Of a stretch of 64,000 bases of DNA, positions 1 through 64,000 are shown in pieces. Positions within the stretch are counted from its first letter, which is position 1, and each line of letters starts with the position of its first letter. The notes beneath the pieces are model-generated. The model saw only the letters and a program-made list of their open reading frames with translations. It did not search any database and was not told the origin of the DNA. The DNA lies in NCBI GenBank assembly GCA_015056155.1, contig SVGU01000003.1, forward strand, positions 1 through 64,000. The letters run 5' to 3'. A program made the translations under genes and the position numbers. The stretch comes from Clostridiales bacterium (GTDB lineage Bacteria > Bacillota > Clostridia > Christensenellales > Aristaeellaceae).

Positions 1-219
1 TCAGTGCTTGATGGTCGGGGGCTTCTTGCGCAGCGGCTCGGTGGTGCCGTCGGGGCGCTGGATGACGATGCCGTCCAGCATGGCTCGCGTGTTCTCGCGC
101 CACTCGGCGATGTACTGCTGCCGCAGCGCAGCCTGCTCGGCCAGCTCCGCTTCAGTCAGACCCTCGGCCTTCTTCTTGCGGGCCAGCTCGTTGATGCGAT
201 CGATCTGTTTCTTGTCCAT
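1..219 (-). CDS. DUF896-family small protein (YnzC-like)
   Basis: 72 aa ORF; motif IDRINELARKKKAEGLTEAELAEQAALRQQYI typical of DUF896. Confidence 0.85.
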   Translation of the reverse strand: MDKKQIDRINELARKKKAEGLTEAELAEQAALRQQYIAEWRENTRAMLDGIVIQRPDGTTEPLRKKPPTIKH

Positions 220-234
220 GTCGATGTCCTTCCG

Positions 235-1125
235 TTATTCAGCCTTGCCGCGCACCAGGAGCGCCGTGACGGCGATGACCGCCGTGCTCAGGGCCATGAT
301 GGCGTATTCCAGCAGCAGGTTCATGTTGGAGTCCACGGCGAACTCCTGTACCACGCCCAGCGCGATGCCCGCGACGACCGCCGCGCATGCCAGCAGCACG
401 AAGGGGAGCTTCGCGCCCTTGCGGATCCAGCGCACGAGCCAGATGACGAAGGCGACCACCGCCATCAGCAGCGCCGCGATCTGGTTGATGCGGATGAAGT
501 AGATGACCATGTGCGCATCGTCGCGCAGGGATTCCAGCAGCATCTGCGGACAGCCGTAGAGCACCATGAAGGTGAGCAGCACATTGCCGCGATGCTTCAC
601 GGGACGGCGGACCATCCACAGCAGTGCCAGCAGGATGAGCAGGGCAACCACGGCCTCGTAGATGAAGACGGGGTGGCGGTCGTCGGTGGCGCTGCCCAGG
701 AAGTAGAGGAACTCGGTGTCCACCGGGCGGCCGATGCCAAGCTCATGCAGCGGCTCTGCCAGGCGTTCGCAGATCAGCGCCAGCGGCATGCCCAGCGCCA
801 CGCCGTCCAGCAGCGTACCGCCGGGGACGCGGCAGAGCTTCTCCGTCAGCGCCGCAGCGATCACCACGCCGATGAAGGCGCCCGTGACCGACGCGCCGCC
901 GTCCTGGATGGTCAGCGCGTTCAGGAGGGAGGGCATGTCGCCGTTGAAGAAGGCGAAGAGGGAGAACAGCAGCCGGGAGCCGACGAAGGCCAGCGGGATC
1001 GCCAGCACGCACAGCCGGATCCATACGCCGTAGGAGAGCTTCTCGCGGCGGCACCAGAGTCCGGCTGCCAGCAACAGCAGCAGCATGCCCAGGGCCGCGG
1101 AAAGCCCGAATGTGGTCAAGGTCAT
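235..1125 (-). CDS. Prolipoprotein diacylglyceryl transferase-like membrane protein
   Basis: 296 aa, multiple TM segments, GGASVTGAFIGV motif and Lgt-like layout. Confidence 0.65.
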   Translation of the reverse strand: MTLTTFGLSAALGMLLLLLAAGLWCRREKLSYGVWIRLCVLAIPLAFVGSRLLFSLFAFFNGDMPSLLNALTIQDGGASVTGAFIGVVIAAALTEKLCRVPGGTLLDGVALGMPLALICERLAEPLHELGIGRPVDTEFLYFLGSATDDRHPVFIYEAVVALLILLALLWMVRRPVKHRGNVLLTFMVLYGCPQMLLESLRDDAHMVIYFIRINQIAALLMAVVAFVIWLVRWIRKGAKLPFVLLACAAVVAGIALGVVQEFAVDSNMNLLLEYAIMALSTAVIAVTALLVRGKAE

Positions 1126-1128
1126 GTG

Positions 1129-2046
1129 TCAATCCTCCGTGGACAGGCCGGAATCAACGGCAGTGGCGAAGTAGATGATGTCGGACTGGGAGCGCTTGGT
1201 CTGGCGGGAGTAGTATTCGCCGCCGAACCACATCAGCGCCGTGTCGCCGCCGTCGAGGTTGTAGGCGACGGTGCAGCCCTGATCGGCCATGAACTGGGCC
1301 AGCTGCTCGCCGGTCGCGCCGTCGGACTTGCCGTTGCGGCCGTCAGCGACCACCAGCAGGTACTCCAGCGGGCCGATCTGGCCGATGGCGCAGCGGGGCT
1401 CGGGGCGCTTGACGTTGAAGGTGTTGTCCTTGGTGTAGTAGTCCGGGATCTCCAGCTTCACGCCGTCGTTGACCAGCGCAGGGCCGAAGTTGAAGACGTT
1501 GGTGATGGTGATGTCCGTGCGGGCCATCATCGTGTCGAACTCCTCTTCATTGGAGCGGAAGATGATGTGGAAATCGCCGTTGGCGTCGATCAGCAGCATG
1601 TCGCGGTTCTTGTACAGCTTCTTGCGGAAGGTCGAGCCCATGCGGACGACCCAGCCGGAGTTGTTCTTGGTGAAGAAGTCCGAGGAGATGGCCAGCACCG
1701 CGTTGTGCTTTTCGGCGATGTTGTGGACGTAGTTGTTCTTCTTGCCCTTCTTGGGGTCCTCCAGGCCGGTACGCAGCTGGGAGGGATCGGCGATCTTGAC
1801 GCGGGCGACGTTGTAGGTCACGCCGTCCACCTCGATCCGCTCCATGGTGATGGACAGGCTCTCGTCGTAGTAGCCGGCCTTCACGCCGTTTGCGGCGTCC
1901 TCGGCGACGAAGCAGTCCGGGTTGGGCACATAGCCGAAGTCAGCCAGCTCCGGGGACAGGGGCTGGATCGCGGGGGCCGCCTCCTCCGCCAGCGCGGCGG
2001 GGACAAGCAGCGTGAACAGCAGCAGGATGGCAATAAGCTTGCGCAT
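1129..2046 (-). CDS. Secreted phosphodiester glycosidase (NAGPA/DUF2233)-like protein
   Basis: Signal peptide; C-terminal YNLDGGDTALMWFGGEYYSR motif. Confidence 0.75.
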   Translation of the reverse strand: MRKLIAILLLFTLLVPAALAEEAAPAIQPLSPELADFGYVPNPDCFVAEDAANGVKAGYYDESLSITMERIEVDGVTYNVARVKIADPSQLRTGLEDPKKGKKNNYVHNIAEKHNAVLAISSDFFTKNNSGWVVRMGSTFRKKLYKNRDMLLIDANGDFHIIFRSNEEEFDTMMARTDITITNVFNFGPALVNDGVKLEIPDYYTKDNTFNVKRPEPRCAIGQIGPLEYLLVVADGRNGKSDGATGEQLAQFMADQGCTVAYNLDGGDTALMWFGGEYYSRQTKRSQSDIIYFATAVDSGLSTED

Positions 2047-2078
2047 GGGGAATCCTCCTTGTGGGTGAATCAGTTGCT

Positions 2079-2210
2079 TTACTCGTCGTAGAGCTCCATA
2101 TAGGCGTCATACGCTTCGTCGGTGATGACGGGGGAGTGCATGGCCAGCGCAAAGCCGCACAGCAGCAGCGCCGCCAGCGCCGTCAGCACGATGTTTTTCC
2201 AGTTCTTCAT
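2079..2210 (-). CDS. 43-aa single-TM small protein
   Basis: MKNWKNIVLTALAALLLCGFALAMHSPVITDEAYDAYMELYDE; ATGA overlap with stop of the upstream GT2 gene. Confidence 0.6.
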   Translation of the reverse strand: MKNWKNIVLTALAALLLCGFALAMHSPVITDEAYDAYMELYDE

Positions 2211-3298
2211 TTGGTCTCCTTTTCAGGGGCGAAGACCCACTTGTTCTGCACGCGGTAGCTGACCATGTACAGCACCGTGTCGATGATGATCTTGGCGAAG
2301 GTGTCCATCCACTTGGGCATGCCCAGCAGGGACAGCACCTGCACCGTGCCGGAGGACAGCGCCAGGATCATCACGCACAGGAGCGCATAGCGCAGGGCCG
2401 TCCGCCCGGTATCCTTCTTGAAGTTGAACACGAGGTTGCGGTTCATCAGGAAGTTGCAGGGGGCGGAAATGCACCGGGCGATCACGGCGGAGAGCAGCGC
2501 GCGGCCTGCCATGGCCTCCGGGAAGACCAGCTGATCGAGGATGGTGAACACGCCGTTGTCGATCAGGAAAGAAGCGATGGATGTGCCCATGAACTTGATG
2601 AAGCTGCCCAGGATCACCTTGTAGATGCGGTAGCTGTCGCGGATGGGGTGGAAGTGGGTGCCCTCGTTCTCGTTCTCGTATACGGTCTCGATGGTGATGG
2701 GCACCATGTCCATCTTCGCCCGGGCACAGGCGATGAGCACCTGCATCTCGTACTCGAAGCGCTCGCCCGGCACGTCGATCATGAACTGCAGATCCTCGCG
2801 CTTGAAGGCGCGCAGGCCGGTCTGCGTGTCCGGCAGCCACTGGCCGTAGAACAGCTTGAAGACCGAGCTGGTGGTCTTGTTGCCGAAGCGGGACTTGGGC
2901 GGCACGTTGGGCAGGTCGAAGTCGCGGCTGCCCAGATACAGCACGCGCTTGTCGGCCGTGAGCGCCTCGGCCAGCTTCCAGCAGTCCTCCACCGTATGCT
3001 GACCGTCCGCGTCGGCGGTGATGACGCCGCTGGCTTCGGGAATATTGTCGCGGATGTAGGTGTAGCCGGTCTTGAGGGCGCAGCCCTTGCCGCGGTTGAC
3101 CTCGTGGTGGAGGACGGTCACGCCGTCCATTTCGGCGAGCTCGTTGAAGATGGGCTGATACTTCTCGCTGCTTCCGTCATCCACGACGACCGCGCGGACG
3201 AAGCCGGCTGCCAGCAGGCGCCGCATATAGGCGGGCAGGCGCTCGTCCGGCTCCAGCGACGGGATCAGGATCACAGCAGATTCAGGCTTGAGTGCCAT
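2207..3298 (-). CDS. Glycosyltransferase family 2 with C-terminal GtrA-like domain
   Basis: VVVDDGSS, NRGKGCALKTGY, DADGQH motifs followed by a 4-TM GtrA-like region. Confidence 0.85.
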   Translation of the reverse strand: MALKPESAVILIPSLEPDERLPAYMRRLLAAGFVRAVVVDDGSSEKYQPIFNELAEMDGVTVLHHEVNRGKGCALKTGYTYIRDNIPEASGVITADADGQHTVEDCWKLAEALTADKRVLYLGSRDFDLPNVPPKSRFGNKTTSSVFKLFYGQWLPDTQTGLRAFKREDLQFMIDVPGERFEYEMQVLIACARAKMDMVPITIETVYENENEGTHFHPIRDSYRIYKVILGSFIKFMGTSIASFLIDNGVFTILDQLVFPEAMAGRALLSAVIARCISAPCNFLMNRNLVFNFKKDTGRTALRYALLCVMILALSSGTVQVLSLLGMPKWMDTFAKIIIDTVLYMVSYRVQNKWVFAPEKETK

Positions 3299-3403
3299 GG
3301 TGGATCACATCTCACTTTCGTAGCTTCAGGTATGTGCGGGCAGCGCGGGCGTTTTGCCGCCTGCCGGGGTATCCTCACGGGTGGTCATAAAATACCAAGC
3401 TAT

Positions 3404-3432
3404 ATTATACACCAAAACGCCGCCGTGCACAA
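3404..3432 (-). promoter_or_regulatory. Sigma-A-like promoter for GT2 operon
   Basis: Minus strand TTGTGC-N17-TATAAT. Confidence 0.5.
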
Positions 3433-3446
3433 GGCATAGCGGCGTT
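3416..3446 (-). terminator. Rho-independent terminator-like hairpin between ybaK-like gene and GT2 operon
   Basis: AACGCCGC...GCGGCGTT inverted repeat followed on minus strand by TTTTGG. Confidence 0.5.
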
Positions 3447-3485
3447 CCGTCATGTAAAATTCACAAGGAAGATGCTGCCGGGCGC

Positions 3486-3968
3486 TCATTCCCTGCACAG
3501 CGCGGCGAACTGCGCCCCCGTACAGGCGGTCAGCGCGTCCACCGACAGGATGACCTGACAGCCCCGCACGCCCGCGGAGACGCTGATCCTCTCCAGCAGC
3601 TGCGCATCCTCCTGCAGGAAGGTGGGGAAGGCCTTCTTCATGCCGATGGGGCTGCAGCCGCCGCGCAGGTAGCCGGTCAGGGGCAGCAGCTCCTTCTGCG
3701 GCAGCATGGCGACGGATTTGTTGCCCGTGGCGCGGGCGACGGCCTTCAGGTCCAGCTCCATCTCCACCGGGATCACGCAGACGAGGTATTTGGTCTTGTC
3801 GCCCGTGAGCACGAGGGTCTTGTAAATCATTTCGGCGGGCAGGCCGACCTTGGCGGCGACGAGCTTGCCGTCATAATTCTCGTCGGATACGTCGTATTCG
3901 CGGGTCTCATAGGGGATCTTCGCTGCGTCGAGGTGGCGCAGGACGTTGGTTTTCACGGGCTTTGCCAT
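3486..3968 (-). CDS. ybaK: Cys-tRNA(Pro)/aminoacyl-tRNA deacylase (YbaK/EbsC family)
   Basis: LRHLDAAKIPYETREYD... ...YLRGGCSPIGMKK motif; start placed at GGAGGCGAATCCCATG. Confidence 0.88.
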   Translation of the reverse strand: MAKPVKTNVLRHLDAAKIPYETREYDVSDENYDGKLVAAKVGLPAEMIYKTLVLTGDKTKYLVCVIPVEMELDLKAVARATGNKSVAMLPQKELLPLTGYLRGGCSPIGMKKAFPTFLQEDAQLLERISVSAGVRGCQVILSVDALTACTGAQFAALCRE

Positions 3969-4099
3969 GGGATTCGCCTCCAAAGTGGGTTGATACTTCA
4001 TGATGATAGCACTTTGGCGGCGCAATGGCAAGTCTTTGCTGTACAAACCGCCCGGCGGCGTGGTATAATGACAGAAAACGCACGAAGGGATGAGCGGAT

Positions 4100-4906
4100 A
4101 TGATCGATCTGTACCGGGCGCAGGCCGAGGAAACGGAGTGGCTCTATGCTCCGGAGGAGCCCTATGCCCAGCGGGACGGAGCCACGCTGCGGCTGCAGCT
4201 GATTTTCCCCTTCCGGCGGGACATGCCGGCGGATGAGCGCTATCCGGTGGTGCTGTTTGTGCCCGGGGCGGCCTGGTACAGGCAGGAGATGTACAACAGC
4301 GTTCCCCAGTGGGCGAAGCTGGCGGAGAGGGGTGCGGTGGTGGCCGCTGTGCAGGTGCGCTCCTCGCAGGAGGCGGTTTTTCCTGCGCAGACGGAGGACC
4401 TGATGGATGCGATCCGGCATCTCGCCCGGGAGGCGGAGAAGTGGCACATCGACCCGCACCGGATGTTCCTGGCGGGGCATTCCTCCGGCGGACACATCGC
4501 GCTGATGACGGTCATGCTGCACATGGCGGAGCTGGCGGCGGCGCAGGAATACACGCTGCGGGGCGTGATCGCCGCGTCTGCGCCGACGGATCTGCGGCTG
4601 TGCGGAGGCAAGCCGAGCCTGGATCTGCTGGGCCTCTCGTCGCTGGAGGAGGACCCGGAGCGCGTGGCGGCCGCGTCCTGCTACCCCTATGTGAACCGGA
4701 CGGCGCCCCTGCCGCGGATCCTGCTCATCCATGGCACGCAGGATGCGGTCGTGCCCATCGCCCATACCGAGCGGCTGCACCATCAGCTGGTGCTGGCCGG
4801 GAAGCGGGTGGAGTTCCTCTGCCTGAGCGGCGCGGGACACGGCGGCGCATGGCAGTGGCGGAACGCGCTGCTGGACCGGATGATGAAATTCATGCGGGAT
4901 GGCTGA
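4100..4906 (+). CDS. Alpha/beta hydrolase (esterase/lipase-like)
   Basis: AGHSSGGHIAL nucleophile elbow; HGTQDAVVPIAHTERL acid/His region. Confidence 0.85.
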   Translation: MIDLYRAQAEETEWLYAPEEPYAQRDGATLRLQLIFPFRRDMPADERYPVVLFVPGAAWYRQEMYNSVPQWAKLAERGAVVAAVQVRSSQEAVFPAQTEDLMDAIRHLAREAEKWHIDPHRMFLAGHSSGGHIALMTVMLHMAELAAAQEYTLRGVIAASAPTDLRLCGGKPSLDLLGLSSLEEDPERVAAASCYPYVNRTAPLPRILLIHGTQDAVVPIAHTERLHHQLVLAGKRVEFLCLSGAGHGGAWQWRNALLDRMMKFMRDG

Positions 4907-4985
4907 GCGGCAGATTCAGGTTTGACATCTGCCGCATAAGAGAGTAAAATAGATGGGATGATAGCACCAAAGGAGGAATCCCCCC

Positions 4986-5729
4986 ATGGCTTCTGACAAC
5001 AAGAACCTTGAATCCCAGCGCCGCGAGGAAAGCGGCATTGTATATTTTGACCGCGGGACCCGCGAGGGCCGCAACGGCCGCCGCTACGACCGCTACGCCA
5101 TCCAGACCCACTTCGTCGAGGTCGGCGAGGATGCGTCCGAGCTGATCCGCCGCTATGTGCTGCCCATCTCCCAGCCCGGCGACTGCGTGGCCATCACCGC
5201 GAAGGTCATGGCGATGTGCACCGGCAACGTGAAGAAGATGGAGGACGTGAAACTGGGCTTCTTCGCCAAGCTGATGGCGAAGCATGCCAACATCAACTCC
5301 ACGGGCGTGGGCATGCACGAGCCCTACAAGCTGCAGCTGGTCATCGACATGGTCGGCCTGCCCCGGGTGCTGCTGGCGGCGTTTGTGTCCGCCGTGACGC
5401 GCCCCTTCGGCATCAAGGGCCTGTTCTACAAGATCTGCGGCCACGGCGTCGCGGGCATCGACGGCTTCTACTTCCGCTCCTCCTTCGAGCGCTACAAGAC
5501 CCTGGCGCTCATCAACCCGGAGAACCCCGTCGAATTGTCCAACGAGATGGCGAAGAATACCGGCATCCCGGTGGTCATCATGGACGCGAACGACATCGAC
5601 CAGAACCAGCTGGGCAAGTGCGATTCCTTCCCGCTGACCGACGATGAGATCCAGGATGCGCTGAAGGACAACCCCTGCGGCCAGGGCGACGAGCTGACGC
5701 CCATCATCCTCATCCGTCCCCTTGCATGA
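4986..5729 (+). CDS. Coenzyme F420-0:L-glutamate ligase-like protein
   Basis: ITAKVMAMCTGNV ... FGIKGLFYKICGHGVAGIDG resembles CofE/F420 ligase domain. Confidence 0.65.
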   Translation: MASDNKNLESQRREESGIVYFDRGTREGRNGRRYDRYAIQTHFVEVGEDASELIRRYVLPISQPGDCVAITAKVMAMCTGNVKKMEDVKLGFFAKLMAKHANINSTGVGMHEPYKLQLVIDMVGLPRVLLAAFVSAVTRPFGIKGLFYKICGHGVAGIDGFYFRSSFERYKTLALINPENPVELSNEMAKNTGIPVVIMDANDIDQNQLGKCDSFPLTDDEIQDALKDNPCGQGDELTPIILIRPLA

Positions 5730-5737
5730 GGTGACAG

Positions 5738-6619
5738 ATGCGGAGAATGACGAAGCTTGCGGTCTGCCTGCTGGCGCTGCTGCTGTGCCTGCCCGCCTGG
5801 GCGGAGGATGCTGCGGAGCCGATATTGCAGGTGCACCAGATGATGATCGGCTGTGCGGACGGCTACCTGATCCGCGTCGGCGATGTGGAGATCATGGTGG
5901 ACGGCGGCAACGCCGACCCGCGGCAGCCCACGGATGAGGTGGTCGAGTACCTGCGCGCCGCCGGCGTACAGCGGCTGGACGCGTACATCATCACCCACTG
6001 GCATCTGGATCACTGCATGAATATGAACGATATCCTCGCTGCCTTCGGCGATGCGGAGACGGTGGTCTATTCGCCTGCGGACCGGGTGCCGGACGAGATC
6101 TTCAACGGCACGGTCACGGTGAAGATCGCCCCGATGGTCACCGGCGTCCATCAGCAGATGAAGATGGGCGATGTGCTGGAGATGGGCGGCGTGACGATCA
6201 CCTGCATCGGTCCGGAAAAGCTGAGCATGAACGGCGGCTGCAACGCGGATTCGCTGAATTTTGTGCTCCAGTACGGCACGCGGCGCATGCTCTTCACCGG
6301 CGATTTCGCCCAGAGCCGCCCCGTCAACACCACCTATGCCGACCTCTGCCGGGAGGTGGACGTGCTGAAGTTCCCGCACCATGCCATCCAGCCCTTTGAG
6401 ATCGGCACGCAGGCGATCCGCACCGTCCGCCCGGACCATGTGCTGGTGCCCGGCGTGGTGAATAAGTACAAGGTCTGGGACTTCGCCGACGACAACGGCG
6501 TGAAGTTCCCCAAGGAGAACGTTTACACCAACGCGGACGGCCACGTGGTCATCCTGACCGACGGAGGCGAGTACTTCGAGGTCCGCACCCAGCAGCAGCC
6601 CGCGGATTACGCCAACTGA
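5738..6619 (+). CDS. Secreted MBL-fold metallo-hydrolase (ComEC C-terminal-like)
   Basis: Signal peptide; THWHLDHCMNM motif; MLFTGDFAQ. Confidence 0.85.
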   Translation: MRRMTKLAVCLLALLLCLPAWAEDAAEPILQVHQMMIGCADGYLIRVGDVEIMVDGGNADPRQPTDEVVEYLRAAGVQRLDAYIITHWHLDHCMNMNDILAAFGDAETVVYSPADRVPDEIFNGTVTVKIAPMVTGVHQQMKMGDVLEMGGVTITCIGPEKLSMNGGCNADSLNFVLQYGTRRMLFTGDFAQSRPVNTTYADLCREVDVLKFPHHAIQPFEIGTQAIRTVRPDHVLVPGVVNKYKVWDFADDNGVKFPKENVYTNADGHVVILTDGGEYFEVRTQQQPADYAN

Positions 6620-6631
6620 ACACCGAAAAGC

Positions 6632-6669
6632 AAGAGGGATGCGCCCGGATTATGGGCTGCATCCCTCTT
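6632..6669. terminator. Bidirectional terminator hairpin
   Basis: AAGAGGGATGC...GCATCCCTCTT between convergent genes. Confidence 0.75.
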
Positions 6670-6679
6670 TATGTTGCGA

Positions 6680-7909
6680 TCATGTATGCCGCTTTTTGAG
6701 CACTTCCCAGACGTCGCGCAGGCTCACGCCCTGCTGGTAGAGCAGCACGGTCAGGTGGTAGAGCAGGTCGGCGGCTTCTCCGGCGAGGCCGTCTGCATCG
6801 CCCTTCATCGCGGCGATGACGGTCTCCGTGGCTTCCTCGCCCACCTTCTTGCAGATCTTTTCCGCGCCCTTGTCCAGCAGGTAGTTGGTGTAGCTGCCGG
6901 GCCTGGGGTTCTCGGCGCGGTCGGCGACGGTCTTTTCGATCGCGTCGAGGATGGCGGCGGTCGCGGGCATGTCGCCATCGATCACCGGGTTGAAGAAGCA
7001 GCTGCGCTTTCCGGTGTGGCAGGCGGGGCCGGTCTGGTCGACCTGCAGGAGGATCGAGTCCGCGTCGCAGTCGTAGCTCAGGCGGATGACTTTCTGCAGG
7101 TGGCCGCTGGTCGTGCCCTTTTTCCACAGTTCCTGACGGCTGCGGCTCCAGTAGGTCGCGTAGCCGGATTCGATGGTCAGGCGCAGGGACTCCTCGTTCA
7201 TGTACGCCTGCATCAGCACCTCGCCCGTGTAGGCGTCCTGGGTGATGGCGGGGACGAGGCCGCGCGCGTCGTAGCGGATGGCGGAAAGGTCGGCGCTGCG
7301 CACATCCTGCGCGGAGGCGGATTCGATCTTATTGTACTGCTCCGGGGTAACGAGCGCAGCCAGTGTTTCCATGGCCGGAGCATACTGGTTCTCGTAGGTG
7401 TAGAAGGTGTCCTTCGGCTGCAGCTTGAAGCCCAGACTGATGTAGAGCAGGATGGCCTTCCAGCTCCAGGGCTGGGTGTGCAGCCAGACGGGCAGACTGT
7501 TGTCCTCCCGGCGGAAGAGACGCAGGCAGGTTTGGCATAGTGCCCGGCCCAGGCCCTTGCGCTGGTGATCCTCACGCACGGCGACCCAGTGCAGCGCACG
7601 CACGCCCATTCCGCGGGGATCGTGCTCCCAGGCGATGGCGGTTCCCACGACCTCGCCCTCCGGCGACACGGCGAAAAATACACGCTCGCGGGCCATCTGC
7701 GGATCCGTCAGATAACGCGGGACGAACCAGGCCTTGGCCTCCTCCACTGTGGGGAACTCGCCGATGGCGCACTCCAGCGCGGCCCAGGCGTCCTCGTCAC
7801 CGGGCTGGTATGTACGGATGCGGTATCCCTGAGCGAGCTTGATCTCCATGGGCAACACGCGGTCGCAGCGCATGATGATGTGGTAGAACGGAATGGTCTT
7901 GTCCAGCAT
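6680..7909 (-). CDS. hisIE: Fusion: GNAT acetyltransferase - phosphoribosyl-AMP cyclohydrolase (HisI) - phosphoribosyl-ATP pyrophosphatase (HisE)
   Basis: Single 409 aa ORF; GNAT motif QRKGLGRAL (aa ~117-124); His[28 protein letters not shown]; His[12 protein letters not shown]...[13 protein letters not shown]. Confidence 0.88.
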
Positions 7910-7912
7910 GCG

Positions 7913-8629
7913 TCACGCCTCCTTGTTGTATGCGAGGGCTTCCTCCAGCGTGAATGCGCCCTCGTACATCGCGCGGCCGAGGATCGCGCCGGCGCAGCCC
8001 GCGGCCATCAAGTTGCCCAGATCGTTCAGGCAGCTCACGCCGCCGGAACCGATGATGTCCATGCCCGTCTGCTCGATGAGCCGCCGGGTGGCCTCGACAT
8101 TGGGGCCCTGCATCATGCCGTCGCGGCTGATGTCGGTGTAGATCACGTCACGTACGCCCATGTCGCGCATGCGCAGGGCGAGCTCCACGGCGGTCAGGGC
8201 CGACGTCTCGACCCAGCCGCGGGTGGCGACGAGGCCGTTTTTCGCGTCAATGCCCACGGCGATGCAGCCGGGGAACTCGCGGCAGGCCTCGCGGACAAGC
8301 TCCGGATTCTCCGCCGCCGCCGTGCCGATGATGCAGCGCTTCACGCCCGCGTTCACGCGCAGCTCGATGTCCTGCATCGTGCGCAGGCCGCCGCCGAGCT
8401 CGACCTGCCCGTCAAAGGCCGCGACGACCTCGCGGATCAGCGGCAGATGGGCGGTCTTGCCTTCAAAGGCGGCGGTCAGGTCGACCAGATGCAGCCACTG
8501 CGCACCCTTGGCGCGCCATTTGGCAGACATTTCAACAGGATCGCCGTAGACGGTCACGTCGTCGCGCTTGCCCTGACGCAGGCGCACGGCCTTGCCGTCC
8601 AGCATGTCAATGGCGGGGTAGAGGATCAT
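7913..8629 (-). CDS. hisA: 1-(5-phosphoribosyl)-5-[(5-phosphoribosylamino)methylideneamino]imidazole-4-carboxamide isomerase
   Basis: MILYPAIDMLDGKAVRLRQG ... DISRDGMMQGPN; ATG at 8629 behind CCGGAGG. Confidence 0.95.
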   Translation of the reverse strand: MILYPAIDMLDGKAVRLRQGKRDDVTVYGDPVEMSAKWRAKGAQWLHLVDLTAAFEGKTAHLPLIREVVAAFDGQVELGGGLRTMQDIELRVNAGVKRCIIGTAAAENPELVREACREFPGCIAVGIDAKNGLVATRGWVETSALTAVELALRMRDMGVRDVIYTDISRDGMMQGPNVEATRRLIEQTGMDIIGSGGVSCLNDLGNLMAAGCAGAILGRAMYEGAFTLEEALAYNKEA

Positions 8630-8657
8630 GAAAAACACCTCCGGAGTTTTTCAAATT
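8625..8657 (-). repeat. 33-nt RBS-bearing module, copy 1 (upstream of hisA)
   Basis: Sense strand AATTTGAAAAACTCCGGAGGTGTTTTTCATGAT, identical to 10725-10757. Confidence 0.9.
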
Positions 8658-8686
8658 CGGAATTCGGAATGCGGAATTCGGAATTG
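8654..8686 (+). repeat. Solo heptamer-repeat arm between hisB and hisA
   Basis: AATTCGG AATTCGG AATGCGG AATTCGG AATTG; same heptamer order as 23934-23966. Confidence 0.9.
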
Positions 8687-8692
8687 GGCTGG

Positions 8693-9280
8693 TCAGTCCA
8701 GCGCGCCTTTGGTGGAGAGTACGCCCTGGATGTTCTGGTCGATGCGCATCGCGTCGCGCAGGGCCAGACCGAAGGCCTTGAAGAGAGCCTCCATCTTGTG
8801 GTGGTCGTTGCGGCCTGCGAGGACGCTCAGATGCACGGTCAGCCCGGCGTTGACGGTCACGGCGCGGAAGAATTCCTCCGCCAGCTGCGTGTCCATTTTT
8901 CCGCACATGGGCGCGGCGAACTCCGCCTGATAAGCCAGGTAGGGGCGGCCGCTGATGTCGATGGCGGCGAAGGCGAGCGCCTCGTCCATGGGCATGTAGG
9001 CGCTGCCGACGCGGCGGATGCCCGCCCGGTCGCCCAGCGCTTCGCGGATGGCCTTGCCCAGGCAGATGCCCGCGTCCTCGACCGTGTGGTGCGCGTCCAC
9101 CTCCAGGTCGCCCTTGCAGGTGAGCGTCAGGTCGATCTGCGCAAAGCGGCTGAGCGCGTCCAGCATGTGGTCGAAGAAGCCCACGCCGGTGGCCAGCTCC
9201 GTCTTGCCGGAGCCGTCGAGCATCACGGTCAGCTTGATATCGGTTTCCTTTGTCGCACGGGCAAAGCTTGCAGTACGCAT
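8693..9280 (-). CDS. hisB: Imidazoleglycerol-phosphate dehydratase
   Basis: GVGFFDHMLDALSRFA, DAHHTVEDAGICLG, GRNDHHKMEALFKAFG. Confidence 0.95.
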   Translation of the reverse strand: MRTASFARATKETDIKLTVMLDGSGKTELATGVGFFDHMLDALSRFAQIDLTLTCKGDLEVDAHHTVEDAGICLGKAIREALGDRAGIRRVGSAYMPMDEALAFAAIDISGRPYLAYQAEFAAPMCGKMDTQLAEEFFRAVTVNAGLTVHLSVLAGRNDHHKMEALFKAFGLALRDAMRIDQNIQGVLSTKGALD

Positions 9281-9351
9281 AAACACACTCCTATTGCTCG
9301 GACTCCCACGCGGAGCCAACTGAAAAAGGAACATCCAACTCAATCGCGCAA

Positions 9352-9432
9352 AGGGTGTCGAGAGGGTCGAAGACCCTTCGCGGGTGCAGGGCAGAGCCCT
9401 GCCGGGGTCCAGGGGCAGAGCCCCTGGCGCTT
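9352..9432. repeat. Multi-hairpin REP-like element between hisD and hisB
   Basis: AGGGTcgaagACCCT; GCAGGGCagaGCCCTGC; CCAGGGGCagaGCCCCTGG in series. Confidence 0.7.
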
Positions 9433-10729
9433 ACCTGATCTCCTTGCCGAAGCGGATGGCGACGGAGTTTGCGTGGGCGTCGAGGCCCTCCTGCTGCGCC
9501 AGCAGGATCACCTGATCGGCGACGCGCTCCAGCTCCGCGCGGGAGCAGCAGATGAGGCTGGACTTCTTCACGAAGTCGTCCACGTTCAGGGGGGAGAAGA
9601 AGCGGGCGGTGCCGCTGGTGGGCAGGACGTGGTTGGGGCCGGCGAAATAGTCGCCCAGCGGTTCGGGGGAGTAGTGGCCCATGAAGATCGCGCCGGCGTT
9701 TTCGATCAGGGGCAGCAGTGCGTAGGGATCGCTGACGGACAGCTCGAGGTGTTCCGGGGCGATCTGGTTGGCGATATCCGCGCAGTCCTCCATGGTCGGC
9801 GCAACGACGATGGTGCCGTAGGCGGACAGGCTCTGCTCGACCACTTCCCTGCGGGGCAGGAGCGCCGTCTGCCGGGCCAGCTCCGCGTCCACCGCATCCG
9901 CCAGCGCGGCGCTGTCGGTCACGAGGATCGCCGCGGCGAGGGGATCGTGCTCCGCCTGGGACAGCAGGTCAGCCGCCACATAGCGGGGATCGGCGCTGTC
10001 GTCCGCGATGACCAGCACCTCGCTGGGGCCGGCGACCATGTCGATGCCGACGTGGCCGAAAACCTCGCGTTTGGCGTTGGCGACGTAGATGTTGCCGGGG
10101 CCGGTGATCTTGTCCACTCGCGGGATGGACTCGGTGCCGAAGGCCAGCGCGGCCACGGCCTGGGCGCCGCCGACCTTGAAGATGCGGTCAACGCCCGCGA
10201 TGTCCGCCGCCACCAGGGCCAGCGGGTAGCTCACGCCGCCGTCCTTGCCGGGAGGTGTCACCATCACGATGTCCTTGACGCCCGCAACCTTCGCAGGCAG
10301 CACGTTCATCAGCACCGAGGAGGGGTAGGCCGCCGTGCCGCCGGGGACGTACACGCCCACGCGCTTGAGGGGCGTGATCTTCTGACCGAGGCTGATGGCG
10401 GGATCGAAATTCATCCAGGTGTTCGTCTTCTGCTTCTCGTGGAAGGCAGTGATGCGGCGGGCAGCCTCGCGCATCGCGGCGAGCCACTCGGGGGAGGCGG
10501 CCTCGTAGGCCTTGTCGATCTCCTCGCGGGTGACCTGCACGGTTTCGGCGGTCAGGCTCACCTTGTCGAAGCGGGCCGTGTAGTCAAACAGGGCAGCGTC
10601 GCCCTCCTCGCGGACGCGGGCGACGATCTCCTTCACGCGGGCGGAGATCTCATCGTTCTGAAGCTGGCTGCGGTTCATCACGCGGGCCTTGAGCGCCTGC
10701 GCGTCGGACATATTCAAAATCGGAATCAT
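9431..10729 (-). CDS. hisD: Histidinol dehydrogenase
   Basis: ITGPGNIYVANAKREVFGHVGIDMVAGPSEVLVIAD; full-length HisD. Confidence 0.95.
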   Translation of the reverse strand: MIPILNMSDAQALKARVMNRSQLQNDEISARVKEIVARVREEGDAALFDYTARFDKVSLTAETVQVTREEIDKAYEAASPEWLAAMREAARRITAFHEKQKTNTWMNFDPAISLGQKITPLKRVGVYVPGGTAAYPSSVLMNVLPAKVAGVKDIVMVTPPGKDGGVSYPLALVAADIAGVDRIFKVGGAQAVAALAFGTESIPRVDKITGPGNIYVANAKREVFGHVGIDMVAGPSEVLVIADDSADPRYVAADLLSQAEHDPLAAAILVTDSAALADAVDAELARQTALLPRREVVEQSLSAYGTIVVAPTMEDCADIANQIAPEHLELSVSDPYALLPLIENAGAIFMGHYSPEPLGDYFAGPNHVLPTSGTARFFSPLNVDDFVKKSSLICCSRAELERVADQVILLAQQEGLDAHANSVAIRFGKEIR

Positions 10730-10757
10730 GAAAAACACCTCCGGAGTTTTTCAAATT
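10725..10757 (-). repeat. 33-nt RBS-bearing module, copy 2 (upstream of hisD)
   Basis: Identical 33 nt to 8625-8657. Confidence 0.9.
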
Positions 10758-10781
10758 AAGAATTAAGAATTAAGAATTGAG
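10754..10781 (+). repeat. Heptamer repeat (AATTAAG)x3 + AATTGAG; contains the hisG stop codon
   Basis: 7-bp tandem repeat; hisG TAA lies at 10770-10772. Confidence 0.85.
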
Positions 10782-11417
10782 CTTGGCGACCTCTGCGGCG
10801 AGACCGTCGATGATCTCCCGGATGCGGTCGCGCTTGGTCTTCATGGATACGCGGTTGACCACCAGGCGGGCGGAGCATTCGCAGACGTCCTCCAGCACTG
10901 TCAGGCCGTTGGCGCGCAGGGTGCTGCCGCTCTCGACGATGTCGAGGATCACGTCGGACAGGCCGATCACCGGGCCCAGCTCGATGGAGCCGTGCAGCTC
11001 GATGATCTCGATCGTCTGGCCCTTTGCGTCGTAGAAGCTGCGGGCGACGCTGGGGTACTTCGTCGCCACGCGGAAGGTGGCGCGGGTCGCCTGCTGATGG
11101 GACTGGTCGGCATAGCCGGCGATGCACAGCCGGCAGCGCCCGAAGGTGAGGTCCAGCACCTCGTACAGCGGGCGGCCGGCCTCCAGCAGCGTGTCCTTGC
11201 CCACCACGCCGAAGTCAGCCACGCCGTGGTCGACGTAGGTCGGGACGTCGCTGGGCTTGACAAGGATGAAGCGGATGTTGTTCTTCCTGTCCCACAGGAC
11301 GAGCTGGCGGCCGGGATTGCGGGGCTCGGAGCAGTCGATGCCGAGATTCTCCAGCAGCGTGAAGGCCTGCTCCGCCAGACGCCCCTTGGCCAGGGCAAAG
11401 GTGATGACCGGCTGCAT
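10770..11417 (-). CDS. hisG: ATP phosphoribosyltransferase, short (HisZ-dependent) form
   Basis: FALAKGRLAEQAF ... VDHGVADFGVVGKD; ESGSTLRANGL. Confidence 0.93.
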   Translation of the reverse strand: MQPVITFALAKGRLAEQAFTLLENLGIDCSEPRNPGRQLVLWDRKNNIRFILVKPSDVPTYVDHGVADFGVVGKDTLLEAGRPLYEVLDLTFGRCRLCIAGYADQSHQQATRATFRVATKYPSVARSFYDAKGQTIEIIELHGSIELGPVIGLSDVILDIVESGSTLRANGLTVLEDVCECSARLVVNRVSMKTKRDRIREIIDGLAAEVAKLNS

Positions 11418-12628
11418 CAGAACACCGCCTTTCCGTATTGCTGCAGGCCGTCCTTTGTGATGTAGACGGCGGCCTGCGCGTGGTTGGTATCGATCCGGTG
11501 TCGCAGCGCCTCGGCGTTCATGCCGTACATGATCGCGACCGACACGCCGCGCTTGCGCTGCTGCTTGGCATAGGCGATCGCGTCCGCCTGGCAGGCTGCG
11601 TCGAAGCCCAGCACGATGTCCGGCACCGGCGCTTCGAAGGACGCGCCCTGCCGCTCCAGCGCGATCAGCAGCAGCTTCAGGTTCAGCGCAAAGCCCGTCG
11701 CGGGCAGCTCGCGGCCGAAGCGGGCGAGCAGGTGATCGTAGCGGCCGCCGGACATCAGCGGCTGACCCAGCTCCGCAACGAGGCCGCGGAAGATCGTGCC
11801 GGAATAATAATTCGCCTCGTGCGCCATGCCCAGGTCGATGCTGATGCACTCATCGCAGCCGTATTCCTTCAGCACAGCCATGATCTGCCGCAGATTGTCG
11901 ATCGCGGCGAGGCACAGGGGATGGCGGGTGAGGGCCGCAGCCTCGTCCAGCACGGACGCGCCGCCGTACAGGCGGGGCAGCTGCATCAGGCGGGCCGTCA
12001 CGTCTGCGGAGATGTCCAGCTTGCTCAGGTACAGCTCCATGTCCAGCGTGCTTTTCTGCTCCGTGAGGGCGCTCATGACGGCGCTCTGCTCCTCGGTCAG
12101 CCCGGCCTCCTGCAGGAAGCCGGTCACGAACTGCGCCTGTCCCAGCTCGATCTGGAAATCCTTCAGCCCGCTCTGCTGCAGCACGTGGATCGCCAGTGCG
12201 ATCACTTCCGCGTCCGCCTGCGGGCTTGCTTCACCCATCAGCTCCACGCCGGCCTGCGTTTCCTCGCAGAGCATGGAGGAGGTCTCCGAGCGCACCTTCG
12301 TGGCGGACTGCAGATAGCACAGCCGCAGCGGCAGCGGCGCATCGGCCAGACGGCCGGCGGCCATCCGGGCCGCGGGGATCGTCGAATCCGGACGGACGGC
12401 GAGGATGCGCGCCTGCGCGTCGAAGGTCTTCCACAGATGCTCCGGCCGGAAGCCGTAGGTGCGATCATCCAGCGCGTCATAATATTCAAGGATCGGCGTT
12501 TCGATCTCCTGATAGCCCTCCAGCGTGAACAGCTGCCGCAGGCGCTGCTCCAGCTGGCGCTTGCGGGCGCACTCGCCGGGCAGGGTGTCCTGCATGCCGC
12601 TGGGGATCTGAAGCTTCCGACTGGCCAT
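11417..12628 (-). CDS. hisZ: ATP phosphoribosyltransferase regulatory subunit
   Basis: HisRS-like protein (IPSGMQDTLPGECARKRQLE...) directly upstream of short hisG. Confidence 0.92.
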   Translation of the reverse strand: MASRKLQIPSGMQDTLPGECARKRQLEQRLRQLFTLEGYQEIETPILEYYDALDDRTYGFRPEHLWKTFDAQARILAVRPDSTIPAARMAAGRLADAPLPLRLCYLQSATKVRSETSSMLCEETQAGVELMGEASPQADAEVIALAIHVLQQSGLKDFQIELGQAQFVTGFLQEAGLTEEQSAVMSALTEQKSTLDMELYLSKLDISADVTARLMQLPRLYGGASVLDEAAALTRHPLCLAAIDNLRQIMAVLKEYGCDECISIDLGMAHEANYYSGTIFRGLVAELGQPLMSGGRYDHLLARFGRELPATGFALNLKLLLIALERQGASFEAPVPDIVLGFDAACQADAIAYAKQQRKRGVSVAIMYGMNAEALRHRIDTNHAQAAVYITKDGLQQYGKAVF

Positions 12629-12654
12629 AGGCGACCTCCTGAAAGTCTGATAAT

Positions 12655-12674
12655 TTAGCGCGATAAAGCGCTAA
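12655..12674. promoter_or_regulatory. Palindrome just downstream of his -10 box, possible operator
   Basis: TTAGCGC-GATAAA-GCGCTAA, 8 nt from the -10 hexamer. Confidence 0.45.
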
Positions 12675-12682
12675 TGTGGTGA

Positions 12683-12711
12683 ATTATAACAGGATTTCCC
12701 TCTGCTGTCAA
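12683..12711 (-). promoter_or_regulatory. Sigma-A promoter of the his operon
   Basis: Minus strand TTGACA-N17-TATAAT. Confidence 0.8.
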
Positions 12712-12831
12712 GGGGAATCGCAAAAAATCTGCACGTACCTATTATAACATCCCAGGGGAGAAGCGTCCACGGAAGTACAAAGGAAGCACAGGCAAGAACA
12801 GAAAAAGAACCTGCCGCGCTGTCCGGACAAC

Positions 12832-12864
12832 AAAAACCGGGCGCACACGAGTGTGTACGCCCGG
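12832..12864 (-). terminator. Rho-independent terminator of the 12895-14616 gene
   Basis: CCGGGCGTACACACTCGTGTGCGCCCGGTTTTTG on minus strand. Confidence 0.85.
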
Positions 12865-12894
12865 AGGATTCCGGAAGAACCGAAATGCAGATGA

Positions 12895-14616
12895 TTACTC
12901 CGCAACGGGGAGCATGGTCATCAGCTGATCGCGGTAGGCGACCCAGGTGGGGTGATTGCGCCAGTAACGGGGCAGGCTGTTGCCGTTGCCGTCGATGGGA
13001 TCACGCCAGGTGACCTTGTTGTTGATGGACAGGAAGGCCACGGACGCGCCGCCCAGATCCTTCTGCACGCTCACGGCGTCAGCGCTGGTCAGACCGCCCT
13101 CGGTGGAGGTCAGCGCGTCAACGGTGATCTCGTCCAGGCTGGTGAACCACTTGATGCACTGGCTGTGCTCCAGCAGGCGGGCAGTGGAGCCGCCGGCGTA
13201 GACGAACTGCACGGTCACAGCGCCGTTGTTCACGGCCACATAAGCGTCGCCGATCTCGTGGGCGTCAGCGCCAACCAGGGTGAAGCGCTGCCAGCCGGTC
13301 TGGGTCAGGTCGACGGGAACGATGTTGTGCCAGTCTTCGGCGATGCCCAGATCCTTCAGGCTCAGGCCGGCCAGACCGACGGTGTTGCTGTTGTACCAGA
13401 TGCCGGTGTTCTCCTTGGCGGGGATCACGTTCTGGCTGGAGGTGACGAAGAAGTCGACCTCGATGGAGTTGACGCTGACCAGATCGTCGGGATTGACCGC
13501 AGAGGTGGTGCCTTCGGTGCCGTCCCAGGTCTCATGGCCCCACGGCACGCCGGGCTGATTGGCGGCCATCCAGGCGTCGTACAGGATCGCGTAGTCGTCG
13601 TTGGCATCGAAGATGACGCCGTTGTCATAGCCGGTGGGGCCGTAGGCAACGCTGCCGAAGTCGATGGAAACGCCGTTGACGCGGATGTCGCTGATGCCCA
13701 GGTACTTGCCGTCCATGACGGAGCCCTCGGCGTTGCCGTCGGAGACGACGAGGATCAGCTTCTCAGCGCCGTTGCCCTGGGGAGTCCAGCCGCCCTGATC
13801 CATGAAGTACGCGGTCAGGGTGTAGTGGCCGTCGCCGGTGATGGTGACGGTGGTGCTGTCACCCAGGGTGCCGTTGGTCTCGGGCCACCAGCCGCCGGCC
13901 TGGTAGTACAGGTGAGCGTCGGCAGTGGGGCCGGTGTAGGGAGCGGGCTCCTCGATCTCGGGCACGACGTAAGGCATGGCGCCCAGCTCCTCGGGAGCAG
14001 CGCCGGCCTCGGCGGCCACGATGAAGTCGACCTCGATGGTGTCGCCGGCGACGATGTCATCGGGGTTGATGATCAGGTAGGAAGCGTCTTCCACGGTGCC
14101 GTCAAAGGCGCGGTGGTTGGCGGGGCCGGTCGCGCTGGGCTCGAAGAAGGGATCCCAGTAGGAGTTGTAGATGGAAACCATGCCGGCGTTGGGGTCGTCA
14201 TGGTAGGCGCCGTACATGTTCTCCTTCACCTCGATGGGCGTGCCGTTGACGCGGATCTCGGTGATGTCGACATAATAGCCGGGGAAGAGGACCTCAGCGT
14301 CGTTCAGGATCAGGTTGAACTGAATCGCGCCTTCGGCCTTCTGCCAGTTGAACTTCAGGCCGACAGTGTACTTGCCGGGGCCGGTGACTTCCGCATTGGT
14401 CGCCTCGACGCCAGTCTCGGAAGAGGGCTGGTCAACGCGCTGATGCTGGGGCCACCAGGGGAAATTGGCCTGGTCCTTCTCGTGGTTGGACGCGAAGTAG
14501 AGCAGCCATGCGGTGGACGAGGTCTTCGCGGGCTCCTCAGCGGAAGCGGAGACCATGCCCAGCGCCATCGTGGCGATCATCAGGACCGCCAGAAGCATGG
14601 ACAGGAACTTCTTCAT
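12895..14616 (-). CDS. Secreted protein with two tandem carbohydrate-binding-like repeats
   Basis: Signal peptide MKKFLSMLLAVLMIATMALG; repeated GxGxYT...ITEIRVNG/ISDIRVNG...NPDDxVxxxxIEVDF units. Confidence 0.6.
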   Translation of the reverse strand: MKKFLSMLLAVLMIATMALGMVSASAEEPAKTSSTAWLLYFASNHEKDQANFPWWPQHQRVDQPSSETGVEATNAEVTGPGKYTVGLKFNWQKAEGAIQFNLILNDAEVLFPGYYVDITEIRVNGTPIEVKENMYGAYHDDPNAGMVSIYNSYWDPFFEPSATGPANHRAFDGTVEDASYLIINPDDIVAGDTIEVDFIVAAEAGAAPEELGAMPYVVPEIEEPAPYTGPTADAHLYYQAGGWWPETNGTLGDSTTVTITGDGHYTLTAYFMDQGGWTPQGNGAEKLILVVSDGNAEGSVMDGKYLGISDIRVNGVSIDFGSVAYGPTGYDNGVIFDANDDYAILYDAWMAANQPGVPWGHETWDGTEGTTSAVNPDDLVSVNSIEVDFFVTSSQNVIPAKENTGIWYNSNTVGLAGLSLKDLGIAEDWHNIVPVDLTQTGWQRFTLVGADAHEIGDAYVAVNNGAVTVQFVYAGGSTARLLEHSQCIKWFTSLDEITVDALTSTEGGLTSADAVSVQKDLGGASVAFLSINNKVTWRDPIDGNGNSLPRYWRNHPTWVAYRDQLMTMLPVAE

Positions 14617-14767
14617 GGATATTCCTCCTTTAAACGATGATCGGCTTGCAGGACGAAAACGTTCCGCAGACGATTTATACTCATTATAGGTTATTTTAAC
14701 CAATTCGTCAAGGTTGTGTGAAAGAAAAAACAACCCGGACGCGCGGAATTCCTGCGTCCGGGTGATA

Positions 14768-15799
14768 TCAGATGTCCATTTTGACCTGTCCGTCCTGCGC
14801 GGCGCCGGGCTGGATGCGGCCCATGTGCTGCCAGGCGGAGGGGGTGCAGATGCGGCCGCGGGGCGTGCGCATCAGGAAGCCCAGCTGCATCAGGTACGGC
14901 TCGTACACGTCCTCGATGGTGATCGCGTCCTCGCCCGTCGTGGCGGCGAGGGTGTCCAGGCCGACCGGGCCGCCGCCGAATTTGTCCATCATCGTGGACA
15001 GCATGGTGCGGTCCGTCTTGTCCAGGCCAAGCTCGTCCACGCCCTGCATGGCGATGGCCTCCCGCGCCACCTCCAGCGAGATTACGCCCGAGCCCCTGAC
15101 CTGCGCATAGTCGCGCACGCGCTTGAGCATGCGGTTGGCGATTCGCGGCGTACCGCGGCTGCGGCGGGCGATCTCAAGGATGCCGGCCTCCTCCGCCTCG
15201 ATGCCCAGGATGCCGGCGCTGCGCTTGACGATGGAAGCCAGCTCCTCCGGCTCGTACATCTCCAGGCGGAACAGGATGCCGAAGCGGTCGCGCAGGGGCG
15301 CGGAGAGCTGACCGGCTCGGGTGGTCGCGCCGATGAGGGTGAACTTGGGCACGGTCATGTGGATGGAGTTGGCCATGGGACCCTTGCCGGTCACGATATC
15401 CACGGCGAAGTCCTCCATCGCGGAGTACAGCACCTCCTCCGCCGTGCGGGAGAGGCGGTGGATCTCGTCGATGAACAGCACATCGCCCTGGTTCAGGTTG
15501 GTGATGATGGACAGCAGGTCGCCGGGGCGCTCGATGGCCGGGCCGGAGGTGATGCGGATATTGGAGCCCATCTCCGAGGCGACGATGTTGGCCAGCGTCG
15601 TCTTGCCCAGGCCGGGCGGGCCGTAGAGCAGGATGTGGTCCAGCGCATCCCGGCGGGCAAGGGCAGCCTGAATGTAGATGCTCAGGCTGTTCTTCACAGC
15701 GGTCTGTCCGACGTAATCCCGCAGCGTCCGCGGGCGCAGGCTCTGCTCGGCAGTGTCCTCCTGCTGGAAGCCCGCATCCATGAAACGATCTTCAAACAT
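14768..15799 (-). CDS. ruvB: Holliday junction branch migration helicase RuvB
   Basis: [44 protein letters not shown]. Confidence 0.97.
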
Positions 15800-15841
15800 A
15801 ATGATCCTCGCAATGCCAAATCAGTCTGTATGGGGCGTGCG

Positions 15842-16453
15842 TCACATGCCGGCCATGCTGCGCAGGGCAAGGCGCAGCAGCTCGTCGGCGGGGGCGTTCT
15901 TGTTCTCGACCTTCGCCAGCGCGTCGCGGGCCTCGCCGGGGGTGTAGCCCAGGCCGGTGAGGGCGGCCATGGCCTGCGCGAAGTTGTCTGCGGCGGCGGG
16001 AACGGCGGCAGGGGTGGCAGGACCGGCAGCGGCACCGCCCGACGTTTCGAACTGCCCGAGCTTGTCCTTCAGCTCCATGCAGATGCGCTGGGCGATCTTC
16101 TTGCCCACGCCGGGCGCGCGGGAGACGGTCTTCTCGTCCTCCATGACGATCGCCAGGCGCAGATCGGCCGCCGACAGGGTCGAGAGCAGCGCCAGCGCCA
16201 TCTTCGGGCCCACGCCGTTCACACCGATGAGCAGCAGGAACAGCTGCTTTTCCTCCTTCGAGGCAAAGCCGAAGAGCTCCATCGCGTCCTCGCGTACGGA
16301 CAGCCACGTGTGGCAGCGCATGACATCCCCGGTCTTGGGCGCGGCGTTCAGCGTCGCCATGGAGCAGCTGAGGAGATACCCCACGCCGCCCGCCAGGAGC
16401 ACAAGGGTGTTGTTCGTCTTTTCGACGACCTGACCTTCAATGAATGCGTACAA
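15842..16453 (-). CDS. ruvA: Holliday junction branch migration protein RuvA
   Basis: YAFIEGQVVEK...VGYLLSC; FASKEEKQLFLLLIGVNGVGPKMAL; TTG start behind GGAGGT. Confidence 0.93.
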   Translation of the reverse strand: MYAFIEGQVVEKTNNTLVLLAGGVGYLLSCSMATLNAAPKTGDVMRCHTWLSVREDAMELFGFASKEEKQLFLLLIGVNGVGPKMALALLSTLSAADLRLAIVMEDEKTVSRAPGVGKKIAQRICMELKDKLGQFETSGGAAAGPATPAAVPAAADNFAQAMAALTGLGYTPGEARDALAKVENKNAPADELLRLALRSMAGM

Positions 16454-16577
16454 GGGATACCTCCTGAGGCTGTAGTAGATAAAGCGGCAGACAGTGAGTC
16501 GCGGTGCACCCTCTGCGCACCGTGACTCATGCATGGAACCCTGGCAGCGGCGGGAGCCGCCACAACGAGTCGAAGAC

Positions 16578-17072
16578 TCATTTCATCCTGAACTGCTCGC
16601 GCATGCGGCCGGCCTGGCAGTGGGTGATCGCGCAGGCGATGGCGTCGGCAGCGTCGTCGGGCTTGGGGAGCTCCTGCATGTTCAGCAGGAGCTTGACCAT
16701 CTGCTGGATCTGCTTCTTGTCCGCCTTGCCGTAGCCGGTGATGGCCTGCTTGATCTGCATGGGCGTGTATTCGTAGAGGTTCTCGGTGTATTCGGCGGCG
16801 GCGATGATGGCCGCGCCGCGGGCTGCGCCGACCATGAGCGCGGTGGTCACATTCTGGGCGAAGAACAGCTCCTCAAAGGCGACCTCGTCCGGCCGGTACA
16901 TGAGGGTCAGGTCGCGGATGCCCAGCTGCAGGGTGCGCAGGCGGTGCTGCATGGGGGTGCCGGCCTTCGTTTCGATGCAGCCGTAGCCGAGCAGCTTCAT
17001 GCGGCTGCCCTGCGCCTCCACCACGCCCCAGCCCATCAGCGCATATCCGGGGTCGATGCCAAGGACGATCAT
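16578..17072 (-). CDS. ruvC: Crossover junction endodeoxyribonuclease RuvC
   Basis: MIVLGIDPGYALMGWGVVE; KADKKQIQQMVK; DDAADAIACAITH. Confidence 0.95.
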   Translation of the reverse strand: MIVLGIDPGYALMGWGVVEAQGSRMKLLGYGCIETKAGTPMQHRLRTLQLGIRDLTLMYRPDEVAFEELFFAQNVTTALMVGAARGAAIIAAAEYTENLYEYTPMQIKQAITGYGKADKKQIQQMVKLLLNMQELPKPDDAADAIACAITHCQAGRMREQFRMK

Positions 17073-17261
17073 TTCGTATGCTCCCAATCATATGTTCGTA
17101 CCTGTCTATCATACCGCGCCGGGCAGGCATTGTCAACGCGAACAGACCGCATTTTTCCCGGAAAAGCGTTTCCTGCACGAGAAAACGCCCGCCGGGGCGC
17201 GTTGTTATGGTCAGATCCCCCGCACGGGGGGAAAGACTCACACGATCAAATGGAGGGAAAT

Positions 17262-18617
17262 ATGATGAAGAAACTGTTCTGCATGCTGCTGGCAGCCCTG
17301 GCGCTGCTGTGCGTGTCCGCCGCGATGGCGGAGGAAGCGGGGATGTCCCTGCGGATCGACAGCTGGTGGGTCGAGCCGGTCGGAGAGGAGCAGGCGCGGC
17401 TGCACCTGCTGCTGCGCAAGGACGGCGAAGGCTGCTACGAGCTTGAGGATGTGACGGTTCAGCTCCTGGATGCGCAGGGGCAGAAGATCCCGACCGTGTC
17501 GGCGGAAACGACGCTGTTCCCGCTGCATCAGATCCCGACGGGCACGCATTTCCTGCCGGTAACGGTGCTGTACACGCTGGAGGCCCCGGTGGAGGTCGCG
17601 GATATTTCAGTCACCGGCGCGACCGGACGTGCGGTTGAGACGACCGGGGCGGTCGAGCTGGCGTGGAATCTGCCCTCCATCGCCGTGCAGACGGGGGATG
17701 AGGTCGTCTTCACAGCCTGGATGCCGCTGGAGGAGGGGACGGACCCGGAGGACTACTTCGCGGTGCTGCTGGCGCTGGACGAATCGTACCGGTTCGTCAG
17801 CGGCGTGGAGCTGCCTGCAGGTTCCGGCCGCGCGGTCGATGCAGAGGGACTCAGCGACGGCATCTTCGAAGCGACTGGCTACACGAAGCAGTTCCTGCTG
17901 GACAACGGCTTCCTCTTTGATTATGAGCGGTATGTCTTCTTCGACCGGGTCACGGTGACGGGCCTTTCCGAGAAGATCGCGACCTACTCTCCGACCTGCT
18001 ACCGCCTGACCGGCGCGGAGGCTGCCGAAGAGGAAGCCGCCGCGCAGGTGGAGATGGTTTTCGACCGGCTTGATGTGGCGGAGGACGGCACCTTCGTCCT
18101 GCAGGGCTGCCTGAAGAACGGGACGGATGTGCCCCAGCGCTTCGAGGAGATCGCGTATCTGCTGCTGCTCGACGAAAACGGGCTGGCGGGCTTCTGCGAG
18201 GAATACACGGTGGAGACGCCCTTTCAGGTGATGAACCCGGGCGAAATCATGCCCTACCGCATCGAAGGCCGTACGGAAGCGGGCTTCCGGGCGGAGCGGC
18301 CGTTCATGGAGTTTGTTGTCAACCCGGCGGAAACGTCCGACCATCGCAGCATCGGCGGCGGCCAGACCACACCTGTGGTCGGCAGTCAGGTGAGCGTGCT
18401 GGGCGTTGTCCCCGATGCGGGGGAGGTCGAAGCGGCGGAATGCTTCTACTGCGTGCTGCTGCTGGACATTGCCAATGACGAGTACCTCGGCGCGGTGTGG
18501 AGCCTTGCGGGCGAGGCCTGGCTGGCGGACGGCGACCTCCGCTTCCCGACGCTGGAAACCGGCCTGGCGCCGGAGCAGCCCTTTGCCATGGTGGCGATGT
18601 ACTGCGCGGCGGAATGA
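17262..18617 (+). CDS. Secreted hypothetical protein
   Basis: Signal peptide MMKKLFCMLLAALALLCVSAAMAEE; ATG behind GGAGGG. Confidence 0.7.
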   Translation: MMKKLFCMLLAALALLCVSAAMAEEAGMSLRIDSWWVEPVGEEQARLHLLLRKDGEGCYELEDVTVQLLDAQGQKIPTVSAETTLFPLHQIPTGTHFLPVTVLYTLEAPVEVADISVTGATGRAVETTGAVELAWNLPSIAVQTGDEVVFTAWMPLEEGTDPEDYFAVLLALDESYRFVSGVELPAGSGRAVDAEGLSDGIFEATGYTKQFLLDNGFLFDYERYVFFDRVTVTGLSEKIATYSPTCYRLTGAEAAEEEAAAQVEMVFDRLDVAEDGTFVLQGCLKNGTDVPQRFEEIAYLLLLDENGLAGFCEEYTVETPFQVMNPGEIMPYRIEGRTEAGFRAERPFMEFVVNPAETSDHRSIGGGQTTPVVGSQVSVLGVVPDAGEVEAAECFYCVLLLDIANDEYLGAVWSLAGEAWLADGDLRFPTLETGLAPEQPFAMVAMYCAAE

Positions 18618-18668
18618 CGCGGATGCGCGGGGCGGGAAACCAAAAGTACAGAATAAATACCGTGGAAT

Positions 18669-18682
18669 TGAAAAATTCTTCA
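18669..18682. promoter_or_regulatory. Degenerate ArgR-box-like sequence upstream of argG
   Basis: TGAAAAATTCTTCA vs TGAATWWWWATTCA (2 mismatches). Confidence 0.4.
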
Positions 18683-18691
18683 CAAAAGGGG

Positions 18692-18720
18692 TTGCATTTT
18701 TATTCAGGCGGGCGTATAAT
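18692..18720 (+). promoter_or_regulatory. Sigma-A promoter of argG
   Basis: TTGCAT-N17-TATAAT. Confidence 0.8.
18693..18706. promoter_or_regulatory. ArgR-box-like operator overlapping argG -35
   Basis: TGCATTTTTATTCA; reverse complement TGAATAAAAATGCA is one mismatch from TGAATWWWWATTCA. Confidence 0.6.
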
Positions 18721-18764
18721 CTCCGTTGTCATCCGATCACAACACTTGAAGGAGATTGATAGAT

Positions 18765-19973
18765 ATGGCTAAGATGCGTGTTCTGCTGGCTTACTCCGGC
18801 GGTCTGGATACTTCCATTATCGTTCCGTGGCTGAAGGAAAACTATGACTGCGACGTGGTCTGCGTGGCCGGCGACGTGGGTCAGGGCGAGGAGCTGGAGC
18901 CCCTCCACGAGAAGGCTGCCAAGTGCGGCGCGGAGAAGCTGTACATCGCCGACCTGCGCAAGGAGTTCGTCGAGGAGTTCATCTGGCCCACCCTGAAGGC
19001 TGGCGCTGTTTATGAAGGCAAGTACCTGCTGGGTACCTCCTTCGCCCGTCCGCTGATCGCCAAGCGCCTGGTGGAGATCGCCCATGAGGAAGGCTGCACC
19101 GCCATCTGCCACGGCTGCACCGGCAAGGGCAACGACCAGGTCCGCTTCGAGCTGACCATCAAGGCCTTCGACCCCGACATGAAGATCATCGCCCCCTGGC
19201 GTATCTGGGACATCAAGACCCGCGAGGAGGAGATCGAGTACGCCGAGGCGCGCAACATCCCCGTGCCCGTGAAGAAGGATCGTCCCTACTCCATGGATCG
19301 CAACATCTGGCACATCTCCCACGAGGGCGCCGATCTGGAAGATCCGTGGAACGAGCCGCCGACCGACCTGCTGCTGACCATGGTCACCCCCGAGAAGGCT
19401 CCCGATGAGGCGGAGTACGTCACCATCGACTTCGAGAAGGGCGTGCCGGTGGCCATCAACGGCGAGAAGATGGAAGCCATCGACCTGTTGACCAAGGCCA
19501 ACGAGATCGCCGGCCGCAACGGCGTGGGCTGCGCCGACCTGGTCGAGAACCGTCTGGTGGGCATGAAGTCCCGCGGCGTGTACGAGACTCCCGGCGGCAC
19601 CCTGCTCTACGCTGCCCACGGCATCCTGGAGAGCATCACCCTGGACCGCGCCACCAGCCACTACAAGGAGCTGATCGCCTCCAAGTTCGCCGAGCTGGTC
19701 TACGACGGCATGTGGTACACCCCCCTGCGCGAGGCGCTGTCCGCCTTCGTTGACAGCACGCAGCAGAACGTCACCGGCACCGTGCGTATCAAGTGCTACA
19801 AGGGCAACTGCATCAACGCCGGCGTGAAGTCCCCCAACAGCCTGTACCTGGAGGAGATCGCGACCTTCGGCGACTCCAAGGACCTGTACAGCCACAAGGA
19901 TTCCGAGGGCTTCATCAACCTGCTGGGCCTGCCCCTGAAGGTCAAGGCCATCGTGGATGCGAAGAACAAGTAA
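18765..19973 (+). CDS. argG: Argininosuccinate synthase
   Basis: [18 protein letters not shown]; full-length ArgG. Confidence 0.97.
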
Positions 19974-19980
19974 TCATTCC

Positions 19981-20021
19981 AACCTCCTGCTGCGGCGCTC
20001 TGCTGTGGCAGGAGGTTTTCT
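19981..20021 (+). terminator. Terminator of argG
   Basis: AACCTCCTGC...GCAGGAGGTTTTC. Confidence 0.75.
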
Positions 20022-20069
20022 GCGCCTGCCCGCAGGACGGAGAAAATCGCAAAAATCCCGAAAAAGGGC

Positions 20070-20098
20070 TTGCAATCTTCGTCAAGCTCCGATATAAT
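20070..20098 (+). promoter_or_regulatory. Sigma-A promoter of the pyr operon
   Basis: TTGCAA-N17-TATAAT about 50 nt before pyrC. Confidence 0.8.
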
Positions 20099-20149
20099 AA
20101 ATTGGATAACGGTCATCGACCAAATCAGAATGGCAAGGAGGATGTCCAC

Positions 20150-21418
20150 GTGCGAATGCTGCTCAAGGGCGGTCTGGTGTTTGATCAGGGTCGTCTTGTT
20201 CCCATGGATGTGGAGATCACGGACGGTGTTGTGACCGGCCGCGGACAGGTCATTTCTTCTGAAGCGGACAAGGTTTTTGATTGCCATGGTTTGGCAGTGT
20301 TTCCCGGATTTGCGGATGTGCATGTGCACTTGCGTGAGCCGGGATTTTCTTATAAGGAAACGATCGAAACGGGCACGAAGGCCTGCGCCCGCGGCGGCTA
20401 CACGGTCGTCGGCGCGATGCCGAACCTGAATCCCGCGCCGGATTCGGATGAGCACCTGCGCGTGCAGGAGGAGATGATCGCCCGGGAGGCGGTCATCCGC
20501 GTGCTGCCCTATGCGTCGATCACCGTCGGCCAGAAGGGCGAGGGCGAGCTGACGGACATCAAGGGGCTGGCCGGCCGCGTGATCGGCTTCTCCGACGACG
20601 GCCGCGGCGTGAAGGAAGGCAAGACCATGATGGCGGCCATGCAGGCCTGCCGCGCGGCGGACAGCATCATCGCTGCCCACTGCGAGGACATGAGCCTGAT
20701 CCCCCAGGGCGGCGCGATCCATGACGGCGCCTTCGCAAAGGAGCACGGCATCCCGGGCATCCCCTCCCAGAGCGAATGGGGCCCCATCGCCCGCGACGTC
20801 ATCCTCGCGCAGCTGGCCGGCTGCCGCTACCACGTCTGCCATGTCAGCACGAAGGAGAGCGTGGCGATCATCCGCACCGCCAAGGCGGAGGGCGTCGACG
20901 TCACCTGCGAGACCGGCCCGCATTACCTGCTGCTCTCCCAGGACGACCTGCAGGATCTCGGCCGGTTCAAGATGAATCCGCCGCTGCGGGACAAGGAGGA
21001 TCAGCAGGCGCTGATCGAGGGCATCCTCGACGGCACCATCGACATGATCGCCACCGACCATGCGCCCCACTCCGCCGAGGAGAAGGCGAAGGGCCTGGCC
21101 GGGTCCGCCATGGGCGTGGTCGGTATCGAGACGGCCTTCCCGCTGATGTACACCTACTTCGTGGAGACGGGCCGGATGACCCTCGAAACGCTGATCGACC
21201 GCATGGCGTACGCGCCCCGCAAGCGCTTCCGCCTCGACGGCGGCATGAACATCGGCGACCGTGCGGAGATCACCGTCTTCGACCTGAACGCGGACAAGGT
21301 GATCGACCCTGCCGACTTCCTCTCCAAGGGCAAGGCCACGCCCTTTGAGGGCTGGAAGGTGCACGCGGAGTGCAAGCTGACCATCTGCGGCAAGACCGTC
21401 GCTTACAACAATATGTAA
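20150..21418 (+). CDS. pyrC: Dihydroorotase
   Basis: PGFADVHVHLREPGFSYKETIETG; GTG start behind AAGGAGG. Confidence 0.95.
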   Translation: MRMLLKGGLVFDQGRLVPMDVEITDGVVTGRGQVISSEADKVFDCHGLAVFPGFADVHVHLREPGFSYKETIETGTKACARGGYTVVGAMPNLNPAPDSDEHLRVQEEMIAREAVIRVLPYASITVGQKGEGELTDIKGLAGRVIGFSDDGRGVKEGKTMMAAMQACRAADSIIAAHCEDMSLIPQGGAIHDGAFAKEHGIPGIPSQSEWGPIARDVILAQLAGCRYHVCHVSTKESVAIIRTAKAEGVDVTCETGPHYLLLSQDDLQDLGRFKMNPPLRDKEDQQALIEGILDGTIDMIATDHAPHSAEEKAKGLAGSAMGVVGIETAFPLMYTYFVETGRMTLETLIDRMAYAPRKRFRLDGGMNIGDRAEITVFDLNADKVIDPADFLSKGKATPFEGWKVHAECKLTICGKTVAYNNM

Positions 21419-21432
21419 AGAGGAGGATTCCC

Positions 21433-22155
21433 ATGCTTTACCGCCTCATTGAGAATACCCAACTGACCGCATCTGTCTGGCGCATGAAGCTGGAGGGCGA
21501 CACCAGCGCCATCACCGCGCCCGGCCAGTTCGTGCAGCTGACGGTGCCCGGCTTCTACCTGCGCCGCCCCATCTCCATCTGCGACTGGGATGACACCACC
21601 ATCACCCTGGTGTACAAGGTCGTCGGTCAGGGCACGGAGGTCATGTCCGCGATGAAGACCGGCATGGAGCTGGACGTCCTCAACGGTCTGGGCAACGGCT
21701 TCGACACCTCCCGCTGCGGAGAGCGGCCTCTGCTCATCGGCGGCGGCGTGGGTCTGCCGCCCATGATCGGCCTGTGCCGTCAGCTGCTGGCGGAGGGCAA
21801 GCACCCCACGGTGCTGGCGGGCTTCAACACCGAAAGCGAAGTCTTCCTGAAGGACGCGGTGGAGGCGATGGGCGCGCCCTTCGTCCTGGCGACGATGGAC
21901 GGCAGCGCCGGCGTGAAGGGTCTGGTCACCGACGCGATGGCTGACCTCGACTTCACCGACATCTGCGCCTGCGGCCCGCTGCCCATGCTCAAGGCCATCA
22001 TGAACGCCAGCGAAAAGCCCGCGCAGCTCTCCTTCGAGGAGCGCATGGGCTGCGGCTTCGGCGCGTGCATGGGCTGCTCCGTGAAGGTCAAGGGCGGCTA
22101 CAAGCGCATCTGCAAGGACGGCCCGATTCTGGATCGTGAGGAGGTTATCTGGTAA
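21433..22155 (+). CDS. pyrK: Dihydroorotate dehydrogenase electron transfer subunit
   Basis: [12 protein letters not shown]-terminal [25 protein letters not shown] Fe-S motif. Confidence 0.95.
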
Positions 22156-22156
22156 A

Positions 22157-23062
22157 ATGAAGGATCTGAGCGTAACCCTCTCCGGCGTGAAGCTGGACAA
22201 CCCGATCATCCCCGCCAGCGGCACCTACGGCTTCGGCCAGGAATTCCTGCCGTTCTATGACATCAACATCCTCGGCTCCCTGTCCTTCAAGGGCACGACC
22301 GCCCAGAGCCGCTTCGGCAACCCCACCCCCCGCATCGCGGAGTGCCCCAACGGCATGCTGAACTCCGTCGGCCTTCAAAACCCCGGCGTGGATCATGTCA
22401 TCGCCCATGAGCTGCCCGAGCTGCGCAAGATCTTCCGCAAGCCCATCGTCGCCAACATCAGCGGCTTCTCCATCGAGGAGTATGTGGAGTGCGTCTCCAA
22501 GCTGACGAAGGAGGACCAGGTGGAGATCCTCGAGGTGAACATCTCCTGCCCGAACGTCCACGGCGGCGGCATGGCCTTCGGCACCAGCCCGGAAGCGGCA
22601 GCCAGCGTCACCCGCGCGGTCAAGGAAGTCGCCACCAAGCCCGTGTACATCAAGCTGAGCCCGAACGTGACGGACATCGTGTCCATCGCCAAGGCCTGCG
22701 AGGAGGCCGGCGCGGATGGCCTGAGCCTCATCAACACCCTGCTGGGCATGCGCATCGACCTGAACCGCCGCAAGCCCATCCTGGCCAACGTCATGGGCGG
22801 CTACTCCGGCCCCGGCATCTTCCCGGTGGCGGTGCGTATGGTGTACCAGGTGACCGGCGCGGTGAAGATCCCCGTCATCGGCATGGGCGGCATCTCGACT
22901 GCCCGCGACGTCATCGAGATGATGATGGCTGGCGCGAAGGCCGTGCAGGTCGGCGCGGCGAACCTGGTGAATCCCTACGCATGTAAGGAGATCATCGAGC
23001 AGCTGCCGATCGAAATGGAAAAGCTGCACATTGAGAGGCTGAGCGACATTCAGCGCGTGTGA
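22157..23062 (+). CDS. pyrD: Dihydroorotate dehydrogenase, catalytic subunit (class 1B)
   Basis: [57 protein letters not shown]. Confidence 0.95.
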
Positions 23063-23070
23063 CGCGCTGT

Positions 23071-23175
23071 AATTCGGAATTCGGAATGCGGAATTCCGAA
23101 TTTGAAGTGTATGCCATGTGCCGATCACCGAAGTTCGTGTCCAGTAACTGAATTCCGAATTCACAATTCCGAATT
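23071..23175 (+). mobile_element. Gene-less heptamer-armed element (MITE-like) between pyrD and pyrF
   Basis: Left arm AATTCGGAATTCGGAATGCGGAATT; inverted right arm AATTCCGAATTCACAATTCCGAATT (22/25 pairing); ~45-nt core. Confidence 0.65.
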
Positions 23176-23232
23176 CACACACGCCCTGCGTGTAGGAATA
23201 TACATCAGTAATAATTTAGGAGGAGAACAACA

Positions 23233-23931
23233 ATGGCTAAGGACGTCATCATTGCCCTCGACTTTGAGAATAAGGAAAAGACCCTCGCGTTCCTCGATCA
23301 GTTCACCGGCCGCAAGCCCTACGTGAAGATCGGCATGGAGCTGTACTACGCCGAAGGCCCCGCCATCGTCAAGGAGATCAAGGCCCGCGGCCACAAGATC
23401 TTCCTGGACCTGAAGCTGCATGACATCCCCAACACCGTCAAGAAGGCCATGGCCGTGCTGCGCCACCTGGATGTGGACATGACCAACCTGCATGCTTCCG
23501 GCACCATCGCCATGATGGAGGCCGCCAAGGAAGGCCTGACCAAGGAAGACGGCACTTGCGGCGTGCTGCTGGCGGTCACTCAGCTGACCTCCACCTCCGA
23601 GGAGCGCATGCAGAACGAGCTGCTGATCAACGCCTCCATGCCCGACACCGTGAAGAAGTACGCCCAGAACGCCAAGGCCGCCGGTCTGCCCGGCGTGGTG
23701 TGCTCTCCGCTGGAGGCTGCGCTGGTCAAGGAAGCTTGCGGCGCGGACTTCCTGACCGTGACCCCCGGCATCCGCTTCGCTGACGGCGACGTGGGCGATC
23801 AGGTGCGCATCATGACCCCCGAAAAGGCGAAGGCTGCCAGCGACTACATCGTCGTCGGCCGTCCGATCACCGCGGCGGCGGACCCGGTGGCGGCTTATAA
23901 CCGCTGCGTGAAGGAATTCCTGGGGGAGTAA
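23233..23931 (+). CDS. pyrF: Orotidine 5'-phosphate decarboxylase
   Basis: [44 protein letters not shown]. Confidence 0.95.
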
Positions 23932-23933
23932 GT

Positions 23934-24399
23934 AATTCGGAATTCGGAATGCGGAATTCGGAATTTGGTTTGTGAGACTGAATTCTGAATGAAGCGTAGG
24001 AGTTTTGAATGAAGGATAATAATGTTGTAGTGATGAAGAGCAAAGCGTTTGCATTGCGGATCATCAAGCTGTACCAGATGCTCAATCAGCAGCATGAACA
24101 CATTATGTCCAAGCAGATGCTGCGAAGCGGAACGTCGATAGGGGCAAATGTGAAAGAGGCAATTCGCGGACAATCCCGCGCGGATTTCTTCTCAAAACTG
24201 AACATTGCTCTGAAGGAAGCAAGTGAAACGGAATACTGGTTGGAGCTCCTGTACGAGAGCGGCTACATCAATAATGAAGCAGCATATCAAAGCATTTATA
24301 GTGACTGCCAGGAGCTCATCTCGATTCTTGTTGCAATTACTAAGGCGCAAAATCAGTCCACACTATAAATTCCGAATTCCGAATTCATAATTCCGAATT
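23934..24399 (+). mobile_element. Heptamer-armed element carrying a four-helix-bundle gene
   Basis: 33-nt terminal inverted repeats (23934-23966 vs 24367-24399, 30/33) around one ORF, inserted between pyrF and pyrE. Confidence 0.7.
24009..24368 (+). CDS. Four helix bundle protein (S23/23S rRNA intervening-sequence-protein family)
   Basis: LRSGTSIGANVKEAIRGQSRADFFSKLNIALKEASETEYWLELL signature. Confidence 0.93.
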   Translation: MKDNNVVVMKSKAFALRIIKLYQMLNQQHEHIMSKQMLRSGTSIGANVKEAIRGQSRADFFSKLNIALKEASETEYWLELLYESGYINNEAAYQSIYSDCQELISILVAITKAQNQSTL

Positions 24400-24424
24400 C
24401 GTCAACCGAAAGGAGACAAACAAA

Positions 24425-25081
24425 ATGGAAGCTTACAAGGTAGAGTTCATCAAATTCCTCGAGGACGCGGGCGTGCTGAAGTTCGGCGATTTCACCGCCA
24501 AGTCCGGCCGCAAGATCCCTTACTTCATCAACGCCGGCGACATCAAGACCGGTGACCAGATCGCCAAGCTGGGCGAGTTCTACGCCAAGGCCTACCTGGA
24601 GAAGGTCGGCAACAAGCGCACCGTCCTGTACGGCCCCGCCTACAAGGGCATCTCCATCGCGGTGTCCTCCGCGGTCGCGCTGTCCAAGCAGGGCCTGGAC
24701 GTTCCCTTCTTCTTCAACCGCAAGGAAGTGAAGGATCACGGCGAAGGCGGCGTGTTCGTGGGCTATGTCCCGAAGGCCGGCGAGGAAGTCGTCATCGTTG
24801 AGGACGTCATCACCGCCGGTACCGCCATCCGCGAGAGCATGGCCATCCTGGGCCACCTCGAGGGCGTGAAGGTCGCCGCGACCTTCATCATGGTCGACCG
24901 CAAGGAAAAGGGCAAGACCGAGAAGTCTGCCATGGCCGAGGTGCAGGAGGAGTTCGGCTTCCCGGTGTACTCCGTCGTGGACGTGTACGACATCATCGAG
25001 TACCTCGAGGCGGACGAGAAGAACGCCGAGAACGTGCAGCGCATCAGGAACTACCTGGCCGTGAACGGCGCGCAGGCGTAA
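24425..25081 (+). CDS. pyrE: Orotate phosphoribosyltransferase
   Basis: YGPAYKGISIAVSSAVALS; VVIVEDVITAGTAIRE. Confidence 0.95.
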   Translation: MEAYKVEFIKFLEDAGVLKFGDFTAKSGRKIPYFINAGDIKTGDQIAKLGEFYAKAYLEKVGNKRTVLYGPAYKGISIAVSSAVALSKQGLDVPFFFNRKEVKDHGEGGVFVGYVPKAGEEVVIVEDVITAGTAIRESMAILGHLEGVKVAATFIMVDRKEKGKTEKSAMAEVQEEFGFPVYSVVDVYDIIEYLEADEKNAENVQRIRNYLAVNGAQA

Positions 25082-25109
25082 TCCGCAGGGGTACCCAAAG
25101 GAGTACATC

Positions 25110-25829
25110 ATGCTTGAAATCAGGAATGTGACCCGCAGGTTCTCCACGAAATACGGCGTGAAGGACGCGGTGCTGACCATTCAGCCCGGCAGGACCTATG
25201 CCCTGCTGGGTCCCAATGGCAGCGGCAAAACCACACTGATGAAGATGATCGCCGGCCTGATGATGCCCACCAGCGGGGAGATCCTGCTGGACGGCGAGCG
25301 CATCGGCCCCAGGACGAAGGCGAAGATCGCCTATATGCCCACGGAAAGCTACTTTTACAGCTACATGACCATCCGGGACGCGGGCAGGTACTATGCCGAT
25401 TTCTTCGATGATTTCGACATGGCCCGCTTTGAGGAAATCCTCCGGCGGATGGAGCTGAACCCGAAGGACAGGATCGACAAGCTGTCCTCGGGCATGAACG
25501 CCAAGGTGCGCCTTGCCCTGACCCTCAGCCGCGACGCGGAGCTGATGATGTTCGACGAGCCCCTCAACGGCGTGGACATCCTGACCCGCACGCAGGTGAT
25601 CAACGAGATCATCCGCTACCGCAACGAAGGCCGTTCCATGATCATCTCCACCCATCTGGTGGAGGAGATGGACGACTACATCGACCATGTGGTGTTCATG
25701 AAGAACGGCGAGATCGTGCGGGAGGGCAGCCGGTTGTCGCTGTCGGAGGAGAAGAGCCTGACGGACACATATCTGGAGATCTTCGCCCCGTCCCACAGCG
25801 CGGCACAGGAGGTGACGGCGAATGCTTAA
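25110..25829 (+). CDS. ABC transporter ATP-binding protein
   Basis: Walker A LLGPNGSGKTTL; LSSGMNAKVRLALTL; Walker B ELMMFDEPLNGVD. Confidence 0.93.
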   Translation: MLEIRNVTRRFSTKYGVKDAVLTIQPGRTYALLGPNGSGKTTLMKMIAGLMMPTSGEILLDGERIGPRTKAKIAYMPTESYFYSYMTIRDAGRYYADFFDDFDMARFEEILRRMELNPKDRIDKLSSGMNAKVRLALTLSRDAELMMFDEPLNGVDILTRTQVINEIIRYRNEGRSMIISTHLVEEMDDYIDHVVFMKNGEIVREGSRLSLSEEKSLTDTYLEIFAPSHSAAQEVTANA

Positions 25830-26655
25830 GCTCCTGAAATACGAGTTCCGCAAGGCACTGGTGTCGATCCTGGTGCTGCTGGGCATCACGGCTGCGATGG
25901 AGGGCTACTTCCTCTACGGCGTGTTCAGCGGCGAGGGCGAGCCCAGCTACCATGCGGCCATTGCGGCGATGCTGCTGGTCTTCATGACCTTGGCGGTGTA
26001 CATCTTCGTGATGATCCGCGGCGTGACGAGCTATTCGGGCGAGCTGCGCAGCCGCAGCGCCTACCTGATCTTCATGACGCCCAATTCCACCCTGAAGATC
26101 ATGGCGTCCAAGTTCCTCTTCACTCTTGCGCTCAGCGCGTTCTTCGCGCTGGTGTACATCGGCCTGGGCTATCTGGATATCCGGCTGCTGCTGGAGCGGC
26201 TGGGCGAATACGCCGAATTGATCGAAATCATCGACGAGTCGCTGAAGGAGCTGGGCATCCACACGGACCAGATCATCCTGGCCGGCGTGTTCACGGTGAT
26301 CTACGCCGCACTGTCAACGCTGTCGTTCTTCGCCGTCGCCTACCTCGCCGTGACCCTCAGCCATACCTTCTTCCGGGACAAGAGCTGGCGCTGGCTGATG
26401 GCGATCGTGTTCTACATCGCCCTGAATTACCTCATCGGCTTCATCAACAGCCTGTTCCCCGCGGCCTACTTGATGCTGAACTACATGGATGTGCCGGGGA
26501 TGAACAACATCATCGCCGCCTACAACCTGGAAACGACGCCGGATTTCACGACGCTGCTGCTCTATGTGGTGCCGCAGGCGCTGGTGAGCCTGGCGACGAT
26601 CCTCGTCTCCTTCTTTGGCTGCGCCTACATGCTGGAGAAGAAGATCTCCCTGTAA
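25822..26655 (+). CDS. ABC transporter permease
   Basis: Six-TM-like hydrophobic protein overlapping the ATPase gene. Confidence 0.8.
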
Positions 26656-26692
26656 CATACACGAATTGATGACAGAAAAGGAGCGGATCCCA

Positions 26693-27616
26693 TTGCGCCA
26701 CCTGATCGACATCACGGATTTCACCGTCGAGGAGATCGAGCATGTGCTTGACCTCGGCGACAAGATGATTGCTGACCCCGCTGCGTACCGCGAGTGCCTG
26801 CGGGGCAGGATCCTTGCGACGCTGTTCTTTGAGCCGAGCACCCGTACGCGCCTGTCCTTCGAGTCGGCGATGCTGAGCCTGGGCGGCAGCGTGCTGGGCT
26901 TCTCCTCGGCGGATTCCTCGTCCACCGCCAAGGGCGAGAGCCTGATGGACACCATCCGCACCGTCTCCTGCTATTCGGACATCATCGCCATGCGCCACCC
27001 CAAGGAGGGCGCGCCCATGGCCGGCTCCCTCAAGAGCTATGTCCCGATCATCAACGCGGGCGACGGCGGCCACAACCATCCCACCCAGACCCTGACCGAC
27101 CTGATGACCATCCGCCGCCAGAAGGGCCGCCTGTCCAACATGGTGGTGGGCCTGTGCGGCGACCTGAAGTTCGGCCGGACGGTGCACTCCCTCATCGGCG
27201 CGATGAGCCGCTACGAGGGCGTGGAGTTCGTGCTGATCTCCCCGCCGGAGCTGAAGGTGCCCGCCTACATCACGGACGAGCTGAAGCGCAAGGAGATCCC
27301 CTTCCGCGAGGTCGAGACGATGGAGGAGGTCATGCCGGAGCTGGACATCCTCTACATGACCCGCGTGCAGAAGGAACGCTTCTTCAACGAGGCGGACTAC
27401 ATCCGCCTGAAGGATACCTACATCCTTGATCCGGAGAAGCTGCGCACGGCCAAGGCGGACCTGTCCATCCTGCATCCGTTGCCCCGCGTGAACGAGATCT
27501 CCACGAAGGTGGACGATGACCCCCGCGCGGTCTACTTCGATCAGGTGCGCAACGGCCGCTTTGTCCGTATGGCGCTGATCAAGACGCTTCTTGAGTGGGA
27601 GGAGATGAAGGCATGA
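26693..27616 (+). CDS. pyrB: Aspartate carbamoyltransferase catalytic subunit
   Basis: [46 protein letters not shown] start behind AAAGGAG. Confidence 0.95.
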
Positions 27617-28044
27617 ACATCGATTCCATCCATTCCGGCATCGTGCTGGACCACATCACCGCCGGGCGGGGCATGGACGTGTACCGCTTCCTGAAGCTGG
27701 ACGAGCTGGACTGCCCCGTGGCCTACATGCGCAATGTCCGCTCCGGCGCGAAGGGCCGCAAGGACATCATCAAGATCGACGCGGAGCTCAATGTCGATCT
27801 GGACGTGCTGGGCTACATCGACCCCGGCATCACCGTCAACATCATCCGGGACGGCGTGGTCGTGGAGAAGAAGAAGCTCTCCCTGCCCGAGCACCTGATC
27901 AACGTCATCCACTGCAAGAACCCCCGCTGCATCACCACGGTGGAGTCTGCGCTGGATCAGCACTTCATCCTCAAGGACCGCACCCACGGCCTGTACCGCT
28001 GCATGTTCTGCGATGCGGAGCGCAAGTCGAAGGCGCTGAGGTAA
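27613..28044 (+). CDS. pyrI: Aspartate carbamoyltransferase regulatory subunit
   Basis: [13 protein letters not shown]-terminal zinc site CKNPRCIT...[11 protein letters not shown] overlap with pyrB. Confidence 0.95.
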
Positions 28045-28055
28045 AAACGACAGAG

Positions 28056-28096
28056 AAAGCGCGCTTCCTCCGCCTGTGTGGGGGGAGCGCGCTCTT
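28056..28096 (+). terminator. Terminator of the pyr operon
   Basis: AGCGCGCTTCCTCC...GGGGGGAGCGCGCTCTTCT. Confidence 0.65.
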
Positions 28097-28115
28097 CTGA
28101 TATGGAGGTGTCAGC

Positions 28116-28733
28116 ATGACTGAATACGAGAAGCTGCATTCCGGCGACCTGTACGATCCGGGGGACGAGGCGATCTTCCGCGAGCAGCTGGACTGCCTGG
28201 AAAAGCAGTATGACTACAATCAGACCCGGCCGCATGAGCTGGAAAAGCGCATTGCGATGCTGAAGGAGATGTTCGCCGAGGCAGGGGAGGGCTGCTATGT
28301 CGAGCCGCCGCTGCATTCCAACTGGGGCGGCCATCACACCCATCTGGGCAAGGGCGTGTACGCCAACTTCGGCCTGACGCTGGTGGACGATACGCACATC
28401 TACATCGGCGATCACACCATGCTGGGGCCGAATGTGGTGCTGGCCACCGGCGGGCACCCGATCCTGCCGCAGCTGCGGGAAAGGCAGATGCAGTTCAATC
28501 TGCCCATCCGCATCGGCCGCAACTGCTGGCTGGGCGCAGGGGTCATCGTGCTGCCGGGCGTGAGCATCGGGGACAACAGCGTCATCGGCGCGGAAAGCGT
28601 GGTGACGAAGGATATCCCGGCGGATGTGGTGGCGGTGGGCAACCCCTGCCGGGTACTCCGCCCCATCGGCGAGCAGGACCGGCAGGTTTATACCCGCGGC
28701 CGCCAGATCGATCCAAAGCTGCTGGAAAAATAA
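28116..28733 (+). CDS. Maltose/galactoside O-acetyltransferase-like hexapeptide transferase
   Basis: Hexapeptide repeats; GRNCWLGAGVIVLPGVSIGDNSVIGAESVVTKDIP. Confidence 0.9.
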   Translation: MTEYEKLHSGDLYDPGDEAIFREQLDCLEKQYDYNQTRPHELEKRIAMLKEMFAEAGEGCYVEPPLHSNWGGHHTHLGKGVYANFGLTLVDDTHIYIGDHTMLGPNVVLATGGHPILPQLRERQMQFNLPIRIGRNCWLGAGVIVLPGVSIGDNSVIGAESVVTKDIPADVVAVGNPCRVLRPIGEQDRQVYTRGRQIDPKLLEK

Positions 28734-28775
28734 AAAACGCGCTCCCTTTGCCTGTGCGGCGGAGGGAGCGCCATT
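28732..28775. terminator. Bidirectional terminator between convergent genes
   Basis: AAAAAACGCGCTCCCT...AGGGAGCGCCATTT. Confidence 0.7.
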
Positions 28776-28794
28776 TGCGTTGCCGGTGGTACGA

Positions 28795-29136
28795 TCACTT
28801 GGGGCAGTCGCCGTAGAAGTTGCTGCCGGGCTCGCTGTCGCGGCAGACCCAGACGATCCACAGGATGATGCCGACGATGGGAACCAGGATGATGAAGTAC
28901 CACGCGCCGGACTTGCCGATGTCGTGCATGCGGCGCCAGCAGACGGCCAGACCGGGCAGGAGCGTGGCCAGGGAGAACAGGGACGAGATGATGGAGTCGC
29001 TGCCGAAAATCAGACCCAGGATCGCGGAGATGATGCCGGTGGCCAGGCCCCAGTAAAAGAACTCGCTGCGGCGGGCGCGGCCGGAGAAGGTGGCGTATTT
29101 CTGCAGGCAGGAGCTGACTGCTTCACCCATGGACAT
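28795..29136 (-). CDS. DUF805 membrane protein
   Basis: YATFSGRARRSEFFYWGL; CWRRMHDIGKSGAWYF. Confidence 0.92.
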   Translation of the reverse strand: MSMGEAVSSCLQKYATFSGRARRSEFFYWGLATGIISAILGLIFGSDSIISSLFSLATLLPGLAVCWRRMHDIGKSGAWYFIILVPIVGIILWIVWVCRDSEPGSNFYGDCPK

Positions 29137-29248
29137 GGAGGATCAACCTTCTTTCTTGTGTGCGCCAAAATATGGCTTATTATTTCATGTTATAGCACAT
29201 TTCGCAGGTGCTGTCAAGGCTGGGTATGTCAATTACCGGCAAAGAACG

Positions 29249-31120
29249 TCATTGCCAGCCGGCGGCCAGCCCGTAGAAGAAGCCCATCCGGTCGCCGTAT
29301 ACGGCAGGATAGAGCGCGTGCTCATGGGCGAAGAGGGCCAGCATGTCCTCGTATTCGTCATAGGTGACGGGGCTGCGGCGCTGCATCGCGAGCAGGTCGA
29401 AGCCGTCCATGGGGAAGGTTGCGACGACATCGAAGCGGCCTGCCTCGTCGGCCAGCAGATGGCGGGTCAGCTTCTCCACCGTGCCGCCTGGGTGATTCGT
29501 CTGCGGCGAGGTCGGGACGAGGATGCAGCCGGCCGCGAACCACATGCGGGGGAATCCGTCGCTGACCAGGGCGGTCCGGTCGAGGGCGACCTTCTCCCGC
29601 AGGCTCAGGTCGGGGTAGGCGAGGTTCACGAAGGTCAGCCGGTCATAGCGGTCGCTGTTGCACAGGATGAGCGCGGGATGCTCCTCGGAGCAGTGTGCGC
29701 CGATGAATTCATTGACGGCCCGCAGCGCGTCCAGGTCTGCGCGGACGGGCGGTCTGATCGACACATGGCTCAGCCAGGGCGCCGTGTCCTGCGGCTTTTC
29801 CTGCGTGACGCTCATGCCCCACTGGAAGAGCAGCAACCCGCCTGTCAGCAGCGAAAGCCCCCGCCGGACGGATACACGGGAGAGGCTCGCGAGCATTGCA
29901 AAGAGGAGCATCAGCCCCAGCACGTAAGAGGGCATGAGGATCGTCGCCTGGTGGAAGTTCATGTTCTGGATGCGCGTGAAGAGGACGAGGGCGACGGCGG
30001 CGCTTCCCCCCATCAGGGCGGACAGGCGGCGCAGCTCGCGGCTCCGGCGCTGACACAGCCCCCACGCATATCCGGCGAGGATCATCCCGCAGGAGGCGTA
30101 CCCCAGCAGCCACGCCTGATTGCAAAGCTCGTAGGGCAGCCCGTCCCGCTTCCAGTATTCATAGGCGACGACGTAATTCCCGTTGAGCGCGCGGGAGAGC
30201 ACCGGCCAGAGCAGCAGCGCCCCGGCGGCGATGCAGACCGCGCCGTACAGGAAAAGATTCCGCAGCCCGCGATGCTCCTTCCGGCGCAGAAGCGCCGCGG
30301 CGGTCATCACGCCCCACAGCGGCAGATATCCCGCGAGGAAGAACAGGAACCACCGCCGCATCAGCACGAGCAGCACCGCCGACAGGAACAGCCCCGCCAT
30401 CCGCAGCGGCTGCGGCCGGGTGAAATCGATCTGCCGGGACAGGTACACCGCCTGGAGCAGGAAGGGCAGCCCCAGCAGGTTGATCTGGCACCAGGCCGTC
30501 GCCCGGTGCAGCAGCGGCAGCGCGAAGATGCTCAGGCATGTCCCGGCGCACAGCAGCAGCGTCCTCCTGCCGCTCAGGCGCAAATGATCGGCGAAACGCA
30601 GCGTCACGCGGTACATCTGGAACATCAGGGGCGTCCATGCCATGATGACGCCCGCGAAGGCGAAGCCGTGGATGCTGCGGTCGGTCAGGGAGAACAGGGG
30701 CGCCATGAGCAGGTTCGGCACGCAGGTGTAATCGGTGGCGAGGCTCGTCCACAGGTGCCGCAGGGTCGCGGGGAGCCCGAGATTCAGCTGCCCTGCCAGC
30801 TCCAGCTGCTGATAGTAGTACAGGGAGTCGTCGAAGATGTACACATTCCGCGCGGACCGGTAATGCCAGGCATAGAAGGCCAGCAGCGCCAGCCACGCAC
30901 CCGCGAACAGGGCGGCGGACGCCAGCTGCACCCGGGCGGATTGCCGGTTGGGCAGCGCGGTCAGCGCCGTGCGGAAGGCGCCCGCCCAGAAGGCTGCGGC
31001 CGTCAGGATGGTCAGCGCGTGGGCGGCGGTGCGGCCGGTCGCGATGCACAGCATGCCCCCCAGCGCAGCGCCGGCGGCAGCGATGATGAGAATGAGCGTC
31101 TCCGGTTTCCACCGGCGCAT
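29249..31120 (-). CDS. Polytopic membrane protein, GT39/GT-C glycosyltransferase-like
   Basis: Many TM segments; FDDSLYYYQQLELAGQLNLGLP loop. Confidence 0.55.
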   Translation of the reverse strand: MRRWKPETLILIIAAAGAALGGMLCIATGRTAAHALTILTAAAFWAGAFRTALTALPNRQSARVQLASAALFAGAWLALLAFYAWHYRSARNVYIFDDSLYYYQQLELAGQLNLGLPATLRHLWTSLATDYTCVPNLLMAPLFSLTDRSIHGFAFAGVIMAWTPLMFQMYRVTLRFADHLRLSGRRTLLLCAGTCLSIFALPLLHRATAWCQINLLGLPFLLQAVYLSRQIDFTRPQPLRMAGLFLSAVLLVLMRRWFLFFLAGYLPLWGVMTAAALLRRKEHRGLRNLFLYGAVCIAAGALLLWPVLSRALNGNYVVAYEYWKRDGLPYELCNQAWLLGYASCGMILAGYAWGLCQRRSRELRRLSALMGGSAAVALVLFTRIQNMNFHQATILMPSYVLGLMLLFAMLASLSRVSVRRGLSLLTGGLLLFQWGMSVTQEKPQDTAPWLSHVSIRPPVRADLDALRAVNEFIGAHCSEEHPALILCNSDRYDRLTFVNLAYPDLSLREKVALDRTALVSDGFPRMWFAAGCILVPTSPQTNHPGGTVEKLTRHLLADEAGRFDVVATFPMDGFDLLAMQRRSPVTYDEYEDMLALFAHEHALYPAVYGDRMGFFYGLAAGWQ

Positions 31121-31214
31121 GGCTCTCCCTCCTTTCGCGGTTGTGAGCGGCCTCTTGCACGGGCCGGGAGAATTTGCTATAATCAGGGTGAGAATAAACA
31201 AACAGGAGGCGATG

Positions 31215-31826
31215 ATGATGAAGAAGCTGCTTTCCCTCGTGCTGGCGCTGGCGCTGCTGCCCGCAGCGGCGTGGGCAGAATTTGACCTGGACGGCCTGTT
31301 TGCCCGGGAAGAGGTGACTGAAAGCGTGGACGCCGCGTGGAACACGGTCTACAGCCTGTCCAACCCGTTCTATCTGGGCGAGATCGAGGACGGCACGCTC
31401 ATGGTCACGCTGGACTATATCAGGGATTCCCAGACGGACATGATCCTCATCCGGGTGGACGTGCTGGCGATGCTCTACGACCTGATGCGCGCCGATACGC
31501 TGACCTTCACCGTCGGCGGCAAGCAGTATGCCTTCGGCGTGACGGCGGACGTCTTTGAATACGATGGTGTTTATCAGGAGGAGTACGTCATCTGCCTGTC
31601 GGACACGAGCCTGCCCTTCCTCAAGGCGATCGCCCAGCAAAAGAAGGATGACCCGATCCCGGTGACCTTCCTGCGCGCGGGCGAACCGGTGCTGGAGGGC
31701 GTGGTCGTCATTCCGGGAGACGATGCAGCCCGCATCTATGATCTGTTCATTGATCTGGGCGGAAAGAAGCAGGATCTGCAGTCGGTCGGGGAACGCTGGC
31801 CGTGCGGGATCAGCAAGGCGAAGTGA
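31215..31826 (+). CDS. Secreted hypothetical protein
   Basis: Signal peptide KKLLSLVLALALLPAAAWAE; AGGAGG upstream. Confidence 0.7.
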   Translation: MMKKLLSLVLALALLPAAAWAEFDLDGLFAREEVTESVDAAWNTVYSLSNPFYLGEIEDGTLMVTLDYIRDSQTDMILIRVDVLAMLYDLMRADTLTFTVGGKQYAFGVTADVFEYDGVYQEEYVICLSDTSLPFLKAIAQQKKDDPIPVTFLRAGEPVLEGVVVIPGDDAARIYDLFIDLGGKKQDLQSVGERWPCGISKAK

Positions 31827-31834
31827 ATCAGCAA

Positions 31835-31877
31835 AGCCGCAGAGACGGGGATCCCCGGCGCTCTGCGGCTGCTTTTG
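31835..31877. terminator. Terminator
   Basis: AGCCGCAGAG...CTCTGCGGCTGCTTTTG. Confidence 0.8.
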
Positions 31878-31894
31878 TATGCTTCTGCTCCGGG

Positions 31895-32320
31895 TCAGCT
31901 CATCGTGCCTGCGCCGCCCATCAGAGCCGTCAGCTCCTCGATCCTCTCCAGCGGAAAGGGTGGATTGGTCAGCGGCCTCATGGCGATGGACATGAGCTTC
32001 ATCGGGTTATCATCCGCCGCGACCCGGTTGGAGGAGATCCATCCGCACATGCGGCAGCGGTGGACGATGGCCCATTCGCCGTGCTTGCGGACCCATACGG
32101 CGATGGGCTCCATCTGTCCGCCGCAGTCTGCCTCCCGGTCGCCCGGCTCGATGTCCAGATGCAGGCTCACGAGGCAGTTGGGGCAATGGTTGCGGTGGTC
32201 GCTCCCCGCGCCCTCCGGGACGCAGAGCCGCCCGCAGTTCTTGCAGGTGAAGCTCTCGTTGCAGGGGTTGTGGCGGTAATAGTGCTTGTCATACTGTTTG
32301 CGCTTGTTTTCGCGGTTCAT
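31895..32320 (-). CDS. RNHCP domain protein
   Basis: FTCKNCGR...DHRNHCPNCLVSLHLD...CGGQMEPIAVWVRKHGEW. Confidence 0.9.
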   Translation of the reverse strand: MNRENKRKQYDKHYYRHNPCNESFTCKNCGRLCVPEGAGSDHRNHCPNCLVSLHLDIEPGDREADCGGQMEPIAVWVRKHGEWAIVHRCRMCGWISSNRVAADDNPMKLMSIAMRPLTNPPFPLERIEELTALMGGAGTMS

Positions 32321-32571
32321 TGCTTTTTCCTCACATTTCAATCATTCGGGGGTGTACGGTTGAATGATCGTGGGAGGAATGCCGGGGGCAGACCTCCCAG
32401 CTTACACGGTTGCCTTCTTCATAAATACACATTCCTCGTTTCATGCATCAGAATTGGAAACGGGTACAGCTTTACGCCGAGATACAGAGGGTCATCCTTT
32501 CCCGCGCGATTGCGCTTGAGGGGGCACTACCCCCGCGTAGATGATGGATCAGCTCCCTTGGTGAAGATGAT

Positions 32572-32662
32572 GAATTTTGAATGCGGAATGGTGAATGGCG
32601 CCTGTGATGCTGATGCACATACGCCGCAGAAATTCCGAATTCCGCATTCCGAATTCCCAATG
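32572..32662 (-). mobile_element. Heptamer-armed gene-less element downstream of the XRE/S24 regulator
   Basis: Minus strand arm GGGAATTCGGAATGCGGAATTCGGAATTT, core hairpin, then diverged ATTC-N3 heptamers. Confidence 0.55.
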
Positions 32663-32666
32663 TGGT

Positions 32667-33410
32667 TTACAGCTCGATTTCGAGCTTGACGGCACGGCCC
32701 AGGAAGTTACACTCGTTGATCTGCACGGTCACGGCGTCGTACTCCCGGTCGAAGGACTGGAGGATCACGCTGAAGTCCGCCAGGCGCTTCACCTTGCGCA
32801 GGAAGCGGTGGCTGTTGTACTCCACCAGCATGACCGCGCCGTCCACGGGGGAGTGGGCGGGGACGATCAGCGCGATATCGCCCTGATGGATGCGGAAGCC
32901 GCGCATGCTGTCGTCCGGTGCGAGGTAGTAGAACACCTTGTCGGGGGACGCGCCCTCGATCTTGCCGGACTGGATGGGCAGCAGGCGGTAGTCCACCGGC
33001 TTCATGACGGCGTTCATGACCGGCACGCGCTTGAGCACGCTGGTCAGCGCGTCCAGCCAGACGGAGCCGGTGACGGCCTTGCCGTCGTCCGAATCGGCGG
33101 AGGCGACGATCTCCTCCTTCGGCTGGGGCTTCTGCCGGGGGCGCTCCGTGACGGTCTTCGCCACAGGGGAGGCAACGGCGGCCAGATCGACCGTCGCGGC
33201 GATATCGTCCAGGGAGAAGTCCGCCTCCGTCTGCTCGCGCAGGCCGATCGTCTTCAGGATGCGGCGCGCCTGATCGTCCGCGATGATCTTCGTACCGTTT
33301 TCCACAGCGACGAGGTAGCTCTCTGCCACGCCGCACTTCTTTGCCACCTGTTTGGGGGTCAGCTTGGCACGGATGCGCTCCGTGCGGATCAGATCTCCGA
33401 GTCTGCTCAA
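32667..33410 (-). CDS. XRE-family transcriptional regulator with S24/LexA-like C-terminal domain
   Basis: N-terminal HTH KLTPKQVAKKCGVAESYLVAVENGTK; C-terminal LAPDDSMRGFRIHQGDIALIVPA. Confidence 0.85.
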   Translation of the reverse strand: MSRLGDLIRTERIRAKLTPKQVAKKCGVAESYLVAVENGTKIIADDQARRILKTIGLREQTEADFSLDDIAATVDLAAVASPVAKTVTERPRQKPQPKEEIVASADSDDGKAVTGSVWLDALTSVLKRVPVMNAVMKPVDYRLLPIQSGKIEGASPDKVFYYLAPDDSMRGFRIHQGDIALIVPAHSPVDGAVMLVEYNSHRFLRKVKRLADFSVILQSFDREYDAVTVQINECNFLGRAVKLEIEL

Positions 33411-33448
33411 GGTCTTCGACCTCTTTCCTTCATAATTTCGTTACGCCT

Positions 33449-33477
33449 ATTGTACAGCATTTTCCCTCCGGATGCAA
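33449..33477 (-). promoter_or_regulatory. Promoter of the XRE/S24 regulator
   Basis: Minus strand TTGCAT-N17-TACAAT. Confidence 0.65.
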
Positions 33478-33505
33478 GAAAAAAGAATTTTGCCCAGATC
33501 AGCTA

Positions 33506-33534
33506 TTGACACCTGTATACAACGGTGCTATAAT
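33506..33534 (+). promoter_or_regulatory. Promoter of the ABC exporter operon with TGTATACA palindrome in the spacer
   Basis: TTGACA-N17-TATAAT; TGTATACA flanked by CACC/GGTG. Confidence 0.75.
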
Positions 33535-33599
33535 GACCCTCCAATTGCATCAGAAATGATCGACATCTGCAAAAGAAAAGGACTCCCAAGGAGCCATGT

Positions 33600-33655
33600 G
33601 CAGCGCTGTCTGAAGTGCGGGACGAGCCATCCGCATTCAGGTGGCGCTGTTTTTG
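33600..33655 (+). terminator. Leader terminator/attenuator upstream of ABC exporter
   Basis: CAGCGC-TGT-CTGAA-G-TGCGG...CCGCA-TTCAG-GTG-GCGCTG-TTTTTG. Confidence 0.7.
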
Positions 33656-33706
33656 TGTTCCCGCTTTCCGATGCGCAGCATATGGCATACGAAGGAGGAA
33701 TGAAAC

Positions 33707-34678
33707 ATGCCATTCATTGACGTCAACCATCTCTCGAAGGTCTACGTGCGCCACAACGCGCCCAAGAACGGCGGGCTGTCCCGGCTGTGGAAGCGGGAGA
33801 CGCAGCGCATCCCGGCGCTGACGGACGCGACCTTCTCCATCGAACGGGGCGAGCTGGTCGGCCTGATCGGCCCCAACGGCGCCGGAAAGTCCACGACCGT
33901 CAAGCTCCTGACGGGCATCCTGACCCCGACGGAGGGCAGCTGCACCGTGGACGGGCGCTCCCCCTGGGCGGACAGAAAGGCGCATGTGAAGCATCTGGGC
34001 GCGGTGTTCGGCCAGAGGACGCAGCTGTGGTGGGACGTGCCGATCCGCGATTCCTTCCTGCTGCTGCGGGACATCTACGGCCTGGAGCAGGCGAAATGGC
34101 AGAAACGGCTGGATGAGCTGGTCGGGGCGCTGGAGCTGGAAACGTTCCTGAACGCACCCCTGCGCCAGCTGTCGCTGGGTCAGCGCATGCGGGCGGAGCT
34201 GTGCGGATCCCTCCTGCATGAGCCGTCGCTCCTCTTCCTGGACGAGCCGACCATCGGCCTTGACGCGGTCAGCAAGCTCAAGCTCCGCGCCTTCCTCCGG
34301 GAGGAAAACCGCACCCGCGGCACCACCATTCTCCTGACGACCCATGACATGGAGGATATGCTGGCGCTGTGCAGCCGCGTGATGGTGCTGGGCCACGGCA
34401 GGCTCCTCTACGACGGCCAGCTGGATGCCCTGCTGCACAAGTACGACACCGTGCACACCCTCCGCGTCAGCTACGACGGCGGCGCGGACCTCGCCGGCGT
34501 GACGGCTGAGGTCTCCCGGGACGGCGACACGTACATCCTGACCTACGAGCCGGCGAAGCTGCCGACCAGCGAGCTGCTGCCGCAGGTGCTCGCCGCCGGA
34601 CGGGTGCGCGAGATGACCCTGAAGGAACAGAACGTGGACGAGCTGATCGCCCGCATGTACAGGGAGATGGCGCTGTGA
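33707..34678 (+). CDS. ABC exporter ATP-binding protein
   Basis: LIGPNGAGKSTTVKLLTGI; LSLGQRMRAEL; LLFLDEPTIGLD. Confidence 0.95.
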   Translation: MPFIDVNHLSKVYVRHNAPKNGGLSRLWKRETQRIPALTDATFSIERGELVGLIGPNGAGKSTTVKLLTGILTPTEGSCTVDGRSPWADRKAHVKHLGAVFGQRTQLWWDVPIRDSFLLLRDIYGLEQAKWQKRLDELVGALELETFLNAPLRQLSLGQRMRAELCGSLLHEPSLLFLDEPTIGLDAVSKLKLRAFLREENRTRGTTILLTTHDMEDMLALCSRVMVLGHGRLLYDGQLDALLHKYDTVHTLRVSYDGGADLAGVTAEVSRDGDTYILTYEPAKLPTSELLPQVLAAGRVREMTLKEQNVDELIARMYREMAL

Positions 34679-35484
34679 AGACGTTGATGGACAAGTGGCG
34701 GCCCTATCTGACCGTCTTCCGTCTCCGGGCGCTGATGGAAACGCAGTACCGCGCGGCGGCCCTGGGCGGACTGGTGACGCAGGTGTTCTTCGGGCTGGTG
34801 TATATCTGCCTGTATACGGTGCTCTACGGCGGCGGCGACCCGCAGGCGCTGCGGGACACGATCACCTATGTGTGGATCCAGCAGATGTTTTTCCGCATGC
34901 TCTTCTCCAACGACGGGGAGCTGACGAACCTGATCCTCTCCGGCGGCGTGGCGTACATGATGGTCCGGCCGCTGGACCAGCACCGGTTCTGGGTGTGCCG
35001 GGACGTGGGCGGCAGGCTGGTGGGCGCGGGGATGCGCATGCTGCCGATGCTGGCGGTGCAGCTGCTTCTGCCCCGGGAGCTGCGCATGTCCCTGCCGGAA
35101 AGTCCGCTGGCGATGCTGCAGTTCCTGCTGTCCGTGGGGCTTGGCGTGGTCTGCCTGTGCGAACTGTCCGCCATCGTGGACGCGATCAACATGAAAACGC
35201 TCGACCGCCGCGGCATCTCCGCCATCCTGAACCTGACGATGGTGACCTTCTCCGGCAACGTGATCCCGCTGACGCTCTTTCCGGACGCGCTGCAGATGTT
35301 CATCCGCTTCCAGCCCTTCGCGCAGGCGCTGGACGCGCCCATCCGCATGTATCAGCATGCGGCGGCGCCGGGGGAGTGGGCGCTGGCGGTGGGCGTGCAG
35401 CTCCTGTGGATCTGCGCGCTGCGGTTGCTGGGCCGCTGGATGTGGCAGCGGCGGCTGAACGACATGACGGTGCAGGGAGGCTGA
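34675..35484 (+). CDS. ABC-2 type permease
   Basis: Hydrophobic; overlaps ATPase gene by 4 nt. Confidence 0.85.
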   Translation: MKTLMDKWRPYLTVFRLRALMETQYRAAALGGLVTQVFFGLVYICLYTVLYGGGDPQALRDTITYVWIQQMFFRMLFSNDGELTNLILSGGVAYMMVRPLDQHRFWVCRDVGGRLVGAGMRMLPMLAVQLLLPRELRMSLPESPLAMLQFLLSVGLGVVCLCELSAIVDAINMKTLDRRGISAILNLTMVTFSGNVIPLTLFPDALQMFIRFQPFAQALDAPIRMYQHAAAPGEWALAVGVQLLWICALRLLGRWMWQRRLNDMTVQGG

Positions 35485-35489
35485 CGGCG

Positions 35490-36278
35490 ATGCGATATGT
35501 GATCCATTCGGTGAAAATGCTGATGAAATCCGCGATGCAGTACCGCTCGAGCCTGCTGATGCAGGTGATCGCGCAGTTCGTGATGACCGGCGGCGAAATG
35601 ATGGCGGTGACGGTGCTGCTGAGCCGCTTCCGGGTCGTGGGCCACTGGGGCGCGGCGGAGATCATGTTCTTTTTCGGCGTGATGCAGGCTTCCTTTGCGC
35701 TGACGGAGCTGTTCGGGCGCGGCATTGCCGCGTTTCAGGGCTTCATCGGGCGCGGCGAGTTCGATTCCCTCCTCCTCAGACCCAAGCCCCTGCTGCTGCA
35801 GGTCGTGTGCAGCCAGCTGGATCCGCGCCGTCTGGGCTCGTTCCTCGTGGGCGCTGCGGCGATCCTGATCGCGGCGACCCGGCTGGAGATCGTCTGGACG
35901 GCGGGGAAGCTCCTGCTGATGGCGGAGGTGGCGGTGTGCAGCGTGCTGCTGCTGCTGGGTCTGTTCCTGATCGAGGCGACGATGTGCTTCTTCTCCGTCA
36001 AGTCGATCGAGATGGTGAACGTGCTGACCTACGGCGGCCGCTCTACCTGTCAGTATCCTGTGGATATCTTTCCTGCGCCGATCCGCCTGCTGTTCACCTA
36101 TGCGGCGCCGGTGGCGCTGTGCATGCACTGGCCGGTGAGCTATGTGCTGGGGCAGCCGATGGTGCAGATGGCGGCGGGGTGGTACTATGTGACGCCGCTG
36201 GCGGGCATGGTCTTCTTTGCACTGATGGCGTGCGTATGGTACTGGGGCGTGCGCCGCTACCGCTCAACCGGCACCTGA
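35490..36278 (+). CDS. ABC-2 family permease
   Basis: Hydrophobic; YPVDIFPAPIRLLFTYAAPVA near C-terminus typical of ABC-2 family permeases. Confidence 0.85.
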   Translation: MRYVIHSVKMLMKSAMQYRSSLLMQVIAQFVMTGGEMMAVTVLLSRFRVVGHWGAAEIMFFFGVMQASFALTELFGRGIAAFQGFIGRGEFDSLLLRPKPLLLQVVCSQLDPRRLGSFLVGAAAILIAATRLEIVWTAGKLLLMAEVAVCSVLLLLGLFLIEATMCFFSVKSIEMVNVLTYGGRSTCQYPVDIFPAPIRLLFTYAAPVALCMHWPVSYVLGQPMVQMAAGWYYVTPLAGMVFFALMACVWYWGVRRYRSTGT

Positions 36279-36294
36279 CCCGCCCAGCCGGCCG

Positions 36295-36583
36295 CCCCAA
36301 AACGGGTCAAGGGGCGAAGCTCCTTGCGGGGGATGGAAGGGGCCGCGGAGGCCCCTCCCCGCCGGAGGCCCGGGCCGCAGCCCGACACCCCATAACGCCT
36401 TTCCCGCTCTTTCCAGAATGGAAAGAACGGGAAACAGTTCGCTCAACTCCAAAAGAAAAGTCCCCACCCGCCCCAAAACCAAGACCGCAGGAAGGCGAAG
36501 CACCTGCCGATACAAGGCATCTGCTGGACCTTCGACAAGGTAGCCGCCCAATACGACCAATACCGCCCCGCCTATCCACCGGG
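36295..36583 (+). repeat. Tandem duplication, copy 1 (includes inactivated start of methyltransferase gene)
   Basis: ~290-bp period; CACCTGCCGATACAAGGCATCTGCTGGACCTTCGACAAGG. Confidence 0.93.
36504..36582 (+). pseudogene. Truncated 5' duplicate of the downstream methyltransferase gene
   Basis: CTGCCGATACAAGGCATCTGCTGGACC... matches ORF start at 36794 with ATG changed to CTG, then breaks into the second copy. Confidence 0.75.
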
Positions 36584-36584
36584 C

Positions 36585-36872
36585 GCCAAAACGGGTCAAG
36601 GGGCGAAGCTCCTTGCGGGGGATGGAAGGGGCCGCGGAGGCCCTCCCCGCCGGAGGCCCGGGCCGCAGCCCGACACCCCCACAACGCCTTTCCCGCTCTT
36701 TCCAGAATGGAAAGAACGGGAAACAGGTCGCTCAACTCCAAAAGAAAAGCCCTCCACCCGCCCCAAAACCAAAACCGCAGGAAGTAGAAGCACATGCCGA
36801 TACAAGGCATCTGCTGGACCTTCGACAAGGTAGCAGCCCAATACGACCAATACCGCTCCGCCTATCCACCGG
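36585..36872 (+). repeat. Tandem duplication, copy 2 (includes functional start of methyltransferase gene)
   Basis: Near-identical to copy 1; CACATGCCGATACAAGGCATCTGCTGGACCTTCGACAAGG. Confidence 0.93.
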
Positions 36873-37594
36873 AGCTCTTTCACGACCTGCAAGCCTATCA
36901 CCCCCACGACCACACCAGCCGTGCCCTGGAGATCGGCATCGGCACAGGCCAGGCAACAGCGCCCGTGCTTGCATCAGGCTGCCATGTGACGGCGATCGAG
37001 CCGGGCAGCCGTCTTGCAGCCATCGTCCGCGCGAAATTCCCGGCGGACCGCCTGGAGGTGCGCAACGCAGCATTCGAGGATCACCATGAGGAGGAGGGCG
37101 AGTATGACCTCGTTTACTCTGCCAGCGCATTTCACTGGATCCCGGAAGCGGTCGGCTACCCGAAGGTGTACCGGTGCCTGAAGCCGGGCGGTGCGTTTGC
37201 GCGCTTCGCCAGCCATCCGTATTACCTGTTTGAAGGGCAGGAGCCGCTCTGGGAGGACATCCAGCGCTGCTATCAGCGCCATATGCCGGAGAAGCTGAAC
37301 GCAGGGAAGGCAAAGGCCGCGCAGCGGTATGACGAGCAGGCCGCCATGCGGCGGACGGCCCTCGCGGAACACTATGGCTTCACGGACATCGCGACCCGGA
37401 CGTATCACCGCGAATTCCGTTACAGCAGCGAGGAATATGTCCATCGCCTGGGGATCGAAAGCGACAAGATCGCCATGGAGGAGGCCGCAAGGCGGCGGCT
37501 CCTGACGGAAATCAGGGCGGTGATCGACGGGTACGGCGGACACATCACCGTGCGCGACATGGTCGATCTGAACCTCGCGCGAAAGCCGTATTGA
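36794..37594 (+). CDS. Class I SAM-dependent methyltransferase
   Basis: ALEIGIGTGQATAPVLASG; DLVYSASAFHWIPE. Confidence 0.92.
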   Translation: MPIQGICWTFDKVAAQYDQYRSAYPPELFHDLQAYHPHDHTSRALEIGIGTGQATAPVLASGCHVTAIEPGSRLAAIVRAKFPADRLEVRNAAFEDHHEEEGEYDLVYSASAFHWIPEAVGYPKVYRCLKPGGAFARFASHPYYLFEGQEPLWEDIQRCYQRHMPEKLNAGKAKAAQRYDEQAAMRRTALAEHYGFTDIATRTYHREFRYSSEEYVHRLGIESDKIAMEEAARRRLLTEIRAVIDGYGGHITVRDMVDLNLARKPY

Positions 37595-37619
37595 TGAGAA
37601 AACCGAATCCGGCAATGAA

Positions 37620-37656
37620 AAACGGGTCAGGAGCAACGGCGCTCCCGACCCGTTTG
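37620..37656. terminator. Bidirectional terminator
   Basis: AACGGGTCAGGAGC...GCTCCCGACCCGTTTG. Confidence 0.8.
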
Positions 37657-37675
37657 TGATATATTTGTGCGTTTG

Positions 37676-39568
37676 TTACTCGGCCTTGACCGCCATCGCC
37701 ACGAGCTTCTGGCTGCGGGCAAGGAAGGCGGTGATCTCGTCAGCCTCCAGCGGCTTGGCGCTCATGCGGGCCAGATCGAACAGCTGCTCGCAGAGCATCT
37801 TCGTCGTCTCGTCTTCCGCGTCGCGGGCGGCCAGCGCCTGCACGGTCGCATTCCGCCGGTTCAGCACAAGCGTGTAGCGGTCGGGCATCTTGAAGTCCTG
37901 GCCGTACATGCGGTACATGTCCTTCATGCGGCGCATCTGCTCGTCCTCGGTGACGATGGCCGGCAGCTCGCTGTCCGCCAGCGCCGCCAGCTCCACGGGC
38001 ATTTCCTCCTGGCCGACGGCCTTGCGGAACATGTCCGCGAGCTTCGCCTGGTCCAGCGTCGCGCCCTCGTCGGATTCCTCCGTCAGGCCGGACACATCCG
38101 CGTCCACGCGGGCGAAGGTCACGCCCTCCTCGCCTGCGGAGTACTCCAGGAAGGACAGGAAGTTGCCGTCGATCAGGTGCTCCATCACCGCCACGTCGAT
38201 GCCGCGACGGGTGTACATCGCCACGCTCGCGGCCTGACGCTTGGCGTCGTTGGTGTAGAAGATCTTCTTGTCGGTCTTCTCCTTGTTCGCGTCCTGATAC
38301 TCCGTCAGGGTCACGAAGCGGTCGTCCGTCAGCTTGAACAGCAGCGCCTTCTTGACCTGCTCGTAGAACTTCTGGTCCTTCATGCAGCCGAACTTGACGA
38401 AGGGGCTGATGTCGTCCCAGTACTTCTCGTACGTCTCGCGCTCGGTGTTGAACAGGCTCACCAGCTTATCCGCCACCTTCTTGGTGATGTGCGCGGAGAG
38501 CTTCCTGACGGTACCGTCGTTCTGCAGGAAGGAGCGGCTGACGTTCAGCGGCAGGTCAGGGCAGTCGATCACGCCCTTGAGGAGCATCAGGAATTCCGGG
38601 ATGACCTCCTTGACGTTGTCCGCCACGAACACCTGGCCGGAGAACAGCTTCACCTGGCCCTCGTGGGTGCCGAAGTCGTTGCGGATCTTGGGGAAGAACA
38701 GGATGCCTTTGAGGTTGAAGGGGTAATCCACGTTCAGGTGCACCCAGAACAGCGGCTCCTCCCAGCCGAAGAGCTTGTGGTACAGGTCGATGTAGTCCTT
38801 CTCCTCGCACTCGCTGGGCTTCTTGAGCCACAGGGGAGCGGTCTCGTTGATGAGGGAGGGCTTGGGCTCCTCCGTCACCTTGCGCTTGAGAGGCTTGCCG
38901 TCGGCGTCGGCGGTGCCTTCGATGTCCTCCTCGCGCTCGATGGGCTTGGCGTTGGCGTCAAAGAGGTACACGGGATAGGCCATGTAGCCGCAGTAGCGGT
39001 TGAGCACCTCGCGCACGCGGTACAGCTCGAGGAACTCCTTCGCGTCCTCGGAGATGTGCAGGATGATGTCGGTGCCGTGGGTCGTGCGGCTGCCGGCGCC
39101 CAGCTCGAAGGACATGCCGTCCTCGCTGGACCAGTGCACCGCCTCTGCACCCTCGGAGGAGGACAGTGTCTCGATCTCGACCCGGCTGCTGACCATGAAC
39201 ACGCTGTAGAAGCCCAGACCGAAGTGGCCGATGATGTCGCCCTTCTTTTCGTCGGACTCGAACTGCTTCATGAACTCGCTCGCGCCGGAGAACGCCACCT
39301 GGTTGATGTAGCGGCGCACCTCGTCGGCGGTCATGCCGATGCCGGTATCGCTGATGGTGAGGGTGCCGGCCTCCTTGTTCACGGTCACCAGGACCTGCAT
39401 CTCCTCCTCCGTGCCGCACTTCATGCGGTGCTTGGTGATCGCGTCGCAGGCGTTGGACACGACCTCACGCAGGAAGATGTCCTGATCGGAATACAGCCAG
39501 CGCTTGATGACCGGCATGATATTTTGTGCGTCAATAGATACGGAACCCTTTTCCATGTTGATTGCCAT
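37676..39568 (-). CDS. htpG: Molecular chaperone HtpG (Hsp90)
   Basis: DIFLREVVSNACDAITK; ISDTGIGMTADEV; GLGFYSVFMVSSRVEIETLS. Confidence 0.97.
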   Translation of the reverse strand: MAINMEKGSVSIDAQNIMPVIKRWLYSDQDIFLREVVSNACDAITKHRMKCGTEEEMQVLVTVNKEAGTLTISDTGIGMTADEVRRYINQVAFSGASEFMKQFESDEKKGDIIGHFGLGFYSVFMVSSRVEIETLSSSEGAEAVHWSSEDGMSFELGAGSRTTHGTDIILHISEDAKEFLELYRVREVLNRYCGYMAYPVYLFDANAKPIEREEDIEGTADADGKPLKRKVTEEPKPSLINETAPLWLKKPSECEEKDYIDLYHKLFGWEEPLFWVHLNVDYPFNLKGILFFPKIRNDFGTHEGQVKLFSGQVFVADNVKEVIPEFLMLLKGVIDCPDLPLNVSRSFLQNDGTVRKLSAHITKKVADKLVSLFNTERETYEKYWDDISPFVKFGCMKDQKFYEQVKKALLFKLTDDRFVTLTEYQDANKEKTDKKIFYTNDAKRQAASVAMYTRRGIDVAVMEHLIDGNFLSFLEYSAGEEGVTFARVDADVSGLTEESDEGATLDQAKLADMFRKAVGQEEMPVELAALADSELPAIVTEDEQMRRMKDMYRMYGQDFKMPDRYTLVLNRRNATVQALAARDAEDETTKMLCEQLFDLARMSAKPLEADEITAFLARSQKLVAMAVKAE

Positions 39569-39631
39569 AAATAAGCCTCCTGAATGGTCGGTTTCACGAT
39601 GTTTGCTGGCGGATGGAGCGCCACATACGGT

Positions 39632-39660
39632 ATTGTAGCACTGTTTCAGCAGAAATGCAA
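39632..39660 (-). promoter_or_regulatory. Sigma-A promoter of htpG
   Basis: Minus strand TTGCAT-N17-TACAAT. Confidence 0.7.
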
Positions 39661-39667
39661 GAGAAAA

Positions 39668-39694
39668 TTAGCACTCACCGACGAAGAGTGCTAA
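39668..39694. promoter_or_regulatory. CIRCE element (HrcA operator)
   Basis: TTAGCACTC-N9-GAGTGCTAA, perfect. Confidence 0.97.
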
Positions 39695-39704
39695 CAATTT
39701 TGAT

Positions 39705-39738
39705 AAAGCAAAGGCAGGCTCCGGGAGAGAAGCCTGCC
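39705..39738 (-). terminator. Terminator of the 39745-40884 gene
   Basis: GGCAGGCT...AGCCTGCCTTTGCTTT on minus strand. Confidence 0.7.
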
Positions 39739-39744
39739 CCTGAC

Positions 39745-40884
39745 TCATTTGCACACGGCGATCCGTGGGATAAACACCGCCTTGTGCAGTACGGTCTTTT
39801 TCCCTTCCTCCAGGCGGATGATCTTCCGCCCGTCGGAATACACCAGTGCGTTCCCATCGAAATCGTAATCCGCCGCTCCCTTCACGACTTCCGTAAGCGT
39901 TTCGTCCGCCTCCCGGCGCAGCAGCACCCAGGAGTCCGGCACGCAGCCCCTGTCCGCGTCGTCGGTATTCGCGTCCGTCGCGCGGGTCACGTCGACCAGC
40001 ACGCCTTCGAGCATGCGCTTCTGGGCCGCGTCGTCGCGCTGTCCGGCAACGCGGGGCTGGCGCTTCGCCGAACCCTCCGGATCGCCAATAAATTGGAACA
40101 GCCGCCCCACGCCCTTGAAGAATGCGCCCACGTTCTTTGCGCGGTCCACGAGCGTCAGGCGCTTGCCCTTCGGCTGCTCATAAGGACGGCGGATGAAGTA
40201 CAGCGCGCCCTCCGGACCGATCTTGGGGCGGAGATAATCGGTGGCGTCGTCCTCATAGACCGCGTCCAGCGCGCCGGTCATCAAGTCGAGCTTCAGCAGG
40301 GCGCTGGGACCCTTGGCGAGGATGAGCCCAGCCTCGTTGCGGGCATATCCGGCGGAAGCGTAGTACAGCGTGCGGCCGTCTGCACACAGGAAGGGGGCAG
40401 TGTCCTGCGTATCGCCCTGTGTGATAATCCGATAGCGCGCCTGGCCGGCGTCCAGCAGCGCAATGTGGCATTCGCCCTGTGGGTTATCCAGCGCGGCGGC
40501 CACCTGATCGCCCTGCACGTGCAGATCCCGCGGCAGGAAGGCGCGCTCGCTGAGCCAGTTGCCCTCCGCGCCGTTCTCGTCCAGCGCCTTCAGGTACAGT
40601 CCGCCCATATCCGGCGTGACCAGTGCATACAGCAGCTGATCGCCGCAGGGCGCGACCGCCGTCACCCGGCAGGCGTTCTCCGCCATGCGCCGGTGCCTCT
40701 CGTAGGGGTTATCCCGCCCCTGAAACTGCGCGCTTGCGCCTTCGTATTTCCATGCATTGCGGTTCTCCAGCTCGCGGGCGGTATCCATGTACTTCGCCAT
40801 CCGCTCGCTGTGCAGGGTCCGGGCTCTGCCGTCCGCATAGACGGCCATCTCGCCGTCGGAGAGGAACAATACCTTTGTGCTCAT
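39745..40884 (-). CDS. Hypothetical protein, beta-propeller-like
   Basis: 379 aa; repeated strand-like segments. Confidence 0.6.
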   Translation of the reverse strand: MSTKVLFLSDGEMAVYADGRARTLHSERMAKYMDTARELENRNAWKYEGASAQFQGRDNPYERHRRMAENACRVTAVAPCGDQLLYALVTPDMGGLYLKALDENGAEGNWLSERAFLPRDLHVQGDQVAAALDNPQGECHIALLDAGQARYRIITQGDTQDTAPFLCADGRTLYYASAGYARNEAGLILAKGPSALLKLDLMTGALDAVYEDDATDYLRPKIGPEGALYFIRRPYEQPKGKRLTLVDRAKNVGAFFKGVGRLFQFIGDPEGSAKRQPRVAGQRDDAAQKRMLEGVLVDVTRATDANTDDADRGCVPDSWVLLRREADETLTEVVKGAADYDFDGNALVYSDGRKIIRLEEGKKTVLHKAVFIPRIAVCK

Positions 40885-41061
40885 CGAATTCACACTCCTG
40901 TGGCTTTATCATAGCAAAACCATCTCCTGCCTGTCAATGATGCAGTAGCAATTTTACAAAAGCTGTGCTATATTATTGAAGAAAGCGGGAACAAATTCCG
41001 CTTCCGGTACGTCTGACATACTGAGAAGAATCCGACCCTTTGCGAAAGCGAGGCTGAACAT

Positions 41062-41664
41062 ATGACCGACGAACTCACCCTGCGCCGGGCGCAGAAGGGG
41101 GACGCGCAAGCCTTCGAGCGGCTCGTCGCCCCGCATGAGCAGACCGTCTGGCGGGTCTGCTGGCACTACACCCATCACACCGAGGACGCGAAGGACTGCA
41201 TGCAGGAGGCGATGCTCAAGGCGTGGCGCGCCATCGGGCAATACCGGGGCGACTGCGCACTGGAAACGTGGCTGTACCGCATTGCGGCCAACGCGTGCCT
41301 GGACTTCCTGCGCCGGCAGAAGCGGCTGCCCCAGACGGAATCGGCGGACGAAATGGCGGAATCCGGCGTGCAGCCGGTCGACGGGTCACCCACGCCGGAC
41401 GAGGCGCTGCTGAACGCCGAGTCGAACGAGCAGCTCCGCGCGGCCATCGACAGCCTGCCCGGCGACATGCGCACGGCGCTCATCCTCTATGCGCTGGAGG
41501 GTCAGCCCTACGAGGCCATCGCCGAAGCGACGAAAACCTCGATCGGCACGGTCAAGAGCCGCCTCAGCCGGGCACGGCAGAAGATCGCGAAATTCCTTGC
41601 CGACGGGAACAAATCCCGCCGGACGTCGTCTATCCATGTGAAAGGAGGACAGATCCATGCATAA
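41062..41664 (+). CDS. ECF-type RNA polymerase sigma factor
   Basis: DAKDCMQEAMLKAWRAIGQYRGDCALETWLYRIAANACLDFLRR; YEAIAEATKTSIGTVKSRLSRAR. Confidence 0.93.
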   Translation: MTDELTLRRAQKGDAQAFERLVAPHEQTVWRVCWHYTHHTEDAKDCMQEAMLKAWRAIGQYRGDCALETWLYRIAANACLDFLRRQKRLPQTESADEMAESGVQPVDGSPTPDEALLNAESNEQLRAAIDSLPGDMRTALILYALEGQPYEAIAEATKTSIGTVKSRLSRARQKIAKFLADGNKSRRTSSIHVKGGQIHA

Positions 41665-42808
41665 CCTGAATATCGACGAAAACGAAGTCCTCCGCGACGC
41701 GCTGTCCGGGCTGAACGAGGAGGTCCCCCCCATGCCGGAGGAGCTCCATGCCGCCTGGATGCAGAAGGTGGAGGACGATATGGAAGAGAAGCGAATGGAA
41801 AAGAACCGCAGCCGCCGGGCGATCACCCGGTTCCTGTCGGTCGCGGCGGCGATGGTGTTCGTTGTGGGCGGCACGCTCCTGACCCGGGACGATCTGGAAA
41901 GCGGGGCCCGGACGGACGGGCTGCAGCGCTCATCGGAGTACCAGTCCGTGTATGCGGCGAATGACGAACTCAAGCTGGCGGCCTACGACTCGGGCGCTCC
42001 TGTCTACGGCGCAGGCGCCGCCAATACCTTCACGACCGCTGCCCGCAGCGCAGGCGGCGCGATGATGGACGAGGCGGCTCCCATGATCGTCGAGGAGGAG
42101 ATGGCGGCAGAGAACGGCGCAGCGGCTGCGAAGAAGATCATCCGCACCGCAGACCTGACCATCAAAACGCAGACCTTCGCGCAGAGCCTCGCGGACATCC
42201 GTGCCCTTTGCGAGGCCGAGGGCGGCTGGATCGAATCCAGCAGCGAGAGCCAGAACAGCTCCACCGGGCTGCGCCGGGCGTACCTGACGCTGCGCATCCC
42301 GCAGGACGCGCTGGACGGCTACCTCACCGGCGCGGAGGAGCTGGGGCGCATCACCAGCCGCTCGGAGACCGCCACGGATGTGACCGCCTCCTATCAGGAC
42401 ACGCAGGCGCGGCTGAACACGCAGAAGGCGCTGATGGAGCGGCTGCAGGCGCTGATCCATGAATCCGGCGACCTGAGCGACCTCCTGGAGCTGGAAAGCC
42501 AGATCGCCGACACGCAGTACACGATCGACTCCCTGCAGTCCGCGCTGAACAGCACCGACCGGCAGGTGTCCTACGCCACGGTGAGCATCAACCTGCAGGA
42601 GGAGCGCACGCCGGAGCTGACGGACACGACTGTTTCGCTGGGCGACCGCATCGCAGCGGCGCTTCGCATGGGCTGCGAGAGCCTCGCGGACTTTGCGCTG
42701 GATATGCTGGTGTTCCTGGTGGCGGCGCTGCCCTTCATCATGATCGTCGCGGCGCTCGCGGTGGTGGTCGTGATCGTCCGCAGGCTTGGAAGGAGGAACA
42801 GAAAATGA
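41657..42808 (+). CDS. DUF4349 protein, putative anti-sigma factor
   Basis: KIIRTADLTIKTQTFAQSLADIRALCEAEGGWIESSSES; single TM after ~45-residue N-terminus; overlaps sigma gene. Confidence 0.85.
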   Translation: MHNLNIDENEVLRDALSGLNEEVPPMPEELHAAWMQKVEDDMEEKRMEKNRSRRAITRFLSVAAAMVFVVGGTLLTRDDLESGARTDGLQRSSEYQSVYAANDELKLAAYDSGAPVYGAGAANTFTTAARSAGGAMMDEAAPMIVEEEMAAENGAAAAKKIIRTADLTIKTQTFAQSLADIRALCEAEGGWIESSSESQNSSTGLRRAYLTLRIPQDALDGYLTGAEELGRITSRSETATDVTASYQDTQARLNTQKALMERLQALIHESGDLSDLLELESQIADTQYTIDSLQSALNSTDRQVSYATVSINLQEERTPELTDTTVSLGDRIAAALRMGCESLADFALDMLVFLVAALPFIMIVAALAVVVVIVRRLGRRNRK

Positions 42809-43515
42809 AGAAGCTCATTGCCCTGACCCTGGCGCTGCTGATGCTGGCGCTGCCCGTGTGGGCGGAGGAGCGCATCCCGGCGGCGGAGGGCGCGACCCTG
42901 ACCGTTACCGGCAGCGCGTCCGTCACCCTGAAGGCGGATTACGCGAAGGTGTCCGTCGGCGTCTCCACCAAGGCGGCGACCGTCGAGGAAGCCACGGAGC
43001 GCAACGGCGAAGCGATCCGCAGCGTCATCGCGGCGCTGACGGCGGCGGGCATTGCCGAGGATGACATCGCCACCAGCAGCTACTCCGTCTACGCGGAATA
43101 TGACTATTCCACCGGCGAGGCGGTGCAGTCCGGCTTCAACGTGACCAACCAGCTGACCGTGATCATCCGGGACATGACCGCCATCGGCGCGACGCTGGAC
43201 GAGGCCACGAAGGCCGGCGCGAATAACATCTACAACGTCGAGTTCTGCTCCACCCTGGCTGCCGAAGCGCAGGATGAGGCCACCGTCCATGCGGTGCAGG
43301 ATGCGTTCCGCAAGGCAAAGCTCCTGGCTGCGGCTGCGGGGCTGGACGTGGGCGGCGTGATCGCGCTGGAGGAGAACAGCGGCGGCTACTTCACCGTGGC
43401 CGCGACCTACAAGGCGGAGGCAGCCCGGGACGCCACCAGCAATGTGATCCTCCCGGACGATCTGACCGTCAGCGCCAGCGTCAAACTGGTCGTGGCGCTC
43501 ATTGATCCCAACTGA
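42805..43515 (+). CDS. SIMPL (DUF541) domain secreted protein
   Basis: LTVTGSASVTLKADYAKVSVGVSTKAATVEEA. Confidence 0.9.
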   Translation: MKKLIALTLALLMLALPVWAEERIPAAEGATLTVTGSASVTLKADYAKVSVGVSTKAATVEEATERNGEAIRSVIAALTAAGIAEDDIATSSYSVYAEYDYSTGEAVQSGFNVTNQLTVIIRDMTAIGATLDEATKAGANNIYNVEFCSTLAAEAQDEATVHAVQDAFRKAKLLAAAAGLDVGGVIALEENSGGYFTVAATYKAEAARDATSNVILPDDLTVSASVKLVVALIDPN

Positions 43516-43527
43516 AAACAGGCATAT

Positions 43528-43567
43528 GAAAAGGACTTGCAGCATAAGCGTCTGCAAGTCCTTCTTT
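43528..43567. terminator. Bidirectional terminator
   Basis: AAGGACTTGCAG...CTGCAAGTCCTTCTTTG. Confidence 0.85.
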
Positions 43568-43571
43568 GTAT

Positions 43572-44351
43572 TCACTTGAGCACCTTGCGCAGGAAGTCCT
43601 GCGTGCGGGGCTGCTGGGGATTGTCCAGCACAGCCTCGGGCGTGCCCTGCTCGACGATGTAGCCGCCGTCCATGAAGATCACGTGATCCGCCACCGAGCG
43701 AGCAAAGCCGATCTCGTGGGTCACGACGACCATCGTCATGCCCTCCTTGGCCAGATCGGTCATGACCGTCAGCACCTCGCCGACCATCTCCGGGTCGAGG
43801 GCGCTGGTGGGCTCGTCAAAGAGCATGACCTTGGGGTCCATCGCCAGTGCGCGGACGATGGCGATGCGCTGCTGCTGGCCGCCGGAAAGCTGGCGGGGGA
43901 AGGCGTTGGCCTTTTCCTCCAGACCCACGCGCTTGAGCAGCTCGATCGCCCTTGCCTCCGCCTCGTCCTTGCCCATCCCCTTGAGCTTCATGGGGCCAAG
44001 GGTGATGTTCTTCATGATGGACAGGTGAGGGAAGAGGTTGAACTGCTGGAACACCATGCCCATGTGCTGGCGCACCTTGTTGATGTCGCAGCCGGGGGCG
44101 GTGATGTCCTCGCCCTGGAAGAAGACCTGACCGCCGGTGGGCTGCTCCAGCAGGTTCAGGCAGCGGAGCATCGTGGTCTTGCCGGAGCCGGAGGGGCCCA
44201 GCAGCACGACCTTCTCGCCGGTGGTGATGTCCTGATCGACGCCGCGCAGCACGTGCAGCTCGCCGAAGGACTTCTGCAGGTTGCGCACGGAGATCAGCGG
44301 ACCATCCTGCTTCTGCACGACTGCGGCGTTTTTCACCTTATCTTGCATCAC
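43572..44351 (-). CDS. Amino-acid ABC transporter ATP-binding protein
   Basis: [59 protein letters not shown]. Confidence 0.96.
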
Positions 44352-45525
44352 TCTGACGCAGCCTCCTTTCCAGAATGCTGACCAGCTTGGTCAGCACCAT
44401 GACGATCACCAGGTAGATCACCGCAACGGCGATCAGCGGCATGAAGTCGGAGAACGTCTGTCCACGGATGCGGTTGCCCGCCATGGTAAGCTCCATCACG
44501 CCCGCATAGGCGGCGATGGAGGTTTCCTTGATCAGCGTGATGAACTCGTTCGCCAGCGTGGGCAGCACGTTCTTGATGACCTGGGGCGCAATGATGTACC
44601 ACATGGTCTGCGTATAGGTCAGGCCGATGGAACGGCCGGCCTCCATCTGGCCCTTGTCGATGGACAGGATGCCGCCGCGGAAGATCTCCGCCACGTAAGC
44701 GCCGGAGTTCAGGCCGAAGGAGATGATCGCCACCAGCATCGCGTAGGGGATGCCCTTGAGGATGACGAAGGTCATCAGCAGCAGCTGGACCATCATGGGC
44801 GTGCCGCGGAAGATGGTGGTGTACACATGGAAGAAGCCGTCCAGAGCGCGCAGCAGCACCTTGCCCATGCCGGGGCGCATCTTGCTGCCGTTGGTCTCCC
44901 AGACGCTGCGGGTCACGGCGATGACAATGCCGATCACCACGCCGATCAGCAGCGCGCCGGCGGTCATCACCATCGTGTTTCCCAGGCCCTGCAGCAGCAG
45001 CAGCCACCGGTCGTACTCGATGATGTTCTTGTAGAAGTCCTCCGCCAGGTCGATGAACCACTGCTGGAACGCGCTGTTCACCAGCGGCTTGATGGACGCG
45101 TCGTGGACATAGACGCTGCCGCATTCCATCTCCACAGGCGTCAGACCGGCCTTCTCTGCCTGGCTGACGATGTTGCTTTCCTTCTGCGGGTTCTTCACGG
45201 ACGCGCGGGCGATGTAGACGGACTCGACCTCGCCGTCCTGCTTCAGCCAGACCTGCACAGCGTCCTGCGCCGTGTAGGCGGTCGCCAGCAGGGTCACCTT
45301 CTTGCGAAGGAAGCCGCAGCGGCTTTCCGTGCTCAGGCTCTCGTCCGCATAGAAGATCGTTGCTTCCGCAGCGGTGACGTAGGCATATCCGGCCTCGTCG
45401 ATCGCCGCGTAGAGCTTATCCTCCGCCGCAGCGCCGGATTCCGCCATGGCCGGGACCAGCGCGCCAAGGATCAGCAGCAGCGCCGCAGCCAGCGCAAGGA
45501 TCCGCTTCTTTCCGATGATGCTCAA
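44338..45525 (-). CDS. Amino-acid ABC transporter permease with N-terminal extracytoplasmic domain
   Basis: His/Glu/Gln/Arg-type permease core [14 protein letters not shown]...[26 protein letters not shown] start behind GAGGAGG. Confidence 0.9.
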
Positions 45526-45618
45526 TCGTGTATCCTCCTCAGGGTCGGGACGGGTATTGCGCAAAACTCAAGAAAGAAGGGAACGGCGGAAACCGCTCCC
45601 TTCGTCCTGATTCTGTGA

Positions 45619-46374
45619 TTATTCCTCGGTGGGGATGTACTTCTCGATGATGGCGGGGATGGTGCCGTCAGCGATCAGCTCCTGCAGCGCGGCGTTGAAC
45701 TCGGCCAGCAGGGGATTGCCCTTCTTGAAGCAGGCGGCGTAGTTCTCGGTCACGTACTCGGTCGCCAGGATCTTCAGACCCTCGTTGGCGGCGACATAAG
45801 CCTTGGCGGGCTCGTTGTCGATGACCACGCAGTCAACCTTGCCGGCCTTCAGGGCCATGACGGCCTCGTTGCCGTTGGGGTAGCGGTTGATGACGGCCAG
45901 GCCGGCGTCTTCCAGATCCCAGGTGGTGTACAGGTCACCGGTGGTGGTCAGCTGAACGCCGATGGTGTGCATCGCGCCCTCAGCGAACAGATCGTCAACG
46001 GAGGTGATGTCAGAGTCCTCGCGGACGATGACCACCTGCACGCCGGTGGCGTAGCTGTCGGAGAAATCGACGGACAGCAGACGCTCCTCGGTGACGGTCA
46101 TGCCAGCCAGACCGAAGTCAGCCTTGCCGGCGTTGACAGCGGAGATGATGGCGTCGAACTCCATGTCGGCAACCTCGAAGTCGTAGCCCAGCTTGGCAGA
46201 GATGGCAGCGGCGATCTCCACGTCGATGCCGACGATCTCGGTGCCCTCATAGTACTCGTAGGGGGGGAAGGACGCATTGGTAGCCATGATCAGGGTGCCC
46301 TTGGTCTCGGACAGAACGGCCGCGCAGGACAGCACCATCATCAGGGTCAGAACAAGCGCAATCAGCTTCTTCAT
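45619..46374 (-). CDS. Amino-acid ABC transporter substrate-binding protein
   Basis: ATNASFPPYEYYEGTEIVGIDVEIAAAISAKLGYDFEV. Confidence 0.95.
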   Translation of the reverse strand: MKKLIALVLTLMMVLSCAAVLSETKGTLIMATNASFPPYEYYEGTEIVGIDVEIAAAISAKLGYDFEVADMEFDAIISAVNAGKADFGLAGMTVTEERLLSVDFSDSYATGVQVVIVREDSDITSVDDLFAEGAMHTIGVQLTTTGDLYTTWDLEDAGLAVINRYPNGNEAVMALKAGKVDCVVIDNEPAKAYVAANEGLKILATEYVTENYAACFKKGNPLLAEFNAALQELIADGTIPAIIEKYIPTEE

Positions 46375-46420
46375 TGTTGTTTCCTCCTTGATTCATAGGG
46401 TGGGGTGATGTACATTTGGC

Positions 46421-46449
46421 ATTATACGCCCCTTTGCCGTGATTGTCAA
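46421..46449 (-). promoter_or_regulatory. Sigma-A promoter of amino-acid ABC operon
   Basis: Minus strand TTGACA-N17-TATAAT. Confidence 0.85.
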
Positions 46450-46457
46450 CTGTTTTC

Positions 46458-46471
46458 TGCATAAAAATGCA
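46458..46471. promoter_or_regulatory. ArgR-box-like palindrome upstream of amino-acid ABC operon
   Basis: TGCATAAAAATGCA; further TGCATTTATGCA at 46500-46511. Confidence 0.55.
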
Positions 46472-46611
46472 AAGAAAAATCGTTTGAAACTGTATTCAAT
46501 GCATTTATGCATCGTTGTATACACTTGATATGCAAAATCCTGTCCGACCCGGTCGTTTTGCATGCCAATACGGTCAACTTGACCGCGGCGGGACTGCATA
46601 GGGGCGGCTAA

Positions 46612-47136
46612 TCAAGCATTCCGGGCATTCCAGGCTTCCCGGGTGATGGCGTAGACGAGGAGGGACTTGCCGCTTTCGTCGGTGTAGGCGTCCGTGCGGG
46701 TCATGCCGTTTTTCATCGCCGTGCGCCAGGAGGCTTCATTGCTGGCGTTCATGTATGAATACACCGCCGGGAAGCCGAACTGCGCGAAGGCGACGCGGAT
46801 GCAGGCGGCAGCGGCCTCGGAGGCATACCCTCTGCGCCAGTGCGCCTTGTGGATGTGATAGCCGATCTCCGGCAGCCACTGGCCGTTGATGGGCTGCGGG
46901 GTGATGCCGCAGTCGCCGATGAATTCGCCCGTTTCCTTCAGCGTCACTGCCCACAGGCCGAAGCCGTGCCTGCGGTAGTTGTCCAGCGTCCAGTCGATCC
47001 AGCGCTGCACACCCGCGTCGTCGTAGGGCTTGGGATAGTGCTGCATGGTTTCCGGGTCGGTGAGGATGGCATGCAGGCTGGGGTAGTCGTCCTGGGTCAT
47101 GTCGCGGAGGATGAGGCGGCTTGTTTCGATGCGCAT
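46612..47136 (-). CDS. GNAT-family N-acetyltransferase (RimJ/RimL-like)
   Basis: MRIETSRLILRDMTQDDYPSLHAILTDPETMQHYP. Confidence 0.92.
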   Translation of the reverse strand: MRIETSRLILRDMTQDDYPSLHAILTDPETMQHYPKPYDDAGVQRWIDWTLDNYRRHGFGLWAVTLKETGEFIGDCGITPQPINGQWLPEIGYHIHKAHWRRGYASEAAAACIRVAFAQFGFPAVYSYMNASNEASWRTAMKNGMTRTDAYTDESGKSLLVYAITREAWNARNA

Positions 47137-47356
47137 GGCGGTCGCTCCTTTCGGGCAGGGGAGGGCGGAACGAACCGCCCCGTATATATAATGGTAGAGA
47201 TCGGGTAAAAAGGACGCTGCTCGTGCGCCCCGACACGGGAAAAGCAGTCGGCGATCCATGGAAAGACCCCGCGTATCTTGACATCGATTGAAAGCGATGA
47301 TACAATGGAATTAAATGTTAGCCGTTTGCTCATTGGAATACGAAAGGAGAATCATC

Positions 47357-48508
47357 GTGAAAAAGTTGTTCTGTATCATTTTGCTTATTACTGCGGCGCT
47401 GCTGACGGCTGCATCGGCGCTGGCGGACGGCGTATCGCTGGAGGAAGCGCTGGCGATGGTGGGTCAGGAAGGCTGTCACGAGCTGATCGAACTGAATGAT
47501 GACCTGCTTCGGCTGCAATTCATGAACTCGCCGGATTATTCCTTTTCTGAGGGTAAGTTTATCGTTGTGGTGCGGAATGCGCCGCTGAAGAAGTATGAAA
47601 CCAATACCACGCCCTTTGCTGACAATTACATGGGTGTGGACGATGGTGAGCCGAAGACCTATCTGCATGCGGGCTACATGGCGATGATTCCGGAGGAGAA
47701 GCGTGCGGCGAGCGTGGCGGAAATCGGAAATGTTCTGATGGCTGAGTCGATCTATTACATGGGTGCGGAGATCACAAGCATGGATGGCGCCAGAGATAAT
47801 GATACAGTGTCTGATCTGGCGCTGCTGCTGATGATGGCTGGCAGGTCCGATGAAGCGGAAGCGATGCAGCGCCTGGAGGAAGAGGCGGCTGAGGAAGCGG
47901 CAGAAGCGACCAAGTATACGGCGGTTTTCAACGGTGTGAGCCTGGTCAACCTGTATTCGTGGGAGGATGGCGGTTCTCTGAACCTGCATGTGAATTTCCA
48001 TCCGCACCCCGAAATGCGCAAGAACCCGGAGGCGGATGACTATTGGGATGCGATCATCGAGGCGATCACGCTGATCCAGTATGCGATCAATGACGACATG
48101 GAAGGCGCCAATGCGTATCTGTCGGATGAAGCGGGATATCTGGATGATGCGCTGCTCGAAAGCATGATCGGGATGGACGCTTTAACGCTTTATACCACAT
48201 GCGATGAGGAGATCTGGCGCCTGGCGGAGCTGATGGCAGCTGCCGATGGCGATCCGGATACGATGGAGCAGTACGACAAGGTGATCGAAGCCCGCAACCT
48301 GAATGCACTGGTCTTTATTGCCCAGACACGTAGTTACAACAGTGTCAATAACAGCACTGTCGACCGCGTGGTTTTCAAGCAATACACGGCGCAGATCGAT
48401 ACAGATACGCTGCTCGACGACCTGTCGGAAACCGTGGAAATGATGGCGAGCGAGGCAATCGAATGGGACCTGCTGCTGCTCCTCCTCCACCTCTATTTCA
48501 TGGAATAA
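47357..48508 (+). CDS. Secreted hypothetical protein
   Basis: GTG start behind AAAGGAG; signal peptide KKLFCIILLITAALLTAASALA. Confidence 0.7.
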   Translation: MKKLFCIILLITAALLTAASALADGVSLEEALAMVGQEGCHELIELNDDLLRLQFMNSPDYSFSEGKFIVVVRNAPLKKYETNTTPFADNYMGVDDGEPKTYLHAGYMAMIPEEKRAASVAEIGNVLMAESIYYMGAEITSMDGARDNDTVSDLALLLMMAGRSDEAEAMQRLEEEAAEEAAEATKYTAVFNGVSLVNLYSWEDGGSLNLHVNFHPHPEMRKNPEADDYWDAIIEAITLIQYAINDDMEGANAYLSDEAGYLDDALLESMIGMDALTLYTTCDEEIWRLAELMAAADGDPDTMEQYDKVIEARNLNALVFIAQTRSYNSVNNSTVDRVVFKQYTAQIDTDTLLDDLSETVEMMASEAIEWDLLLLLLHLYFME

Positions 48509-48524
48509 TCCTGAGTAACTGCAT

Positions 48525-48564
48525 GAACGCCCTTCGGATTCCGTCAGGAGTCTGAAGGGCGTTC
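48525..48564. terminator. Hairpin between convergent genes
   Basis: GAACGCCCTTC...GAAGGGCGTTC; weak T-tract. Confidence 0.5.
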
Positions 48565-48589
48565 GATATGGATGCAGGGCCGGGGTTGC

Positions 48590-49774
48590 TTATGCCTTGA
48601 CCAGCTTGCACAGGTACAGCTTGCAGTCATGCGCCTCGACGTGGGGGTTGAAGCAGTCGGCGACCTTGTCGAAGGTTTCGCCGGTGAAGACGTCGCGCAT
48701 CTGCAGCGCCACGCAGCCGGTGGCGGGCAGGCCCAGATCGGCGAATTCGACGTGGATCTCCGCGCCCTTGTCCGCCGTGTTGGCGTAGAACAGCGCGAAC
48801 TCATTGTCGGACAGGATGCGCAGCAGCACGTAGGCGCTGTCCGGGATGTGCTTCCAGTGGGGCTCGCCGGGCTGCGGGTCGGGATTGTCCACGCAGACGG
48901 AATCGCGGCGGACGACGTAAGGCGCGCGGCACTCGACGTCCTGATTGATGCGCAGCAGGTCGGGGTGCTGCATCAGCGCCTTGTACTCCGGCGCCAGCTT
49001 GCGCAGGTCAGCGCCCATCATCAGCGGCACGCCGCACAGGCACCACAGCGCGAACTGCAGCCGGTACTCCTCGTACGTGCAGACCTTGCCGATGCCCACG
49101 TTGCCGTTGCCGCACATGCCGACGGTCAGCATGTCCATGTCGTTGAAGCAGTAGCTGCCGGACATGCACAGCTTGTCCAGCTGGGACTTGGCGATGTCGG
49201 TGAAGGAGCGGAAGTTGTCGAAGATGTCGCCGGTGGAGCGGTACATGTGCGCGCCGATCTGACGCATCCAGGTGCCGGGCTCCTGCTGGCCCCAGTTGCA
49301 GGCGGAGAAGAGGATCTCCCGGCCCGTCGCCTTCAGCGCCATGGACATGGTCAGGTAGCGCGCCTTGCAGTTGCCGGAGGAGGGGAAGTTGCAGAAGTCG
49401 TACTTGAGGAAATCCACGCCCCAGTCCGCGAAGGTCTGCGCGTCCACGAACTCGTGGTCATAGCTGGAGGGGTAGCCGGCGCAGGTGCGTGCGCCGGCGC
49501 AGGAGTACATGCCGAACTTCAGCCCCTTGGAGTGGACGTAATCTGCCAGCGCCTTCATGCCGTGGGGGAACTTTTCCGGGTCGGGAACCAGGCGGCCGTC
49601 CTCGCCGCGCTGCTTGAGCGACCAGCAGTCGTCAATGACGAGGTATTCATAGCCTGCGTCGCGGTAGCCCTCGGCCACCATGTAGTCTGCCATCTGACGG
49701 ATCAGCTCGTCGCTGATCTGCCAGCCAAAGGTATTCCAGGAATTCCAGCCCATCGGCGGGCGCTGTGCGATCAT
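48590..49774 (-). CDS. Glycoside hydrolase family 27 (alpha-galactosidase/arabinopyranosidase-like)
   Basis: PPMGWNSWNTFG; YLVIDDCW; GVDFLKYDFC. Confidence 0.92.
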   Translation of the reverse strand: MIAQRPPMGWNSWNTFGWQISDELIRQMADYMVAEGYRDAGYEYLVIDDCWSLKQRGEDGRLVPDPEKFPHGMKALADYVHSKGLKFGMYSCAGARTCAGYPSSYDHEFVDAQTFADWGVDFLKYDFCNFPSSGNCKARYLTMSMALKATGREILFSACNWGQQEPGTWMRQIGAHMYRSTGDIFDNFRSFTDIAKSQLDKLCMSGSYCFNDMDMLTVGMCGNGNVGIGKVCTYEEYRLQFALWCLCGVPLMMGADLRKLAPEYKALMQHPDLLRINQDVECRAPYVVRRDSVCVDNPDPQPGEPHWKHIPDSAYVLLRILSDNEFALFYANTADKGAEIHVEFADLGLPATGCVALQMRDVFTGETFDKVADCFNPHVEAHDCKLYLCKLVKA

Positions 49775-49880
49775 AAGGGAACCTCCTTGCGGTGTGTGAT
49801 AAACTTCATATGGAAGATTCGCGAAGAAAAGGAGGATTCCTGCAAGCCCGGCGATTTCTTCCGACGGGGGCGGCAGGGAA

Positions 49881-49894
49881 CGAAAACGTTATCG
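49881..49894. promoter_or_regulatory. Cre/LacI-family-operator-like site
   Basis: CGAAAACGTTATCG vs cre TGWAARCGYTWWCW (12/14). Confidence 0.4.
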
Positions 49895-50041
49895 GGTGCG
49901 GAAACAGATCGCTTTTGTGGAAAGTGAACAAATTGTAATGATATGCGTACATTTGTGCTGGCTTGCAGAAAAATGGGTAAAAATTGGAGAAAATGTAGAG
50001 AAAATTGCAAAAAACGGATAAATAACAATGGTTATTTAGTG

Positions 50042-50085
50042 TGTTGGACTTGACAATATCCAACATTAACGTTATAGTAATGTTA
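50042..50085 (+). promoter_or_regulatory. GH43 operon promoter embedded in two dyad symmetries
   Basis: TTGACA-N17-TATAGT; TGTTGGA-N10-TCCAACA and AACATTA-N9-TAATGTT. Confidence 0.75.
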
Positions 50086-50105
50086 GTGCTCAATTGTACA
50101 AATTC

Positions 50106-50140
50106 ACCGAATCCGAAGGGTTGAACTTTCGGATATTTTT
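50106..50140 (+). terminator. Leader terminator immediately before the GH43 SD
   Basis: ATCCGAA...TTCGGAT followed by ATTTTTTT. Confidence 0.65.
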
Positions 50141-50155
50141 TTCGGAGGGATGCCT

Positions 50156-51607
50156 ATGAAGCTCAAGCAGATCGTTGGGGCACTTCTGGCCGCGGTGCTG
50201 GGCGGTATTTCGCTGGCCGGCGCGGCGGAAACGGCGACGCCCAACCAGCAGCTGCCGACGCCCCGCTGGCAGGATGTGGCCGTGCATGATCCGTCCATCA
50301 TCAAGGCGGACGATGGCTTCTACTACATCTACGGCAGCCACATGGCGGCGGCGAAGAGCGAGGATCTGATCAAGTGGAAGCTGATCTCCCGGGACGCCAC
50401 CAACGGCGGCTGCACCCTCGTCAAAGAGGTGCAGACCGAGATGAAGGAGGCGCTCTCTTACGCCCGGACGACGACCTTCTGGGCGCCGGACGTGGTGCAG
50501 CTGGCAGACGGCAGGTACTACATGTACTACTGCACCTGCGAGGGCTCCAGCCCGCTGGCTACTCTGGGCTATGCCGTGAGCGACCGGCCGGAGGGCCCGT
50601 ATGAGAACCTGGGCATCATCCTCCGCTCCGGCTACGGCGGCTACAACGCCACCGTCCTGCCCAACGTCATCGACCCCTGCCTGTTCTACGACAAGGAGGA
50701 CCGGCTGTGGATGGTCTACGGCAGCTACTCCGGCGGCATCTACATCCTGGAGATGGACAAGGTCACGGGCCTCCCGCTGGAGGGGCAGCTCAACGGCGGC
50801 TACGGCAAGAAGCTGCTGGGCGGCAACCACGCCCGCATCGAGGCGCCCTACATCCTGTACAGCCCCGATACCGATTATTACTACCTGTTCCTGTCCTTCG
50901 GCGGTCTGGGGCAGAACGACGGCTACAACATCCGCGTCTGCCGCTCCCGTACGCCTGACGGCCCCTATGAGGACGCGCTGGGTCAGAACATGATCCGCTG
51001 CGCCGGCCGCCCGGGCACGTTCTTCAACGATCCGGACTATGCCCCCTACGGCGTGAAGCTCATGGGCGGCTACGAGTTCCTGCCGCTGGAGACGGACAAG
51101 AACAAGTTCACCCAGGGCTTCCGCAGCCCGGGCCACAACAGCGCCTATTATGATGAAGAAATGGGACGCTACTTCATCATCTTCCATACGCGCTTCACGA
51201 CCACGGGCGAGGCCTTCTCCGTCCGCGTGCACCAGATGTACATGACGGCGGACGGCTGGCCGGTGGTGTCCCCGATGCGCTACGCCAATGAGATGCCCCA
51301 GCCCGTCAGCGAGGACGCGATGAGCGGCGTGTACAAGGTGCTGCTGCACGGCCGGGACATCAACAAGGTCGAGCATGAGTCCGAGGTGATCACCCTCCAT
51401 GCCGACGGCACGGTGTCCGGCGCGCTCACCGGTACCTGGGCATGCACCGACGGCGTCAACGTGACGATGACGCTGGAGGGCCTGAAGTACACCGGCGTGA
51501 TGCACACCGCGCTGGAGGCCGGCCAGAAGAACTGGGCGACCTGCATTTCTGCCATCGACGAGAACGGCGCATCCCTCTGGGCGGTGCGCGGACTCAATCA
51601 GGAATAA
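50156..51607 (+). CDS. Secreted glycoside hydrolase family 43 (arabinanase-like)
   Basis: VAVHDPSIIKADDGFYYIYGSHMAAAKSEDLIKW; WAPDVVQLADGRYYMYYC. Confidence 0.9.
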   Translation: MKLKQIVGALLAAVLGGISLAGAAETATPNQQLPTPRWQDVAVHDPSIIKADDGFYYIYGSHMAAAKSEDLIKWKLISRDATNGGCTLVKEVQTEMKEALSYARTTTFWAPDVVQLADGRYYMYYCTCEGSSPLATLGYAVSDRPEGPYENLGIILRSGYGGYNATVLPNVIDPCLFYDKEDRLWMVYGSYSGGIYILEMDKVTGLPLEGQLNGGYGKKLLGGNHARIEAPYILYSPDTDYYYLFLSFGGLGQNDGYNIRVCRSRTPDGPYEDALGQNMIRCAGRPGTFFNDPDYAPYGVKLMGGYEFLPLETDKNKFTQGFRSPGHNSAYYDEEMGRYFIIFHTRFTTTGEAFSVRVHQMYMTADGWPVVSPMRYANEMPQPVSEDAMSGVYKVLLHGRDINKVEHESEVITLHADGTVSGALTGTWACTDGVNVTMTLEGLKYTGVMHTALEAGQKNWATCISAIDENGASLWAVRGLNQE

Positions 51608-51645
51608 GCAAAAGAAGCCTTTCAACCGAGAAAAGATGAATTGGG

Positions 51646-54600
51646 GTGGATAACTTGCGTAAGAAGCTGATCACAGCGATCGTGCTGATCTGCGTGCTGG
51701 TGCTTGCCTTGGTCGTCCTGCGCGGCTGCGGTACGGACTCCGGCAGCGAAGCATCCGATGTGTATACCGCCGGAACCGTGCAGACGGAGATCGTCGATCC
51801 CTATGCCGATGCGGCCCGTGCGTACATCTGGCCGCTGTATGAGGGCGAGGACGCTGCCTTTGCGGCGGACATGACCATTCTGGAAACGAGCGTGCAGGAG
51901 GCTGCCGCCGCCAAGAAGTCCAACGACAATTCCTACACCAAGGAAGTCGTCGTGGAGGTGGAGGAGAGCGGTCTGTACAAGATCGCGGTCGCTTACCAGA
52001 ACAAGGCGCCCGAGGCTGCTGCGCCCACTGCCGCGCCCGCTGCTGATGCGGCGGCTGCACAGCCCGCTGCGGAAGCGACGGCTGAGCCGGCTTATGTCGC
52101 CAAGGATACCACCGTGGAGATCGCCGTCGACGGCGCGACGCCCGATGAGGCGCTGAACGCCGTGGTGCTGCCTGCGTCCGAGAATGTGGCGTTTGTCACC
52201 CTGAAGGATGCGGCGGGCGAGGATCTGGTGCTTCGCCTGGCGCGCGGCACCCACGTGGTCCGCGTCTACGCCAAGGAGGGCGGCATCGTCGTCCCCGAAG
52301 CGAAGGCCGAGGCCGTGGAGACCTTCCCCAGCACGGCGGTCATCACCGTTCCCGAAAATGCGCAGTACGCCCTGGTGCTCCAGTATGCCAACCATGAGGG
52401 CCATACCGGCGCTTCCACGGTGGAGCTGCTGATCGATGGCAAGGCGCCCTTCACCGAGATGCAGACCTACGAGCTGCCTGAGGCGGCTGAAACGGCCGAA
52501 AAGCTGCTGACGGATGCGGACGGCGAGGCGTACATGTTCTGCCTGACCGCCGGCGAGCACACCGTTGGTATGAAGGCCAGCGCCGGCTCCGTCCGTGTGA
52601 CCGGCGTGACCGTCAAGTCCCTGCAGCTGCCCGTGTATGCGGGGGAGGACGTCCGCTTCGAGCAGACCCTCGCCCTGGCGCTGGGCCAGAGCGGCGAGAT
52701 CACCGTTACCGCTCCGGAGGACGGCCGCTACCAGCTGTGGCTGGACTACATCAACACCGTTGATACCACCCTGCCCACCGAGATGACCGTGCTGATCGAC
52801 GGCGAGGTCATCTCCGAGGAGATGCAGCGCGTGAAGCTGAACTCCGAGTGGGTCGATCAGTACTACACCACCGGCGTGCGCGACTACGCCACCGACCGCT
52901 ACGGCAACGAGATCGCCACCGAGCCCGAGGCGCTCAAGGAAGTGCGCTCCGCCGGCATCAGCGATTCCACTGCCCGCACGGCCGACCCGATGCTCATTCC
53001 GCTGACCGCGGGCGAGCATGTCATCTCCTTCAGCGTGCAGGACGGCGGCGTGGAGCTGTCTGCCCTGACCCTGAAGGCGCCGGCCACAATCGCTCCCTAT
53101 GTGCAGGGTGACGCCTCCGGCAAGAACATCATCGTCATCGAGGCGGAGGACATCCACAGCCGCAGCGAATCCTCCATCCGCGGCGCGGGTGAGTTCAGCG
53201 CGGAGCTGTCCCCCTACAGCAACGACAACCGCCTGATCAACTTCCTGGACGGCGCATCCTTCGATGCGGCGGGCGATATCGTCACCTGGAAGTTCAACGT
53301 GGCGGAGACCGGCTGGTACAACCTCGGCGCGTTCTACCGCCAGAGCGCCCGCGCGGATTTCCCCACCTATGTGGACATCTACGTGGACGGCGTGATCCCC
53401 ACGGCCGGTGCGCAGCGCGTGGCCTTCCCCTATACCACCAGCTTCAGCCACATGCAGGCCAAGACGGCCGGCGGCGATAACCTGACGCTGTACCTGGAAG
53501 CGGGCGATCATACCCTGTCCTTCCGTATCAACAGCGAGCACCTGACCCCCACCTACAAGGCGATCGACTACCTGCTGGAGGAGATCAACGATCTGTCCAA
53601 CGACGTCAAGTCCATCGTCGGCGGGGCGACCGCTGATCCCTACCGCGATTACAACATGCTGAAGAACTTCCCCGATCTGGTCGATCGTCTGACCTACTGG
53701 TCTGACATGGCGGCGGATCAGGTGGATTACTCCAAGCAGTTTGCTGACGGCGGCAGCGGCTCCGCGTTCTCCTCCATGACCCTGTGCGCCGATCAGCTGG
53801 CGCGTCTGGCCGAGGAGCCGGAAAACCTGCCCCGCCGCATGTCCGAGTTCTCTACCGGCGCGAACTCCGCCGCCCGTATGCTCGCGCAGCAGCTGACGGA
53901 CATGGCCATCAACGACCTGTCCATCGACCAGATCTACCTCTATCAGGATTCCGCGAAGCTGCCCGCCAAGCCGAACTTCTTCCAGGATATGTGGGCCGGC
54001 GTCGAGCGCTTCTTCTCCTCCTTCACCACGCAGGATTACGTTGCCGGCGGCAGCGAGACCACGTGGAAGGACGAGGACGGCACGGAGCATCCCGTCATCC
54101 AGGTGTGGGTGGGCCGCAGCCGTCAGTACGTCGAGCTGATGCAGCAGATGGCCGATACCGAGTTCTACGAGGAGACCGGCATCCGCGTCAACCTGTCCCT
54201 GATGCCCGATGCGAACAAGCTGGTGCTGGCCAACGCCGCCGGTACCGCGCCCGATGCGGTGCTGGGCCTGCAGTACGTCGTGCCCAGCTACCTGAACATC
54301 CGCGGTGCCCTGTACGACCTGACGCAGATCGATGACATTGCCAATGCGGACGGCACTGTGACCCCCGGCTTCGGCGCGGTGGCGCAGCGCTTCTCCTCCG
54401 GCCTGTTCATCCCCTACACCCTCAAGGATGGCGTGTACGCCATGCCCGAGACGGTCAACTTCTGGGTCATGTTCTACCGCAAGGACATCCTGGAATCCCT
54501 GCAGATCGAGGTGCCGGACTCCATGGATCAGGTCAAGCTGATCCTGCCGGAGCTGCAGCGCCGTTCGATGAACTTCTATTTCCCCACCGCCGGCATGGTC

Positions 54601-55470
54601 GGCACGAAGGTCTTCCCCGGCACGCTGCCGCTGATCCTGCAGTCCGGCGGCTCCATCTACGCGGAGACCATCGGTGATACCACCCTGGACAGCGAGATCT
54701 CCCTGCAGGGCTTCCGCGAGATGACCGAGCTGTTCACCATCTACAACATGCCTACCGACGTGCCCTCTCCCGGCTTCTATCAGCAGTTCCGCGACGGCAC
54801 GCTGCCCATCGGCGTGGCGGACCTGGCCACCTACAACCTGCTGCTGAACGCCGCGCCCGAGCTGGACGGCCTGTGGGACATTGCCCTGTTCCCCGGCCTG
54901 ACCAACGCGGAGGGCGAGGTCGAACGCTGGACCACCGGCGGCGCGGAAACCATGGCGATCATGACCGCCGCACAGGACCACGGCCGCGTGGATGAGGCGT
55001 GGAAGTTCCTGGAGTGGTGGAGCCGCAGGGACACCCAGTCCAACTTCGGCAACCTGCTCCAGTCCACCTACGGTTCCGAGTACATCTGGCCCACCGCCAA
55101 TACCGAGGCCTTCGCCCAGCTGCCCCTGCGCTCTGCCCACAAGCAGGTCATCATCGAGCAGATGGAGTGGATGACCGAGGCTCCGTGGGTGCTGGGCACC
55201 TACATGCTCGAGCGCGAGCTGTCCAACGCGTTCATCTCCGTGACGGCGGACGGCGTGGAGGCGCGCCGCGCGATGGATACCGCGGTCAAGCGCATCAACC
55301 GCGAGACCTACCGCAAGCTGGAGGAATTCGGCTACTACAAGGATGGTCAGATGCTGGAGGACTTCCCCACGCCCAGCGCGGAGGTCGTCGAGAAGATCAT
55401 CGAGGAATACAACGCTGCCCACGGCGTCGTGCCGGCGGCGAATACAGCAGAGGAGGGGAAGGCTGAATGA
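51646..55470 (+). CDS. Giant lipoprotein-like extracellular solute-binding protein with N-terminal CBM-like modules
   Basis: 1274 aa; VVLRGC lipobox-like; [19 protein letters not shown] module; C-terminal family-1 SBP ([24 protein letters not shown]). GTG 51646 or TTG 51655 start. Confidence 0.85.
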
Positions 55471-56351
55471 TCACGAGCAAAAAGACACCGTATCTGTTTC
55501 TGCTGCCCTACCTGATCCTGTTCACAGTCTTCATCATCATCCCCACGGGCATGGCCGTCGCGCTGTCCTTCACCAACTACAACGCGGTGCAGACGCCCGA
55601 GTTCGTCGGCCTGACGAACTACATCAACCTCCTCACGCAGGATACGATCTTCCTGCAGTACGTGTTGCCCAACACGATCCTGTTCTCCATCATCGTTGGC
55701 GTGGGCGGCTACATCCTCAGCTTCTTCCTGGCATGGTCGCTGAGCCAGCTGAGCAAGCTGCCCCGCACGGTGCTGGCGCTGATCCTGTATTCCCCGTCCA
55801 TGACGGCGGGCGTTGCGATGTCCGTTGTGTGGCGCACCGTGTTCCTGGGCAACCAGTCCGGTATTGCCAACTACGCGCTGACGGCGCTGGGCGTCATCAA
55901 CGAGCCCATCCTGTGGCTGTCCAACGCCACCTACATCATGCCCATCGTCATCATCGTCGCGCTGTGGTCCTCCATGGGCGTCGGCTTCCTGGCGATGCTG
56001 GCTGGTCTGCTGAACGTCAGCCCCGAGCTGTATGAGGCGGGCTCCATCGACGGCATCAAGAACCGCTTCCAGGAGGTCATCTACATCACGATCCCCTCCA
56101 TGAAGCCCCAGATGCTCTTCGGTGCGGTCATGGCCGTGACCAACGCCTTCCAGCAGGGCGCCATCGGCGTCATGCTGACCGGCTCCAATCCCACCCCGCA
56201 GTATGCGGCGCAGCTGATGGTCAACCACGTCGAGGACTACGGCTTCACCCGCTACGAGATGGGCTACGCCGCGGCGGTCTCCGTTGCGCTGCTGGCGCTG
56301 ATCTACGCGTTCTCCTTCGTGGCCCGCAAGCTCTTTGAGGAAAAGGATTAA
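55467..56351 (+). CDS. Sugar ABC transporter permease (MalF type)
   Basis: [29 protein letters not shown] loop; ATGA overlap. Confidence 0.93.
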
Positions 56352-56367
56352 GAAAGGAGGGAATACC

Positions 56368-57234
56368 GTGGCTATTGGCGGAACCAAGGTCAATCCGAAA
56401 AAGTTTGACAGAAGTCAGATCCCGCTGTACGTTTACCTGCTGCCCCTGGCAGCGCTGATGGGCGCACCGATCGTGTACATCGTGTGCCATGCCTTCAAGC
56501 CCATGGACGAGCTGTTCGCATTCCCCCCGAAGTTCATTGTCTCGAATCCTTCGGGCATCAACTTCACGAACCTCTTCCAGCAGGCTGCAAGCTCCACCGT
56601 TCCCTTCTCCCGCTATGTGTTCAACTCCCTTGTGGTGACGGTCGCGGTGCTGATCCTGTCCATCCTGATCTCCACCATGGCGGCCTTCGCGCTGAGCAAG
56701 ATGAAGTTCCGCCTCAAGGGCCCGATGATGGAGGTCAACAACCTGGCGCTGATGTTCGTGGCGACCGCCGTCGTCATCCCGCGCTACCTGACCATCTCCA
56801 CCATCGGCATCCTGGACACGTGGCTGGCCCACATTCTGCCCCTGATCGCCATGCCGGTCTGTCTGTTCCTGATCAAGCAGTTCATGGATCAGGTGCCGGA
56901 CTCCCTGCTTGAGGCGGCTCAGCTGGAGGGCGCGGGCTCCTTCACCATCTACCTGAAGATCATTCTTCCCATGGTGAAGCCCGCCATCGCCACCGGCTGC
57001 ATCCTGACCTTCCAGCAGGTGTGGAACAACACCGAAACCTCGAACCTGTTCACCTCCACCGAGAGCATCCGCACGCTGGCGTTCTACATGAACACCCTGT
57101 CCGGCGTGGGCACGGTGCAGGGCCAGGGCATGGCGGCCGCTGCGGCGCTGATCATGTTCGTGCCCAACCTGCTGCTGTTCATCGTCAGCCAGTCCTCGGT
57201 CATGAACACCATGGCGCATTCCGGTCTGAAGTAA
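56368..57234 (+). CDS. Carbohydrate ABC transporter permease (MalG type)
   Basis: EAAQLEGAGSFTIYLKIILPMVKPAIA EAA loop; GTG start. Confidence 0.93.
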   Translation: MAIGGTKVNPKKFDRSQIPLYVYLLPLAALMGAPIVYIVCHAFKPMDELFAFPPKFIVSNPSGINFTNLFQQAASSTVPFSRYVFNSLVVTVAVLILSILISTMAAFALSKMKFRLKGPMMEVNNLALMFVATAVVIPRYLTISTIGILDTWLAHILPLIAMPVCLFLIKQFMDQVPDSLLEAAQLEGAGSFTIYLKIILPMVKPAIATGCILTFQQVWNNTETSNLFTSTESIRTLAFYMNTLSGVGTVQGQGMAAAAALIMFVPNLLLFIVSQSSVMNTMAHSGLK

Positions 57235-57246
57235 AGGAGGATGAAA

Positions 57247-59286
57247 ATGAAGAAATTCACAGCATGGCTGCTGCTCCTCCTGATGCTGCTGTCCTTCGGC
57301 ATGACCGCGCAGGCAGCGACGCCCTTCCGCACCTTTACCCTGGGTACGGACGGCGATCTGATCGAGACGCAGACGGCCTATGACCCCGTGCGGACGATGA
57401 TCCGCTTCGGCGACGAGACCCTCAAAAACCCGCAGGACATGCGCATGGGTCCCGACGGCTACCTCTACATTGCCGATAACGGCAACAAGCGTATCCTCGT
57501 GGTTGATACGGAGGGCAACTTTATCCGCGAGATCGTCGACAAGAAGAACATGAAATCCCCGATGGGCGTGTTCGTCGACGAGGCGCTGAACGTGTACGTC
57601 GCGGACGAAAAGGCCCGCGCGGTGCTCGTCTACGACGCCAACGGCAAGTTCGTCAGCGAGTACGTGAAGCCCACCCATCAGCTCTTCGGCGAGACGGCGC
57701 CCTATGTGCCCCAGAAGGTCGTGCTGGACAAGCGTGGCAATCTGTACATCGTCTCCAAGGGCAACACCAACGGCATCGTGCAGATCAGCCCCGTGAGCGG
57801 CGGCGAGTTCCTCGGCTACTACGGCGCGAACGCTTCCCGCATCTCTGTGCTGACGCACATCCGCCGCTTCCTCTTCGGCGAGAATTCCGACGTGGTCGGC
57901 GACATCGTCCCGATCTCCGTCAAGAACCTCACCATCGACCAGAAGGGCATGGTTTACACCGTGACCGAGGCCGCTGACGAAAGCGCTCTGCGCCGTCTGA
58001 ACGTGGCCGGCAAGTCCACCATCGTGCCCGACGCGTGGATCGATCTGAACTCCGCGGTGGCTGTCAACAGCTCCGGCTCCATCTTCACCGCCAACGCCAA
58101 CGGCACCATCATGGAGTACACCTCCGAGGGTGCGCTGCTGTTCTCCTTCGGCGCCAATGACGAGTTGGCTGAGCAGCGTATCGGTATGTTCAAGTCCGTG
58201 ACCGGCCTGGTCGTGACGGACGACTACACCGTGTACGTCCTGGACGCGACGCTGAACAACATTCAGGTCCTGCGCCCCACCGAGTTCACCGACCTGGTGC
58301 ATCAGGCGTTCACCCTCTTCCAGGAGGGCAAGTACGCCGAGTCCAAGGCGCCGTGGACGGAAGTCCTGCGCATGAACTCCATGTTCACCTACGCCTCCAC
58401 CGGCCTGGGCGAGGCGCTGTACCGCGAGGACAACTACGCCGAGGCGATGGAAGCCTTCCGCAACGGCGGCTACCGCCAGGGCTACTCCGACGCCTGGTGG
58501 GAGGAGCGCTCCAACTGGCTGCACAGCAACATGAGCACGATCATCTTCGCTGCGGTGGGTATCATCATCGCGTGGGTCGTCATCACACTGCTGGACAAGC
58601 GGTTTGGCATCCTCAAGCCCCTGCGCTTCGTCCGTGACAAGATCATGGGCGTGAAGATCATCGATCAGGTGCTCTACTGCTTCCAGATGCTGAAGAACCC
58701 CTACGACGCCTGCTACGGCATCAAGCGCGAGAAGCGCGCGAGCTACCTGTCTGCGGTGATCGTGCTGGTGATCTTCTTCGTGCTGTTTGTGCTGAACAAG
58801 TACTTCTCCGGCTTCCTGTTCAAAACGATGCCGGATGGCTACTTCGAGCTCCTGACGGATGCGATCACCGTGTTCGGCGTGTTCCTGCTGCTGACGATCT
58901 GCTGCTATCTGGTCTGCACCATCACCGATGGCGAGGCCCGGTTCAAGGATATCTTCATCAGCGCCGCCTACGCGCTGGCGCCCATGCTCGTCTTCCAGCC
59001 CATCGTGCTGGTGCTCAGCAACGTCCTGACCTTCAACGAGGAATTCTTCATCACGCTGATCAACGTGGTGAGCATCGGCTGGACGGCGCTGCTGATCGTG
59101 CTGATGCTGATGTATCAGAACGACTATACCCTCAAGAAGACCTTCTCGACCATCTTCATGACCCTGTTCTGCGTGCTGGTCGTGGTGGCCCTGATGGTCG
59201 TGCTGTACATGCTGATCAGTCAGCTGGTGGACTTCATCGTGTCCATTTATGGAGAGGTGGTGTATCGCTTTGTCAAGAGAGTCTAA
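57247..59286 (+). CDS. NHL-repeat secreted protein with C-terminal YIP1-like membrane domain
   Basis: NPQDMRMGPDGYLYIADNGNKRILVVD repeats; five-TM C-terminus. Confidence 0.8.
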   Translation: MKKFTAWLLLLLMLLSFGMTAQAATPFRTFTLGTDGDLIETQTAYDPVRTMIRFGDETLKNPQDMRMGPDGYLYIADNGNKRILVVDTEGNFIREIVDKKNMKSPMGVFVDEALNVYVADEKARAVLVYDANGKFVSEYVKPTHQLFGETAPYVPQKVVLDKRGNLYIVSKGNTNGIVQISPVSGGEFLGYYGANASRISVLTHIRRFLFGENSDVVGDIVPISVKNLTIDQKGMVYTVTEAADESALRRLNVAGKSTIVPDAWIDLNSAVAVNSSGSIFTANANGTIMEYTSEGALLFSFGANDELAEQRIGMFKSVTGLVVTDDYTVYVLDATLNNIQVLRPTEFTDLVHQAFTLFQEGKYAESKAPWTEVLRMNSMFTYASTGLGEALYREDNYAEAMEAFRNGGYRQGYSDAWWEERSNWLHSNMSTIIFAAVGIIIAWVVITLLDKRFGILKPLRFVRDKIMGVKIIDQVLYCFQMLKNPYDACYGIKREKRASYLSAVIVLVIFFVLFVLNKYFSGFLFKTMPDGYFELLTDAITVFGVFLLLTICCYLVCTITDGEARFKDIFISAAYALAPMLVFQPIVLVLSNVLTFNEEFFITLINVVSIGWTALLIVLMLMYQNDYTLKKTFSTIFMTLFCVLVVVALMVVLYMLISQLVDFIVSIYGEVVYRFVKRV

Positions 59287-61834
59287 GCTGCTTACTCTGG
59301 CGCTCCTGATCGTGATGCTGTGCACCTGCTGGCTGCCTGCCTTCGCGGAGGGGGCGGCAGGCGCGAACGTCCCGGAGGGCTACAAGCTGGTGGCGGAGAA
59401 CAGCCGCTTCAACCTGTACCTGCAGGAAACGACGATGGCCGTGGTCATCGAGCGCAAGGATAACGGTGCGGTCATGTACTCCACCGTCCAGAACCCCAAC
59501 ACCGGCAACGCCACGTGGAAGGGCTTCTACCAGTCCGGCATCGTCATCGAATACCTCGAGGACGTGAAGGACAAGGCCATTCAGGCCGACCTGATCAACA
59601 ATGCCAACACCATCGAGTACACCTACGGCGAGAACGCCTTCACGGCGCACATCACCTTCACCGATCTGGGCATCGCCTTTGACGTGAAGGTGTCGATGGA
59701 CGAGGAAGGCATGCACGTGGCCATGGACGAGGCGTCCATCGTGGAAACGAAGGACGAGGTCTTCCTGATCGCCCTGAACGATGCGGGCGAGGAGGAGCGC
59801 ATCGACCTGACCAAGTACACCAAGACCGCCGAGGAGACCGAATACGTGCTCTACACGGCGGACGGCAAGAGCGTGATCCTCAACAAGACCTACTATGTCT
59901 CCGGCAAGGAAGACAACGTGACGGTCAAGAATGTTGAGGGCACCGCGCAGATGACCGTCCCGCTGGCAGAGGGCACGAAGAACGTCTTCAACATCCAGGC
60001 GACCGACGCCGCCGGCAAGGCTGTCGAGGTCGACCCGACGACCATCACCGGCGTGCAGAAGAACCTCTACCTCACCGGCACCGGCAAGGACGGCACGGCG
60101 CTGCGCATCCCCAAGGACCGCGTCGTTTCCGTCAGCGAGTACTCCTACACCATCGCCTCCGTGTTCGTGTATCCCTACATGGGCCACAGCCGGGCAGGCG
60201 AGGGCCAGGGATACATGATCATCCCCGATGGTCAGGGCGCTGTCGTCGGCTTTGAGAACAACGAGGGCCGCTATTCCACCCCCTACGACAAGCCCGTCTA
60301 CGGCGTGAACATCGGCGTGGAGGATCAGGCGTTCTCCGAGGCCCGCGTGCTGGCTGAAGACGTGCTGGCGCCCTTCTTCGGCATGGTGCACACGGACAGC
60401 GGCATCGCGGTGCTGGGCGTGATCGAGGAGGGCGACATCGCCGCCCGCATCCAGGCCTACCCCAACGGCGTGCGTAACCTGCCCTTTGACTGGGTGACGG
60501 CCAAGTACACCTACCGCTTCGTGTTCCAGCAGCCCATGGGCCCCGGCTCGGGCAACGTGGCGACCCGCAACGAGCATCGCCGCAACTTCGACATCCGCCA
60601 GCACTTCCTGCTGGAGTGCGGCGAGACGGCTGATTACGCCGGTCTGGCCGCGGCATACCGCAGCTACCTGATCGCCAACAACACCTTCGCGCAGGCGGAG
60701 GACCGCCCCTTCGATGTGCAGGTGGACTTCCTGGGCATGGAGCGCGAGAACTTCATTCTCGGCAAGCAGGACGTGGCGATGACGACCTTCGAGCAGGCGG
60801 GGGAGATCCTGTCCGAGCTGAAGGCGGAGAATGTGGAGCACATCAGCGCCGTGTACCGCGGTTGGCAGACGAACGGTCTGACCGGCGGCGTGCCCACGGA
60901 CAGCTACAGCCCTGCCGGCTCTCTGGGCGGCAAGAAGGGCCTGGCGCAGCTGTGCGAGAAGGTTGCGGAGATGGGTTACAACCTGTCCCTGGAGACCGAT
61001 CTGCTGAGCCTGAACATCGAGACCCATCCGGCCCTGACCTTCAGCGCGTTCAAGAAGATCACCTCGCAGACCTGGTCGAAGCCTACCTTCGGCAAGGTGT
61101 ATGCAACGCTGAACTACCTGACCCCCGCCACCACCCGCGACATCGGCATGAAGCTGATCGACGCGCTGAACAAGGCGGAGATCAAGGGCGTCGCCTTCAC
61201 CGGCATCACCCAGCTGCTCTCGGATTACTACCATCAGGACAAGTACCACGACACGAGCGAGATGGCGGAGCACTACGAGGCCGTCATCAGCAAGGCGAAT
61301 GAGACCATGTCCACCAACCTCATCAGCGCCAACGCGTACCTGTGGAAGCATGCCAACGTCCTGAGCGACCTGCCCATTGCCGGCAGCGACTACACCTACA
61401 CCGATGCGGAGATCCCGTTCCTGACCATTGCGCTGTCCGGACAGATCCCGTATTACGTGGAGTACACCAACTTCCAGGCGAACACGCAGGAGTTCTTCCT
61501 GCACCTGGTGGAGCAGGGCGCGCGTCCTTCCTTCCTGCTGACGATGGAGGACCCGATCGAGCTGCAGAACTCCAACTCTTCCAACATCTACTCCTCCCGC
61601 TATGATCTGTACAAGACCCTGATCGTGGAGTGGTATGCGGAGCTGAATGCGCTGTACGAGACGGTCGGCGCGGACGGCATGATCGTCGATCATGTCCGCT
61701 CCGGCGACATGGTGTGCGTCACCTGGTCCAACGGCACGAAGGTCTACCTGAACTTCGGCGACTATGAGGGCACGATGGACGGCGTCACGCTCGCAAAAAT
61801 GAGCTATGAGGTGGTGAACGGCAATGGCAACTAA
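59249..61834 (+). CDS. DUF5696-like secreted protein
   Basis: YKLVAENSRFNLYLQETTMAVVIERKDNGAVMYST; location between NHL/YIP1 gene and permeases. Confidence 0.75.
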   Translation: MERWCIALSRESKLLTLALLIVMLCTCWLPAFAEGAAGANVPEGYKLVAENSRFNLYLQETTMAVVIERKDNGAVMYSTVQNPNTGNATWKGFYQSGIVIEYLEDVKDKAIQADLINNANTIEYTYGENAFTAHITFTDLGIAFDVKVSMDEEGMHVAMDEASIVETKDEVFLIALNDAGEEERIDLTKYTKTAEETEYVLYTADGKSVILNKTYYVSGKEDNVTVKNVEGTAQMTVPLAEGTKNVFNIQATDAAGKAVEVDPTTITGVQKNLYLTGTGKDGTALRIPKDRVVSVSEYSYTIASVFVYPYMGHSRAGEGQGYMIIPDGQGAVVGFENNEGRYSTPYDKPVYGVNIGVEDQAFSEARVLAEDVLAPFFGMVHTDSGIAVLGVIEEGDIAARIQAYPNGVRNLPFDWVTAKYTYRFVFQQPMGPGSGNVATRNEHRRNFDIRQHFLLECGETADYAGLAAAYRSYLIANNTFAQAEDRPFDVQVDFLGMERENFILGKQDVAMTTFEQAGEILSELKAENVEHISAVYRGWQTNGLTGGVPTDSYSPAGSLGGKKGLAQLCEKVAEMGYNLSLETDLLSLNIETHPALTFSAFKKITSQTWSKPTFGKVYATLNYLTPATTRDIGMKLIDALNKAEIKGVAFTGITQLLSDYYHQDKYHDTSEMAEHYEAVISKANETMSTNLISANAYLWKHANVLSDLPIAGSDYTYTDAEIPFLTIALSGQIPYYVEYTNFQANTQEFFLHLVEQGARPSFLLTMEDPIELQNSNSSNIYSSRYDLYKTLIVEWYAELNALYETVGADGMIVDHVRSGDMVCVTWSNGTKVYLNFGDYEGTMDGVTLAKMSYEVVNGNGN

Positions 61835-62816
61835 AGAAAACAATGTGAGCAAGCAGGAAATCGCCATCGCGCCGAAGAAACCTTCTAAGCGGCAGCCGAT
61901 CCCCCACGAAAACAAACACCGCATCACCAAGCGGAAAATGCGCGAGTGGATGTACGGCTACATCTTCCTCGCTCCGTGGATCATCGGCGTCATCATCTTC
62001 TTCGTCATTTCCATGTTCAAATCGCTGTACTGGAGCTTCTACAACGTGGAGGTCTTCAACGGCGTGAACACCTACCCCCTGGCGCACTGGTATGACAACT
62101 ACGTCAGCGTCTTCACCCTGGAGACGGACCTGCCCACGACCCTGGGCTCCTTCACCATCTCGCTCATCCTGCAGCTGCCGATCATCGTGGCGTTCTCGCT
62201 GATCATCGCCATGCTGCTCAACAGCAAGATCCGCTGCCGCAGCCTGTTCCGCATGATCTTCTTCCTGCCGGTCATCATCGCGACCGGCCCGGTGATGAGC
62301 ATGCTGACGGCGCAGGGCGTCGCATCCGTGCCCATGATGAGCGAGGGCGGTCTCGCGGCCCTGCTGGGCGGTCTGCCGACGTTCCTGTCGGAGCCGATCA
62401 CGGAGCTGTTCAACTCCCTGATCCTGATCCTGTGGAACTCGGGCATCCAGATCCTGATCTTCCTCTCCGGCCTGCAGAAGGTCTCCACGACCATGTACGA
62501 GGCTGCGAAGATCGACGGCGCCAACGGCTGGGAGACCTTCTGGAAGATCACCCTGCCGATCGTGAAGCCCATCATCCTGCTGAACTCGGTGTACACGGTC
62601 GTTTCTCTGGCGACCAGCGGCGACAATGAGATCATCGAGCTGATCTACGCCGCCACCTACACCACGCCCTGGACCAAGGGCTATGAGTACGGCATGGCCT
62701 TCAACTGGATCTACACGGCGATCATCGCGGTGATCCTGGTGCTTGTTTTCCTCCTGCTGAAGGAGAAGAGCGACAAGAAGGTCAAGTACGAAAAGCGCCT
62801 TGTGCGCCTGCGCTAA
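61824..62816 (+). CDS. Sugar ABC transporter permease (second set)
   Basis: YEAAKIDGANGWETFWKITLPIVKPIIL EAA loop. Confidence 0.93.
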   Translation: MATKENNVSKQEIAIAPKKPSKRQPIPHENKHRITKRKMREWMYGYIFLAPWIIGVIIFFVISMFKSLYWSFYNVEVFNGVNTYPLAHWYDNYVSVFTLETDLPTTLGSFTISLILQLPIIVAFSLIIAMLLNSKIRCRSLFRMIFFLPVIIATGPVMSMLTAQGVASVPMMSEGGLAALLGGLPTFLSEPITELFNSLILILWNSGIQILIFLSGLQKVSTTMYEAAKIDGANGWETFWKITLPIVKPIILLNSVYTVVSLATSGDNEIIELIYAATYTTPWTKGYEYGMAFNWIYTAIIAVILVLVFLLLKEKSDKKVKYEKRLVRLR

Positions 62817-62831
62817 AGGAGGGGAAAGAGC

Positions 62832-63845
62832 ATGAAAATCAGAAATATCCCCAAGAGCGCGCGCAAGGACTACTACAAGAAGGTATTCTTCGGCAGCAAC
62901 GACCGCCGCGGCGTCATCATGACCTTCGTGGTCTACCTGCTGCTGATCACCATCGCCTTCATCTACCTGTACCCGGTGCTGTACATGTTCTCCCGTTCGC
63001 TGATGGACAAGAAGGATCTGCTGGACGCATCTGCCAAGTGGATCCCCAGCACCATCACGGCCAGCAACTACACCTCGGCCATCGCGACGATGGACTACTG
63101 GAATTCGCTGGGCAAGAACGTGGCCATCGCACTGGTGTCCACGATCTGTCAGGTGTTCGTCTGCTCCTGGGTCGGCTACGGCTTTGCGCGCTATAAGTTC
63201 CCGGGCAAGTACCTGTGGATGGGCATCCTGATCCTGTCCTTCCTGCTGCCCCCGCAGACGACGGCGGTGCCGAACTTCCTCCTGTTCAACAACGATATCC
63301 CGCTGTTCTTCAAGAACCTGTTTGGCGTCAACATGTCGATCATCGACGGCACGCTCAAGCCCTTCATCATCACCTCGATCCTCGGTCAGGGTCTGAAGAG
63401 CTGCCTGTGCATCCTGATCTTCTTCAACTTCCACCGTCAGGTGCCCCAGTCGCTGATCGAGGCTTCCGAGATCGACGGCGCGGGCCACATCAAGGCGTAC
63501 TTCCAGATCGCGATCCCGCTGTCCATGGCGGCGATCATCGTGGTCACGCTGTTCTCCTTCGTCTGGTACTGGAACGAGGTTGACATCGTCCGTACCTACC
63601 TGGGCAGCAGCAACGACCGCAACAAGGGTCTGACGACGCTGATGCTGGAGCTGAACAAGTTCGAGGACAGCTACAACGCGGTCTACGCGACGCACGCGCA
63701 GTCCACCACGTCCACCAACAAGCTCAACGACGCAATCAAGATGGCCGGCACGATGCTGTCCATCGCGCCCCTGCTGGTGATGTACTTCTTCCTGCAGAAG
63801 CAATTCGTTGAGTCCGTCGACAAGGCTGGTATCACCGGCGAATAA
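62832..63845 (+). CDS. Carbohydrate ABC transporter permease (second set)
   Basis: IEASEIDGAGHIKAYFQIAIPLSMAAI EAA loop. Confidence 0.93.
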   Translation: MKIRNIPKSARKDYYKKVFFGSNDRRGVIMTFVVYLLLITIAFIYLYPVLYMFSRSLMDKKDLLDASAKWIPSTITASNYTSAIATMDYWNSLGKNVAIALVSTICQVFVCSWVGYGFARYKFPGKYLWMGILILSFLLPPQTTAVPNFLLFNNDIPLFFKNLFGVNMSIIDGTLKPFIITSILGQGLKSCLCILIFFNFHRQVPQSLIEASEIDGAGHIKAYFQIAIPLSMAAIIVVTLFSFVWYWNEVDIVRTYLGSSNDRNKGLTTLMLELNKFEDSYNAVYATHAQSTTSTNKLNDAIKMAGTMLSIAPLLVMYFFLQKQFVESVDKAGITGE

Positions 63846-63860
63846 GGGTCTTTGACCCAT

Positions 63861-63940
63861 CCTCCCTGCTCCGGTGCGCCGGGGCAGGGGAGGCTCCATC
63901 CCTTCGGATCAAAGCCTGGTCAGAGGCTTTAGATTAAATA
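63861..63940 (+). promoter_or_regulatory. Intercistronic hairpins before the next gene
   Basis: CCTCCCTGCtCCGG...CCGGgGCAGGGGAGG and AAAGCCTggtcagAGGCTTT. Confidence 0.55.
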
Positions 63941-63958
63941 TTAAAGGAGGACACCCCA

Positions 63959-64000
63959 ATGAAGAAGCTGGTTTCCCTGGTTCTGGCTCTGTGCATGGTG
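63959..64000 (+). CDS. Start of a secreted protein, probably the second solute-binding protein (truncated by window end)
   Basis: AAAGGAGG then ATGAAGAAGCTGGTTTCCCTGGTTCTGGCTCTG signal peptide. Confidence 0.6.
   Translation, partial: MKKLVSLVLALCMV

Follow-up and report, generated by a model that had tools for sequence, protein, structure and literature searches.

Paired heptad arms of a gene-less element among pyr genes and around genes of the 23S rRNA intervening sequence protein family

The window, a stretch of 64,000 nucleotides from a Clostridiales bacterium (assembly GCA_015056155.1, contig SVGU01000003.1, positions 1 to 64,000), carries a 105-base hairpin at 23071-23175, between pyrD (22157..23062, plus strand) and pyrF (23233..23931, plus strand). 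It consists of a left arm that reads (AATTCGG)2 AATGCGG AATTCCG AATT (23071..23102, plus strand), a core of about 48 nt that contains no open reading frame (23103..23150, plus strand), and a right arm of inverted heptads with conserved mismatches to the left arm (23151..23175, minus strand). Both arms repeat a 7-nt unit, GAATNNN, in tandem, with an almost invariant GAAT and a variable NNN. The core ends in AAGTGTATG on the left and CCAGTAACTG on the right, and other copies have similar sequences at the two ends of their cores. The hairpin has an RNA folding z-score of -3.4 on either strand, and it lies between two protein genes rather than in 23S rRNA; an Rfam scan of the window gave no match, rRNA included.

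The gene pyrF separates this hairpin from a second element 863 bp downstream, in the spacer before pyrE (24425..25081, plus strand). This element is 466 bp long (23934-24399) and has arms as in the hairpin (left, 23934..23966, plus strand; right, 24367..24399, minus strand), placed around an intact gene. The two left arms are identical over 25 nt (23071-23095 and 23934-23958) and agree at 35 of 36 positions over a longer stretch, and the reverse complement of 23151-23175 matches the left arm at 22 of 25 positions; the two differ at positions 12, 13 and 18, as do the arms of the gene-bearing copy. The first-pass annotation had claimed the left-arm identity, the common mismatch positions and the lack of an open reading frame in the core; the first two proved exact, and the third was also borne out. 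No intrinsic terminator-like site, namely a GC-rich stem with a U-run, was found in the arms of either element.

The enclosed gene (24009..24368, plus strand) encodes a 119-aa four-helix bundle that belongs to the "23S rRNA intervening sequence protein" family, hereafter IVP (PF05635, 1.5e-27; TIGR02436, 6.5e-32). Its AlphaFold model is a four-helix bundle with a pLDDT of 92.5, and in Foldseek it aligned with 2rld (TM 0.88, 58% identity) and 2gsc (TM 0.81), structures with five chains each, and with the Avd subunit of diversity-generating retroelements (4dwl and 8ub7, TM 0.72-0.75). We recognised no catalytic site in the protein; the element encodes IVP alone, with no transposase, and its neighbours in the window are pyr genes, with no reverse transcriptase, TR or VR beside it. 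The IVP of the pyrF-pyrE spacer is present in three species, namely our own genome (G000), G009 and G005. Between G000 and G009 the dN/dS is 0.04, a rough value with dS near saturation, which indicates strong purifying selection on IVP. In G005 the IVP element at this site has other heptads (GAATTAG/GAATTAT) in both arms, so either the arms changed jointly or the element was replaced.

Related arms recur well beyond these two elements. A related 18-mer occurs at 19 sites in the window with 0.05 expected, and the arm pattern has 92+89 matches in the whole genome where its reversed control has 1, so the recurrence is not due to chance; exact arrays of three GAATNNN units followed by GAAT number 64 in the genome, and the control with the sequence reversed gave 3. 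Within the window lie a second gene-less paired element of 83 bp (32573..32655, minus strand) between co-directional minus-strand genes, a lone GAATTCG/GAATGCG arm between hisA- and hisB-like genes (8654..8685, plus strand), and a lone (AAGAATT)n array (10748..10786, plus strand). Another IVP of this genome (C85) has arms built on a unit of their own, TGAATAA, which also occurs at several other places free of IVP; thus one genome holds two IVPs, two arm flavours and gene-less copies of each. Several other arrangements were observed. At L006:204-582 (G000:C20), GAATNNN arms surround a DUF6487 zinc-ribbon-like open reading frame and no IVP. Lone (GAATTCG)n arrays at L012, L019, L022 and L028 adjoin a common motif, GAGAGTGGNGTACGGC, mostly in divergent or convergent spacers, and form a separate sub-class. 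Whole elements are tandemly duplicated or triplicated at L008:1484-1811 and L010:1483-1793, flank or core included. In IVP2-type elements (L032, L286 and L292) both arms lie upstream of IVP, and the arms of L032 and L286 are of the TGAATAA family with an inner GCGAAGCG palindrome.

Within the genus, arrays of three GAATNNN units followed by GAAT were found in 12 of 17 congeners (2 to 185 matches, controls near zero). IVP was detected in 5 of the 18 genus genomes, which carry 16-146 array matches, and the genomes without it have a median of 2; genomes with IVP thus tend to have more elements (MWU p 0.011; Fisher p 0.0065). Three genomes that are 71-88% complete (G004, G012 and G014) have 65-185 matches and no detected IVP. 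At two junctions of the pyr region an element is present in some congeners, and the junction in other congeners consists of just a stop codon and a ribosome-binding site. The elements are placed between these two signals, and the arm's own TAA sometimes serves as the stop. In G004 and G012, other gene junctions carry full-length relatives of 23071-23175 (arms and core, 76-78% identity), which indicates that the whole element moved and not the arms alone.

These comparisons bear on the earlier proposal that the hairpin is a MITE-like derivative of the larger copy. Membership in the same family and the gene-less, MITE-like form stand: a genome-wide search found many further arm pairs, and the pyrD-pyrF element of G012 has other heptads and another core. 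Derivation from the neighbouring copy was not supported: the core is closer to the gene-less elements elsewhere in other species than to the IVP copy. In relatives the pyrD-pyrF spacer showed absent arms or unrelated sequence, and an ordinary pyrF leader conserved among them was not seen. Congeners carry other GC-rich repeat elements in the pyrD-pyrF and pyrF-pyrE spacers (L034-L044), which marks these spacers as hot spots for small insertions. Occupied and empty junctions are only 80-94% identical, with flanks too diverged for a target-site duplication to be read, and no exact empty site or target duplication was found in 20 syntenic genus regions, plasmids and viral contigs.

The element common to two close species, G006 and G014, has an identical right arm and a core that is about 65% identical; constraint or homogenisation acts on the arms and not on the core, and persistence of arms with drift of cores is compatible with a regulatory role. 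Among 29 elements, GAATGCG is the second heptad from the core in one arm (15/29), and GAATTAT, GAATGAT, GAATTGT or GAATTAG is the third heptad in the other arm (22/29); the fixed mismatches between arms are thus a feature of the family. In a covariation test, arms paired with their own partners no better than with shuffled ones, as fixed mismatches would entail, and G-U and A-C mismatches in IVP elements were about equal (112 vs 100, no asymmetry). Selection for a precise RNA stem was therefore not seen, and the data speak for the arms as recognition arrays rather than for selection towards a perfect RNA stem, although all six sequences tested for RNA folding folded strongly (z -3.4 to -5.5).

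IVP genes are generally associated with inverted heptad arms whose sequence is specific to each IVP. In the phylum, 45 of 250 genomes contained IVPs. At most of the loci read there, the gene lies between two period-7 arrays, of which the downstream one is the upstream one in reverse complement, with a unit of their own for each IVP (TAGTAAC, GTCAGCA, GTAGCTG, GTTGGAA, TTCGAAG and others). We then considered 80 named IVP loci in about ten phyla or classes, namely Clostridia, Bacteroidota, Fibrobacter, Lentisphaeria, Verrucomicrobia, Planctomycetota, Gammaproteobacteria, Neisseriaceae, Campylobacterales and Nitrospirota. Period-7 arrays flank the gene on both sides in 71 of the 80 and on at least one side in all 80, and six other lags pooled over the same loci gave 2 and 5, respectively; at one locus (L162) the upstream flank was masked and its value is void, and its downstream array counts. 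Flanks reaching 15/21 numbered 142 of 149, against 58 of 1089 distal blocks (5%; p 2e-128, for loci that are not fully independent). Arm sequences are different for every IVP, with the period of 7 retained. IVPs of viral contigs mostly have period-7 arms too, as do 13 plasmid IVPs from cyanobacteria, Bacteroidota, Chloroflexota, Spirochaetota and Bacillota. The placement of IVP elements is intercistronic: with neighbouring genes called by a simple longest-ORF rule, both neighbours were co-directional with IVP in 65 of 77 cases and opposite in 3 of 77. We found no description of a link between IVP and heptads outside rRNA in the open-licence literature, and an earlier report elsewhere is possible.

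There are departures from this pattern. Arrays of period 11 (TAAACGATAGT) flank the IVPs of L068 and L070, and the arms at L347 have period 8. IVPs without clear arms were seen at L131, L134, L060 and L078, and those of G006 and G013 are without period-7 arms; 13 IVP loci, mostly lacking clear heptad arms, were checked for a location in 23S rRNA, and none lies inside it. At L134:1948-2016, a Gut-1 RNA (RF01706) adjoins the IVP gene. In G073 and G195 the heptad of the IVP was found at the IVP itself only, and the idea that every IVP has gene-less copies was rejected on their account.

Two IVP elements of viral contigs lie inside host genes. At L347:595-4431 (IMGVR_UViG_3300031711_000204), the element with period-8 arms is nested in the error-prone DNA polymerase gene dnaE2, whose frame stays open through the insert while IVP is read in another frame, and at L350:352-3465 (IMGVR_UViG_3300043089_000180) an element with AGTGNNN arms lies in-frame inside BREX-1 pglX. 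Intact homologs span both joined sites. The host frame over IVP has 0 stops in these two cases, and the corresponding frames of 105 of 105 ordinary IVP genes contain stops (mean 9.2); under synonymous recoding, an open frame arose by chance in 13 of 20000 trials for pglX and in 8-25% for the GC-rich polymerase case. IVPs of plasmids were also seen inside defence gene clusters (L216-L218, L222 and L340-L342), in the contexts drmD-IVP-pglX/mmeI of DISARM, hsdS-IVP-hsdR with an unannotated IVP, helicase-IVP-methylase, DUF1156-IVP-Swt1 HEPN and cas2-IVP-cas1.

Considering the above results, we assign 23071-23175 to a family of small insertion elements, as a member that is gene-less and non-autonomous; the gene-bearing form of this family carries the IVP gene. 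We have proposed a plausible model for its spread. An IVP oligomer with the Avd fold might recognise the arm arrays, single-stranded or as hairpins, by analogy with the way Avd reads its template. With the help of IVP, an enzyme supplied elsewhere, either a reverse transcriptase or the replication and repair machinery, would copy the element, and the new copy would land downstream of a stop codon and ahead of the next ribosome-binding site. Copies without a gene would keep the arms and be copied in trans by IVP, and inserted copies would be transcribed as hairpins, probably cut by RNase III and tolerated in the manner of rRNA intervening sequences. RVT_1 was found in 8 of the 18 genus genomes, was weakly associated with element number (Fisher p 0.054), and was absent from G000, which is 74% complete; a reverse transcriptase may or may not be the partner enzyme. 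The connection between IVP and arms is shown by association, and we infer binding, chemistry and activity. Counting against this model are the three array-rich genomes without a detected IVP (G004, G012 and G014, though these are incomplete), the IVPs of G006 and G013 without period-7 arms, the heptads of G073 and G195 at the IVP only, the pairing of arms with their own partners no better than with shuffled ones, the equal G-U and A-C mismatches, the lack of a recognised catalytic site in IVP, and flanks in which no target-site duplication could be read. The pattern is observed directly and the mechanism is our proposal; taken together, we judge a family of IVP elements copied through arm recognition to be somewhat probable, and the same holds for the place of 23071-23175 in it.

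Part of the evidence would also suit a domesticated intercistronic hairpin, whose mobility is ancient and whose arms are kept for separating or stabilising cistrons in the mRNA as an RNase III site or an exonuclease barrier. The paired elements lie mostly between tandem genes, fold strongly, and in three species are kept at one junction with diverging cores (L014, L308 and L315), to which the identical right arms of G006 and G014 can be added. We consider this explanation unlikely, however, as the element is missing at the same junctions in many congeners, the G-U pairs measured on IVP elements have no strand bias, and the orientation of gene-less copies to their host genes looks mixed. Less probable still is a classical MITE, in which an unrelated transposase recognises the arms and IVP is cargo or a regulator: the size, the inverted arms, the excess of gene-less over gene-bearing copies and the arm pair around DUF6487 would fit, but no transposase lies between the arms of the IVP elements read in detail, no target duplication was seen at junctions as diverged as those described, and arms that differ for each IVP under a constant period of 7 fit the IVP family and not one transposase.

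It is also very doubtful that the arrays are simple repeats grown by slippage, which IVP genes merely tolerate or insert into. This is the published view of the heptamer excess (PMC4692102), and the copy number of arrays does differ between strains (Planktothrix L216/L218; viral L289/L290), yet the arrays flank IVPs on both sides in inverted orientation, other lags show nothing, the heptads of G073 and G195 are single-copy and confined to the IVP, and cores disperse along with arms. An intron-like element removed from the transcript, an idea drawn from the excision of rRNA intervening sequences, seems the most improbable of these explanations, since an element that is spliced out would need no open frame and both insertions in genes keep the host frame open, in pglX far beyond chance; moreover, no Rfam match was found anywhere in the window.

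The inverted 7-base arrays around IVP genes extend the anatomy of the intervening sequences (IVS) of 23S rRNA to operons, and point to a widespread and little-noticed kind of bacterial mobile element. The association may explain the long-standing excess of heptameric repeats among bacteria, in whose genomes tandem heptanucleotides have been attributed to polymerase slippage (PMC4692102). It ties this excess to the intervening sequences of 23S rRNA, whose origin and function are unclear (PMC4990558), makes both testable, and gives context to a large family annotated merely as "four helix bundle protein". Still more broadly, and only tentatively, IVP genes could be the core of an unrecognised class of mobile elements in many phyla, without a transposase of their own, in which an Avd-like oligomer would read inverted tandem arrays whose short unit, mostly of 7 nt, evolves freely, insert or copy the element into operons and spawn gene-less copies. 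Such a class might explain much of the heptameric excess, with rRNA intervening sequences as a special case and some copies in genes, in two frames; we think this wider proposal possible, though it may well be wrong.

Several known systems resemble these elements in part. Heptameric simple sequence repeats share the period of 7 and the intergenic position (GGGAATC in Xanthomonas, GGGGATT in Nostoc, TAACTGA in Beggiatoaceae, and STRR); the Xanthomonas heptamers form 70-75 inverted pairs (PMC4692102), X. campestris also has an IVP, XCC0516 (2gsc), and the Nostoc unit is contained in the IVP arms of Planktothrix. Unlike the arrays here, they were published as products of slippage or as G-quadruplexes, without a link to IVP. 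MITEs are likewise small and gene-less, with inverted ends common to a gene-bearing element, but neither a transposase nor a target-site duplication was found here. Avd has the same fold as IVP (4dwl and 8ub7), PF05635 has been likened to it (PMC10053308), and one IVP also matches bAvd (PF22296); a diversity-generating retroelement differs in the RT, TR and VR that are missing beside the element of the window. The REPIN/RAYT system likewise has a gene copy that lies between inverted repeats of its own, hairpin doublets without a gene throughout the genome and a repeat flavour specific to the gene (PMC3116915), whereas the gene here encodes an Avd-like four-helix bundle of PF05635 and not a Y1 HUH transposase, and the arms are tandem heptad arrays in place of the palindromic REPs of RAYT. 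The 23S rRNA IVS of Coxiella has terminal inverted repeats, strain-variable GACAGAT heptads, an S23p open reading frame and RNase III cleavage (PMC4990558). The intervening sequences of Coxiella and Leptospira have in common with our elements the IVP/S23p protein family, stem-forming terminal inverted repeats, and small forms without and larger forms with an open reading frame, to which Coxiella adds heptameric tandem repeats; in contrast, the elements described here lie between the protein genes of operons, in tens of dispersed copies, and their arms are generally heptad arrays.

Follow-up and report, generated by a model that had tools for sequence, protein, structure and literature searches.

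An IVP gene between inverted heptad-repeat arms in a clostridial pyr operon: a probable intervening-sequence-type hairpin element with relatives in other bacteria

A gene of the four-helix-bundle 23S rRNA IVP family lies between pyrF and pyrE of a Clostridiales bacterium, enclosed by two inverted arms made of 7-nt repeats. The same architecture is found around most IVP-family genes in many bacteria, some of which lie within 23S rRNA or RNase P RNA. These units therefore seem to belong to a single widespread family of hairpin elements, of which the ribosomal intervening sequence (IVS) is the best known. The pyrF-pyrE unit is thus probably an IVS-type hairpin element that is transcribed with the host operon and has the IVP as its dedicated protein partner. 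Sequence evidence establishes how the unit is built, that it recurs across phyla and also sits in 23S rRNA and RNase P RNA, that its presence between pyrF and pyrE is patchy, that ORF-less relatives exist and that the protein is under purifying selection.

Parts of the pyrF-pyrE element

The window, i.e. the whole stretch of 64,000 nt that was analysed, carries pyrD, pyrF and pyrE on its plus strand, as identified from the ORF list and from Pfam and NCBIfam profile matches. The element and the two genes beside it are composed as follows:

23233..23931, plus strand: pyrF, upstream host gene, co-directional (ORF list, profile matches)
23934..23966, plus strand: left arm, heptads AATTCGG AATTCGG AATGCGG AATTCGG AATTT (inverted-repeat search, sequence)
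23998..24002, plus strand: AGGAG, likely ribosome-binding site, 6 nt 5' of the IVP start codon (from reading the sequence)
24009..24368, plus strand: IVP ORF, 119 aa, PF05635/TIGR02436 four-helix-bundle protein (profile matches)
24367..24399, plus strand: right arm, inverted heptads (inverted-repeat search)
24425..25081, plus strand: pyrE, downstream host gene, co-directional (ORF list, profile matches)

The whole element measures 466 nt. Its left arm starts 2 nt past the pyrF stop, while the IVP stop codon (TAA, 24366-24368) extends into its right arm. Each arm is a run of the heptad AATTCGG and its variants, and the inverted-repeat search found the two 33-nt arms to be 400 nt apart and complementary at 30 of 33 positions (91%). 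The arms and the 119-aa ORF reported between pyrF and pyrE by the initial annotation are confirmed by this search and by the ORF list. The assignment of the ORF to the four-helix-bundle 23S rRNA IVP family likewise stands, as it matches PF05635 (E = 1.5e-27) and TIGR02436 (23S_rRNA_IVP, E = 6.5e-32), both above the curated cut-offs. Solved structures exist for relatives of this protein (2rld, 2gsc). In the predicted fold of the transcript, both arms pair as a long stem (z = -5.5). When up to two mismatches were allowed, GGAATTCGGAATTC had 27 matches in the window versus 0.28 expected from shuffles; together with the control-ORF comparison given below, this rules out that the arms are chance or low-complexity sequence.

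Heptad arms around IVP genes elsewhere

The evidence for other phyla rests on 80 GTDB loci, which were the best matches to the query alignment and hence not an unbiased sample; 74 of them were testable, and 72 ORFs from the same contigs served as controls. An inverted-arm score of at least 14, the cut-off used, was reached by 68/74 IVP loci from many phyla versus 4/72 control ORFs. Period-7 arrays occurred on both flanks of 40 of the 74 IVP loci versus one of the 72 controls, and no both-flank arrays were found at these 74 loci for any other period from 4 to 12. The initial annotation had made its case depend on the arms being linked to this family elsewhere, which holds for most of the loci: in a pooled set of 140 IVP loci (among them order-level relatives, loci on viral contigs and a phylum-wide draw), 111 are armed (70/76, 7/19, 12/14 and 22/31 in the subsets). 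The remaining 29 had no arm pair above the threshold, several of them being tRNA-adjacent with another repeat layout. In the 111 armed loci, the self-identity of the left arm is 0.775 at period 7, compared with 0.20-0.30 at periods 3-6 and 8-12.

While the period is constant, the heptad itself varies by locus (AATTCGG, AATGCAC, AATTCAT, CATTGAA, AGTTAGG, GGTAGGA, AGTCAGG and others). Arm similarity follows IVP protein similarity (Mantel r = 0.39, 0 of 2000 permutations), host kinship not being removed from this correlation. The left arm starts at a median of 2 nt from the stop of the co-directional gene upstream, and a median of 15.5 nt separates the end of the right arm from the next start. 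Of 102 upstream neighbours, 89 are co-directional, an orientation that genes often share anyway.

Among the order-level relatives (L051, L058, L059, L060, L065, L067, L069), several IVP genes are situated just 3' of a tRNA gene. At several tRNA-adjacent loci, words of the GTGAAAT/GTGATGT type are interspersed with small hairpins 5' of the ORF, and, as read from the sequence, these words and hairpins form an apparent second arm architecture. IVP genes with heptad arms are also carried by viral contigs (L182-L193), which represent a possible route between hosts.

Heptad-armed IVP elements were found within 23S rRNA (L211, L219, L224-L226, L229, L232, L234), where two further copies are degraded (L227, L228), and in class A RNase P RNA, where they occupy the P12 hairpin (L222, L230). 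In the 23S rRNA and RNase P RNA cases read, the IVP ORF is sense to the host RNA. A relative, G029, possesses an ORF-less heptad hairpin at the same P12 position (L240/L258, G029:C24); its rnpB span of 484 nt is the longest, the full-length matches of other relatives being roughly 310-435 nt. One more IVP element is located directly upstream of a tmRNA gene (L236). A comparison of the sequence layouts indicates that elements in rRNA, in RNase P RNA and between genes have the protein family, the arm periodicity and the arm symmetry in common. The earlier proposal of an IVS-like unit residing in a protein operon is thereby supported, by the same family with period-7 arms inside 23S rRNA elsewhere and by the predicted stem, whereas its description as an undescribed element was too narrow, as this unit is a single member of a very large family.

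ORF-less copies, dispersed arrays and patchy presence

A pattern search of the window located further heptad sites, all of which were absent from the initial annotation:

23071..23176, unstranded: ORF-less short element at the pyrD-pyrF junction, arms 23071-23102 and 23150-23176, loop of ~45 nt (pattern search, sequence)
32573..32657, unstranded: ORF-less short pair, left array 32573-32597 degenerate, right array 32630-32657 (pattern search)
8654..8685, unstranded: solo AATTCGG array in an intergenic gap (pattern search)
10754..10778, unstranded: solo array of another heptad, AATTAAG (pattern search)

The ORF-less element between pyrD and pyrF was not seen at the same junction in the congeners read. 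Searching the host genome and its relatives with the arm and the ORF, a check proposed by the initial annotation, yielded AATTCGG-type arrays at about 26 sites of the host genome (pattern matches grouped by hand) and a second host-genome IVP gene on contig C85, which has the heptad TGAATAA and both arrays upstream of the ORF. Some of the host-genome arrays are inverted pairs around loops of ~40-85 nt, and others are solo. With regard to the conserved interior of a MITE, the ORF-less loops compared within the window genome (G000) show no relationship apart from a single weak pair, whereas those of G029 are partly similar to each other. None of the nine short-element loci compared with Rfam (0/9) matched any family. 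Several of the solo AATTCGG arrays in G000 (L041, L027, L032, L036, L037) have an adjacent flank resembling TGAGAGTG, which suggests a separate subfamily.

A generic AAT-heptad pattern matched in 40/40 IVP-bearing genomes, usually tens to hundreds of times, where the counts are overlapping pattern matches and not elements. These counts are mostly well above the reversed-pattern control, which equals the signal in a few AT-rich genomes. Of 60 relatives, 9/17 IVP-positive versus 5/43 IVP-negative genomes had at least 10 array matches (p = 0.0015). The five array-rich IVP-negative exceptions are all congeners of the window genome with a completeness of 68-88%; outside the genus, at least 10 matches were found in 4/12 IVP-positive versus 0/30 IVP-negative genomes. 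The congeners G002, G009 and G010 contain many arrays with no IVP found in their incomplete assemblies. Across congeners, the copy number ranges from 0 to about 200 pattern matches.

The IVP element between pyrF and pyrE is present in G000, G007 and G011 and absent in all other congeners with a readable junction, so that genomes with the element-free junction sought by the initial annotation do exist. The pyrF genes of G001, G002, G016 and G017, all without the element, are 92-93% identical to that of the window, while those of the element-bearing G007 and G011 are 89-90% identical. As closer relatives lack the element and more distant ones carry it, gain, loss or transfer must have occurred. 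The arm heptads also differ, being AATTCGG in G000 versus AATTAGG/AATTATG in G007, and the arms pair within each genome; the congener junctions are too diverged to give exact element ends. Other repeat families, for example TTTCGCCTCTGCGGAGGCGACCAAAGGGC and CTCCCTCTCGAGGGAGG hairpins, occupy pyrD-pyrF and pyrF-pyrE junctions of congeners (L075-L089), and these gaps therefore seem to tolerate insertions.

Between G000 and G011, the IVP has a dN of 0.050 and a dS of 1.22; with a dN/dS of 0.04, it is under strong purifying selection. For the same pair, the dS of the IVP exceeds that of the adjacent pyrE (0.55), which could reflect weaker codon constraint or separate histories.

Proposed mechanism, alternatives and known systems

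In the proposed mechanism, the two inverted 7-base-repeat arms, with the IVP gene in the loop, would be read from the pyr operon transcript. In this transcript, the arms would form a long stem that, by analogy with known IVSs, could be cleaved by RNase III, and such a cleavage would do no damage in the gap separating two reading frames or within an rRNA loop that is dispensable. The IVP may form a pentameric four-helix bundle like the Avd protein of diversity-generating retroelements (DGRs). The homology to Avd (PMC10053308) and the tracking between arm and protein suggest that the IVP acts on elements carrying its own heptad. It would then be retained because it promotes the maintenance or spread of the element, including, in trans, that of ORF-less copies. 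A broader reading, which we put forward only tentatively, is that IVPs and heptad hairpins constitute one pan-bacterial class of mobile or selfish RNA hairpins in which IVP-bearing forms are autonomous and ORF-less forms non-autonomous. Such hairpins would colonise tolerant structural-RNA loops and intercistronic mRNA gaps, with the IVP as the specificity factor for its own heptad.

The arms could instead function as DNA. Of the arm mismatches, 88 were G·U versus 98 A·C (p = 0.51), which gives no sign of RNA-specific pairing selection and is compatible with a DNA-level reading. RAYTs are REP-associated tyrosine transposases. In a comparable system, the IVP would bind the heptad arrays as DNA and aid their transposition or exchange, the RNA stem being incidental. 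Besides the missing G·U bias, the dispersal of inverted pairs, solo arrays and tandem copies and the spread from 0 to about 200 pattern matches between congeners are in line with this model. REPINs with their RAYT (PMC3116915) are likewise short inverted pairs scattered through intergenic DNA, and the same repeats flank a related gene. However, the IVP is a four-helix bundle that matches only IVP-family profiles and resembles neither RAYT nor any transposase in Pfam and NCBIfam, and its arms consist of tandem 7-nt repeats that differ in sequence between genomes. In addition, the sense orientation, the place just past the upstream stop and the fact that copies inserted into 23S rRNA or RNase P RNA are also in sense point to transcription mattering. 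Combined, we consider a DNA-level system unlikely.

Still less probable is a role useful to the host, in which heptad stems in intergenic mRNA would set stability or make operon genes differ in expression, with the IVP as a modulator in trans. The tight fit between the stop codon and the next start, the strong purifying selection on the IVP and the many ORF-less stems would suit such regulation, but the uneven occupation of the site across congeners, the insertions in 23S rRNA and RNase P RNA and the copies in viral contigs argue against it. It is very hard to credit that the arms are ordinary slippage-prone intergenic repeats linked to the IVP by chance or ascertainment, because, even though in many bacterial genomes no class of short repeats is more abundant than the heptanucleotide one (PMC4679880), the arms are inverted partners that track the IVP protein sequence, separate IVP loci from same-contig control ORFs (68/74 versus 4/72) and also flank the IVP elements of 23S rRNA and RNase P RNA.

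The preferred reading, an IVS-type hairpin element, is best seen against the 23S rRNA IVSs of Coxiella and Leptospira, which share the protein family and the inverted complementary ends around the ORF. The Coxiella IVS is 428-444 nt long, compared with 466 nt for the pyrF-pyrE element, is reported to be cut by RNase III and bears tandem GACAGAT heptamers beside its S23p ORF (PMC4990558). In contrast to these IVSs, the pyrF-pyrE element is located in a protein operon and not in a 23S rRNA helix (9, 25 or 45), and its heptad also occurs in dispersed ORF-less copies in the host genome. A homologous fold links the IVP to the DGR protein Avd, which PF05635 resembles (PMC10053308); unlike in a DGR, no reverse transcriptase was present among the scanned neighbours (pyrD, pyrF, pyrE and an ABC transporter gene).

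STRR heptanucleotide repeats also occur in rnpB. Cyanobacterial and Beggiatoaceae heptanucleotide repeats, such as those in P6b of the trnL intron or TAACTGA, resemble the present arms in forming period-7 arrays that lie in intergenic DNA and extend RNA hairpins, and the text searched states no link to IVPs (PMC4679880); two P6b repeat motifs have been reported (PMC4476775).

The IVP protein family and the rRNA IVSs are already known. We did not find the heptad-arm rule for non-rRNA IVP genes, the RNase P insertions or the ORF-less partners in the open-licence literature, where they are apparently undescribed; no statement of a link between heptads and IVPs was found there. More than 25 years past their discovery, 23S rRNA IVSs were still called unclear in function and origin (PMC4990558). 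If inverted heptad arrays enclose IVP genes in general, the rRNA copies would be just one of the habitats of a larger family, RNase P RNA and intercistronic mRNA being others. The IVP would then gain a concrete candidate ligand, namely its own heptad, and at least part of the heptanucleotide arrays in many bacterial genomes would have a possible explanation.
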